A stretch of 64,000 nucleotides of DNA. Source: Eucalyptus grandis (lineage: Eukaryota; Streptophyta; Magnoliopsida; Myrtales; Myrtaceae). The stretch covers positions 40,146,072 through 40,210,071 of the forward strand of contig NC_052614.1 of assembly GCF_016545825.1 (NCBI RefSeq), written 5' to 3'. Positions 1 through 64,000 of the stretch are shown piece by piece; within the stretch, counting starts at the first letter, position 1; each line of letters opens with the position of its first letter. The position numbers were made by a program, and so were the translations under genes. Below the pieces are notes generated by a model that searched no databases, was not told the DNA's origin, and saw only the letters and a program-made list of their open reading frames with translations.

Positions 1-394
1 GGTTTTACTAGGTCTGTAGATGAGGAAAGAGTAAGATGTTTTGCCATGAGTTCTGATAATGAGAGTGTTTTAGCACCGACGCTATAGATTGACAGTGCTG
101 CTGATTCAACTTTCTTTCCTGGAAATTAGTCGGTTATGTATGATTAAATAATGCACAGATACTTCTTATTTTTCTCAGAGGTTATATAAATGCTTCCCAT
201 CAATTCATTAAATTTGTAAATTACATGAAAAGTAACAAGAAAACAAGCTAAAATTATTGGCTTGCTGAAGAAGCTACTTCAGCAAAGACATCAAAAGACC
301 AAATCAATGAAAAGAAAAATGAACAGGAGATATTGATGAGGAAATATTTTGTAACTTGGCCAGTGTAAATCATGTTGCAGAATATATAACTTAC

Positions 395-3300
395 AGCCAA
401 TAATGCCATGCGAATACTTCTTTCTTCCTCATCCTGATCAGCATACTTCTCTTTCATCTTTTTGAGTTTACTCCTCTGACCACGGCTGATTTTCCCCCCA
501 CCAGGTTTCACACATTGAACTTGTTTTTCAGAATGATCAGCAGAAATACTTTCCTTTAATTTATTGACTTCCTCATCCACAAGTGTTTCTGCAGAAACAT
601 TGCTCTCCATACCTTTCTTGAGTTTTCTTCTTTCAGCTTTCGAAGTACGAGGTTTATCTCCAGTTGGAACTTTTTTCTCTTCCTGATTGTGTTCTCCCAA
701 TGAATCTGATTGAGAAGCTTGAAGCCTATAATTCATACTAGCCTGGGAAGCAGATCCAAGTCCAAGTGCTTTATCAATGAGATCATCCAATCGTGGGTTC
801 ATTGAAGCAGCACCATTTACTAAACCATCAGCTATGTTGTTTCCATCACCACCATTCAGGGCCCCATTCTGCGCAATATGGAAGTCATCTTGGTCGCTAC
901 CTCTAGAAGAGGAGATTGCAGAGGCATTGTGTGTCAAGTTATCTTTAGCCGTGGATTCTGATACATGTTCAAAATTTTCTGTTGTGGAATCAGGAACTCT
1001 TTCCAACTCTGTAGTGATTTTCTCCTCTGTCACTTCCTTTTCAGAGTCAGTATCAGGTTCTTCTTGAACAGACCCATTTTCTTCTACATCATCAGTGCCC
1101 TCCTCGTCACCTCTCACTCTCCTTTCATTCAAATGTGAACCCAAAGAGCTCTCATCCAACCGAAACAACAACCCAAAACCCATCACAAGAGGGTGAGGGG
1201 GGAGAAAGTTCTTCTTTCCACGAATCATGAAACTTCCCACAGTAAGATATTCACCAGTGGGAGCAGTTTTACTAACTTGGTGGGGATAGACCCACCAAGC
1301 ACTGGTGATAATCTTTGAATCCCATGCCTGGCTGTGACAAACCTAAAACAAGCACCAAAAGTAGCAATTGATCATTTTCAGTGATACCATTCACCTTTGC
1401 ACAGCCTCACATTAATAGAAAGCATATGCATAATCCAACTGTGAGGAAGATGATCACTGAACACTAGCAAAGAGCATAAATATAATCTGACCATGAGGAA
1501 GACGATTACCGTGAAACATCCAGCTTGATTTAAAGTAAGAGGGGGTATAGATTGCTCTGGCCTGTGGTTCTTTATCACTGTGCTAGATGCTCCATGAAGC
1601 TCGGCATGTACATAGCTGTTCAAGAGTTGAATTGACATGATAAGCAGCAACTAACAAGCTTCGATAAGAATTCAATTCTTTAATAGTTGAACAAGAACAA
1701 AAATCTAGTTAGTTCATAAAAGCTAATGCCTTTAGCCAAAAGTTGAAGATTCATAGATCCCAGGAGGAAACGGATGCATCATTATCACATTTCATTTACT
1801 CACTTCCTATAATTTTAGTACATACTTTAACAGGCACATGGCTAGATAGTGTTATAAGAAATGTGGTATTTTGTTGCTTCCAGTCAGTACGATCCAGGAT
1901 CAGATCACATGAACTCACTTAAATTGCACCTGATACGTGCAGGGAAGGCAGCCAAATGAAGATACACATTGGGAATTCAATAATAATCCCATCAATGGCA
2001 ATTAAAATGACAAACAGATAGTCATAAGTATCAGAAAGAAAATTATTGGTCCAAACTTCAAAGCAAGGACAACATCACCAATATATATCATTGGTGGATA
2101 ACATAGCAGTGCATTTCAGCTCGTGAAAGACTGAAAGGTTTACCTCTGCTATTCAAACACTTTGCATTAATTGATAGACTCTCGAGATTCTATTCCTCTC
2201 GCACACCCTCCTTACCCCCCACTCCCCGGGGAAACACCAAAAGAAAAAGAGGGAAAAAAAATAAAGATCCTTCAAAAAAAAAAAAAAAAAATTCTGCAAT
2301 AATAACTTACAGATCTCCTTTTGACATATAACGCTTGACTATCATCTCATTCTGTTGAGCATCACGGCCGCTGATAATCAAATAATTCTCACTGCTGATG
2401 AACCAATTAAATTTCTCGAACCAATGGACTTTGCGCATATGAGTAATTGTTGCAACTGTCTTTTCCTGAATTATTTAGGGAAAGGCATCAGAGACTGAAG
2501 TCCAAAAGGACAAATTTTGACGTTAAAATATATCGTTGAACATTATGATGCTAGAAAATTAATGTCCACAGTAGTTCATTTTCAAAGAACAACATGAATA
2601 AACACCTGTAAAAATCCATAGCTTGATAAAGTTTACTCATGTGAATCATAGTGGCCAGACAAGTCTATCATACTCTAAACTGCAAATTAGGAAAAAGCGA
2701 ATGTGACCTCAGTGCCTGTATTGTGTAAAATAGTTTTTTCAATCCCTTTTCCACTTCGAAAAACTAAACTGATCAAGGGGTAGCAGCTGCTTATTCAGCA
2801 TACATTGTCTAACATTCTGGTCTTTCTCAATGATTTGGTCCGGGGTACACCTTTAAAAGCATCATGTTGAACCATAAAATCGCATCTATATCCTATTACA
2901 AACAGTCCCAATAAGTTGGTTTCTACCACCTCAAGTAAATGTAAAAGGTTATGCCTATTTAGCACAATATTCTCTTTTCAATAAGTTCTTTGGTGATGGC
3001 TATAAACTCAGATCACCTGATGGCTAATACCCCACCAAACCTCTCAAATTTGGTACCTGTTGCCCAGAATCAAGTGGAGAATTAATGAAACAAGGAAGTG
3101 TGTACCTGAGAAAGCTGGAGACGTGTCTTTCTCTCAGCTGCTTTGAAAGCTTTTTCATGTGCCGTAATGGTCTTTTCTTGCTTGGTTTCCTGCTTTTTCT
3201 TTTGTTCATACCATCGACGGGCATTGGCATGTGCAGATAATGCTAAATCGACTTCAACCTATAAAAAGCGGGAGGGTGATTAAACCAAAACTTGTGCCAA

Positions 3301-5808
3301 ACAGCTGTACATGATGTTCTTTCCAAAACACGCAAGATGGAAGGAATTTTTTTATTTTAAAAAAGGGCCCTCACAGAAAAGGAAAAAAGGAACAAAGACT
3401 GTCTTCAGCAAGAAATGGTAATTACAAGGTGAATCAAGTCACTCAATTTCGGTGCTGGTTCAATCAGGCAATTGAACTTTCAAAACTTTCAACAAGTTGA
3501 ATAAATTCTGGAAGCACTTGGCTCAGTCAACCATCTGCTAGAAGCAACAGGAATATTTATGTGGCATGCCATGTAACATGGAGACAAAGTACCATGTCAC
3601 CTTTCTGTTACATTATCAACAGAAAGTTGATGAGCTACCCATGTACTTCAAAAGTGCAGTGACCCAACTGAAAGTTCTAAATAATCCAATGACTTGACTG
3701 AAAATAATAAAATTTTAAGGACCTGGATGGAAGTACCCTCAGAATTGAGTGACTGAAACTTTCACCGGGAAATCACCCGCAGTTTCAAGTATAACAAGAC
3801 TCATAAGCAAGAGACTTTTTCTGCCAAACATCATCAAATGATTTAATATCTCTTTATCTCTTTGCAAAGATTATCATTGAGAAACTGAATAACCTTAGCT
3901 AGATCAAGTGAGGGAGGCCTAGGTCTGAACAATGATAAAAGCCCAATTTCAACAAATACCTTATCCGCAGGGAGTGTCTTTTCTTCATCATCCATCTCAT
4001 CAAGGTTGTTGCTTAACAGCAACGTCATGCAATTTCTTTCCAGATAGAGTTTGTCAATAAGACCAGCCACAGGGTTACCCGACTTCTTCTCTTCTTTCAC
4101 CATGCGAGCAAGATCCTCCCAATTCATACCTTTTGCAAGAGCCACTCGAACAGCTAATATGGCTGCATCAACATCTTCTAAGTTGTATTCTATCAATTCA
4201 GCCATTTTAACACAGCGATCAACTTCTTTTTTTAGTGTGTGCACACGATTTTCCTATGTCAAAAAGTAAAGGAGAAAACAAAAAGTTACCACATAAGGCA
4301 TAAAGGTAAACCTGTATGCTAGCAAGTTTCATGTCAAGATAAGAAACTAATTCTGCAACTGAAACCCATTCTCTTCACATAGTGAACATGAGAAAATAAC
4401 TCTGGCATGGACGCACAACAGAAAAAGGTTTAACAATGGAAACAACAGCAAAAGCAAAGAATATTTTGAGCAGCAAGAACTAGCAATCGTTAATAATCAA
4501 CATGACAGTCAGAATAATGGAGGACAAGACATGTCTGTATGATACATCAGCACAAATATTTATGTGCAAGTAAGACACATTTAGGAAGTAGCTATACCAC
4601 CATTATCGAAACCTCCACTTCCACAAGGAAAATTACAAATAGACAAATGAATTAGAAGGGACTCAGCAATTAGAACGCTCAGAGAAACTAGAAGTTAAAT
4701 AAAAGAGATCGATACCTGATCCAAGCGTATTTTATTAAGTTTTTGAACTGCAGAGCCCTCTTTTGCCTTTTGTTGTTGTTCTACCCGTTGACTCTCAATT
4801 TTACTATAAAACTCATCCAAAGCTGCATCAAAAGTCTGAAATTTGATATGGTCCCTAGATTTGAATTGGTTCAACAAAATGGGACAGAACTCATCGTAGA
4901 TCTGTAAAAATATCAATCAGTAATAGTTTTTGTGCAGTTAGAAATTTGACTGGATATGTGGTGAGAAGCAAGATGGACTAAAATTGCAATTTTAAGAAAC
5001 AAAAACAGTACCTGGCTTCCAGTTTCGGAAGGAGCTTGAAGCTCCTTCTTTTGATTCTTATTCTGCAGCAAAATGTATCCTTCAGGAATTGTATCTCCAG
5101 AGATCACATCCTGCAGCCAATCCTCAAATTTCCCAACAGCTTTGATCAATCTTTGGACAGTCTCATCATCTAACTCATCTTCTTTAGGAAACTTCATACT
5201 GGGAGCCAGACCAGAGTCTAATATAATATGCTCAGAAAGTGCGGGCCCATACCCTAGGGCCTCCCCGAGAACTACTTTCAAAGTGGCTTGTCTGCCACGA
5301 TTACCATCATTGGTATTTTTTCCAGACTCAGATGACTTCACGCCCTTTCGACCTCCTTTCTTTTCAGTCGATATTTCAGATGCATCTTTTCCCTCTCCGT
5401 TATTCGGAGGCTTATCATTCCGTTCTTCGGACGGTTTAAGGGCAGCCAGCAACTTTTGAGGAGTAGTTCTCTCAAATACCCGACAAATTTCTGTAGGATA
5501 TCGATGGCGTGACATTATTGCAACCCCTTTATCATCATCCCTGTTTATTTAGAAAGCTTGTTATTTATCTACCAGTCCAAGTAATAAATCATGAATAAAA
5601 TCCATCGGGTAAGTTCAACTAGATTTGCTAGCATGGAAATGGTCAATGCACTGCCCTCAGAGTGGGGAACATGGAATGTTTATAACTGTCAATATCAAGA
5701 CCATGCAGGACCTAAAAGAATACAGTCGATGATACATTTAGGTAGCTCATGAGCCATGATATGCTATATCTTACCAACAAGCTTCCATGTATTATTATTA
5801 TTATTTTA

Positions 5809-5841
<33 letters not shown>

Positions 5842-8487
5842 TTTTATTTTTTTTTATTATTATAACAAAGGCCCTATGGTTTTGATAGAATCCAGACAAC
5901 ACAGCAACAACAGTTGACAGAATATTTCGAGAAAAATGTAGAAAACACGACAGCTAAAATTGTCTGAATTCATTAAGTATGTCTGTAGCTACCAAAATAT
6001 CCAAAAAGGAGACGAGAGGAAGATGCATAGCGATCAATTGTTAGATAATGCACTTTACTGAAATGGGCACTTCAGGTCCAGGATTTCCTCTCTTCATCAA
6101 TAGGTTGTTGCCATTCACATGAAGCCAACACATCCCTAATTGAGCAAGCCACCCACACCAACAGGGGAGGGGATGATTGCTCATAAATGCCCACTTTCCA
6201 CAAGAAGTCAAAGAAAGCAAAATGAGAGTATACCTAGCCTACTAGTCAGCTCACTAATCAGCCTCAGATTATCAAAAACTTCTTTTGACAAAGACAGAAG
6301 ATGCACATCTACTCGTGAGGCAAAAACAAGCAAGTCTGATAAGTGAGAACATTAAATTTGTTTCTTCCTAAAAGTACAGACCTTGCATTCAATAACAAAA
6401 CATATACCTGTGCGATCGAAGAAGCGTCATAACCATGAACTCTGAATCCACCAGGATAATATTTCCTTGGGCATAAAGCTCCAGTATAACATAGTATGCA
6501 TTCACACCCAGGCCAAATTGAAAGAGTACTATCTGAAACAAGGTATGAACGATTAAAACAAGCAACTAACCAATATAATTCCACCTAAATGTAAGCGATG
6601 AAATCAAAGGATCTACATAGAAGACTCAAAGTTCAGATGACAAGAGTATACCCTGTCATAACCAAGCTGCCTCACATCCTCTAGCCTTCTTGTGCGTATG
6701 TGTTTCCTCAACTTGAGGGTAAACCCAGAAGGCGTGTTACTCTTATCCCTAAAGCAAATTCATAACATTCTTAGTGCAATAATTCACCATTAAGTAGTTG
6801 CAGTTACTATCGATACCATAATTAGTTTTTCTTTAGCTGATCAGCTGACAAGGTTTTCGTGTTCATTTTTCTTAGCTCACTACATGGAGGTAGTCCCAGA
6901 CCCCCATATCCTTTGTCAAGCTATAAAGTGAAAGATGCATCAAACTCCATCAGCTTAAACTTTTAGAAGTACAGTTAAGCACCCAACTTCAACTTTCTAT
7001 CAGAGCTAAAGGTACTGAGTTCACTTCCTTACACTACCTTTCACCAATTAATGGGTTTCCCTTCTTTATATGCCTTGGGTTTTAACAATCCTCCAACTTG
7101 CAAGCCACGCATTGGATTTGCATGCTTCATGCTTTCCTCATCATATCAGCTTTCTTTAAAGGGGAGTACAAAGCCATAAACTGTAATGCACACCATAGTC
7201 CATACAATGGTTGTGCACTAGCTCTAACTTCCTCTAAGAAAACTGCCACTCATAAGTCATAAGTTAAAGTGTAATGTTCACTCGAAGCCTAGAAAGACTC
7301 AACAAAAATAAGAAAAAAATACCAGACACATACTTCACTTACCCAATGCCTGCTTACAAGCCTCCATTTTCACCAATTATCCTTCACATACCTCTAAGTA
7401 TAACCCAACATTGAAAATACCAAATCTTCCCTCCTCGTGAACTCATTTTAGCATATTGCTTAAGGTTTGGATGGGAGTAGTTATTTAGGATTTGGAGATT
7501 GGCACTTTGGGAAAGAAAATGACATTTTTGTAAATATGGACAAGAATAATTGATGTGAAGGTGCAAATTAGTTTCCAAAGGTAATTCACGTTTGTATTTG
7601 GTATTTTCAAGGTAGAGGAATCTAAGTGGTCATTGGGTAAAATGCGAACATGTTTCTAGTAGTTACCCCTACAGTAATACACGGCCAATGTAGCATTGTT
7701 GCAATTCAAAGATAAGATCAACTTCCACAGTATATTCATGTATTGCCAGAGTCTCATGCAACCATATTGCAAAAAGATGACCCGTAATATGCAAGATTAC
7801 CTCACATAATCGGTGGTGTGCAAACGGACGCCACTCTCCATCAACAACAGAACTTTTTCACTTTCTCCCGATTCCGTCACTCCACTGCTATTCATAAGCT
7901 TGAACACATACGTCTGTCAACCAATTCCCACAAACACACCAAAGAAGAAAATTCATTCAATTTCCATTTCATCAAATAAAAAAACACAATAGCAAGGAAA
8001 GCAGAAACTAGATCACTCAAAAGCAAAATCTTCCCAAAATTCTCAATCCATGGCAACAATGCAAATTAGGATACGCGAGAGAGGTCCATTCCACAGCTAT
8101 TCATAAGCTCGAATAAGTATATATAAGAGAAATTGACCAACACAAGCAATCGAGTTCCTCCTAACAAAACACGCAATACCGACGATACCGGAGCCTGGAG
8201 CATCCAGGCCCTACGCAAAATCAAACAACTGCATCCCAAACCCAACCTAAATCGCATTCCCCGAGCGCAGGACTACCGAGTTTTTCTTTTTCCCTAGAAC
8301 CGACAATCGGCCAGCGGAACGAAAAGAATCGAAACAGAGGGAGCGAAGGCGAAAATGGGAAATGGAGCCGACGAGGAAGGACCTTGGGCGAGAGATCGTA
8401 GACGTTGGAGCAACGCATGCCGATCAGGCGGCGCAGGCACTTCACCTCCGCCGCCACGTCGGCCGTGTTCATCCGCACCTTCACCAT
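395..8487 (-). CDS. NEMF: NEMF/Rqc2 homologue (ribosome quality control), C-terminus outside window
   Basis: Rqc2/NEMF/Caliban family (Arabidopsis At5g49930 type). In the family it binds stalled 60S subunits with peptidyl-tRNA, recruits the Listerin E3 ligase and adds C-terminal tails in the cytosol. Eleven coding exons on the minus strand (high to low): 8487-8383, 7913-7801, 6748-6652, 6532-6408, 5540-5012, 4901-4716, 4253-3960, 3258-3106, 2465-2311, 1615-1510, 1342-395. All have GT-AG borders and sum to 2811 nt, 937 codons in one frame. The start is [15 protein letters not shown] at 8487. The NFACT-N domain covers roughly residues 1-480. The Asp-Arg pair of the GYDRI motif (104-105) and Asp10 correspond to residues known to matter for CAT-tailing in yeast. 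Residues 485-540 are helical and charged, the NFACT-R domain follows (about 535-690), then an acidic low-complexity stretch and a Lys-rich region. The exon after 395 and the C-terminal domain lie left of the window. Family identity is near certain; exon borders are manual. Confidence 0.93.
5541..6407 (-). repeat. NEMF intron 4 with (ATT)n microsatellite
   Basis: This 867-bp intron separates the exon ending LLRSHR from the exon starting [15 protein letters not shown]. It carries an impure ATT/TTA microsatellite at about 5784-5863. The other long NEMF introns (1616-2310, 2466-3105, 3259-3959, 4254-4715, 6749-7800) are AT-rich and show no further gene. Confidence 0.75.
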
Positions 8488-9000
8488 CTCTCCCTCCCTC
8501 TCTCTCTCTCTCTACCTCCTACCCTCCTTCAAATCCGCGCTTCGCCAGGTAGCTCCGGACGGCGGCGAGAACCGATCTCCGGTTTCAATGGCGGCGACAA
8601 ACGTAGAGAGCCTCTGCACTTGATCTCGAGACGACGATCGAGAACGACGATGAAGTTCGCAGGCCAGCCGAGGAGCCGGCGGTTCTACGCTTTCGTCTCT
8701 CTTTCCGGGCCTCAGGCCCGCCCAGAAAACACAACGGGCCGGATAGCCCAACCACGACGGTGACAGAGAGGCCCGAGAATTTGGGCCCAATGAAATCGGC
8801 TTTTCTGGAGCCCAAATTACCAAATAGTTTTTTTTTTCATAGAGCGAGCTGGGCTGCGCCGCAGAGCAAGCCCGATGACAAATGAATGTTTGGGTTGGGC
8901 CCATATGGGCCGGAGTGGGGTTGGTCGGACTTTCTCGTGTGAGGCCAATGGCCCAACCAACCAATTTGCCTCTCAGACTTGGGGCTGGGCCGAGCAAGCC
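8488..9000 (-). promoter_or_regulatory. NEMF 5' flank rich in site II (TGGGCC/T) elements
   Basis: Immediately upstream of the NEMF start there is a CT-rich stretch (about 8491-8513 on the plus strand), suitable as a plant 5' UTR. Beyond it, 8725-8990 holds many copies of TGGGCC, TGGGCT or their complements (around 8729, 8746, 8783, 8810, 8850, 8894, 8905, 8950 and 8985). Such site II elements are known TCP-factor targets in promoters of growth-related and translation genes, which fits a ribosome-associated product. I see no clear TATA box. Open frames here in both directions are composition artefacts. Confidence 0.55.
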
Positions 9001-10690
9001 ACCTGCCCCTACAAGAAATGCATATACCTCCATTTGCTTGCCTCCTTCTAGCCCCGAACGCCTAAGCGCAATCGATACGGTGCCTGATGCTAATCGCCAG
9101 AAACCCAAACTCCGAGTGTCACTTCCAGCACAAGAGGCCAAGCACGTGATATGACCAAATGTCCCGGTTTCGGAGCTCATCTCGTCTTGACTTTAATGTC
9201 GGGTCGTACTTAAGTAGCTAAGTTTCTACGGATCGACAGCTGCTCTCCACACCATCGATATCTTAAATCTTCTCATTCACTTTCGATATTTATGGTTGTC
9301 CCACTTCAGTCCAATATTCCGTCGACCTCGCAAAACTCATCTACTTTGACTAGTATTGAAGTTCTCCCGTATGATGAACTGTGAAAAACAATAGAGTTTG
9401 ACCAATAATTTCATTTTGCCAATGCGTCCAGTTTTTCCAAAATGTTCAAACTAGAGATGATGCTAGATTTTTCTCCTACATAGCTTTATAGGAGTCTCAC
9501 ATAATCAACACATCAATGATAATTTCTTGCATCTCACGCTACGAAAGCACAGTTACAAAACATCGTCATTCCCATGTATTTTCTACGTAACTCCGAAAGG
9601 TCAACAACAATTAGGTCTTCCGGCAAAAGCACAACCCGTTTTTCTATTTGCCCAATTTCCAATCCAGTTAGCTACCCCCCAGGGTTCTACAAATTTCCAA
9701 TCCGATACAACCCCCGATCGGCAATATGCTTCTCGACCCGATTCACGATTCGAGGTTCATCCTCCACTTCGGACACACGCTTCAAATTCCACAAAGGTTT
9801 CGCAACTTGCCCCTTGGACTTTGACTGACTTTCGAATCATTAGAAGGGTCAAAGGGATAAGGCTTATTCCCCTCTCTTTCTCTCTTCCTTCCTCCTTATT
9901 TTCTCTCTTTTTGTGGAGTGTAGAGGATTGCAAAGATTTGAGTCGGTTGTCGTGGATTCGGGCACGTTGGTCGGTCAACGACACTAGCTCGCTTATGTGG
10001 ACCGACCCGACATGCACACATGCCGATTGAGCGAAACTTAACGACTCTCGTTTGGCCTAAACCCCTAAAAGGGATATTGGATTAATCGATATAATGGTAA
10101 ATTCTTTAGGGCATTGTGCTTGTTTATATCATTGCTAAGTCGACCTTCAGGCTTCAGCCGACCTCGTCCTTCGAAAACTTGCTCGTGGGGATATACTTGA
10201 TTCGTAGGAAATGGCGAATGACCAACATCAATCCCATGTTTTCTCACCTAGTGTTGGATCCTTTTGACTCTAGCGGTAACGGTCTGGAAAGATGATGTTT
10301 CTGCTTCCCCCTCCTGGTCAACATTTCTGTGATGGGCGCATAGAAGAAGTGATGAACCAAATTGGGAAACGTTTTTTCTTGATTACGATGTGTTAGTCGT
10401 TTGTTACTTACATGTGCATTGACTTACGTTGCTTTTGGAAGGCGAAGTCGTTTTCATGCCGAAGCCGTGCCCGCGGCGAGTAATGTTCCAAAGGCTGCTA
10501 CACGCGTTAGTGCTAGTGAATTACCCCGACTGCCCGCCGTTGCCCCCGGCTAATTGAGCATTGTCACCACCGGTGTCGCCATAGAGAGTGAGTGACTTCT
10601 TGTTGTCACTCTCCTTAGTTGGTCATCCCTGATACATGTTAGTTTACTATGACTTCTAGCAGCATCATGCCAATGCCATTGTCACTCTCC
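9001..10690. other. intergenic, nothing recognised
   Basis: Mixed-composition DNA between the NEMF promoter and a repeat remnant. Open frames up to 167 codons exist (9527-10030 plus strand), but they lack recognisable domains and are not supported by splice or promoter context. Confidence 0.5.
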
Positions 10691-10694
10691 TTAA

Positions 10695-11060
10695 TTAAAT
10701 TGAGGACCGCTGGATGGGCCGGCTTGGTCCAATTTCCTTGGGCATTAGTCCAGTTCCTGCTTCCATAAAAATTGGAAATATCGATTTTCGATCCAGTCCA
10801 GTTCCCCATCTGGTCCTCAGTTCCAAGGAGAAACTAACCAGACCGAATCGACTCTTTTTCTTTAAAAGAAAATTTTTTTAATTTCTAAAAAATAATAATA
10901 AATCCTAAAATAGTAACAACTCTAGTATTTTTTTAATTTTTTTTTATAAGTGATCGATTCCATTGGACTTGACTAAATCAATTCTAGGTTCTCAAAAACT
11001 AGGAATTGATTTAGTCCAGTCCAATTCTAGGTCTCAAAAACTAGGAATTGAACCAGGCCA
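10695..11060. repeat. probable degenerate hAT-like repeat remnant
   Basis: The segment is built from variants of GGTTCC/CCAGTTCC/GGAATTGA words, the same vocabulary as the better preserved hAT-like element at 24007-24869. Near its end a ~30-bp word (CAATTCTAGG..TCTCAAAAACTAGG core) occurs twice in direct orientation, at about 10979 and 11023. No clear terminal repeats or target duplication were found, so this is a remnant at best. Confidence 0.35.
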
Positions 11061-12138
11061 AGAGCTTATTACCCTTATCAGCCATTGATCATCAATGGCT
11101 ATCTTTTTGAACAACAATCTCTTGACCGTGCATCAAAAAGTTGCTCCATTACAGAAGATGGTCTAGTCACTTAATTACCCAATACATTATTTTGGATTTT
11201 CATTCCCCAAGAACTCTCATTCGTGATATTGAGACACTTAAAGTGCATTTGTTTAACTAAAAACTTACTCACAAAGAAAAACTATTTTCCCATAGAAATC
11301 ATTTTCAAGAAAAATAATTTTTTTTTATTTAGGGAAAGTGATTCCCTTTTTGCTAGCAATTTTTTTCCCTAACCAATCTAAGTTTGTTGGTTTCAGTCCA
11401 TGGATCATGTTTTCCATAGATCAATTACTTTTCTGTCATCTTAACACTGAAAAAGTCAGTATACAATTTTTCAGAACCACTTATCCTTCAATCAAACGGA
11501 CCTCAAGTCGTCCAACAACCTAACGCGGTTGGAAATGGTATTGATCGAGGGAGAAAAACAATCGTCGCAACAAGAACATGGAAATGATGAGAACGCTTCT
11601 TTTGTTGACAACCCGAAAACCAAGCGCACGAAGGGTCATCTCCACTTTATAGACACGCATAGGTTTTGAAACTTTTTCCGATCCCTACTTAGGAAAAACA
11701 AAAGAAGAAAGAAGCAAGATGGCATTAGGTTCTAGAGAGACATCCATCTTTTCACTGCTCCGTGCTGTGCATGTCGATCATGATGCAAAAGAACTATAAA
11801 TTTAACCCTCCGTCTCGTTTCTTTTCAAGCTTATGATGGCTAGCAGCATTCACATTTTGGATTGTCTTGGTTGATTATTTCGCTCACTAACCCTTCCTTT
11901 TTTTTCGCTTAATATAATGTCATAACCCGAGCATGGGTCGAATATAATAGTCTCGGAAAGGAGGGTACACGTATGAGCTTGTCTCCACTTTTATGTGCAA
12001 TAGTGCTGGGCTTTAGCGAAACCGGTTGTCTCTCAAAGCGGGAAGGAATGAGAGCAAGAGCGACAGGAAAGTATCAATTAGAAAGTGCTTTTGCTAATGG
12101 GGGCTTGCCTGAGGGCTTACCGAGTTCAGACACGGACT
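11061..12138. other. intergenic, nothing recognised
   Basis: AT-rich spacer with short open frames only. I see no conserved protein, RNA gene or well-formed repeat. Confidence 0.5.
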
Positions 12139-12475
12139 CATGATTAAATGAACTTGGCATCTTTCTATCGTGTCATCACTCGACAGCGTTCGGTACTTAA
12201 AAAACCATGGAATGTTCCCGGGCATGGTCGAGGTTGTCGCCTGGATGTTGCACGAACGGAAGGGAATAGGCTGTCGCGTCCTTGTCTGCTTCCCCTTTGC
12301 TAAGTTCAATTAATCATGCGTTTGGACATCGAAAGACTTGATTAATTGAATTCAGCACCTTTCCAGCGTGTCATCATTAAACAATGCTTAAACTTGTAGA
12401 ATGTGTCCAAGCATGGTCGAGGCTGTCGTCCTGATTTTGCACACGAGAAAGAGGCTGTTGCGACCTTTGTTCCTA
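12139..12475. repeat. diverged tandem duplication, ~198-bp period
   Basis: Two copies of one sequence begin at about 12141 (TGATTAAATGAACTTGGCA) and 12339 (TGATTAATTGAATTCAGCA). They share, in the same order, a CGTGTCATCA word, a GCATGGTCGAGG word followed by TGTCG, a TTGCAC word and a GGCTGT..CG word. Divergence is high, so the duplication is old. No coding content is evident. Confidence 0.6.
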
Positions 12476-12739
12476 TGTTGAACATAAGGGTTCAGGAGTA
12501 TGGCTAAATTCTTATGTATGTATCCGATTAAAAAATGGTTTAACAAAAAAAAAAAAAAACTCTAGAAGCAGCCTTAATCGCCATGCATGTATGCGTTCAG
12601 ATTGCAACTCAAAAGCTAATTATTTTTCTATAGATATGACATATATGTAGAATTTATTCAAATCGCTTTGAGGACAAGCGAGGGCTCATCAATGACGATG
12701 AATAATTTGTTGCTTTGCATGTCAACGTGCATGTGCACG

Positions 12740-12742
<3 letters not shown>

Positions 12743-12790
<48 letters not shown>
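12743..12790. repeat. (CT)n microsatellite
   Basis: About 23 uninterrupted CT units. Any open frame through it encodes only alternating Arg-Glu and is not a gene. Confidence 0.95.
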
Positions 12791-12792
<2 letters not shown>

Positions 12793-13064
12793 CTACTTTG
12801 ATAAAACAAAAGACTGACTAATGAATCGATCGTGTAATTGAATTTGGTAGTAAGATGTCGGACGGTCCTCGTGAGAATGATGAAAGACATTGAATTGTTT
12901 TTTTTTTCCCGTGGTACTATATGAATCCACCATTTCATGTCGAAGTGTATCTAGAAACTTGGCCTCGTGCTTATGCTTTGAATTGTCTACCTAAGGCTGA
13001 CATAATGAGTGCGCAGCGATTAGCGGAAGTAAGAAATTGATTGGATTGCTTTGTGTGATTTTTT

Positions 13065-13590
13065 TTTTCTTTTTTTATAGTTAAATTATCCCAAAATTCC
13101 TAATTCTATTTTATGGTGATGAATTTTACCTTAAACTTTTCCACTTTGTATCAATTTAGTCCTAAATATTTTGATAATTTGTCAATTCAGTCCTACACAT
13201 TTCAATTGTGTCAATGAAATCCTCAACATTTTGAGGATTTGTCAATTTAGTCTTAAATTTTCAAAGAATTGTCAATATAGTCCTTCTGAATAGTTTTGAG
13301 AGGAAATATGATGATGTGATAGTGTAGCTAGTTTCGATTGTCCTATGTGGTACGGCCATAGTTAACGTGAACTATAATTTTATATTTTTTAAAAAAATTT
13401 GCCCAAATTTTATATTAATTTTTAATTTTACTTCTTTCTTTTTTCTTCACAAGGTCATTGACCTTACCTAAGGGCTGGCAAGAGCATTATGACCATGGTC
13501 GGATCTAATGAGGGCTAACAAGCCCTCATTGTGGCCGGTGAGGATGTCGCGAACCCTCATCCAAGCCCTTTGTGGGCAACAAAGAGGATC
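13065..13590. repeat. MITE-like family A, copy 1 (partial)
   Basis: It contains the arm typical of this family (runs of TCAATTTAGTCCTAAA variants, then CCTATGTGGTACGGCCA). The GC-rich core follows, with GAGGGCT..AACAAGCCCTC and GGCCGGTGAGG words. The opposite arm seen in the copies near 33.1, 35.6, 36.9 and 44.0 kb is not present, so the copy is truncated. Non-coding. Confidence 0.6.
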
Positions 13591-13599
13591 ATCTGCCTT

Positions 13600-15770
13600 C
13601 GAGCACATTTTAATGAAAGATACAATTGAATTATCAAAATGAACCCAAGGGCTAGCAGCGGTGGCCACCCCACTTATCGATAGGTGCTCGGTGTAATTTT
13701 CATTAATATTCTCCTTCTTATTTACTCTTTTCATTTGAAGATATGCGATCACTTCCTATAACTACTCATTCTTTGGCTTTCAGAGCTTTCGAACCTTTGA
13801 TAACAAGTTTCCGAGTCCCCAGTTCACAAAATAGGTATATCACACGATTTGACGAATTGCTATTCTCGACATCAAACATGACACCCTTGTTTCAATGCTA
13901 AAGTATTAACAAAGTCAAAATTCCCTCGATATCACCATTTTTGCCGAAGCATGTCCCAATTAGCAAACAAACCGCAGACTAACGCGACATCAACAAACGC
14001 GTCGACGGCATTCTTAATCGATCTCTTTGTTGAAATTTCGGTTGTTTAGACTAATTGACGACCCATGTTTTTCCGTCCATTCTTGATTAAATCTTTAAAA
14101 TATCCGAGACAAGACCACGAAGTCCACAATAGCGAAGGACACCACAAGTTTTCTCTAGACGAATCGGATTCAACGAGATTATAATTAAGTTCGTGGACTT
14201 AGTGACGGGGTTTTCCAACATAATATGCTTTGAAAATTCCCATAAAATAATGCTGTTGCATCACATTGTGACAAAAATAGCATGCATGACAAGCACTACA
14301 TGTCTACTTAAGTTGGAAAGCGAAAGCAGACGACTTAGCCAGAACGGAAGAGGTGGTAATCACGGCATAATGAAGGGGGAAAGACCGACTGTTCACGAGT
14401 AACAATCCACAAGCAATCGAATAAATCCAAAAAACGAATTGCGAAAAATTATTAATTTTAAGACAATAGAAAAAGGCGTTCAAAAGATGTGTCAATTTAC
14501 AAACATGGAGGCACCATTGAATCTGGACTAGGGTGTCTCTTGGACAAAAAAAAATTCAATTCTTGGTCATTTTCTAACAAATAAAATTCAAGCTCCAATT
14601 GCACATCCACGTCACCAGGTCATTTTCCTCGAAACTATACTAGAACAAGTCCATCATTGTCGCGTCACCATTGACGTCATCTGGTCAATGTCACCCACAA
14701 AACGATCACCAACTTCATTTTTAACACTGTGTTTTATGTCTCTATCTTTGACCGAGAAAATTAGTTCGAATTAGAAGCATTATTCAAATGGATCGAATGG
14801 AAAATTGATGTGTATACCATTGAATGGCTTTCGGTGCCTGCTCAATTTGAGATAACATATAATACTCGCGCTTTTGGACTCCTAATAACACTAACTAAAT
14901 GTTCGGTTCATTTAACCAAAATACGAACTTAAGGAAGATATCTAGTTCAGTAGACCTAGATCTACATTAAGGTTCAACGGAAAGTAGGGTTTTATTTAGG
15001 TATTGGAAGGACGGTGGAGTGAACTAAGAAACAATGATTCCGTATGGTTGAGGTTGTAATTCCAAATGTCTCAACAAACAATTCGTTCTAAGAGTAAACA
15101 TTTTCTTTTAGGTATCATTAGGATTGTTTAAGTCGATATAGAAAGTTATTATCACATATTACATTGGACATTTACTCATTGCTTCTTATGAATGAGAATG
15201 ATTCGCGAGTCTACTCGATTCTTTAGTTTCTGAAAGTAGTTTGAAGCAAACAAAGGGTAAACTGGTGAAGAAAGAAAGTTGCTCGTATGGGTTGTTTTTA
15301 TATGTTTTTATTTATCTTTTAGTTTTTGTAGAATATTATGGCAGTTGAGGTCCATTAATTACAAGTAAATACAAGACCAATGTAGTTTTAAAATGTAAAT
15401 AAAACAACTATGTCACGGAATATATTTTCGAAATAAAATAACTGGGGAAAAATAATTCTTCTCATGCACTACTTCAATTATCTGAGTCGATTGTCACAGA
15501 TCAACTGTCAATTGTCACAGACCAACTTAAATCTATGTTTTCAATTCAGTGGCGATGCATCCTTATGGAGACCATGTAAGTGGCAAAGATTTAGTTCTTC
15601 ATAATAACCCGACCTTAATCAATCACGCCGAATTGAAATCTAATTTAGAATGTCTTAACATAGAGTTGATAAGCAAAGATATTATATAGTTTCGACCAAG
15701 GTAAGTTTTTCTCAAGTTAGTTGAGAAAAATTCTCCCAAGACGACAATTGAATGAACCGAGGCATGCCAA
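13600..15770. other. intergenic, nothing recognised
   Basis: AT-rich spacer with scattered short open frames. No domain, RNA gene, terminal repeat or duplication was recognised. Confidence 0.5.
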
Positions 15771-16022
15771 TCAAGAATGGCAAAAAGGAAAAAGAGTTCC
15801 ATCTTCACCTCCCCGAGTGGGATTTCTAGTACCATGTCGAATCACTTGATTGGGTGGCTGCTGGATTGGACACGTGCCGGAGCACCGGACGGGGCCGGCA
15901 TCGCCGCCTGCCCCGCGCACGCCGCCGTACCTGATCTCCTCCGTCTCACCTGAACAACGTGTGGTTGGCGTTGGGTGTGAAACCTGATGCGAAAAAGATG
16001 CTGAAAAGGAACAGGGGACCAC
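15771..16022 (-). pseudogene. possible relic of a histidine-acid-phosphatase (MINPP-like) gene
   Basis: An 83-codon minus-strand frame contains EEIRYGGVRGAGG and, about 30 residues later, CPIQQPPNQVIRHGTRNPT. The RHGTRxPT motif is the active-site signature of multiple inositol polyphosphate phosphatases. In plant members a TRY motif and a C-P-I motif sit at similar distances upstream. The frame is open only briefly, the region between the motifs does not match, and no downstream exon with the family's catalytic HAE motif was found. It may be a decayed fragment or a chance match; I cannot separate the two by eye. Confidence 0.3.
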
Positions 16023-19000
16023 AGGAAACAGAGCGATCGCCCCGCCCCACGAACCATCAACTCAAATCATTAAACTACCGAAGGACTTATTGTGGTTCAT
16101 GAATGCTTGCCCCCGCGGTTCAAGAATCAAGAACCCACGCTCCTCCCCAAAAAAGTAAAAAGGCAGCAACGAGAAAGAAAGTTTTATACTTTTGGTCCGT
16201 GCTTATAGCTGTAACATCCATTTGCATCCATTTACTGCATATGGTCTTTGAAGGGTGAGGTATTGTTGTGGAATGTTTTGTTGTTATTTTCCTAATAATT
16301 CAAGAACACGGGCACAGAGACCCGATAAGGTGGAAACCCATTATATATCTTGTAAATCTCTACAAACCAATCTAGTCTATGCTTTTGGCTTATGCCAGGA
16401 GTCTTAATATAGAGTAATTTGCATCTAACTTTGGAGGTTTGAATATGTGATCTCCAGCTTCTGGATTGGAAATCACTTGAAATTAACTGACTATGCTGAC
16501 CCTAGAGTTTATGTTTTAATTTTTGAAAAGAAAAGAAAAGTTTGCATAGGATTAGACATGTCGATTTTTGTGTGTTCAGTGATATTTCACATTGAATAAA
16601 AGTTATATTATGAGAGCCATAAAGTTCCAAGGGTTGTAATAAAAAGTTAGAAGTCAAAACAACTCCAAAAATTTTTTATAAAAAAAAAAAGACTATTTCT
16701 TGGAGTCTTTTTTTTTTTTTTAATTTCTATAAGAGTTGGCGGTACTTCTGCAATTTAACTATCGAATTTTATTGCATCTTGGAGTAAATGAATGACACCC
16801 TCGTCTCAAAGCGTACACAAGTCAAAAATGATATTCGACGAAAAGTATAAGGAACCAAAGTGGACACATTAAAAATAGGATGGAGACTTGATGAAAGGGG
16901 CCCCCCTTTGCGAAAATCATACTCCGAGGACTAAAATGAAAACAAGAACCACAGTTTCAAGGATCAAAAGGACAAGCCCTTATCTTCACATGCAAATGCT
17001 TCCAATGTGGAGTTAGAAACCAATATGGTCACGCACATTAAAATATAAGATTGGCGAAGACAAATGGTGGGGAACATAAAGACACCAATTGAATAAAATT
17101 AAAATTTTCATATCAATCAATTTAGCTTTCTTTCGAGGCGTGCGTCTGATGGACGAGACAATGGGGTGGGTCGTCTCTTTCCTTTGATCGCTTTTGCCAC
17201 CTTTCCGTATAAAATGCTTTTGGCATCTTCCTCCTCCTCCTCCTCCTCCTCCTCCTTCCTACTCATTAGCTGAGATTAGCATAGGCCGTATCTTTCACCT
17301 ATATTTTATTACTACACCCTCCATTAAAAAAAAAAAAATGTAACCCTAATGACCATCTCAATTCCCCCACGAGAAAATGAAAGCAAAGACTGATTAAAAT
17401 ATAATCGCATCTTGATTAGAAGATCACGCAATCCATCATCGGCTCTGCCACGCACTGCAGCTCTATCGCCTTTGTGCAATCTTGCATTCTTTATTTCGCT
17501 ACGAAAATTAAAAAAAGAAAGAACAGGAGACACGTGAGTGAATATAAAAATCCTGATAGAGTATGCAGTATGAATTAAAGAAGGTGATTATTGCTTGACT
17601 AATCCAACGTTTTATTTAGCTGAATTCCCTGGTTTGGGGTATACCATCTAGATCCGATCGCAATGGAATGTGAATATAATAGCTCAAGCGAGGGGATGAT
17701 ATTATAATTTTGCTCAGCCCTTTTTTGACTCGAAGGTGGCTACGTCGACCTAGGTTTAAATAGATTACGCGAGGGCCTTCGTATATATCAAGATGCTGAC
17801 CTAGCAATGGTTGAAACTTGAATCTGCTAAAAGAAGAAATAACGAAAATGGTGGGGAGCTATTTATGGAAATCAAATGATAAGTGCGTCAGTTATATTTC
17901 ATTCGGGAGTCATGTTGGATGTGATTAATAAGAAAAATTGAGTGAATTTGACATGTTTACATTGAATGAACGACAACCTTAGGATATTTTGACCCAACTT
18001 GGATAGAGTAATCAACTTCTATAAGTTTTCTAAGGTGATATTTAACCGCTACACTAACCTAAAGTAGTTGTCATTGGGATTCCTATATATAACCGAAAAA
18101 AAAAAAAAAAAAAAGAGGAAGAGTGGTACGCAGAGGATTGACACAAAGGATTAGCCCAGAGGCATGCCTAGGTAGTTCATAATCATCTAATTAGAATCGA
18201 TCTGAATTATGCTTGAGCAGTTTATAATCATTCGGTTAGGATCAATCCAAACCTGACTTTTTTTAATGTGTATAGTTCAACGTGCCAACTATTAAACATT
18301 AGAAACACAAAATATGCGATTAATAAAAATGTCATGAAATCCCCCACTCTTAGAGGGTGTACTTAGCGTCAAGGAACGTGTACAGTGTTTTGTGCACGCC
18401 TCGTTCATAACCCCATTGGTAGAAATAAAAAAGGGAAAGAAATTTTCTAGTATCATGATCAATACTACTTAATAGTATGAAATTGAAGGAAGACTTCCGA
18501 TCATATTCTAAAAAGTGAAATGAAGAAGAAGATCCAATCAAATACTCTTCTATTGTGCATGAAATTTATGGTTTCTGTCACGACAGATTTACTTCATTGG
18601 CAGCAAATGGTTATCCATTAAGTGGCGAAGTCCTTATTTCCAAACTGAAATCTTATGCCCTACACTCTTGCAAAAAGGGACTAAGAGGGGGTGGCTACCC
18701 CGTTAATCTTTATATAATTCGTTCATGTTACTCTATATGTAGATCTCATTGTGTATGACCTATTACTAGATAATTCATGGGTAGAGCAAGAAAATGTGAA
18801 ACGAGACAGTTCTACAATAATCAAGATGTAGAGAGTAAAATTGATTGAATTGCACATTTACTCAAGTGTTTCTCGGGATCCAATTACGCTCAAATGCCTA
18901 CAATAATTAACTGAAAAGAAAATACTGTTCTCCTCACAAACTCTCTTTTTTGATGGCTCCCATAACTCTCTCTCCAATTTGGTTTGACCTTGTGAGCACA

Positions 19001-20255
19001 TTAGGTTAGAAACACAAACTTAATCAGAGCTGGGTCGGACATCCCCAGTGCTTTAACTTGTCAGATTGTGTTAGAGTCAGACGTTAGGCCACACCCTAAT
19101 CCTCCTTCGAATGTCTAAACCTTGCAATTCAAACACACAGTTGTTGCTCCACTTGTCTCCACTTATTTCAAATGTCCTCGCGCACTCCAATTTTTTTTTT
19201 TTGCTCTCTTTCAAAAATCAAGTTGGTTCCTAAAAGAATGAGGTCAAATAGTTGGAAGTGTGCAACAAATATAAGGAGATCATCAAGATAGAGCTCATTA
19301 ATATATTCAGTAAGATTTACTTTTACTAGAGATCAATAAAGATATAATAATTACTCTACACCAAGCCAATTCTTTAATGCGAGACTTTTAATATAATTAG
19401 CACATGCATCTCAACACAAACATTATGCAACATTCAACAAAATAGAGAATCCAAATCCATCCAAAAAAGAGATTTATCTTTTAAGATATGTATCCTTTAT
19501 CTCATTAAAAAAATCCAACTATAATGGATAACAGAATCGGCTTTATGATGGCTTGTACTTGAACTTTCGCCTTCTCTTTTTCATCCACCATGATGTCCAT
19601 TTCTTGTTTTCTATACATCTTAGATTCTAATCGAATTTTCATCCACAAACATGGACTTAACTTATCCGCTCCGGATTCCACTATCATGTAGTCTTCGGAT
19701 TGAGGAAAAAAAACACATACAAGAACGAAATAGATACTGCTGTTTCAACCGCTAACTTAAGCTATACCTAAAGCAAATTCAAAGCCACCCCCTCCTCGTT
19801 AATCAAACCCAATTTGCAATGAAGAGAGAGTGCGTAGAATGTCCTTATACGAGACCAAATTAGGGCTCATGCAAGCTTCATCTGTGTGCTGTCTCGTTTT
19901 TTAGACTCCTGGTTTTTTCGACCTTCAACCTGATATACTTCCCCCATTATTATATCATATCACCATTCAAAGAATCATTCCCACGTCCCCTCTTTCGCTA
20001 CATTATTCTACTACAGCAGCGAAGCGCATCCTCGTCAAACGGTCATCCATCTCCGATACCTAACACATACTTTGTTAGGGGAAAAATATAATGTGCCCCC
20101 GCGTTCCCGAACTGTTTAGAGGTCAAAGAATGGTGAATTCCCCCGAATAAAGAAAAAAAAGGGAATTTGGCTTTTGGGTCTCACCCATATATGTTTCGGT
20201 CAAAGACGCTTCAGGCTATGGAATTTCCAAGAGAATAATCCTACCCTCTATTTAT
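16023..20255. other. intergenic with short SSRs and one hairpin
   Basis: No gene recognised. It contains a (CCT)n microsatellite at 17230-17256, several poly-A/T runs, and a small hairpin near 16682-16722 made of an A-run ending GACT and a T-run starting AGTC. The longest open frames are under 70 codons. Confidence 0.5.
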
Positions 20256-20261
20256 AAATTC

Positions 20262-20301
<40 letters not shown>

Positions 20302-20310
20302 GAGAGAGAG
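20256..20310. repeat. (CT)n microsatellite with inverted (GA) end
   Basis: An interrupted CT tract ends in CTCGAGAGAGAGA, making a short palindrome at its right edge. A second CT-rich patch lies at 20590-20635. Confidence 0.85.
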
Positions 20311-20639
20311 ATCTCACCGTCTAAGTGGAAGTGTCAACTCCAAACTCCATTTTTGCCCTGAAAAAACGGCTTTGCAGTTTGACAAGAGGACCCAAGAAGC
20401 GAAGCGATGGATGGGGGGCGTGTCAGCATCGTTCCCTCCTCATGATTATCCCACTTAAGTTAAATCCTCGAAGTGCTTTGGTTAAAACTTTCTAATCTTT
20501 GGGGGACCATTTGACATATTCCACTAATGATGCAACGGGATTCTGCAACATTGGACTCTGAGGTTTCAAGATCTCAGGACACGACGGGGGAGAGAGAGAT
20601 CTCGCCTCTCTCTTTCTGTCTCTCTCTCCCTCTCATGTT

Positions 20640-23100
20640 GCGGTTCTTGAATTTGGACTTTAATTCGATGGAGTGTTTCTTAAGTAACTAGAGAAACCCA
20701 ACTTCATTTCCAGTGAAATTCAAGATCTTTCTGAGGGACATAAAGAAAGCACGATAATAGCTTTCTTGAATTCGTAGATAATGGAAAAAGCCCGAGTAAA
20801 ATAAAATTTAAACCTCAGGTAATCATCTTGGTCTTTAAGACTGTCTTTCTTGTTTTTCATTTCTATTTTTTGTGTCCGAGTTTGCGGTAAAACATTACCA
20901 ACTACATATAGTATGACTTCTGATTTCAAAGGGTCACGTCCAAAAAATCTCCGGATCCAACAACTTAGATTCCTATAAATTCTATTTTAATGACTACAGA
21001 AAATATTCTCTAGGAAGCTACGGCTAAGAAGAAAATGAAACTTGACTTAACCCTAGTAGGCACGCGTCAGACAGGTAGATAGAAGAGAGAATGGCTTTGT
21101 TATTTTATTTATTTTGTTATTCATGTGTTTATTTATTGTTTTGTTTTGTTTTGTTCTTAGCAGTTTGCTTCTGGGGAGGATGCAAGTGAACCATCAGAAT
21201 CTTTCTGGAAGTCCACTTTAATCATATTAACCTCTGGTTTATTTGCCCTAATCATTTTAATTAACCCTTCTCACACGCCACAGATGAATTGCATTCTACA
21301 ACTTTTCCAGTGGGTTCAGTACTTCTTTGATTGCATTGAATATTTGCGATTGACAATGAGTTCTCATGAAAAATATTGCAGTACAAATAAAAAAAGAGGA
21401 CTAATTAGGCACACATGACCAGCATTGATCTCGTTATATTCCGTTAAAGTATTTCATATGATTTATTTACTTGATCTATATGCTCTTTGTATACATGCGA
21501 TCTCTTTTTCACTTATAAATTTAAATTTTGGATTGGATGGGGTGTTAGGTTGCAAACACAACAACATTTTTCTAGCTGATGATTGTGATGGCCAAAGGAA
21601 ATATCATGTGCTAGGGGAAAGCAAAGTACACATGTACAGTGATTTAGGATGTTGATTAATTTCCCCATTGAAATGGGGATATTGCTACGACTTACGTGAA
21701 CTGAGATATAACTGATTTAATTTTTTTTTAATACTTGGTACGTGTCAGCTTTTGTTTATTATATTCGCTCACTCACTCTATAATTGACTTCTTTTACCCG
21801 CTTGCAGACAAAATTTCAGTTAGTGGGATGACTATTTGGTCATGGAAACGTACCCCTTTGATAATTTGAACCATCACCCTGCTGGACATTAACATTTTTT
21901 AACCAATTAACATATCGTTCGATATATACTTTTATGGAATAAAATAGCTCATTTGCGAGACAAATCCATCATAATTTGTATAATTTGTAATATTGGCTAC
22001 TCATCGAGTTGTTAGATGAAGACGTTGGTTAATATTTAATTATTCTATCAAAGAGAACCGATTGATAAATGACGACGTCCATTCAATAAGGGTGGCATGT
22101 AAATAGAAAGTCTCCTTCCTCGGCTCAGTTATCGTACACAAAAATTAGTTATTAATCATTGAGACCATAGTATTATTTTACACTCAATAATTAAGAAATT
22201 CAACTCATATAATATAAAGTAATTGGGTTGGACCTACTAGGAGAACTTATCCTAAAAATAAGTGTAATAAGAAATAATAATCGATCGAGTAAGTCATCTA
22301 GAGTCTTGCACCTCGATAAGTGTGAGGTCCTCTTGACTTCGACATAATTACTTGGGGTCAGCCTATAACTGTAAGTAAGTAATTCCTTAGGGTTTCCCTT
22401 ACCCTAACGTGGATGGTCCGCCTTTAATTAAATGACCCAAAACATGTGGTTAGCTCGGCGTGCAAAAATTGGCCAAAAATATCACTCGCCACATGGGAAA
22501 AATAACGGGCGAAGGGAGGGGTCGATGATGGTCATGGGATTATGTAAACTCGTTAAAAATAAGGAGAGAGAGAGAGAGAGAGGGGTGAGAGTTTGAACAC
22601 GAGTTTTGTCATGCTCTAATAATATCTTAAGAATCAATAAATATGCACTCAGTTTTCTCTATAAAATTAGGAACTATCATATGATCAAAACACAACAGCT
22701 AATATCCAATAAGTAAATAATTAAAAAAAAAATCCACAAACAGGATACAATGGAAGAAATTACGAATATATGTCAGTTTACATTACTATTTTACGGTCAC
22801 TTATCAAGTAAAAACACCTTTTAACTCATAGCTATTAAAGAGAGTGCTTGAAAGGGCCATTAGATTATAAAATAAAGGTTTAATTAATTAATTAATTGCC
22901 ACAGAAAAAAATAATAGTTCCTTCGTTGAATTTGTTGAAAAAGCTGCTCCATTTTCATACAAGAGAGTACATCGATTGGGTCTTACATGCGACAAATGTG
23001 CGATTGTCGCAGCACATGTTCTCCAATGCGAGAATTTCCTTGCATCGCGAGCCTTCATTGGTCCACGTAATAAAGCCAACTCTCTATGATGGAATGCTAA
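20640..23100. other. intergenic, nothing recognised
   Basis: AT-rich spacer with a (GA)n run at 22562-22582. Open frames are short and unconserved to my eye. Confidence 0.5.
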
Positions 23101-23111
23101 CTTTGTACGAA

Positions 23112-23212
23112 ATTACCATGCTTCGTGGTAATTATGTACGACATACCATAAAATGTGATTTTTCCAAGATAATTTGTACTTACAATTTGTCATGATCTAA
23201 GTACAAATTATC
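23112..23212. repeat. two adjacent inverted repeats (hairpins)
   Basis: At 23112-23132 a 9-bp near-perfect inverted pair (ATTACCATG with CGTGGTAAT) has a 3-base loop. At 23168-23212 a perfect 15-bp inverted pair (GATAATTTGTACTTA with its complement) has a 15-base loop. It could be the end of a palindromic MITE. The arms are too short and AT-rich for a convincing miRNA precursor. Confidence 0.5.
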
Positions 23213-23214
23213 CA

Positions 23215-23998
23215 CACATGGTGTGATATTACAGAAAATCTAGTAGCGCAATTTACTTTTTATGAAGGGTTTAATGTGACATTCATCATGAATAATTACA
23301 TTAGTTGTCTCTACTTACTCGACAAAATTTTGATTTATTATTATAAACCCCTGACAAACTTGATGGAAGTCTTTCTTTCTTTTTTGGGGTTCTTTCAACT
23401 TGCTCCTTTGGAAAGATGGGGGCAAAACCCCAACGTTGCCTTGATGGTATGTTGTACATGGGTGTGGAGGTACAATTCCCACCCCCTTATGCTCATCTCT
23501 TGCTACATCTTATTATTGACCGGTAGATATGCGTCACGTATCCACCAAATACCTCACCCGAAAAATCCTCTCTCTCCTTAATCAAGCCTCTGGAAAGGAC
23601 AAGGCCACATCCCCACTGCCGTTGCACGCCACCTCACACCAGTGGCTTTGCACCTTCTCGTCGTCAACGAGCTGAGATTTGAGGCTCGATAGTTGAGACT
23701 GAGCCTTAGATCTCAACTCGGGGGATGCTCAAGCCAAGCTTACATATGAGATCTAGGTCTCAACTTCCCTTAATCAATGTTGGTCCAAGGTTAATGCCTT
23801 AAACGGGCATCGATCCGAGATCAATTAGGGTCGAAAGCGGCTATAACTGGGCTTTGCGAGCTCAAAAACCATCATTGCCGAGGAATTCAGCAAAGGGGGA
23901 GGATAAAGCGTGCTTGCACTTACACACATGGAGAAGTTAGGTTTCTTCATTCAACAGGTGTCAGATTCCCACACAGTGAGAATCTAACAATAGATAGG
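23215..23998. other. intergenic, nothing recognised
   Basis: Spacer up to the target duplication of the hAT-like element. A 101-codon plus-strand frame (23276-23581) has no recognisable domain. Confidence 0.45.
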
Positions 23999-24006
23999 AT
24001 GGTAAC

Positions 24007-24869
24007 TAGGGGTGAGCAGTTCTAAGTTCCGCCTAGAACTTGAATAGAACATGAAACCTTATTGGGTATAGGTTTTTCATTTTTTGGAACTTAGAACCTA
24101 CCAATTGGAACTTGGAACCTAGAACCAATCTTGTATCCTATCACAGGTTCCAAGGTCGATTCTAAGGTCCAATAGGTTCTTTTTTTTTTTTTAGTTAAAC
24201 AAAATGAAAATGAACGCGATAATAATAAATAAGCTTGTCATTTATCAAAGAGAATACAAAATAAACAAAACTATCAACAGAAGAAGATGATTTCTTGGCA
24301 ATGAATTCAACTAGATAAAAGTAGAGGTGAACAGTTCTAAATTCCTTACAGGTTCTATCTTGAACTTGGAATTTACCCGTTGAAACAGGTTTCTCATTTT
24401 TTTTTTAAAACCCGAAACCAACTTTACATACCTTAGAATTTGGAACCTATCCCGTCATAGGTTCCAATGTCTACTCAAGTCCCACTTATGTTATTATTTG
24501 AAAGATTACAATTTCACTAATCATAACTTATATTTAAATATATGAAAAATATGAACATTACTAAAGTTAAAATCTTAACTATAAAATGGAAATTGGACTA
24601 GTATTTTCAAATTACACATTCATCATCGAATAGTATGGACTATCGAAAGATCGCATAGAAATATGGATCAAGAAAAATATTAAAATTTGTTTTAGGTTCC
24701 ATGTTACAGGTTTCAAGTTCCAAGTTCCAGGTTCCTCCAATTAAGAATCTAAAATCTACCAATTGAAAAAGTTTTTCATTTTTTGAAACTTACCTTACAT
24801 ATCTTGAAACCTGAAACCCGGTTCAATTCTCAAGTTACAGGTTCTACCCTGCAACCATGCTTACCCCTA
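24007..24869. mobile_element. non-autonomous hAT-like element (863 bp)
   Basis: The left terminus TAGGGGTGAGCA is matched by the inverted right terminus TGCTTACCCCTA (one mismatch). It is flanked by an 8-bp direct repeat, ATGGTAAC at 23999-24006 and GTGGTAAC at 24870-24877 (7 of 8 identical). hAT transposons make 8-bp duplications and plant hAT ends commonly begin TAGGGGTG. There is no transposase frame. The interior repeats GGTTCC/GAACTTGGAACC words, and a second left-end-like segment (GAGGTGAACAGTTCTAAATTCC, starting near 24326) suggests an internal duplication or nested copy. Confidence 0.75.
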
Positions 24870-24879
24870 GTGGTAACTA

Positions 24880-25460
24880 TGGGCACGGGCCACAGCACTC
24901 CATCTCCCATCACAAGCACCAAACATGATTGATTGTCTCTTAATCCAAATCGAGCCTAACTGACCTCTTGTTCGATAAGATCAAAGAAAGATCCTACACA
25001 TCTCTCTTTATTCCACGTCTTCTCAGCTTAAAACAACAAGAACCCTAGCGAATATCACAACCCCTAAGACATGACTATCCTTAGTCCCGTACACTTAGAA
25101 AAGCGACCCCTTCCTTTTCCCCCGCCCCTCGAAGGATCTCCGAGACATAGACACGGGCTGCTCGATGGCTCGTCTGACATTCCCCGCGCCAGGACAGCTC
25201 TCGTGCCACAAAGCACAAAAAAAAAGTTACCATCACGTCTGCACACTCAGCCGCAATTAAAGGAAGCCGACGGCCATCTAATACCTACGTGGTCCATCTC
25301 GATAGTATAGCAAGGAACAAAAAGAGCCTCAGGAAAGGAACCACTATTTAAAAGTTTTGCACATATAAATATATAATTTGGCTTTTCAGCTTCTTAATAG
25401 TCTCGAGCCTCCACACTCCTATTCGAAAATAATTACATTAAAAAGAAGTGGACACTAGAG
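24880..25460. other. intergenic, nothing recognised
   Basis: Spacer between the hAT-like element and a tandem duplication. Only short open frames. Confidence 0.45.
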
Positions 25461-25704
25461 ACGGAAAAAAATACCAAGAATTTATATTTATTGAGAGAAT
25501 TTTTAGTTGTGAGGATGGATGTTGAATTCAATCTCTATTAGTAAAAACAAGAGAATTTATCTCATTCTTAAATATACATTGGGAGAAAAAAGAAACCAAG
25601 AATTTATATTTATAGAGTAAATTCTTGGTTGTGAGGATTGATGTCAAGTTCGATCTATATTAGGAAGGAAAAGAATTTATCCGGTTCTTAGATATACATT
25701 TGTG
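25461..25704. repeat. tandem duplication, two ~122-bp copies
   Basis: Both copies contain ACCAAGAATTTATATTTAT (near 25473 and 25595). TTGTGAGGAT, a GATGT..AAGTTC/GAATTC word, TATTAG, AGAATTTATC and TTCTTA.ATATACATT follow in the same order and spacing. Similarity is well above background. No coding potential. Confidence 0.75.
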
Positions 25705-26563
25705 ATGACTTTCATTTCGGTGTATTGTCATAAGTCGGATAAACTTTTAAAAGATTAGTTTGTCATCACTTTTCTTTGAAAAATTAATTTAAGTTACTCC
25801 GGAATAAAAAATTGGAAGCATAAGGGAGATTTTTATTTTTTTTATAAAAAATTTCTCTTTTTATTTTTTTACACAAAGCTCATAGGTATGCTGCAAATCT
25901 AACGGGGGTGGTAGGGTGGAAACAACACTAAGCATTGGACAATTACTTCAAATAGGCAATTCCTATAAATAAAGTATGGGCGCACTAAAAAGTCCTTTGG
26001 CAATTGAAAGATCAAATAAATGACACAAAGCCACCCTAATGCCCGTGGCCGTAGCCATTTTGGAGGTGGGGTTTTTTTTTTTTTTGTTCGGTAAGAGGTG
26101 GGGTTGAGTTTCACTAAATCAATGTGCCGTTTCTTGACCTGAAAAAGATAAAAGGAGTTGGAAAGAGAAAAAAGGAAAAAACTCAATGTACTTTTTGATG
26201 CTACTTATGCGCATTGTGTATACATAGTTATGAAATATGATTCAATAAATTGAAAGAGGTTATAGAGACTGTATTAAATGAATTTACACTAAAAGAAAAG
26301 GTAAAAGCATGATGTCAAATAGAATAATCCGGTGTGACTCATGGAATCACACGAGATATTCTATGCTTTCTGAAAGAAATAAATCAACATCAAATAATAT
26401 TTGTGATCTCGATCGATGACAATTAAATAAGTCATCAATTGGTGAGGAGCAAATATGTGTGAAGAGAAGTTAGAAAGAAGCGCCTCTAATTACTCATGTT
26501 GGATGAGCAAAAAAACAGTCTACTGCAATTGGTCTCAACTTTGTTGCTCAAGTATTCATCAAC

Positions 26564-26818
26564 ATCCTTTTATTGACTTGAGTTTCTAAGTTGAACATTC
26601 TGGTATGGTACTAGAGTCGGGTCCTATCTTGGTTTATTTCGCATGCGTGGCCCTCCAATTCATCCAATTCCAAGTGTTATTTATAATCCAATGTGCATGT
26701 GAGAGAGGATGTCAAAGCACCTCACATGATTTGTCTGCAAAGTTTTTACCACTCTTTATATACATATGATCTTCCTCGAACCATTGACTTAAGTTTTTAG
26801 ATTGGACATTCTAACATT
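26564..26818 (+). mobile_element. degenerate TRIM-like LTR element
   Basis: Two ~40-bp direct repeats of the form ATTGACTT(G/A)AGTTT.TA..TTG.ACATTCT lie near 26575 and 26783. After the first comes TGGTACTAGAGTC, close to the initiator-Met tRNA primer-binding sequence TGGTATCAGAGC used by many plant retrotransposons. A purine-rich GAGAGAGGA lies before the second. The ends are worn and no target duplication is clear. Confidence 0.4.
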
Positions 26819-26819
26819 T

Positions 26820-27830
26820 GTCATGTAAAATCATAAAAATGAGCTAGGCTTACAAATCAAATCGAATAATAATTGGCACTCGTTTATTTTTAGCTTATTT
26901 CAAATTTAAGTGGAATTTGTGTAGTTTACCTAATTAAGTTGACTTAGCGAGTCCCATTAAGATGCTAGCTTAGGGACGGCCCAAAGGAAGACACTTAGTG
27001 CCATTATTTTGTGCACGGAGGCTCTAGCTCATACTATAGCTTTCGCAATGAAATAAATAGAATTTCACGTTTCGATCTTTTCTCTCTACTTATATTTGTT
27101 CGCTTATATAGATGTTATCATCTTGAAACATTTTAATAGGGCAAAACGCATTAAAAAGAAGCAACTCATGGTTTTGCTTATGATATCACCAAACCGTGAT
27201 CTCGGGATGCAACCTCTTTTCACTCCCTAGTCACCCACATACTAATTCTTGAACTTTTTATCCTCTAAATATCGATGACGTGAAGCAAAATTTACCACAC
27301 ATGTGCACGAGCAAAAATCAAATTCACCTGATAAGAAAGCATTTCAAAATCAAAAGAAGAAAAATATCATTCACGATATCATAAGAATATCACTCAAGAA
27401 AGAGAAAATCCAATTACAGCCTATTCATGTTTTGGACCCATCGTAAGGACAATCCAAGCGGGATGAACAAAAGTAAATTAAAAAAAAAAAGGCAAAATGG
27501 AGTAGCAAATTGTTTCGAGAAGGACGGAAAACACTTTCTCTCTCTCTATCGCCCCCCATCACATGAAATTCGAAGATAGGTCGGAAAAGTCAAAGAGTCA
27601 AACAAGCTGCCTCGATCCCACCACAATTAAGATTAAATTAAAAGCCCCTCTCTTATTTTAAAGTGTTAATTTAAACACTTGCTCAAACACCAGCTCCTCT
27701 TTCCCCTGCTGCGGCTTTGCATTTTTCACACGTTCACTACATTAAATTAAAATAATAATTAAATTATTATTATTCTCCATTATTTTCCTTCTTCTTTTTC
27801 CTTCTTCTTTATTGGCCCAACCCCCGGTCT
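26820..27830. promoter_or_regulatory. upstream region of the MYB gene
   Basis: About 1 kb of AT-rich DNA before the MYB TATA box, ending in pyrimidine-rich blocks from 27780. No individual transcription-factor site stands out enough to name. Confidence 0.35.
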
Positions 27831-27837
27831 TTTCCTC

Positions 27838-27844
27838 TATAAAA
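27838..27844 (+). promoter_or_regulatory. TATA box of the MYB gene
   Basis: TATAAAA in CCTCTATAAAAGCCCC, about 235 bases before the MYB start codon. It is followed by a CT-rich leader (27885-27960) typical of plant 5' UTRs, which would place transcription start near 27870. Confidence 0.65.
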
Positions 27845-28077
27845 GCCCCACCTTCTCTGTCCTCCCTGTACTAATCCCATCAATCTCTCTTCCTTCCTCT
27901 CTCTCTCTTTCTATCTATCTCACTCTCTCTCTCATCGCAAAGGCCCGAGTTCTCTCTCTCCTCGTTCTTCCACCTTTTCTCCGCCATCAATCAAACCAGT
28001 CGGTCAGTCCCCACGAGGCGAGGGAGGCGGAGACATCGAGAACGGGGCTAGCGGCGGCCGAGAGGAGGACGGTGAGG

Positions 28078-29802
28078 ATGGACGCGAAGGGGATGATCAG
28101 AGGCGCCCACCACAGCGGCAGCGGCGGCGACAGCGACAGCCAGGAGGACGATCAGCAGGCGATTATGGAGGACTTGCGGAGAGGTCCGTGGACGGTGGAG
28201 GAGGACCTCACCCTCGTCAATTACATTGCCAACCACGGCGAAGGACGCTGGAACTCCCTCGCCCGCAGCGCAGGTAAATTACGGATCAATATTCAAGAAC
28301 TCTCGAGATTTACTGGTGCATGTTATGGAAGGTGAGCATCGTGAAGTTAGTGGGTTTGTGGATCGATGAACCGGGGTCATTCTCGGATCGAAAGCGAAGC
28401 CCGGGCCTCTCTTTCAACTCGGCTTGAGCCGTCCATCTGTCCAAGAAGCCAAACGTGAAATGCGTTGGACTTGGAGTCAAAGTGGAAAGCCAAGCGGGAC
28501 ACGTTTTCTCTATAGAGAACCCCACATGTGAAAAATACAGCTCGCCTATTTTTCTTTCTTCCTCTTCTTTATCGTCTTTTTCATTCGAGACTAGAGGAGA
28601 TGTGCGGGTTGCGTATTCCTTAAAAGAATCAAAGAACATCATGGGAAGTATGTCGTCGTATGGCCGGTGGTTTCTTTTTGAAACCCGCCCGCTTTAAGTT
28701 GGAAGTAAAAGGTTGCGTAAATCGAAAAAGCATGCGCACGGGAGGTCGATAGGGATGCCTTGCTGTCCATTCCATTTGCTGTATCTTTGATGGCTACTTT
28801 TACCCAGAAAAAAGAACTCGGCTCTATTCATTCTAATCAATGCTCGTGTTTGCGACGACGGATTCAACAGGTTTGAAACGGACCGGAAAGAGTTGCCGGC
28901 TGCGGTGGCTGAATTACCTCCGCCCCGACGTTCGGCGCGGGAACATAACCCTCGAAGAGCAGCTCTTGATCCTCGAGCTCCATTCCCGCTGGGGCAATCG
29001 GTACGTATCTCTATGCCCCCCAAAATATGGAGACATGTTCATTTCCCGTCTAGATGGAAGTATTGACGGTTTTCTTTTCCGGGTGATTATCTATAGATGG
29101 TCGAAGATCGCGCAACACTTGCCGGGCAGGACCGACAACGAGATCAAGAACTACTGGCGAACCCGGGTGCAGAAGCACGCGAAGCAGCTCAAATGTGACG
29201 TCAACAGCAAGCAGTTCAAGGACGCCATGAAATACCTCTGGATGCCGAGGCTGGTCGAGAGGATCCAAGCCGCCTCCGCCTCTGTCTCGACCGCTACTGT
29301 CGCCGCCGCCGCCATGGCAGCCCCACCCACAATGGCCACCACCGCAGCATCCAACATCGGCGGCATGGCTTTCCCGCCGGCCCTGGCGGGCATGGGCGGC
29401 GACTTCAGGGGCGGGCGACTGAATGTGGCGCCCAGCTACAGCACCCCGGAGAACTCCTGCACGACGGCGTCTTCCGACTCATTCGGTGCGCAGGTCTCAC
29501 CCGTCTCGGACCTTACCGACCTGACCGAGTACTACCCTATCCCGGCCGGCGACAACCCGAACCCGGATTACTACCAGCCTAACAATAATGGCCAAGGATG
29601 CTACCAGGAGTCGTCTCTTACTAGTCCCTGTGCATACTTCAACAACTATGGAATGGACTTCCAAGCGTGCATGGATCAGAACAACAATCAGTGGTTGGAC
29701 GATGGGGGCACGTCGGACAACTTGTGGAATTTGGCGGATGATTGGTACTCACAACAGCAGCAGCAGCCGCACGCAGCTTCTATCATCAACAATAACTTCT
29801 GA
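28078..29802 (+). CDS. R2R3-MYB transcription factor, subgroup 20 type (MYB108/MYB62/MYB2-like)
   Basis: Three exons, 28078-28273, 28871-29000 and 29097-29802, join with GT-AG borders into 343 codons plus TGA. R2 carries Trp at residues 38, 58 and 78 with 19-residue spacing. R3 has Ile91 in place of the first Trp (usual in plants), then Trp110 and Trp129. Intron positions are the classic R2R3-MYB ones. After R3 comes [20 protein letters not shown], the WMPRL motif of the MYB2/62/78/108/112/116 subgroup, known for stress, ABA, phosphate-starvation, senescence and anther functions. The C-terminus is Ala-, Asn- and Gln-rich and ends in a [11 protein letters not shown] acidic/aromatic patch, a likely activation region. 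The ATG at 28078 was chosen; an upstream in-frame GTG is not a plausible plant start. Nuclear DNA-binding regulator. Which subgroup member is orthologous cannot be decided here. Confidence 0.93.
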
Positions 29803-30670
29803 GAAGAAGAAGGAAAGAAATTATAAAAAAAAAAAAAAAAAAATTATGTTAGGAGGCTCGAAAGCGAAATTCGATTGTAAACAGGGAAATTTGTGAAAAA
29901 AATAGGGGAATCGATCTCCCTCGGCATGAAAAATATAACTTTTGCCGAGCGAGAAACGAAAAAAATCGTAGTAGCGGTTCCGGTTAATTTCCGTAGGGGA
30001 GTCCTAATTTCGGATTTTTCTTGGTCGTACTTTCTTTGTTTGATTTTTTCTTTGATTGGGGGGCGAACTTGTAACTCGAGCTTATTCTCGCTTAATCTAT
30101 TTTTTTTCTTCCTCTGTCCATATCGAACATTAATTATTGACGAGATGGAACTTTATCTATCAAACCTAGTAAATCTTTAAGGTGATTCGCTAGCACGAAA
30201 GACACATCTTAATTAGTTAAATGACGAAAGCATCTTTCATTATCCTCGTTCGATCTCGTTCTCGTTCCATCTTCATTTGATTGTCTCGATAGTGGGAGAT
30301 CATGGGCTGGAAGCTAATCAAAAGAGAAAGATGAGAGGCTTGTTTAATGCAAGCGAGAGGGGGTGTGCATTATTGGCTCCACCGTCTTTTTACCTCCAAA
30401 AGGGCTGTCGAGCAGGGGGGAAAAAGCTTGGGGAGGAAAGAGAAGCAAAGTCGAAAGCCATTATCTTAATCGCAAAGCTTTTTGACAAAAAACGGATGTC
30501 CATGGGGCCTGAACGGAGGAGGAAGAAGTCCCATGTTTCTAGATTTGCCCCAAGACAAGGGTTCGAGCGGCAATGCGATTGGGGACGTGGCGTCGCTTGA
30601 TCAGTCGTCGTCTTGGGAACCAAGTGAAGCCCCCTTGGCGGGGATTTTTGCCTTTTTCAAGTTTGTTTAA
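29803..30670 (+). other. MYB 3' flank
   Basis: An 18-base poly-A run lies shortly after the stop codon (near 29826), then AT-rich DNA. Open frames on both strands (for example 30277-30600) have no recognisable domain. Confidence 0.4.
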
Positions 30671-30679
30671 TCGAAATAT

Positions 30680-31320
30680 CATCTCTCTCTCCTCTCTCTC
30701 TCTCTCGGTTTTGCTTTTGAGAGATTTCGTACGTTCAAGTGATGGGTGTACCCCATTTTGTCTGGATAGAATTTAGAGAGAAATAATTAGACGATGGTCT
30801 TGAATATATTGTGAGAATAACGGTCTGAATGAAACATCGTCTCTGTTTCCTCTCCCTTTCTCTCTTGCTTGGTTTTGCTTTTGAGAGATTTCGAATGGTC
30901 AAATGATAGTTGTACCCCATTTGTCTAGACGGAATTTAGAAAGAAATGATCGAGTAATAGTCTTGAAGTTATTGTGAAAATAACAATTTGAATGAAACAT
31001 CATCTCTATTTCCTCTCTCCCCCCTCTCTCTCTCTTGCTTGGTTTTGCTTTTGAGAGATTTCATATGGTCAAATGCTGGTTGTACCCCATTTGTCTAGAC
31101 GGAATTTAGAGAGAAATAATTGATTGACTTTTTTTAATTTACTATGAAAATAATAATCTAAACGAAACATCATCTCTATTTCCTCTCCCTCTCTCTCTTG
31201 CTTGTTTTTGCTTTTGAGAGATTTTGTACGGTCGTATGATGGTTGTACCCCATTTGTTAGATAGAATTTAGGGAGAAATGATTGGGTGTTTTTAATTTAC
31301 CGTGAGAATAACAATTTATT
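30680..31320. repeat. minisatellite, ~4 copies of a 162-170-bp unit
   Basis: The anchor GG/TGTTTTTGCTTTTGAGAGATTT recurs at 30707, 30871, 31041 and 31203, giving spacings of 164, 170 and 162. Each unit continues with GTTGTACCCCATTTGT (with variants), GAATTTAGAGAGAAAT, a GTGA.AATAAC word, GAATGAAACATC and a CT-rich tract. The fourth copy is incomplete. Confidence 0.9.
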
Positions 31321-33045
31321 TTGGACACAAAATAAAATAATAAATTATTATAAATTATTGTGTGGTCTTTTTGTCCAAGAATTTGTGGTTTGCGGAATTT
31401 TATCACATAATAAGAAGTGGGCGAATATAGTTAATTATGTAGGATAAATAAATAGGTGATAGTTTTAATTTATTGTGAGAATGAGAATATGTTCTGGATC
31501 ATAAAAACCCAAATAACAAATAATTATAAATTGTTATGAGGTCCACTCCTTAAGGAATTTGTGACTCACAACAAGTTGTTATTCTTATAATAACTTAAAG
31601 ATTGTTATACTACTAAAACCTATTACGATGGGGTGATGCATGATTGTTGGAGAATTTTGCTCCATTTCTATCTTGCTGAAAGTCTATAAGCAAAAACCAT
31701 AAATTGAGTGCATGCCCATGTGTGTATGTTTGGTCGATGTTGCAAAAATCAAATAACTTTGCTTAGGGAGATTATCATTAAGGAGCTCTAGTCGATATCT
31801 ATCAATATATTCAATTAGACCCACTTTTACTAAAAAAGCTTGAACCAATGAGTTATCGATAAACTAAAACTATTAACCGTTCCAACTAATATGTGTGTCT
31901 CAACAATCCTTCTATGTCAAGGCATTTCAACTTGAATCTATGCCCTTGTGTGTGAGGACAGCAATGACACTATCTTTCATCCTTAGTCTCTTTTGCCAAA
32001 TTGAATAATGAACTTTGCCCTTCGTTGGTCATGACATTTCTTTTCTGAGATACTCATTAAAGATTGAGTAGATTGGGAGTTGACCAATCAATCATTGACT
32101 TTGGTACCATTTATTAAAAAATGGAACAACAGAAACCCAAGATCTTCATTGAGGAGATCATTAACGGAGAGCCTAAGCTCGAACCCCCATCAATCAATTA
32201 GATCTAATTTCGTTCAAAGTTTAAGCCCATGAGATACGAACAGACTGAGATTATTAATTGTTTCATACTATGTCAATGTATATGATGCGAAATTCTCCTA
32301 ACACGATTCATCATGTGCATCTTAATAATTTACTAGTGAAAGTTTTGAGAATTTTGAGATTAGAGATAGAGAGAGATTAACTCCGGTTCCAAACTCGCCC
32401 ACAGATTTCATCTGATGCATATTTCTTTGTCGGCAAGATTTCGTATGTCAACCCCGACGTCAATTACATAAAAGATGCTAAGCCAAGAAATCACTCAACG
32501 CAAGATCATCTTTCTTGAAGATCTAAAGCCACAAACATAGTCGTCGCAGTTCAAAATTGACGTACCGAAACGTGATAAAATGGCTAGTGGAGAGAGAGAG
32601 AGAGAGAGGGGAAATGGTTACGGCGGCGGGAATCTTTGTAGGCCGCGTGCCTGGTAGAGAAGCCACCGAAGTGGTCCCCCGAAAAGGGGGGTCGTCGTGT
32701 TGGGAAGCTGCCACGTCTCCCTAGTAAAGCCGATGAACATAACTCAATATATTTTCTAATTTTTCTTGTAAAAGACGAAATTGGGCCGCCCAATCAGGGA
32801 GGCTTCCTGGACCGAAGCACTGACAGCCGAAACCATTGAAACATGTCCCATTTGTCTAACAATTCCACCTATGACTTTGCCTTTTGTTTCTAATTGATGC
32901 CCCTTATCACCGGCATATTTCCTTTCTTTCTTTCTTTTCCTTTTAATTTTTGAAAAACCATACCATAGCTTAGTCATCGTACCCGTATTTTTGTATTCTT
33001 ATTTTCATTGATTTTATAGTGCTGTCTTTGAAAATTGAAGCTCTT
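31321..33045. other. intergenic, nothing recognised
   Basis: AT-rich spacer with a short (GA)n at 32588-32608. No gene, RNA or intact element seen. Confidence 0.5.
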
Positions 33046-33054
33046 GGCTCTTGC

Positions 33055-33700
33055 CATTGTTGAAAAGTTGCCAAAAAAGTCCAAACATATCATGTAGTGG
33101 TAAATTCAATCCAAAACATTTCAATGTTGGCCAATTTAATGCTTAGCCTTATGACAATTTGTTAATATAGTCATTTCAACTAATTTTGATTGAAATCACT
33201 GATATAAACGATAGCTCTCCTATATGGTACGACCAACTCTAACGTAGATAATTTTTATGAAGTTCATATTTTTATGGTTTTTCATTTTTTTTCTTCTTTC
33301 CTTTTTCCTTGTCTTTTCTTTCTTTCTTTCTTTCTTTCTTCTTCTTCTTCTTCTTCTTTTCCAACTTTGGGCGCAAGGACACTGGCCGACCCTCACTAGC
33401 CATAGGCAAAAGGCTGCGAACCCCTTGCTTGGATTTGGGCAATGGCCCAACACCCTCGCCGGTCTAGAGTTGGGAAAAAAAGGGAAAAGAATAAAAAAAT
33501 TCACAAAATTTTGATATATTTGAAAATTGGTTTATTAGTGCCAATTATGCCACGCAATATAGCTGCTATCTATGTCATCTGCCTCAAATTAGGTAGAAGA
33601 ATTGAGAAGTTGTAAAAAAAAAGTTTATAACTAAATAGACACAATTGAAAGGTTTATAAATGAATTGGTTGTCGTACGATATATTTGGAACTTTTTAAAT
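33055..33700. repeat. MITE-like family A, copy 2
   Basis: The left arm starts AAAAAAGTCCAAACATATCATG. The middle has CTATATGGTACGACCAAC, a (TTTC)n(TTC)n microsatellite (33311-33358) and a GC-rich core with GCCGACCCTCACTAGCC and GGCAATGGCCCAACACCC. The right arm has CACAATTGAAAGGTTTATAAATGAATTGG, complementary in outline to the left arm. Shares layout with the copies near 35.6, 36.9 and 44.0 kb. Confidence 0.65.
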
Positions 33701-33704
33701 ATTT

Positions 33705-35600
33705 TTTCCTTGACTTCCTTTTTTTTTTTTTTTTTTTTTTGCATTTTTTTTTTAAATATCACATATTGTTTGTTTACAAGAATTATATATTTGTTAAATT
33801 CATGCGATTTCCTTCTACTTATAAAGTTAAGTTTTTGAGTTTGACATCCTAACATTATTTTTCTTGATGTTTCATTATCCCACATATCATTTTCTCATTA
33901 TCATGACCTAAATTTACGATTATACTCTTGTACACTTAATGATTGTAGCAAAGTGATGAGTTACAAAATTGAACATCACCCTCATCTAAACTGAACACAA
34001 AATAAATATGGGTAATGTCTGTCAATAAATTCAAAATTAAAAGCACATATGTCAGGAAGGATTAATTGAAAGAAACGTGTGTTTGTGTCCCCTTTTTATG
34101 GTGTGTTTTAGAAAGGAATAGACAAAAAAGAAAGAAGAAAGTTCAACTTTTTTGCAAAGAGGGTTTCGTTAAGATATATATGAGGTGAATGATTGACTGT
34201 TTTCCTGCTTTTCTAGGGTTTCTCGAAGTTAGATCGCCGGTTACTAATTAGGATACGCAACCTCTTTCTACTTGATAACAAAGATGGGGTCGATGCATCT
34301 GTATTTAACTCCAAGATACGAAAGGAATGTACAACTGGACTCCATTCGCATTCTCTTTCAACCCAGGAAAGAAGCACTTCGATTTAATCTCTCCATGCTT
34401 TTCTCGTCAAACTATCCAAACGCAAATCTTCAATTTTTCATCTGTCGGCCCACCTTGAAGTGGACCGAAAAGAAAAAAGAAGGGAACGAAAGAAGAACGA
34501 CGACTTAAGAGACTTCCCTTCTTGGTCAAGGCATGAGGCCATACGAGAAGTTCCACGTGGGCTATTGCCAATGTCTCGTCTTGCCATCATTGAAGGGTCC
34601 CTAAAGCACCGTCGCGTCTCGTTTCAAGAGCCTCGATCTTGATTCCACATGACCTCCGGCTTGAGCTTAATGCATAGCTTCGTCCAAGGATGTGCCGCCG
34701 TAGCAACAGAGTAATTAGGTTTAGACGATAATCTCGCAGTCTTTCCCGTTGAAACATACCACAAATACGTCGGTAGGATCTTAGTCACCGACAAATCGAG
34801 CATACCGTATCCGCTATACTTTCAAAGATGAAAACAAACAGGGCGATGTTTATGGTTGAAAGATGGACACGCGATTAGGGTTAGAGGGTCTAGAGATGTG
34901 TGATTTGATCTATGGTAACGCGTCGAGGAAAGAATTCTTTCTTTCCCTCTGATAGTGGAGGGTTATTGTCAGCACTATTTGGTTGGTGATAGAAAGGTAC
35001 TTGCTTTTGGACCTTCTTCTCTTACAATGCATTTGGTTGGGGACTAGTAGACCCTAAATACCTATACATGCCTATACCGATTCTCTTCCTCCTTCACTCG
35101 CGCCTTGAATTGAAACATGATTAATCTTTTTAAGTCCGTCCCAAATGAATCAATCAATGATAGAATTTGGAAAAATCTCGCGCGCCCTGCCTCATAGAAT
35201 GACTTTTCCATTGGTGGGGTTCGTCGATTGGTCAAACAAAGTTAACTTGTTGACAAAATGCTCAGTAGTTGAAGTGACAAGACAACTTGGAAAGAGCTTG
35301 TGATGTGATTGTCATCACCCTTTTCTTCCTTTGATGGAAAGGGCATCAAGGATCCAAGTAGGGTTTTTTTTTTTTTTTTGGGGGGGTCTAATGGGATCAA
35401 AGTAGGGTTTCAATAGCCCGGAAGGGGTCGTGATAGAGGTTCATTAATCAAATGATTTGATTAAGATGATGTGATTTTATGTCCACCACCAACAAACCTG
35501 AATTCTATTTAGGTATATCCATGAACAGACAAAAATCAATCCATCCATCAAAACCGATTTTAGTGGACATCCAAAAGAGAACTATAATCTTTTTGTCATT
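33705..35600. other. intergenic, nothing recognised
   Basis: Begins with a long poly-T run (33718-33740). Otherwise short, unconserved frames only. Confidence 0.5.
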
Positions 35601-35604
35601 ATTT

Positions 35605-36155
35605 AAAGGAAAAATTACAAAAAAAGTCCCGAACTTATTGTATTTATATCTTTTAATTATGCTCATTTAGTTATTAATTTTTCATGTTTTGCTAATTAAG
35701 TCAATTCAACTAATTTTCACTGGAAAAAGATTGCATGGTTGCTGGTGATTCTATGTGATGTGACCAACACTAACATACCACGTAGGACCCTGCTTAGAGT
35801 TTGCAAGGGTCGTGACACCCTCACCTAGTGTCAGCGAGTGCGTTTGGCCCTTGCTTGTGGTCAATGACCCTTGCCAGTCCTCAAGCCTAAAAAAGAAGAA
35901 GAAGAAATTAAAAAAAGAAAAAGAAAAAAATAATTAAAATTATCTAGAAGTTTATAAAAAATGTTAATATCAACACTAGTCGTGTCATATAGGACTATCA
36001 ATGACCATATTATCAATTTCTCGAGATCGACTTTAATGACAAAATATGAAAAATGTTTAGAACTAAATTGATATAATTGAAAAGTTCATAACTGAATTGG
36101 TATAAATGCAATAGGTTTAGGATTTTCTTTTGGCAGTTCCCCTTGATTTAAATAG
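35605..36155. repeat. MITE-like family A, copy 3
   Basis: Ends are inverted in outline: left GGAAAAATTACAAAAAAAGTCC (from about 35609), right the complement of GGGGAACTGCCAAAAGAAAATCC (to about 36142). The core holds CCCTTGCTTGTGGTCAATG and CCTTGCCAGTCCTCA. ATTTAAA occurs at both outer edges and may be part of a worn target duplication. No coding content. Confidence 0.65.
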
Positions 36156-36555
36156 GCCTTCTTTTTATTTTGCAAGGGTTTTTCTTGCATCGATCATTCG
36201 ATCTTGAAGAGCACTTAACCTATAGCTGATAATAATTGATAGTTTTTTAATATTTGTGTAATTCCAAGTTGAAATTCAAACACAGTGTTCTTGAAGATGA
36301 AACTAAAAAGTAGATTACTAAAGGAAGCCTTTTAAAAGTAGGAAAAGAGCAACGGGACATTGAACTTGAACCGTGCGAGGATTCACATTGAGTTTCCTTT
36401 TTCCAAAAATAGACATGCCCCAATATCAAGTATTTGTCATATGAAGTAAAAAAAGAAGATGAAAGCCTAATTTGGCTGTGTGATGCCAACACATAAAAAT
36501 AAAGCATGACTCATAAGTTATGAACAAAGTGAAAGCCATCGGTCTGTAGATTATA

Positions 36556-36602
<47 letters not shown>
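36556..36602. repeat. (TA)n microsatellite
   Basis: About 23 TA units. The flanking 36160-36930 is AT-rich spacer without a recognised gene. Confidence 0.95.
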
Positions 36603-36605
<3 letters not shown>

Positions 36606-36934
36606 ACGGTTAGTCATCCATGCAAAAATTTTACATAAAATGTGTGGAGATAAAATAAGATCATGAAATATAGGAGCTTCATTTGGCATTTCATATAATA
36701 TAATGTGTTTGTTAAAATTTGCATTAAGTCTCCATTGGATTCATGTAAAATGAATGCTTTATAAAATATTTTATTAAAATAGATCGCTTTTTTCGATTGA
36801 AATAAATACTTAATAAAAAAATGTTTTAATTATTGATAACATTTTATATCTAAATATTTTCATGGATGAAGAAAATATTTTTTGTTCATTCATTTCTGTA
36901 AATGATATAACCGATCGCTTTTAGGAAAAGATTT

Positions 36935-37617
36935 GGGAAAGTTACTTAAAAAGTCTTAAACATATTGCACTTGTGCTAATTCAATTATAAGCCTTATAAT
37001 TGTGTCAAACTTAATTATAAATTTTTTTACCTTTTACCAATTGAGTTCATTCAATCAATTTTAACTATAAATCGTTGACGTTAAAACTAGTCGTCCTATA
37101 TGTTACGATTGACACTAACTTAGGACATCTTTAATAATATTTTAGTAATTTTTTATTTTTCATAAATTTTTATGATTTTCTTCCTTTTTCTTTCTTTACT
37201 TTTTTTTGGAGGTACTGACTTACTAAAGGCCGGTTAGAATTGCTGGCCAACCCTTGTCAGCCATAGTTGAGGGCTAGATTTAGGCGAGGGCCGCAATGCT
37301 GTTGCTAATCTATGCATTACGATTTACAATCATGCCCAAATTGAGTGAGGGCCAGCACGCCCTCTATGGCCGGTGAGGCCATTGTGGCCCTCCCAAGCCA
37401 TAGTGAAGGCATTGGTCGAGGGCCATGCCCTTGTCGGCCATAGCTTACGATCCTCACCTAATGATCAGCGAGGCATTGCGGCCCATCCCTAAAGTTGGTA
37501 AGGGTTAGCCAGTGAACCTTACCAGCCCTTAGTTAAAAAAAAAAAAAAAGTAAATAAAAGAAAATTAAAAATATATATATATTATTAAAATTTTTGAAAA
37601 ATTACTTAAAAATTCAA

Positions 37618-37658
<41 letters not shown>

Positions 37659-37835
37659 TACATCAATGCTGGTTATGCCTCATAGAATAATTGGCCTATA
37701 CATCAGCAATTTCCTAATAAAATTGATCGAATATATTCAATTGACAAAATGTAAAAATGGTTATGAGTAAATCAACACAATTAAAAAGTTTATGATTTTT
37801 TATTTTTATTTTTTGTATTTTCCTGAAAACATTTT
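36935..37835. repeat. MITE-like family A, copy 4 (longest)
   Basis: Roughly 900 bp. The left arm has AAAAAGTCTTAAACATATTGC and CAATTATAAGCC. An enlarged GC-rich core (37215-37530) repeats GAGGGCC, GGCCGGTGAGG and CCTTGTCAGCCATAG words. A (TA)n tract lies at 37622-37656. The right arm has CACAATTAAAAAGTTTATGA. The core looks internally duplicated compared with the shorter copies. Confidence 0.65.
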
Positions 37836-40800
37836 CTAAATTTGTCACTTTTCACAAAATAAATGCATCCTAAGAACCAAGATAATGGGACGAACAACGT
37901 CTCGGTCATTGATCATAGCATTGATGGTAAATAATTAGAGTACAAGGCTACATGAGCCAAACCCGAACTCGATTACTTCGATTATACGATTATCTGAAGC
38001 CTCTATCATGGGTTCTGCCGATATCTACTTACTGAAGCGTATGCTATGGTTTCTGTACGTTGATAGTGCAAGTGTACAGAGTACCGAGGTGTGATTCATC
38101 CTAAAAAGTCAGCGCTCCCCACGTTCGATATCTACGAAATCGATAGGATCCCATCTTTTCAATCATCATCTGATCTCCTATAAAGCTCTTCGATCTTTCT
38201 TTTCCAAATTGATCATCACACAAATGGATGAACCGCACGTTGCCATATTCAGAAAAAAAAAACCTCCACAGCTAGGGCAACCCTTTCACAAACAGAGGCC
38301 GAGACGACGACCTCACAAGCATAATTTTTCCACACAACACCAACACATGTGCAATCATCACATCAAACGTATGTACACTCAGAGGACAAAAACAGTAAGT
38401 CACGCGAAAAGAAACACGGCAATTATCGGCGGCATTAGAGAATATTATATAGAATCAGTTCCGTGAGTGATACAATGAACAGAATCAATCACCATATAAT
38501 AGATACATAAAGAAGTACCTAGTTTATGGAATCCAATGTGAGCCATGTAATTTATGAATAAACAGTTGGTTCGATTTGACATGATGAGTATGGGATATAA
38601 TTTCTTTGAGGATGGTCATGCCATCATTCTCATAACGTGCCATTACATTTTCAGGTGATTGACGTGTCGAAAAGTCCAAGTTATTCCTCCCCATCCCTGT
38701 ACATCAGTCATCTTCGATTTTGAGCTCACCGATCACTTGCGTGAAGCTTTGCGCCGAAAGTGAAATGCTCGTAATGGGATGAATTGTGCAAAGCTTTCCT
38801 TTTTCTCTTCCCTTCCTCTCAAGTCCTTTCAACACCACAAGTTGAGGAAAAGTTTTGGAGGTGTGGGTGTTGGTCGCTTTCGTGAGTTTCTTTCTTCTTA
38901 GGGCAATCATGCCCTAAATGTATAGAAGGTATTACCAGGCCGTAACACTCGCGGGAAGTTGGCATGATGGAGCTTCCACTTATGCATTGAGTGATCGCGT
39001 GATGAACTTGGTGTTTATGATTCATTTGGCTGAGCTTACATCTTTAATGTGTGGATAACTTTAGTTATCTCCTTCTACATGCAAGCTTTGGAGTTTGAGG
39101 AATGGAGTTGCGATCCTAGCTTAACCTTTTTGGCCTGAATCTAAAGTTGGAAAATTGGGTAGGGCTTTATGAGAAACACATGATTTAGAGGAGATCCCTC
39201 GTGGAGATATCATATATTCACCAAAACTAGCTCGTTAAGAAATTCTCTAGGATGTGCATTGTGGATCCTTTTCCTGGAGACTATAGTAGAATGGCTGTCT
39301 GACCTAACATCATAGTACAAGTCAATAGTACAAGTCAAACATTTAGATCTTGTCCTTATCTCGTTATTCCACTTGTTGTTGTCTACGAAATTAATTTGGT
39401 ATCATCGCCTTCGCATTATTCGATTTACGGAAAGTGAAATGTGTGCGCTCAATTTGTGTGAGCGCACGCATGTGAGCCGTCAGACATGTTGATCAATAAT
39501 AATTTTTGGATTACTGTTAAAATAACGGTATATTGTGAACCATAAATTTTTTAAAGAATAGACTTCACAATATTTTTCAATTTGTTATTTATTTTTGTGT
39601 GATTTTAAACGGACCGTTATTCTTACGGTCTACAAAGGACAATCACATAAGCATTCCTATTTGATTTATGATACACTTCCACTGTTGTAGATTCTTCTTT
39701 CTTTATTTAACACATGTGAGAGCGGTCGTCGTTTTGGTTCACCTTTGATGTCAAAGAGACGGACTTTTTGAACAGCTTACTGTTTTTTAAGTAACTCATC
39801 TTTACTTAGGGCACTAGACACTACTTGTCAAACACGACAAGCGACACATTTTCTTTATATATACATATGCACGTTTTATTTGACCGTCATACTCACAACA
39901 TAAGACAACAAAGATTCTAAACTCGCTTAAAGCACTAGAAGGATCGGCAATCTGATGAAGAAAAGATAGTGTTAAATTACTCTAGCCGTTCAAAAGTACC
40001 GATTCCTTAATCAACCCTTAAGTTTGACCTTGACCATTTAGCTCCCTCAATGGGAGAAGATTCGAGCATAAATTTGATACCCAAAACTAATAATCAAATC
40101 TCAAATATCCACTGATTATGATGCGTGTGTAGATAAACACAATCAACCAATTGGAGAGGAAATATTCATTTATCAACAAGATAATGAAAGTAACTGCAAA
40201 CATATAAAGCTGTACATGGATTGTCATTTCAACCATGTGTGAGGATTTTTGGTTTTTCAGATGAATGAAGAGATGTCAAGGGCCAATCAGTGTATATGAT
40301 CCTATCGGGTGTTATCATAGGAGTTCCACGCTAATGACGGAATATTCAGTTTGGATCATTAGCCACTCATTTTGAACGAGCTCTTCATCACCGCTCTACC
40401 ACAGTACTAGTGAAAGTAGAGTCACCCTACATGATGGTCCGACCGAGCCCATGTCGTAGATAAATCAAGATTTCTTAGGTTGGCTATAGAGCGATTAAAG
40501 GATTCACACTTGACCCGAGGAGCCTCAAATCACTTGACGGTATGCCCTATGCCACTAGATCAACGGCCACGGTGGTACGGGCGAGGACTTATTTATTTAT
40601 TTATTTATTTATATATTGCTCGAGTTGAAAATAGCAGTTTTGAGAGACAATAAAATAAGAAAATCACATAAAGAAACGTCTCGATGACTTAAAAGTCTCT
40701 ATAAGGTGTACTTATTCCACTTCTTGCGCCCCACGAAAAAGAGTGTGCTTATTCCACAATATCCAATTCATGTGGCACTACAACACATTACTTTAATGGT

Positions 40801-43800
40801 GCAACTTTTCTTTTTCTTTTTTCATTATTTCAAGACTTCAGAAGCTAGGGACCTGTCGACATGCAAGGTTAATTCCGATTTTTTAACTTGTTGTATGTAG
40901 AGGAAAAATGGAAAGCATTTTCTCGGAATATGTCCTAATAAGCCCCATCCGTTATATGTTTTCATTTTCATTTTTTTTACGTTGATAATTTATAAGTAAT
41001 TAATGTTTTTGAGTTCGCTAAATTTGGTTTGACGAATTAGCTTTTCCTAAGTTTCAAAAATGGCAGATCTATCCACTTTACTGATAAGCAATCCGAATCG
41101 AGTGTCTCATAAGGGATTTGTCTTTTCTATGGATTATTAGCGCTCTCTTGCTGACGATTCTTATTCCTCATGTGAATATAATTATTTTTATGTAGCAATG
41201 GCAATACTTTTATCTAGAGAAAAGAGATGGGCGTCCGATATATTAATGATGCTTGCTAATAAACAATTAATGGGGGAATTAGCACTTTAGTGCTTGCCTA
41301 GGCTGCAGTACGCAATTTTTAATAAGCAACGCGCAAAATGCACAAAACACGGGTCAATCAATTCTAATTTAATCACTTCCTTGTTTGAAACTCTTCTTGC
41401 ACGTTGTATGGTGAGAACTCGTTAACTCCAGCACGGGGTGAGTCACTTCCTGCGCCGATGTCGGAGTCGGCGGATTTCAAAGTCAGCGTTTTCGACTCGA
41501 ACTTGTTGTCCAAACTCTAATCGTCCACCGCGAAGATAAAAAAAAGAAACGGGAAAAGGGAAGAGATGGGAAGAAATAGGAGCTTCAATTCTCTCACGAA
41601 TTAAATATGGCAAGTTGCATACAAGTGTTCCGACGGCATTGAAGAATTCGTCCATGAGAAAGTCATGATTGGAAGTGGGGTCGAAATTTTAAAAAATCAA
41701 TCGAGTTGATCCGTCATTAATAATTACGAATACACGCGCGTCGACTAAGGTGTCCTCCATAGGGCGGCCGGGGTTCTCGAAGGTTAGCATGCACAAAACC
41801 TGCCGTTGAACTTATGGGGTTGAGTAGTTAGAGTTGAGTTAAATGGCCTTATATTCTCACGTGACCCTTTAGAAGAAATGAAGAAGAATGTGGAAATGGA
41901 GGAGCCAAATACCCAAGCTTTGAAATTTTGGAAGGTGATAGAAGAGTTGCAAATCAAACCAAAACAGTTGGGCCAAGGCCCATACAGCAGCATTGATCAC
42001 TACAACTCTCGGTCGTGGCCTCAATGAAGCCTCAATGGGAATTGCAAGAATTGCACGTTTTGCGAACAACGAGAATGGATAGCTAAGCCAGCCGTCTTAG
42101 TGGTTGAATTCCTTGACTTTCTTAACAATGGTCTTGAGATTTTTAAGAATTTGTAACATCGCCCTCGCAGTCCGTGGTCCCGAGAGCGACATGGCCGGGG
42201 GCTGATAAGAAAATAATGTCTCGAACCTTTTTCACACTAATCCCATTTCGAAAAATTAATGAAATCCAAGCCTGTCTCTATTCATGATCAAAAGTCAATT
42301 TTCACGTGTTCTTTTTGCCAGATTGTTGACCGCACCATTTTATTAGTTATATTTTATAATTGATTGATATCGGGTAGAGACTTTAATATAAAAATGTTGG
42401 TAAAGTCCCATTCGTATGTGCGCGGTCACTGAATCTGTTTGCAGGAGAAGATGCTCTCTTTTGCCTTAGACATATGATTAGTCCATTCCAAAATTCTTTA
42501 GCTCAGAGACTTGCCTAGTAATTTACTTGCTAAGCCCAAAATATATAGGCCTGGCCATCAGGCATCTTTAGTCCCTTTTGTCTGGCCCAAAGTTTACCAC
42601 TGCGTTTCAAGTCTTATTTAAGAATAAAAGACACCCATAATCCCCCGAAGTTCAACCATTTGTTGCATTCTAGTCCCTGAATTTTGTATGATTGTGGCCC
42701 TTGACAGTTGTTCGCATCTAATAATTTCTATGTGACTGTCAAGCTTGGGGCAATTAAGGCATTTCCATATTGAGAACTGAATACATATATCTAAATCTCA
42801 TCAACTACATGCAAACTGCTTTGAGTCAATGCCACATGTAATGGCCGGAACCTAACCATTTCATGGACATTGCATGATGTGTTCCATGGGCTTTCGGGTA
42901 ACCGAGCCTCTGCATGTGTCAGTAGTTATAAAGATCCAATATATTTCAAAGATGATCATACCTTTTTTTTTCTCTCTCCATGCTTCCAATAGTTCAGGCA
43001 AAGTTCTTAAATTTACCCTCTTATCTCATGGAGAAATTATAGGCACAAACGTTTTCTCAATACTATGATTATCCACCTAGCTTTCATTAATTTAAGTGAT
43101 TTGCATATTCACTCTAAATTACCCTAATATTGGAGTATCTGTGCTCCCCATAGAGTTGAGATCTCGTGGAATCAATGAGAGTTAGATATCTCGAAGTTTT
43201 TATTTTATCCGATGTCAATTAATAATTGATTTTCACATGCAGTTTTAAGATCTCTTCACCTATATGACCGGAGGCTCGGTCGAAAACATAGCTTACAGAA
43301 AGCTAGGGTTTCGACCCCCGCATGAATCTGAATTCATGAACAACAGAACAATCCCATGCTATCAAAGATAAGTTCTGGTATCCACGTCGTTTAATCTGAT
43401 GGAATTGGATGGATTAGACTAAGCTAGGGATGAGGATCTTAGGGATGATTGGAGGCCAGCAAGGATGAGCTTTCAGGCGTCTTGTCAGCTTGAAAAGTAT
43501 TTCGGATGTGATGGCAATTGATTAGACTAAGCTAAGGAAGAGGGATCCTAGACCACAACCGAAGATTGAAAACAATGTTCCTAGAGCTTGTGGTTTTCAT
43601 GAATCTGATAGGATTGTGGAGTTTAATTGTAGATTTATCATTTGTTTAATACGTTTCTAGATGTCCTTACAGAAAAAAAAAGTGGGCACCCCACTTCACT
43701 TCCTTAATCTATATTATACCGGACGACTTTGCCCGTACGGAATTATAAGTGAAGCACTTAGGTTATATCCACTGATTATGATGCGTGTGTGAATACCTTT

Positions 43801-43970
43801 CGATTGGTTTTTCCTGCTGTTTTCCTCTTGGTTTAATGAGAGGAAGTTGATTAAATATTGTCCCGTGCTTGCACGGTGGTCGAGTCATAATCTATCCAAT
43901 TCATGAAATGATTAGGCTGTAATCAAGTTGTTTTGAACTTTTTTTTTTTTTCATTTTCCTTGGTCATGAG
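37836..43970. other. long intergenic region, no gene recognised
   Basis: Six kilobases of AT-rich DNA with an (ATTT)n tract at 40589-40612 and frames below 90 codons. The only structure found is a 26-bp word at 40105-40130 repeated exactly at 43765-43790. No conserved protein was recognised on either strand. Confidence 0.5.
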
Positions 43971-43973
43971 ATG

Positions 43974-44545
43974 ATTTTACCAAAAAAGTTATAAACATAT
44001 TGTATCAATGTTAAATTTAATATTAAAATTTTCAATCTAGCCAATGTAACTTTTTCAATCATTTTTGGTAAAAAATCACTAATGTGTTACTCCAATCAGT
44101 ATTAACTACTCCACACAGTATTAATGTGGACAATTAAAAAAAAAATTATGAGTTTTTCCTCTTTTTCCCCCATTTTTCTTTGCCAATCATTGAGGCCTTG
44201 GCTATGGCTAATGATAAGTGATGGTTGGCAAGGGCAACCCTTGCTTGTGACCATCAGCCAGTTGAGGAAAATAGGAAAAAAAAGGGAAAAATGAAAGAGA
44301 AAAAAATAAAAGATTATCAAAAATTGTAAAAGATATTTACGTCAGTGCTAGTCATTATCTGACTGTGCTATGTAGGACGATTGATATCTACGTAAATTAT
44401 TGTCAGTCAAAATTTGCCAGAATGACTACATTGACAAATTGTCAAAACTTTTAAAATTAAATTGACCAAATTAAAAAGTTTAGTTTTGTAATGGCATCCG
44501 TACCATAAATTTATGACTTTTTATATAATTATCCTGATAATTTAC
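43974..44545. repeat. MITE-like family A, copy 5
   Basis: Left arm TTTTACCAAAAAAGTTATAAACATATTG, core with GGCCTTGGCTATGGCTAATG and CAAGGGCAACCCTTGCTTG, right arm with CCAAATTAAAAAGTTTAGTTTTG and a final CATAAATTTATGACTTTTT. The arms are inverted in outline, with the same order of words as copies 2-4. Confidence 0.65.
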
Positions 44546-45877
44546 CATGTTAGGACAAGAATGAAGTTTTAGGATCGGTAGCAAAATGGAAAGGATGGGG
44601 AGCGACTTCATTGACAAAGGTGCTTGACGGTGCAATTTGCAGTAAGTTTTCAACGTAGTTCGGAAATTCGAGATTTCGGATACTGATTTGGCAGGGTAAT
44701 AGAGTCGTTTCACTCTCGAGAAAAGAGAGCAAGATAATGGCGACTTAAGTCATAGTCGTAAGGCCATTATTTGCACTTCTTGGAAGATGAAAGCACGCAT
44801 GGATCTTCCATTCCCTTCACTCATTGAGCACCCATGAGTTCAAATTCGAGCTCCACTTGATCTAACATCGTCATCAACTCTGTATAACCATACCAAGTTC
44901 AAATCAAGCCCGATCTCAGATTGAAAAGTCAAACTCAGTCAACTTCGAGGCCGAGCGTCGAGTGTCTCGGCGCGGCAGGTCGGGTTGAGATCGAGTATTG
45001 AACCGTTTCCTTTCATGTTTCTCCATCTTTAAGGACTGGAAGAAAAAGGGAAGGGGGAATTCCATCCTCCATTATTGAAGGGGGGACGTATTCCTACTTT
45101 GGGAAGGTCTTGAGAGTAATGATTCTCAGGAAAAGTAAGGGAGGACCTAATGAAGGAGCCATGTTAGGATGTTACCCAAAAGAAGGAAAGAGGGGATCGA
45201 GGGGATGGGGCCAGATGTTGGAGATGCCTAACACAGGGGGAGCCCTTTTGGGAATATGTGAAGAGGGGGGAATCATGAGGGTAACCTGAATTCTAGCTGT
45301 TTTGTGGTCACATTTCCCTTGGCTCCCACATACCCCATTGAGAGAGAGAGAGAGAGAGAGAGGGTGGGCCAAAAGAAAAACGAATTACTGTCGATTAATT
45401 TATTTTCATCTAGGAAATGGTTGGTTAAGTTTGATTGTTTACATAATATTTGGGGAGGTAGATCCTTGGTGATTAGAGGTGATTGCTTACGATGCATTTA
45501 CCCAAAAAAGAGTGATGCCCTAGATTTGGAGGAACTTGTCTCTAAAATCTGAACTCAATATCCGATCTTTCTCCACAAAGATAGATGAGATGCAACCGTA
45601 GTGACAGTGGCAACAAGCAACATATGATTTTTGGTATCTAATGACTAATCTCTCTCTCCACAAAGATCGAGGGTAGTGGCCGGCGATGGAGAAGGGGCTT
45701 AACTATGAACGTAGGAGTTGGGATTAAGGAGGGGCAAAGTGAAGAAAGGAGAAAAAGGGAATGATAAAGAAAAGAACACAAAAGGAAAAGGGATAAGAGA
45801 GCAAATTCGAACCATCGAGGATGTATTCAGATGATAAATTGGCCTCTTTAAGTAATAAATTTAAAGTATCCATATTA
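44546..45877. other. intergenic with (GA)n microsatellite
   Basis: Contains GA repeats at 45339-45362. Open frames across it are Arg-Glu or Ser-Leu artefacts. Nothing else recognised. Confidence 0.5.
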
Positions 45878-45886
45878 TAAATTTTT

Positions 45887-46397
45887 GAGTTAATACCCTG
45901 AAAAACCCCAAACTTGTACACTTATGACAAATTTACCCCAAACTATTTTTTTGACCATGAAAACCCCAAACCGGTATACTTGTGACAAATTTACCCCGAC
46001 TGACTATAAAAAACCATAAACTGGTACATTTATGACAAATTTACCCCAAACTAATTTATTCGATTGCAAAAAATCTCAAAATGGTAAATTTGTGACAAAT
46101 ATACCCTATGCTAAATTGAATTAATACCACAAAAAAATCACAAAAATTGTAAACTGTGACAAATGGAGCGTAAAATCCTAAATTGGTATACCGGTCAATT
46201 GTCACGTGTCATTTAACTTAATAATTTGAGAATAAAATTTAACGAAAACTAACAGAGGGTAAATTTGTCACAAGTATACCAGTTTGAGGTAAATTTGTCA
46301 AAAGTATATCAGTTTAGGGTTTTTGGTGGTCAAAAAAATAATTTGGAGTAAATTTGTCACAAGTGTACCAGTTTGGGGTTTTTCAGGGTATTAATCC
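45887..46397. mobile_element. Mutator-type MITE (511 bp) with 9-bp target duplication
   Basis: Flanked by identical 9-bp direct repeats TAAATTTTT (45878-45886 and 46398-46406). Termini are inverted: left GAGTTAATACCCTGAAAAAC, right the complement of GGATTAATACCCTGAAAAAC. Both arms contain serial ~45-70-bp units of CCCCAAAC..GGTACACTTGTGACAAATTTACC, inverted between arms, so the whole element can fold into a long hairpin. The 9-bp duplication and terminus starting with G fit MULE-derived MITEs. No ORF. Confidence 0.8.
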
Positions 46398-46589
46398 TAA
46401 ATTTTTATACTCTTCTCATATGCAAATCAATCAAACAAACAAACAATAGAAATAAAAAATAAATGAAGAATATAAATAAGATTCAAAATCTAGGAATATT
46501 CGAAATGACTAATTAGATGAGTATGAGGAAATTGGAATTTCCATCTAAAGTCATATCAAAATAAATTTCAATCCAAAAACTTACATGTA

Positions 46590-46830
46590 TGTATGTGTGT
46601 GTGTGTATACGTGTACACACACAAACATAACCTTTAAAACTTATTGATTGAGATGCACATGTGATTGGTGTTAGATAAGTCTAACATCAGAAATTGGTGA
46701 AGTGTGAAGTAAGTAATACTCTTAGTTGGCTTATAATCATTGATTTAAATTTTTGAGTGAATGTAGGTTTAAATAGATATATTAATAGGTTTGGACTTGA
46801 AATCCTTCTTGACAATCTCCCAAATAAAGA
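46590..46830. repeat. LTR-like repeat, family B copy
   Basis: The stretch GAAATTGGTGAAGTGTGAAG..TTAGTTGGCT..CATTGATTTAAA..TTTTGAGTG..GGTTTAAATAG.TATATTAATAGG is a diverged copy of the repeat at 57690-57850. Words of this kind are common in plant LTR retroelements. Isolated fragment. Confidence 0.45.
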
Positions 46831-46839
46831 TATTGTGGT

Positions 46840-48050
46840 TCTGTTATGTTCGTAAAATTCTAAACGCAAGTGCACGTATCGAACAAGTAATATAATGATG
46901 AGATAAAGTATTGTCCCACATAGATCGATGATTAATAAACTAATTAAATACTAAAATAGATTAATTCTAAAATTTATCTAACAGATCAAAATATAATTAA
47001 GAATAAATTAAAAACGAAACTTGAAGACTTTGAAGACTAAATGCAGTGAAATCAATCGATAAATATGTTAGAGCATCCGATTTCACCGTAACCACTAGAT
47101 ATGAATTTCAGATTGTTGTGAATACAAGAACGATATCAAACATGTGATAGCAGAATTTCCTACTATCATATCTCTAGGTATAGGAAACCTACTCAGCTTA
47201 TTAATTCACTATATCTCTATGTGAATTAAAATATACATGAGTGCATTAAAAACTATGAATATTCCCGGTTTACAATGAGTCTTTTGGATCACCTTATCAC
47301 CGAAAGTTACACAAATAACGCAGTATATTTCTATCCACGTTTAATTCATAGTTATATATTATAATGAGCAATTGCATATTATCACCTCTCGCCTCAAACA
47401 TGCACATCGATCATTCAAGTGGTGGCCGATCACTCAAAAGTATTAAACGCAATAATATATAACTCACATGAATGAAATCAATTGTAGAACATAAAAATCA
47501 TGAAATTCACATCATCATGGTTAGGCTACATCGAAACCCTAACAAAAGAAAATTAGAACATAGTAGAAGAAAAAATAAAAATAAAAATATAAATCAAACC
47601 CAACATCTTGAATCAAATGACAAGAATTATGTTACCACTTTTGTCTTCTCTTCAAAATACTTGAAAAACTCTCCGAAGAATGAAAAACAATCTAACTCTC
47701 CCCCTCTCTAAAAAACCCTAGCTGCTCTCTCTGTCTCTATTTATAGGATATATCCAAGATATCTATCTCCCAACGCTTGCAGATAACATTAGGGAACAAA
47801 ATCAAGAATTTCCTGATTTGATATCTATCTTCCATTGCTGCTTTTATTTGAATTCCTGATAATTGTCATTCTTTTCCTTATCTTCTCCATATCTCATTAT
47901 TCTGCATAAACAAGGAAAATTCAAATAATCAGAAGGAAATTCAAATATTTTCTCATAGATAATGCATTAATTACTGCCTAAAATAGGTAAAATAACCCTA
48001 TTTTTATAGAGTTATCATGCTACTTTCTTCCAACAAATATTATCAGAATT
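46840..48050. repeat. probable interspersed repeat of unknown class
   Basis: AT-rich block starting around TGTTATGTTCGTAAAATTC and AACGCAAGTGCACGTATCG, continuing through TATTGTCCCACATAGATCGATG and ending after AAAACCCTAGCTGCTCTCTC with a TATTTATAGG stretch. I associate this word order with a repeat found in many dicot genomes, but cannot name its class. No coding frame of note. Confidence 0.35.
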
Positions 48051-48139
48051 AGTGGTAGATAGATGACACACTCCTAATGTGCATTTCCTTATGTGAATGT
48101 ATCGGACTGCTATTGTGCGATTTGAACATTATAAATTGT

Positions 48140-48209
48140 GATTACTTGAAAAATTGTCAAACCATACAAAGCCAGATTACTTGAAAAATTGTCAAACCAT
48201 ACAAAGCCA
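48140..48209. repeat. perfect 35-bp tandem duplication
   Basis: The 35-bp unit beginning GATTACTTGAAAAATTGTCA occurs twice back to back with no mismatch. It is therefore recent or an assembly artefact. Confidence 0.95.
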
Positions 48210-48434
48210 TTTTATAGGATAGTGTAGTAGATTATTCTTGAGGATGATCAAATTAAATTTTAACGGGAACAAGTCACTCACAACAATTTTCTGACAGTAT
48301 CTTTACAAATACTAAAGCGGTGTATCAAGAGAAAACACCTGGGTGTCGATCACGATGTGCCACTTTTTCTTCTATGGTTGGTTGACCGGCCTTACGATTT
48401 GTCCGTAGATAAATACCTTGCAATACATATCATA

Positions 48435-48590
48435 GTAGAGGGCGAAATGGCCCAATTGGAGTTGGATGACTTTTCTATCTTGGAGGTGACAGGGGTTCGA
48501 ATCTTACCCACGAGGTGCTGTGATTCGAACACATGATTTGCCGCAAGGTGTGGATCGCAATTAATAGTTCTATTCTTCTTCCTAGCCATT
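48435..48590 (+). mobile_element. possible tRNA-derived SINE
   Basis: TGGCCCAATTGG at 48448-48459 fits the RNA polymerase III A box and GGTTCGAATC at 48494-48503 fits the B box, about 35 bases apart as in tRNA-related heads. The sequence does not fold as a functional tRNA in my reading, and no target duplication or clean A/T tail was found. Confidence 0.4.
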
Positions 48591-48599
48591 CACATCGAA

Positions 48600-50900
48600 T
48601 TCTAGCTTGACAAAGTGAAACATCACTCTAGATTTTCGAGAACCTATATATGTCCGAATGAACCTAAGCTATATAACTCGACGAATTCCCAATAATGCTA
48701 GAGAGAGAAAGGAGAGTACTAAACTAGCCAAGTGAGAGACATGGGTAAAAGACACTTCACTTTTCTAACACCCCCACCACTAGTGGCCACCATCATTTTG
48801 TGCTTGAAATTTCTCGGCTTGCCTCCTTTTCGTACGCGGAACTCCAAAAGCAAACCCCCTAAACAGGAACCAGCACCATTCCTTCCCATCATGCACTCAT
48901 TGCACAAGTGCTTTGACTCCAACATGTGACCTAAATCACATGCTTGATCGATTACTTATCATCATATATGGCTAGCTTTTTCCCAAAGTAACATGTACTA
49001 ATTACATGAAAGGTGCTATGCAATCACGTGATTATTTCGGTCTCGGCCGACCGTTCCTACTTAAATTACTCGCAATAGCGAGGTAAGGCAATGAAATCTC
49101 TCAGTCGATTCTCGCATATGATGATGTTTCCAAGCTGATTTGCACAACTCCTCCTTTCTCATTTTTAAATCAATGAATGTGCTCACGGGATGCGTTGTTC
49201 GGTGCAATCTTGAAGATGAGCAATTGCAAAGCACATTGAGTTGAGTTCATGGCCCTACAAATGTCCAATCACGCATAGATTTTTTTCCCTTAGCCCTAGC
49301 TAGAGTTATTCAATTCATGTTCAAATGGAACTAACATCAACATCACACCACAGATGTCAACATGAATTTTTTTTTCTCTCCATGGGCCATACCTGTGGAA
49401 GTGAATTGACATAGGTGATGAAATAGGTCGGTAACCCCTATTCATTAAATTCCCTCTTTCCCCCTCTTTTTTATTTTTATTTTTGATCGAAGGTGATGCT
49501 GACAAGTTCCCAATGCTAAGGTTAGGAATCTTGCGGGCCAACAATGCCTAGCTTCATTATTTTGTTGACAAAAAAAAAAAAAAAAAGAGACTTTTTTACT
49601 GGTACAAAGTCAATTAAGAATATTTTTCCCCTAATGTTGGCAATACTAGCTGGCTAACTCACAAGATTAGGAATGCGTCATGCCGGTCCAATTGTATGGG
49701 AGAATCTAAATCGAACCGAAAGGTGATTTGCCATCTGAACCGACAAACATGTGGGATTGCATGCCTAGAAAGTAGGGTTTCATTTACTCGTTACAAAAAA
49801 AGAATACTTTACCAGCGCATGTAAGTTGGGTCCGATCCATTTCAATTTTTTTGTCAATCGTGGCACACGCAAGCTCGCACTGTAGTCGATGCTGAACTAA
49901 GATATAGTGTAAAACTCTATTTGTTATTACTTTGATTGTGTTGTAGACATCTTGACACTGTACTATATCCGCGTTCTCAGACATTGTAACTTGCGTGTAT
50001 GACATTATATGTTTTTTGAAATTCCTACACCTTCAGCTGAGAGCGACGGCTCCTTAAAAGTGACGCTGCGGTTTTAAGGCGTTTGTGAAATACATGGCAG
50101 AAGTTCTAACCCTTTTTGCACGCTGAGAAAATGAACTTATGCCGTCTAACAATTGTTCTATGGTAATTCAATTCTGATCGGGATTGTTAGATAGATCGTT
50201 TCTCTTCTTAACAAAGCGCATCGTACGAGGATTTAATTAAAATAAGTGCTCCTCGAGAATTTGTTAATCAATTAACTGAGAAAAATATTGCAATTTTCGT
50301 TGCTCTACTCGTTAACAAGACCCTTATGCCAATCGTAGTTGATTCAGAGGTGTAAAGAATTAGGAGACTCGGGATGAGCTTAATCATAATGGGTTGTTCA
50401 CGATAATTGGTGAACATGTTACATGATGCTTGGGATCAAATGACCACATATGCACATTCGAGGCGATCCCCTAGTCCGTTGATCTGTCGACTCCGTCAAG
50501 TTACGTAGTGTGCATGGGACTTAAGGCTACCAGATCCAATGCGAAAGAAATGTTACCTACATGGTTTAACCCCGTCAAGTGATAAATCAATGGCTGCTCA
50601 AAGAATCGCGGACACAACACCGTTTGCCCAAAAGGATTAAAAAGAAGAAGAAGAAGAAGAAGACGAAGAAGCGACCAGCTCAAAAGTCGATCCGAACTGC
50701 CATGGACTTCGCAAGATCGAACCATGTTCCTTTGAAGGCTAAAAAAGGGAAAATTTCAAAACGGACCTAAAACGCCTTCAACTGCAAAAGAATCCAGGCC
50801 TCTTTCGCCTCCAACCTACTTGTCTTGTATAAAACAAGAAGCAAATCCCCTAAAAACAAAAACTCTCTCCCTCTCGCTTTCTCTCTCTGTGGAAAAAACA
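48600..50900. other. intergenic; one small ORF of uncertain status
   Basis: The only frame worth noting is 48741-48929 on the plus strand, 62 codons starting MGKRHFTFLTPPPLVATIIL. Its hydrophobic N-terminal stretch (residues 7-30) resembles a signal peptide, and a basic, Pro-rich tail follows. I recognise no secreted-peptide family motif. An (AAG)n run lies at 50643-50663. Confidence 0.3.
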
Positions 50901-51605
50901 GAAGCTTATTTTCTTTCTTTATTCTGGTACAATGATCATGGGAGTCCTTCACCGTTTGTTTTCTTCCACTCCTCATTAATAGCATTGCAGTAGCTAGAAG
51001 TAAAAATGCAAATAAAAGAAAAAAGATCTTGGAGAGAGAGAGAGAGTTCCAATAATACAGTACATAACATAAGAACGGTCACGAGGAAGAGAAGCCCTCG
51101 CCAGAGAGAGACGTGAGAGAATATTTACTCTGATCTGCACGCACTCTTTCTTTGTTTTTATCTTTTCCTTCGTTTTTTTGAATTTTTAGGCTCTCCCAAC
51201 GACATATAAAACAACAAAACTGATGCCCTGGCAACCGCATGTTTCTGCCTCCCATACAGATACAAAAAAACAAAAAAAAGGGAAAAAAGAGGGAAAGAAA
51301 TTTGCAATCGATTGCCCTTTACTCAACAACGGAAAGGGCATACATACACGCCATATAAAACTTCAAGAATAACAGCAACAGCAATTAATATTCTCTCTTT
51401 GCTAAGAAAACATAGAAAACCAGAAGAGACCCTGGTAATATTTCACACTTTTCTATCCTTCCCTAAGTCTTCTTTTCACATATTTTAGAGGCTAACAGAG
51501 ACTCAAGTCTGCAATTAAGTCCGCATGTCAGGCGGATAAGCTTTGTTTCGGGAGAAAGGAGATATAGGCATGTTCGGCCTTCTTTTTGTTTATTTCGGGA
51601 CGGAG

Positions 51606-51626
51606 TAGCTCAGGAGGGATAGACAA
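51606..51626 (-). promoter_or_regulatory. miR390 3' target site (cleavable)
   Basis: Complementary to miR390 at miRNA positions 2-17 without a mismatch. Positions 1 and 18-21 do not pair. The paired centre allows slicing between 51615 and 51616, which would set the siRNA register. The unpaired miRNA 3' end is as in other TAS3 genes. Confidence 0.93.
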
Positions 51627-51742
51627 GGAAGGAGAAGATGAGTTGGGTGGGAACGGGGAAGGCAGGCGACCGTACTCTACATCGCTCACTCGCGATTCAG
51701 AGCCCGGGGCCGGAAGGAGAAGTGACGGGGCGGGAACGGAGG

Positions 51743-51763
51743 GGGGTCTTACAAGGTCAAGAA
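51743..51763 (-). ncRNA. tasiARF (downstream unit)
   Basis: On the minus strand this reads TTCTTGACCTTGTAAGACC followed by CC, the canonical tasiARF. It starts one base off the seventh 21-nt register counted from the predicted slice point (51615/51616), corresponding to Arabidopsis TAS3 5'D7(+). Confidence 0.95.
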
Positions 51764-51784
51764 AAGGTCTTACAAGGTCAAGAA
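51764..51784 (-). ncRNA. tasiARF (upstream unit)
   Basis: Reads TTCTTGACCTTGTAAGACC followed by TT, directly abutting the other unit with no gap, so the two are 21 nt in phase with each other. Corresponds to 5'D8(+). The first 19 bases are identical in both units, which is the part that pairs with ARF mRNAs. Confidence 0.95.
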
Positions 51785-51853
51785 GGGCGGAACGGGACGG
51801 GGAGGACGAGAATATAGAAATGGAAAAATGAAAAAAGAGAAGTAGTGGGGAAA

Positions 51854-51874
51854 AAGCTCAGATAGGATAGCGCC
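51854..51874 (-). promoter_or_regulatory. miR390 5' target site (non-cleavable)
   Basis: Complementary to miR390 at 18 of 21 positions. The only mismatches are miRNA positions 9, 10 and 11, exactly the slicing centre. That pattern is the known hallmark of the TAS3 5' site, which binds AGO7-miR390 without being cut. Confidence 0.93.
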
Positions 51875-51877
51875 AAA

Positions 51878-52400
51878 TTAGCACGAGCAAGCATCCATTG
51901 CTAAAGAGCTCCGTGTTGCTGCTTTTGCTTGAAATCCAGCAAAGATTCCATCTATGGGGACCTCTTCAAGTTGACCTACAAAAGATAAAGTAATATCAAT
52001 ATATTAAATTGGTGGAGATGAATTTGGAGTGCGAAGAGAATCGAATCAGGTACATGGCGCCCGTGGTTTTTCCTCGAAACAATCACTGAGATCAACGAAA
52101 GGCGCAACTCGTGATCAAGAAAACATATGCATGTGGAGGAACGACTGCTTTCGAGCTTCAGCAGCATCACATGCGGCTTACATCTCCATGCGTAAAAGCA
52201 AAGATCATCCGGCATTGAGAACAGGCCAAGACTGTCCGGAAAGCGTCGGGCGGTAATTGATTCAGCAGGCGAAAAGAAAAGAGAAGAACACAAGCAGGCG
52301 TCACGCCATGAACACGCGAGGGGTCCATGGTGTCCACGGTGTGGAACCGTAGTCTGATGATGCAAAGCCTACCTTGAAGATACGCGCGCTTGCGTCTCAT
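51878..52400 (-). CDS. TAS3 small upstream ORF (41 codons if spliced)
   Basis: Exon part 52400-52373 (ATG, MRRKRAYLQ) ends AAG|GTAGG. Exon part 51975-51878 begins after TTTTGTAG. Joined, they stay open through GQLEEVPIDGIF and end LAMDACSC-TAA. The stop codon is three bases upstream of the 5' miR390 site. Short ORFs ending just before this site are known in other plants to bring ribosomes to AGO7-SGS3, where they stall. Without splicing the same stop still closes a six-codon ORF (ATG at 51898), and a separate 16-codon ORF runs from 51951 to 51901. Splicing is inferred from sequence only. The peptide itself need not be functional. Confidence 0.6.
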
Positions 52401-52433
52401 CTTCCGAAGCGTCCTCCTCCCTCTCCACTCTGC

Positions 52434-52510
52434 GAGAGAGAGAGAGAGAGAGAGAGATGATGATGATGTTGGGAGTGGAGAGAAGGAGTTGGAGATGGAG
52501 AGGGTTATAA
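52434..52510 (-). promoter_or_regulatory. TAS3 core promoter candidate
   Basis: On the minus strand TTATAA (52510-52505) in CCTTATAACCC is a weak TATA candidate. A CT-rich leader with a (CT)n tract (52456-52434) follows and precedes the small-ORF start at 52400. Placement is inference. Confidence 0.35.
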
Positions 52511-52699
52511 GGAGGAGAGATTTCGGTGATTCGTTCGGAGGGCAGAGAGAGCCAAAGCCATCCATTGGGCTGTGCCAAACGGATCTGACAGCGACAGGTC
52601 CCGATCCAGGCCCAGGAAGAATGTAAGCTGGACTCTGAGATGACGTCGGCAAGACCTTTTGGCCACCCGGGGACCCTCCCGCCGCCCCGCCCATGGAGG

Positions 52700-55600
52700 C
52701 CGACCCTGCCGCCGCCGACGGTCGGCCCCCTCTCTCTATCTAGGGAAAAGGGAAAATCGGGTTATCTTGAGATCACCTATTTGAGAGACTCATTTAAGGT
52801 TGCATTTGAGCCGCTATAAATCGGTAATTGAGCTCACCTTTAGCTCCAATAGAAGCAAGAAGCTCAAGTTCAACTTGACTAAGTTTTGGGTAAACTCGTG
52901 CTCTGCAGTTACTTAGTCAAATATAAAAAGCTCTGCTTTAGAGCCTGGTTTGATTATCCCAGCTACACGAACTCGAGAAGAATTGAGCCAAGTCGAACTT
53001 GAATAGGAGACAGTTCACAAACAACTTCATTCATCGACATCTCTAATCCACACCACCCAAAACCCATCAAATTGGATGTGTGCATTTTCAAATTTCAAAC
53101 GTCTTACAAACAAGTTAGGTAAATGCTATAGGGGCACAGGTTGAGAACCCCCAAAATAGGGGGAAAAAAACTAAAGGCATATTAAAGCATTATGAAAATT
53201 GAGCGATGACATGGTCGTTGAAAAAATGACCTATTTCGAATTGAACTATTAATGTTTCTAGAGAACAGTCCATGGGACTAGAGGAGTGCCCTAGAGGGTA
53301 TTCTTTGGTACTGTCCGGCGGTTCTAGCGGCAAAAAATTCTTAAGACATACCGGGACCAAATGGGCTTATTTCATCTCAACCACTGAACCATGCAGGGCC
53401 CCCGTAAGAATCAGATGATTCAACGGTTCAAACAGTAGCGAGCTCACGTAATCCCGGTACATGCCATACATATCCACCAGAGGGTTAAAAAAGAAAGAAA
53501 AAAAAAAGAAAAAAAAAGAGAGGAAGGACAAAGTAAATAATGGTGTCTGGAATCGGCCGTCCCATAATTGAGGCGTCGCCAGGCAATTTCTGAGTCAACG
53601 CGTGAAAAGGTGTCGAGAAAGGAAGACCGCACGATTGTCCACCTGGCATGTTGTTGTCCGTCGCGTTGAACCGGTCGCGGGCGGGCTTTCTTCTTCTGCC
53701 TGCCAGCTTCAGCTTCACCCCTTTGTCGTACCTGAATTTCATCGCCCTGCCCGCCAAAAAAAAAAGATGTTTCGATATACTATGAAATGAATTCGTCGTA
53801 ACCAGTTTCTTATTACAGGAAAAAAAAGAGATCATGACTATTTCCACGTAATTTAATTATCAATTCATTTGTTCAATTTCTTTTTTAAGAATTTTCCCTC
53901 AATTTCAAAACGTAAAAGTAAGCAAATTTCAATTACGATCCATTAGATGGTATGATTTTATTTCAGGATCGGATCTAAAAGGTTTTTTGATGAGGGTAAA
54001 CTCAATTGGCCATTAACCTTAACTTCGTAAATTTTTGTTAATTTATATAATTATTCTTGGAGGTGAATATTGACTATGGGTGTAGTTAATTAAAGCAGAT
54101 TCATTTTAGTAAAACAATGCCAATTTCAGCTGTTAATTATTGGATAATCTCTTTTTCACATCTAAAAAGGACATGAAAGAACCCATGTGAAGTGTGTAAG
54201 ACTAGGTGTTTGCTTCGCAAAAAATGAATAATCTAAAAAACATCATTTTCAATATGATTGTCTTGTGTTACTCCTAAAAATGAATGAGTGAACGAAAAAA
54301 ATTTCACCGTCCATAAAAATGTTTAAATATAAGTTTTTGTTGACAATGAAAATATTTTCCATTGATTAGTTATTTCAAGAGATCCCACGATTATTTTTAA
54401 GAAAAATTTTCCTAAATTATTTGTTTTTCGTGAAATAAAGGAGCCAAAGAACTATAATAAATTGGAGGTAGATCTCATGACCTTTTACCCTTAAATTAAA
54501 AAAAAAAAGAAGAGAAAGTCATTGGGAAAATCCGAGTGGACAGTCCCATCCAGCTGGAGTATAGCGCGTTTACCCACAAAATACATGTGGTTCCTCAAAA
54601 TGATTCAATGCTCGAAAAATAGACATAGAATTATGTAGAAGACATGCATGGTTAATGAAAAAACTAGACACTCGAGATTAATATTATTGTTATTATTATT
54701 GTTATTTTTTTTTTTTTGAAAAATATACTCCGTAAGACTCGACTCAAAATGGACAAATTCCTTGGTGTATGCCGGAATACGGCAACAAATAGAGGACGAG
54801 GAGAATCTATACGACATGGAAACATAAATTACTTAACAAAATCTAAAGAAGGTATATAATATTTTTGTCTAGATTATCGCACATATCATACGTAACCAAC
54901 ATAAAATAAATAAATAAATGTCGCAAAAAGCAAGCCAAAAAATAAAAAAATAAAAAAAATTGTGGGGGAATGGGATCACAAGGGTATGCGAGCAATCACG
55001 GTCTCCAAAGATGAAAAATATGGTCAAAGAAATGAAAATTCATCTCCCCCAATTCCTCGGCCTCTGTTCTTTATCTTCGATTGAAATGCGTGGCGTCGTT
55101 TCAAGCTCCCTAATGTCATGATTTTTATAGAAGGGAAGTTAATTTAATAATATACAAAAGCGAATAAATTCGGTACCCCAGATATTGTATAGGTGACATA
55201 AAAGAGTTGTCGTGCGAGCATGTGACGAACACCGTCATATTAGGATGTGCCTTATTTGAGTGAAAGAGTTATTGATGAATTAGTTTCTTGGATATTCACC
55301 CGTTTGATTAGTTGAAAAATATCGACAAGAGGAATCCATTTACGGTATTCATGTTTAAGGTTAGGAAAATAAATTCCTTAATCTGATAAAGGGAAAATAT
55401 CTTCTGGAATTATGAGGTTTTCCTCGAAACAAATGGATTTCTTAGTGTTGTAAGGTCACATTTGCTGATCGATGCGGTGTACATCAATACAATGAGCAGT
55501 CCAAAAGCAAGCAAAATGACCACATTCACTGAACCTCAATAAGCAGCGTTCAAAGAAGGCCATGCATGCGTAATTGCGTGCGTATTAGATCGCCGAGCGA

Positions 55601-56715
55601 GGTTAAAGAGTCCTTGTCTAATTTGTACGAACAAATTGAATTGGTTCAGCACATGCCGGCTCTATAGTCACGGACAAGAAGTTGGTACACGTATTGACTA
55701 CTCCAACGTTTGCTCGATGTCAAACCCTAACACGGTTCTAGTCCGTGGCTCGTACGGGAGATCCTATCAAACGGCAACACATGATTTGAGTGGCGCGTAC
55801 GTTAGGTTCCACAATTAATTTGCAGACCATTGTTTTGTTTTATAGGTATTGATTTTGTTCAGTCATATCATCTACTATATTCTCGATGTTCATGGCCAAT
55901 GGATCGGAGTTGCGATGGCTTGTTTTAGCTCCTCCTCTTCTATTGGTATGCCGGCTTTAAACTCTCAGGATACAGCCATTTGGTGCTCCGAAAAACTTTC
56001 TTTTTTTAGTTGAAATGTGTATCAGCAAAAGATACGAATAGCCTTCTTTTGAGGTTTTTAGCAAGCATGGTTCCCCCCATATTAAAGTCTCTTATTCAAC
56101 GTTGAGGTTTCTTTTCAGGGACATGTTTGTTTTAACATTTAATGACTTTATTCATGTAATTGAGGAGGATTCAAAGCAACAAAGTTGGGAGAATTTTTCA
56201 GACCCGAGATATGCAAGAATGAATGAGTTAGGGTTGTTCAACTTATAGGTGATACGTCATCATTTGACACGATTAGTTTCCTTTGAATTATATGTCGATA
56301 ATGTCTAATTTCATTGTACTAGGCGTCCTCCACAATTAACTATACTCCAGCTATGTTGAAACTACTTTGTGGATCGATCTCATTTTTAACCCGCATGAAA
56401 TATGCTCTGCTCCCCTTGAACTGCAAGCGAGCAGATGCTGGAAAGCCGGATGTGACATGTGACCCATGATGGGTCTATCAGATCATGGCGAGAGGGTGGT
56501 GATGTGATCAGGTCGAGACAAGGAATCACCGGAATACTAGGAAATCACATATGCAAACATCATCCATCGGCAGCGCAAGAGTCCTTGGCCGTAGTATGAG
56601 AATGGTTATATGTTTTCTGCAGGATTCTTCACTGTCCCTCTCGCATGACCTCCCGTGAAAGTTCGCCACCATACCCAAATAAGGAAACCAATAATTTTAA
56701 GATCTTGGGGTGGAA

Positions 56716-56762
<47 letters not shown>

Positions 56763-57685
56763 CTCTCCAAGATGGATGCCACCAGGGCTGGTTTTGTCCT
56801 TTGGCTCGATATTTTCCTCCCTTTGTTTCTTCTTCTGGTGCATCAATATTTCATGGCGATAGGGAAGCTAGCTATCATGGTTCAGTTCGGTTTGGTTCGC
56901 TTCTCTTCTTTCTCTGAGCAAATTTAGAAGCGGCTCGGGTCCACCTCGGCCCAGCCATCATCATGCAATTTTGGCAAGACCTGCTTGGGAGGAGGAGGAA
57001 AGGGAACAAAAGAGACCCCTCCCTGCAAAGATTCTTGATGGCTTATGGAGGTTGGAGGGGAGATGTGTCTTCTGGTGGTCCATTCTCTGTGTTTTTGCAA
57101 GCGAGAGGAGGAACCACTCGTTCGTATATAAAATTTCACGACGTTGCAGACTTCCATGCCCGGTGTTGTAACTCTCGAATTTTAACTGAGGAGCAGGGAC
57201 ATGCTGTCAGTCCTTTTTTTGCTTTTTAGCTTTTGGTGTCGTTCCCTGCAAGAGGCCAAGATTTCATGCCATGAATTGGAACGAGAACGTGTCACTGCAA
57301 TTCGCGAACCCTAGTGCTCATTCCGACATCGCAGCAAACGGACCAAGAAAGCCCATATTCGATTCGTTTGCTCTAGTATCTAGGGTTTCGTGCTTGGGAT
57401 GCTTGGACGTGTATGATGAGGCAGAAAAAACATGATTTCAAAACCGCCATGCCGACATGCACCGCGTGGCATTTCTTTTCTTTTCTTTGTTTGCACTAAT
57501 GACAATTCGGCCTTGCTTTGGTCATGACCAAGCTAGGTCGAATAATGCAAGTTTACAATAAATCAGCTTCTTTTATTATGAAGAAAACGGCTATGTTGTG
57601 ATTTCAACTGTGTTTCCAAATAACTCCATTGACAGGCTTTCCCAGTATAAACCTGAGCATTGGTCTTCATTCTTCAATGATATTT
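52700..57685. other. long intergenic region, no gene recognised
   Basis: AT-rich spacer with poly-A/T tracts, a TTA/GTTA-rich stretch near 54680-54715 and a (GA)n at 56721-56760. A 120-codon minus-strand frame at 53485-53847 and frames at 56645-57229 show no domain I recognise. Confidence 0.5.
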
Positions 57686-57689
57686 AAAA

Positions 57690-58660
57690 TACACGTGTGA
57701 GTTGTGTGGAAGAAATATCACATCGAAGAATTGGTGTAGTATAGAGTAATTAATATATCTTAGTTAGCTCACTACTCATTAATTTAAGTTTTGAGTCAAG
57801 GTGAGTTTAATTGGATATGTTATAGGCTCGGACTTGAGCTTCCTCAATGATCTTCTCAAGCAAAAGGTATCGACTTTCTAATGTATCCTCCCAACAAATT
57901 AATATCAAATCCGATGGTCGATTGGTAAACCTCCTCCCAGCAAAATCAAAGCCAATGGTGGTGTAGCAATGTGGGTCTGATGGCAAACTTTATGGTTCGG
58001 TTTAGAGAAAGGGACTGGGGGTGAAGTTGAGTGTTGATGGAGATTCAAGTTAAGATATGTTGATACAAAAGGATACCTAGATATTAAGGGCTATTGGAGC
58101 AAGTTAATGATCTCAGGCGAAAGACCTCATAGCAGACATTCATGGTTTAGTCTGGGCAACATGGGCTTAGTGGTAAATTTCATGGTTCGGTTTATAGAAA
58201 GAGACCAAGGATGAAGTTGGGCATTGATGAAGATTCAAATTAGGACATGTTAATGCAGAAGGATAACTTGATTAAGGGAGACTGACACCTTGGGCTCGAT
58301 GGCAGATTTTATTGTTCAGTTTAGAGAAAGAGACCAAGAATGAAGTTGGGCGTTGATGGAGATTTAAGTTATGTTGATGCAGAAGGACAACTGGATTAAG
58401 GGGGGAACAGTGTTTGTTAAGAGGTACATGTGAGTTGTCTTAGCGCAAAATCCCATATGAAAAATTGATGTGAAGAGTTGGGCATGGATAGAGATTCAAG
58501 TTAGATATGTTGGTGCAAAAGAATACCTAGATAAAACGGAAGCAGATATAGCGTTGCACTTACACGTGAGGGGAATAATGTTATGATGCACGTGTAAGTT
58601 GTTTTAGAGAAAAATCCCATACAAAAAATTAGATAACAGGTATCGGTTTTTTGTTGTGCA
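57690..58660. repeat. degenerate LTR-like region with internal tandem units
   Basis: Starts with a repeat-family-B copy (57690-57850; compare 46590-46830). It is followed by about four diverged units of GGTTC.GTTTAGAGAAAG.GAC, GATGAAGTTGGGC.TTGATG and GA.ATGTTGATGCA.AAGGA (near 57985, 58185, 58315 and 58472). LTR-start-like pieces of the form ACATGTGAGTTGT..CCCATA recur near 58427 and 58590. No coding frame. Confidence 0.55.
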
Positions 58661-60295
58661 CTTCTAATGTCTTCCTTGAGGCTTAAGAGAAAATTCCTAT
58701 TCATCAATGAAAAGTTGCCCGTGAGAGTCAAGCAGGACTCTGCTTCCGTGCTTTAAGCGAAGCCACTTGCGACGGTGGCAGCTCTTGCACTTCAAAATAT
58801 CCAGCCATCAAGATTCATAATTCTTTCCGTGGTTCAAACAATGGATTAATATAAGTAAACAACTATTTTGTCAAACATAAGCACATTGACTTAAAGACAA
58901 ACCCTCATAATTTACAGTGCAATTCTCCTCCAAACATAAAGGAATTGGCCGAGAAGCCACAAGAACACAATCTTGATTTTCAAGAACGTCGGCCAAATTG
59001 AAGAAAATTCTTTCACGTACTCACCACTGGACCCCCGACAATGACCAGAGGGTCATAGATGCCACCGCATGGTGCCGAAACTCTGACAAACCCCAGTAGC
59101 TCCGCTTCTTGCTGAACACCGTTTTGAGAGAACGTGTAATGAGACTCTTAATGGTGTAATTGAGAAGATTGGTAGGCACCGAGGCGATCCAAACTTAATA
59201 AGATTTGAGAGCAACTGGGATCGCTTGTTGACTCCACACTGAGCACAAGAGTACGCGAGAACTCTGTGCGAAGCTAAGCGTGGTTCAAAGTAAAGTGCAT
59301 AGGCATCAAGATTACATGAAAACAAAATACATCTTAATTGAAACGCATTGAAGGAAATTACATGAACTTGAAAATTCGGAAGTCAAAAGTACAAGGAATC
59401 GAAATGTGCGAAAAACGAAAGACGGTACACGCTCTGGAAAATTGTGGTCTGCGAGCCTGCGCGCGTTCCCGTCCGTGTCCAACTTCGACTCTCATGATAA
59501 CATTGCTCAGACCCAATTTCAGCACAACACTTCCACTACGCGCATGTCCTTCACACGTCTTTTCATCCGGAAGTCTGTCCTCTCTTTTCTCCAACGCGCA
59601 GATAAATGTGCGGACGCAGTTACGTTCTCGGTGAATTTCAGGAAAGCTGATCCTCGGTAACTTAAGGCTCGGAAAGGAGTGGCTCTCATCTCTGTCCAAA
59701 TTGGCGTTCCTGATCATCTGATGATCCTAGTAAGAGTCGAAGAAGCTAGTACGGAGAATGCTTTGGAATTGAAGGTAGGCTGCAACAAAGGAGTCCTAAA
59801 TGACTGATTGTCCCGCATGATACTCTCTAATGATGAAGAATTGGATCTTTATCTCTTGCTTTGAGAACTCGATTTCTTCCCTCAAAAGGAGATTCCGACA
59901 CCCTTTTTGTCGTCCGCCTCAAATGGGGGTTAGCACATTTAGCCTTTGCTATTTCTTTAGGAGATTACAAAGTGCCGCTTCGACCATAGTTTTGCTTCAT
60001 CTACTGTAAACGCATGTCTTCTGCATAACCTTCTTTTTTTTTTCATGTTCCATTTGTCACGACGACATGTTTTATTGGTGGACAGACATTAAGGTAAGGT
60101 TACCAGGCTTTTTGACTTTTTTTCTTTTTTGATAAATAAAGGGGCAAAGTTCAAATTTACATCGTTACTCTCCTAGATAAAATGGAATCCAAATGTGATC
60201 CCATAATAATAAAGAAAGCAAACCTATCGATGACCTATCTATTACATAATTATCACTCGCATTGTTGAGTTGGATAATCCAACTTACTAGCCAAT
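58661..60295. other. intergenic, nothing recognised
   Basis: Overlapping frames at 59053-59325 and 59358-59717 (minus) and 59338-59660 (plus) have no recognisable domain and no splice or promoter context. Confidence 0.45.
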
Positions 60296-60300
60296 GTGCA

Positions 60301-60644
60301 TGTGAGATTTTGTGGAACCACTACCAACTATTCTAAAAGCTTAAAATGTTAAATGAATGCGTGGTTTAATTGTTTTAAAAGCTTAAATTGAATGCGTTGT
60401 TTATTATTTAAATATTCTACCACTCTCCCTCACGCTTAGTCTAGATCTTTGCACGCTTAGTCTGATCTTTTGCCTAGTACTAAGCATGGAAATTTAATTA
60501 GGGAGGCAAATAGGGGCTTGGAAGATTTAAACTCATGAACTTCTAGCTCTGATATCATGTGAGATTTTGTAGGACCACTGCCAACTGTTCTAAAAGTTTA
60601 AGCGGTTAGATGAAGGCGTGATTTATTATTTAAATATTCTAACA
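60301..60644 (-). mobile_element. TRIM retroelement (344 bp) with 5-bp target duplication
   Basis: Direct target repeats GTGCA lie at 60296-60300 and 60645-60649. Read on the minus strand, the 5' LTR is 60644-60558 (TGTTAG..TCTCACA). The primer-binding site TGATATCAGAGC (60557-60546) follows directly, one base different from the initiator-Met form TGGTATCAGAGC. A purine tract GTGAGGGAGAG (60433-60423) abuts the 3' LTR 60422-60301 (TGGTAG..TCTCACA). The 3' LTR is about 35 bp longer through an internal duplication. No room for coding sequence, as is typical of terminal-repeat retrotransposons in miniature. Confidence 0.85.
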
Positions 60645-60649
60645 GTGCA

Positions 60650-62590
60650 TATACATTTTCTTCGCTAAAATAATGGAGAATCTTTTGCCTTACCAAATCA
60701 TCTTGCGGTGCTGTATTCGGCAAAAATGTTTTACCCCAACCGTCTCTTTATTAGGCATGCAGTATTCGTCGATGATGTTTTGACCGCGGACGAATATGTA
60801 GCCACCTATCTCCTTTGTCGCGTTCTTCACACGCCTCTCACACATAAATTCTCATTTTCTTGAAATCAGAACAAATGACGAGAGATACCATGACGTTCTC
60901 TAATTTCTCCGCTCGAGCTCGACTAAACCAATAGACCCACAATTAAAGTGGACTCACACGATTTTTATACGCTAATCGAAATTACGCGATAAAAATGGGT
61001 GACCCAACAAGTTTCAACTGTTGCAATTTGACCCCAGAGACAACACGATACATAAAATTGCTAAACTAATTAATTTAATCCTCGGGAGCCAGGGAAGCGT
61101 CTAGGAGTGCGCAGGGCTCGCGGTCTGAGGGATTTTCGGAAATCGTCTCTCTCTCTCTCTCTTCTTATAGTCGAAACTTTACCCTCTTGCTCCATTATTA
61201 TAATGACGACACTAAATTGCGATCTTTTGGGTTACTTCAATTTGGGGAATTTAAATTATAAAAATTGGAAAATTCGAGAAAGATATGTGATGCTTCGCCT
61301 ATAATTGCTTTTTTGCAAATTGACGAGCGGCTACCTAGGGAGCTAGGAAAATCTAGTTTTAGTTTTCCTAGGTGACTCTTGGAAGCAATAAAATAGCTCA
61401 TTAATTCATGAATATTGTCTCTAGGAATCCTCTCAGTCCTAGGGAAAAGCCCAGCACCCGGCCAAAAAATAAAAATTTAACAGTTTAGCCCCCATCGAGA
61501 TGATTAAGAGTTTCGATGCATTAATTGAATGTACGCGTACCGTGTATGGATTGGCATGGTGACAATCTAGGCTTATAATTAATAATCATAATTGGGCCGA
61601 TGCGAAATATTGGGTCGGGTTGGGCTCTTGCTCTTTGTCATGGGCCGGGTCAAGTTTTTAGGCCCACTTCACGGGTTGTCCCGTTGGTTCATGTTTGATT
61701 CTCGGTTATTGCCCGTTGGCCCCTTCTTAGTCTAATCTATGTTCTGGGCCATGAAGCTTTGTCACAAGAGAGAAGCATGTTCCAAGAAAATGAATTTTTT
61801 GTTTTGAATAAATTCACTCGTATCAATAGGAAAAGCCCACATGAGAAATATGTAAGATCCATGATATTGGGCTCAGAACTTCTCGGTGACTAAATGAACG
61901 ACGGACGGGGCTGGACAAGCCAGTTGCGGCAGTGTCCCCGTTGTGGTGGCTCGGAAGAGCTTGAATTGGAGGCGAGGCGAGCTGGCGATGGCAAGATGGG
62001 CCCGCGATAGCGGGTTGTGGGAAGGGCTTGCCGACGCAGGAGGGGAGATGAGAGGCACGACCTTGGCGTCGGCTAGCGTGAGGGGACCCCATTGGGATAG
62101 GAGGAGGCAAGGATTTCATTCGTGCCGACGAGCCCACGGAAGGCAAAGACAAAGCAACAACAAGGGCCGTGAAGAAAAACCTAAGAAAAGGACGGCGAAA
62201 CAGAGCACGGATCGGGCACGGAACTACTCCAAGTTCCAAATTCAATCGAATTCAAACCACAAAAACGTCTTGCTTAATCCAATTGCGCATTTCAAAATAT
62301 CAATCGAGCTCGAGTCAAATGCCGACTTGAACTGATGTAACGTGTTCTAGCCAGTTGGCTCGACTCGGCCAGGTACTTGCGCGGGGAAACCGACATGATT
62401 CGATGTATCTTTCTTAAGTCCGAAAATGACAAAGTATCGATGTTCGAACTTCGCACGTTAACGCATCTGTCGGAATCAGGAAATCCAGAGCGCGAAGCAA
62501 GTTCGTTGAGACGACCGTTAAAATCGCGACACGTGGATCGTTCGAACCATCCCCGCATCTCCGCCCGCCACCTAATCCAATCCGAAACGG
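60650..62590. other. intergenic and SFR2 upstream region
   Basis: No gene recognised. A GC-rich patch at 61910-62170 gives long overlapping frames on both strands (140 and 130 codons) that look compositional. A short CT tract lies at 61145-61162. Confidence 0.45.
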
Positions 62591-62597
62591 AAGGACA

Positions 62598-62624
62598 CTC
62601 CCTCTCTCTCTCTCTCTCTCTCTC
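62598..62624 (+). promoter_or_regulatory. CT-rich leader of the SFR2-like gene
   Basis: A (CT)n tract about 65 bases before the start codon, in the position expected for a plant 5' UTR. The same arrangement occurs before the MYB and TAS3 start regions. No convincing TATA box was found. Confidence 0.45.
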
Positions 62625-62686
62625 ACTTCTTGAAGCTTCTAGGCGTTCTGGCAGCTCCGGCGGCCGACTAGCTCCGGCGGCCGGCG

Positions 62687-64000
62687 ATGGCTTTCGCGGC
62701 GATCTTCGTGTCGGCGACGAAGGTCGCGGGGGTCCTGGTGACGGTGACCGTCGCGGCCAACGCCTTCTCCTTCTCCCGCTTCCGCAGGAAGAACCTGCGC
62801 CCCTTCAAGTCGCCCATAGACGAGTCCGCGGACGTCCTCGCCGTTTTCAACGCCGGCGCCGGTACGTATCTCCGAGCAACCTCGCTCGCTCGATGATTGA
62901 TGATTTCTCGCGAGCTGGAGTCGCTCGCCGGGCGAACGGCGAACGCTGTCGCTTATTGCGGTGCGCGGGTGCGTGCGTGGTGGTTGTTGAGGTCGATGGA
63001 GGAGTTGCGGTGTTGACATTCTGGCGAGGGATTGAGATTTCCGCTTTGAATCTCTGAAACGGTGCTGGATGACAATGAGTTTGTAGTAAGCGTTTGCTGA
63101 CGACTGTCGTAGCTCGTTGGCACGCTGCTCCATTTGGAATGGTTTTGCTCTTTGTCATCCTATGAAAATGGAATGTTGTATGGTTAGCTTTTTTTTTTTT
63201 TTTTTTCGTAGTTTTCGCAAAGCCACGGCAAATATTTAAGGTGATTTTGAAGATTCGACGTGGTCGGTACTGAAGAAAAGTCAAATCTCAAATGCTAAAA
63301 CTGAGAGTCACGCACGAGCACTCTCTATATTTGAAACTCGACCTTTATAATTGATCATAGTCCCTCAATTGCGGTTCTCATATTGTCACCTGGATGCTGT
63401 CATAAATTTTGAGTCTTCGAGGGAAAATATGTCTGTCACTTATTTATAAGTTAGCTCTTCACATGCACTATCTTGTAGGACCTGTTTTACTTGCAAACTG
63501 AATTAATGTCATCCTGTTCAGCTATCTCTTCACTAATAATTTGTGGACATAAGAAATTTGATGACTCTTGAACTCTTCATGGATGCAGTTTGATGTGCAG
63601 CCTGTGTGAGCGCACAAAATTTAGTGGGATGATGAGAATGTTGTGTATAAGTTGTTGATCTCGAATGAGTGACATGTGTGATGTGATTGTTAATGAATCA
63701 TGGCCAACATGAATGACTGTCCTCAGTTAGACACCACTGTTCTTAAACAGTGGGAGATTTAGAATTTGAAGTTGGCTGATTCGAGTGTTGTGATGATTTA
63801 GATCAGGGAGCGGAGAGTAGAGTTTACCTACATGGATTGACGCATACGCAATACTAACTGTTGATTTAGAGAAGGGAGGGGGGAGGATTGGTTTGCTGAA
63901 TAACTTTATAATTTCTAACTCTTGCAGAGGGGGAGGAGTTTTTTTTTGATTGGCGACAGCTCCTGCACATGTTGAGGATAAGCTTAACGATGCATGGCTC
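62687..64000 (+). CDS. SFR2: SFR2-like galactolipid:galactolipid galactosyltransferase, 5' part
   Basis: Exon 1 (62687-62861, 58 codons plus one base) encodes MAFAAIFVSATKVAGVLVTV.., a hydrophobic membrane anchor, then SFSRFRRKNLRPFKSPIDES, the conserved SFR2 N-terminus (Arabidopsis At3g06510). Exon 2 starts after CTTGCAG at 63928 and runs off the window. It would encode EGEEFFF and then, in a shifted frame, ATAPAHVEDKLNDAWL, the start of the glycoside hydrolase family 1 fold. SFR2 acts in the chloroplast outer envelope, moving galactose between galactolipids during freezing. The frame breaks after the T9 run (63939-63947): the genomic sequence gives TTT GAT TGG where the family needs TTT GGA TTG. 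One base appears to be missing. See the finding for the alternatives. Confidence 0.85.

Follow-up and report, generated by a model that had tools for sequence, protein, structure and literature searches.

The minus strand of positions 51606 to 51874 holds a genuine TAS3 gene, ordinary for its class, and we are highly confident that it is an intact, probably working eucalypt gene of the long class, with two miR390 hits and two tasiARFs and with predicted transcription from the minus strand. TAS3 is a well-known plant gene whose small RNAs turn down auxin-response genes, and the AGO7-RDR6-DCL4 pathway and the targets ARF2, ARF3 and ARF4 are established for it. We read the minus strand of this interval directly and scanned both strands of the window (the whole 64-kb stretch of DNA that was analyzed) with the miR390 complement and the tasiARF core. 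An earlier reading of the letters alone (the sequence-only reading) had proposed a complete TAS3 gene here, and all four elements, namely, two miR390 complementarities and two copies of the 19-base tasiARF core, were found where it had placed them on the minus strand. The features, including a possible leader short open reading frame (sORF) upstream, are as follows.

51606..51626, minus strand: 3' miR390 site, predicted to be cut at 51616/51615; 5 differences from the perfect complement
51616..51853, minus strand: region predicted to yield phased siRNAs; 238 nt from the 5' site to the predicted cut
51743..51763, minus strand: tasiARF, conventionally 5'D7(+); core 51745-51763; start to cut 148 nt = 7 x 21 + 1
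51764..51784, minus strand: tasiARF, conventionally 5'D8(+); core 51766-51784; start to cut 169 nt = 8 x 21 + 1
51854..51874, minus strand: 5' miR390 site, predicted to be bound and uncut; 3 differences from the perfect complement
51878..51975, minus strand: second part of a possible 41-aa leader sORF; with its TAA ending 3 nt upstream of the 5' miR390 site
51976..52372, minus strand: predicted intron of 397 nt, GTAGGC...TTTTGTAG
52373..52400, minus strand: first part of the possible leader sORF (ATG at 52400); donor CAAG/GTAGGC; splicing predicted by eye

The miR390 complement showed 3 and 5 mismatches at the two sites, and its next best match in the 64-kb window had 6; the pairing penalties of the two sites were 4.0 and 5. 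Base-by-base pairing revealed that the 5' site contains a single true mismatch, at miR390 position 10, flanked by G:U pairs at positions 9 and 11. At the 3' site, positions 2 to 17 are paired, including positions 9 to 11, and mismatches are confined to position 1 and positions 18 to 21. Cleavage opposite miR390 positions 10 and 11 is predicted between 51616 and 51615, the border proposed previously. An uncut 5' site combined with a cut 3' site is a known pattern in the cited passages of PMC5907777 and PMC4680215 and is matched by the pairing observed here. Arabidopsis TAS3a (AT3G17185), as described in excerpts of PMC5907777 and PMC3225373, likewise has two miR390 sites, the 5' site uncut and the 3' site cut, and near-identical D7 and D8 tasiARFs directed against ARF2, ARF3 and ARF4; in the eucalypt locus the cutting is predicted. 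The eucalypt tasiARFs differ from those of Arabidopsis TAS3a in having G+C-rich flanks.

The tasiARF core TTCTTGACCTTGTAAGACC (19 bases) is present on the minus strand as two exact copies 21 nt apart, and its third-best match on either strand of the window had 5 mismatches. Chance was modeled with 300 dinucleotide-preserving shuffles (600 strands), in which every match to the core had at least 3 mismatches; miR390-like sites with 5 or fewer mismatches arose 15 times altogether, never two of them within 400 nt of each other. The exact 19-mer had two matches in the 616.5-Mb assembly (36 contigs), both at this locus on contig 3. One match was found in the prokaryote genome collection, and the tandem tasiARF pattern had 0 matches in IMG/VR. 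Allowing up to 2 mismatches, the assembly contained 15 sites, compared with 6 for the reversed control. Two of the 15 belong to this TAS3 locus, six fall in four other loci, and one is at the locus L015, described below; the remaining six (L010, L011, L013, L014, L016, and L017) equal the reversed-control hits in number.

Strict 21-nt steps from the predicted cut would place D7 at 51742-51762 and D8 at 51763-51783. The conventional tasiARFs, which start TTCTTG, begin one base upstream of this register. The sequence-only reading had predicted phasing from 51616 with peaks at 51743-51763 and 51764-51784; its starting point and cut agree with ours, whereas the peak intervals lie one base off the strict register, and the two parts of that prediction therefore conflict by one base. 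In Arabidopsis TAS3a, the tasiARF-to-cut distances are presumably also 169 and 148 nt; if this is right, the offset would be normal for the class. A single dicing step of 22 nt would account for it, as would a cut shifted by one base. Olive and longan tasiARFs are described as being in phase with the 3' cut, at less than base-level detail in the excerpts cited (PMC3225373, PMC4680215), and given these examples the one-base offset counts against our best explanation. We found no discussion of such an offset in the TAS3 literature as excerpted.

The same genome carries both the trigger genes and the targets expected of a TAS3 gene. An exact mature miR390 lies in a strong hairpin with a star-arm match at C2:57309910 (-61.1 kcal/mol), and a second such hairpin is found at C11:39772941 (-57.6 kcal/mol). 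Matches to mature miR390 within 3 mismatches numbered 30 across the assembly and 0 for the control; seven of the 30 are the two MIR390 copies, their two star arms, the 5' site of the window, L022, and L028. Frames were read at 8 of the other 23 sites, of which six proved to be leucine-rich-repeat frames and two had no long frame. The near-matches to the miR390 complement in leucine-rich-repeat frames (L021, L026, L030, L036, L045, and L046, on contigs 2, 4, 9, and 11) read GSIPPEL or similar, and several recur approximately 144 or 360 bases apart.

Target sites for tasiARF occur at four loci, with two sites each at C2:41.39 Mb and C4:11.67 Mb and one site each at C11:46.21 Mb and C2:53.70 Mb. 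Read from the opposite strand, all six fall within open frames of 249 to 322 residues and encode KVLQGQE (twice), RVLQGQE, EVLQGQE, GVFQGQE, and KALQGQE. An ARF ancillary-domain exon (PF06507) is located upstream at all four loci, that at C2:53.70 Mb scoring just at the cut-off and matching solved ARF1 chains as well; the site-bearing frames themselves had no Pfam match. A protein search also identified C11:30.93 Mb as a weak relative of the site-bearing frame of C2:53.70 Mb (E 5e-5, 39% identity, one internal stop). It has a tasiARF site with 3 mismatches, and the peptide motif was sought at that site and was absent. With two miR390 sites, tandem tasiARFs, MIR390 hairpins and ARF target sites all present, the earlier assignment to the two-tasiARF long class stands, exact phasing excepted.

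A TAS3 locus has been reported before in Eucalyptus. In the parts cited here, a 2014 paper on the ARF genes of Eucalyptus grandis describes a potential TAS3 locus and TAS3 target sites in EgrARF2A, 2B, 3, and 4 (PMC4182523). Table 1 of that paper, as excerpted, places EgrARF3 on chromosome 4 at 10.8 Mb, EgrARF4 and EgrARF2B on chromosome 2 at 46.9 and 60.1 Mb, respectively, and EgrARF2A and EgrARF24 on chromosome 11 at 29.2 and 43.4 Mb, respectively. Assuming that contig numbers correspond to chromosomes, we infer that our target loci fit ARF4, ARF3, ARF2B, ARF2A (C11:30.93 Mb), and ARF24 (C11:46.21 Mb). The last of these, L009 (C11:46207842-46210860), is an ARF gene whose tasiARF site has 1 mismatch and encodes GVFQGQE; it lies close to the published position of EgrARF24, an assignment made by position alone. 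EgrARF24 is absent from the TAS3 targets named in the excerpts of the 2014 study (PMC4182523). The published locus comes from what is presumably the same genus, and one TAS3 locus with EgrARF2A, 2B, 3, and 4 as targets is given in the excerpts of PMC4182523. Since tandem exact tasiARFs occur at only one locus in the assembly, the published TAS3 most likely corresponds to this gene or to an ortholog of it. The excerpted account in PMC4182523 makes no mention of MIR390 genes, register or leader ORFs, all three of which are described here for the present genome.

The ARF peptides bear on another explanation of the repeat, namely, that it is an antisense scrap of an ARF coding gene, the plus strand encoding KVLQGQE, which is also the peptide specified by ARF genes where tasiARF targets them. 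The plus-strand ORF at 51638-51817 indeed reads GVLQGQEKVLQGQEG, and KVLQGQE and its variants are found at the sites of real ARF genes. However, the scanned plus-strand frames contain no ARF or other Pfam domain, and the match is only as long as an siRNA, is repeated head to tail, and sits between two miR390 sites; in the two ARF loci with paired sites, the sites are approximately 200 bases apart rather than adjacent. We consider an ARF scrap extremely improbable. A coding reading more generally was rejected on the basis of 0 Pfam matches among the six frames overlapping 51606-51874 and the two leader frames. The claim of the sequence-only reading that the region has no real protein gene accordingly survives for conventional proteins (all 8 scanned frames lacked a Pfam match) and is limited to these, because the leader may carry a short translated ORF.

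Conventional genes do occur elsewhere in the window. On the minus strand, positions 254-1342 hold an exon that encodes an NFACT-R RNA-binding domain, and on the plus strand a MYB108-type R2R3-MYB gene occupies 27763-29802. The best four named relatives of the R2R3-MYB frame at 28837-29799, a query that included an intron translated in frame, were all Myrtaceae proteins, from Eucalyptus globulus (88% identity), Corymbia (74%), Syzygium (72%) and Rhodamnia (72%), and they indicate that the genome is probably that of a eucalypt.

Small RNAs of approximately 21 nt would also result if the interval were a microRNA gene or encoded another hairpin RNA, and this is the sole point in favor of such a reading. 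Against it, the predicted fold of the 269-nt RNA was no better than that of shuffled sequences (z = +0.82; 156 of 200 shuffles were at least as stable), and Rfam gave no match at threshold. With no stable fold-back for 51606-51874 and no such match, the hairpin reading was rejected, and its probability appears negligible. That no Rfam family reached threshold also counts against our best explanation, in so far as Rfam includes a TAS3 family; none of 11 weak matches below the gathering scores overlapped 51606-51874.

To assess conservation, we searched with the plus-strand ORF that spans the tandem (58 of its 59 residues) and obtained two relatives among three candidates, both on short contigs. 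Between these two relatives (P0121 and P0122), 0 of 13 residues differ in VLQGQEKVLQGQE and 14 of 51 differ elsewhere (one-sided Fisher p = 0.027). The unchanged VLQGQEKVLQGQE lends modest support, from one comparison, to conservation of the tandem core. The same data touch on the possibility that the locus is a decayed or silent TAS3 copy, its motifs kept and unexpressed, with which the poorly conserved flanks (the 14 of 51 differing residues) would agree. In contrast, all four motifs are intact, the tandem core is identical in a relative, and this is the sole tandem-tasiARF locus in an assembly that retains both the trigger and the targets. These observations make a silent copy very unlikely and favor the intact, probably working TAS3 gene.

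At least two single-tasiARF TAS3-like loci are also present in the assembly. The first, L015/L022 (C11:9147197; locus C11:9145697-9148715), combines a miR390 site that lacks a central mismatch (penalty 2.0) with one tasiARF, which has 2 mismatches and lies 76 nt downstream of the miR390 site from start to start.

L015, 1575-1595 and 1501-1519 (within-locus positions), minus strand: miR390 site and tasiARF, respectively

The second, L028 (C3:1501599), has on its minus strand a miR390 site (penalty 3.0) and, 54 nt downstream, a tasiARF-like sequence with 3 mismatches. No clear second miR390 site was found within 800 nt in either locus, the best downstream penalties in L015 and L028 being 10.5 and 10.0. 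As the background penalty had a 5th percentile of 10.0 and a median of 12.25, these best candidates lie at the low end of background, and therefore no second site is claimed for either locus; a degenerate second site in L028, 168 nt downstream, is possible. We regard L015 and L028 as candidate short TAS3 genes with a single tasiARF. A short TAS3 type, in some cases with a single site, is described for other dicots in the passages cited (PMC6572396, PMC3446319), and L015 and L028 are alike in this respect. In apple, according to the cited portion of PMC3446319, the long gene MdTAS3-1 has two tasiARFs and a position-10 mismatch in its 5' site, as does the window locus, and the short gene MdTAS3-2 has one tasiARF and no true position-10 mismatch, as do L015 and L028. 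MdTAS3-2 has two miR390 sites in that description (PMC3446319), whereas in L015 and L028 the 800 nt searched contain no clear second one.

The leader may carry a short ORF at all three loci. At the window locus, a predicted splice joins ATG...CAAG (52400-52373) to GTCAAC... (from 51975) and produces the 41-aa frame; the junction is weak taken alone, because it was noticed for opening this frame. Without splicing, the only frames ending nearby are 6 and 16 aa long, and the 6-aa frame uses the same stop. Arabidopsis TAS3a has a translated leader sORF upstream of its 5' site in the cited part of PMC11062462, to which the eucalypt frame is a possible counterpart; the Arabidopsis ORF is given there as 50 aa (PMC11062462), in comparison with 41 aa here, where the predicted splice is needed. 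A search with the 41-aa peptide found no relative; no candidate had three shared words, and conservation of the peptide is therefore unsupported, which likewise counts against our best explanation. Unspliced frames of 68 aa in L015 and 51 aa in L028 end 7 and 1 nt, respectively, before the miR390 sites of these loci. In a post hoc comparison over the window and the fetched loci, frames of at least 50 aa ended 0 to 7 nt upstream of 0.77% of positions, and frames of at least 60 aa did so for 0.51%. The leader peptides of the window locus, L015, and L028 look unrelated. We see an even chance that long and short TAS3 genes share a positional rule under which the ribosome stops at the border of the AGO7-miR390 site whatever the peptide, with L015 and L028 as single-hit TAS3 genes.

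By analogy with the known pathway, we propose that the locus would function as follows. In the TAS3 transcript, ribosomes on the short leader ORF would probably halt just ahead of the 5' miR390 site. miR390 in AGO7 would occupy this site without cleavage and would cleave the 3' site at 51616/51615. RDR6 and SGS3 would then convert the 5' cleavage fragment to double-stranded RNA, which DCL4 would dice in 21-nt steps starting at the cut end. The D7 and D8 products would be the tasiARFs and would repress their targets by guiding cleavage of ARF3-, ARF4-, and ARF2-type mRNAs.

The main use of this finding is in annotation, as the locus is flagged by no Rfam family and by no Pfam match in the 8 scanned frames. 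The leader-ORF geometry would make it simple to test whether TAS3 siRNA production generally depends on ribosome position. In a woody lineage, raw sequence confirms how a conserved developmental regulator is built, and the TAS3 locus is tied to its trigger genes and its targets within the same assembly.
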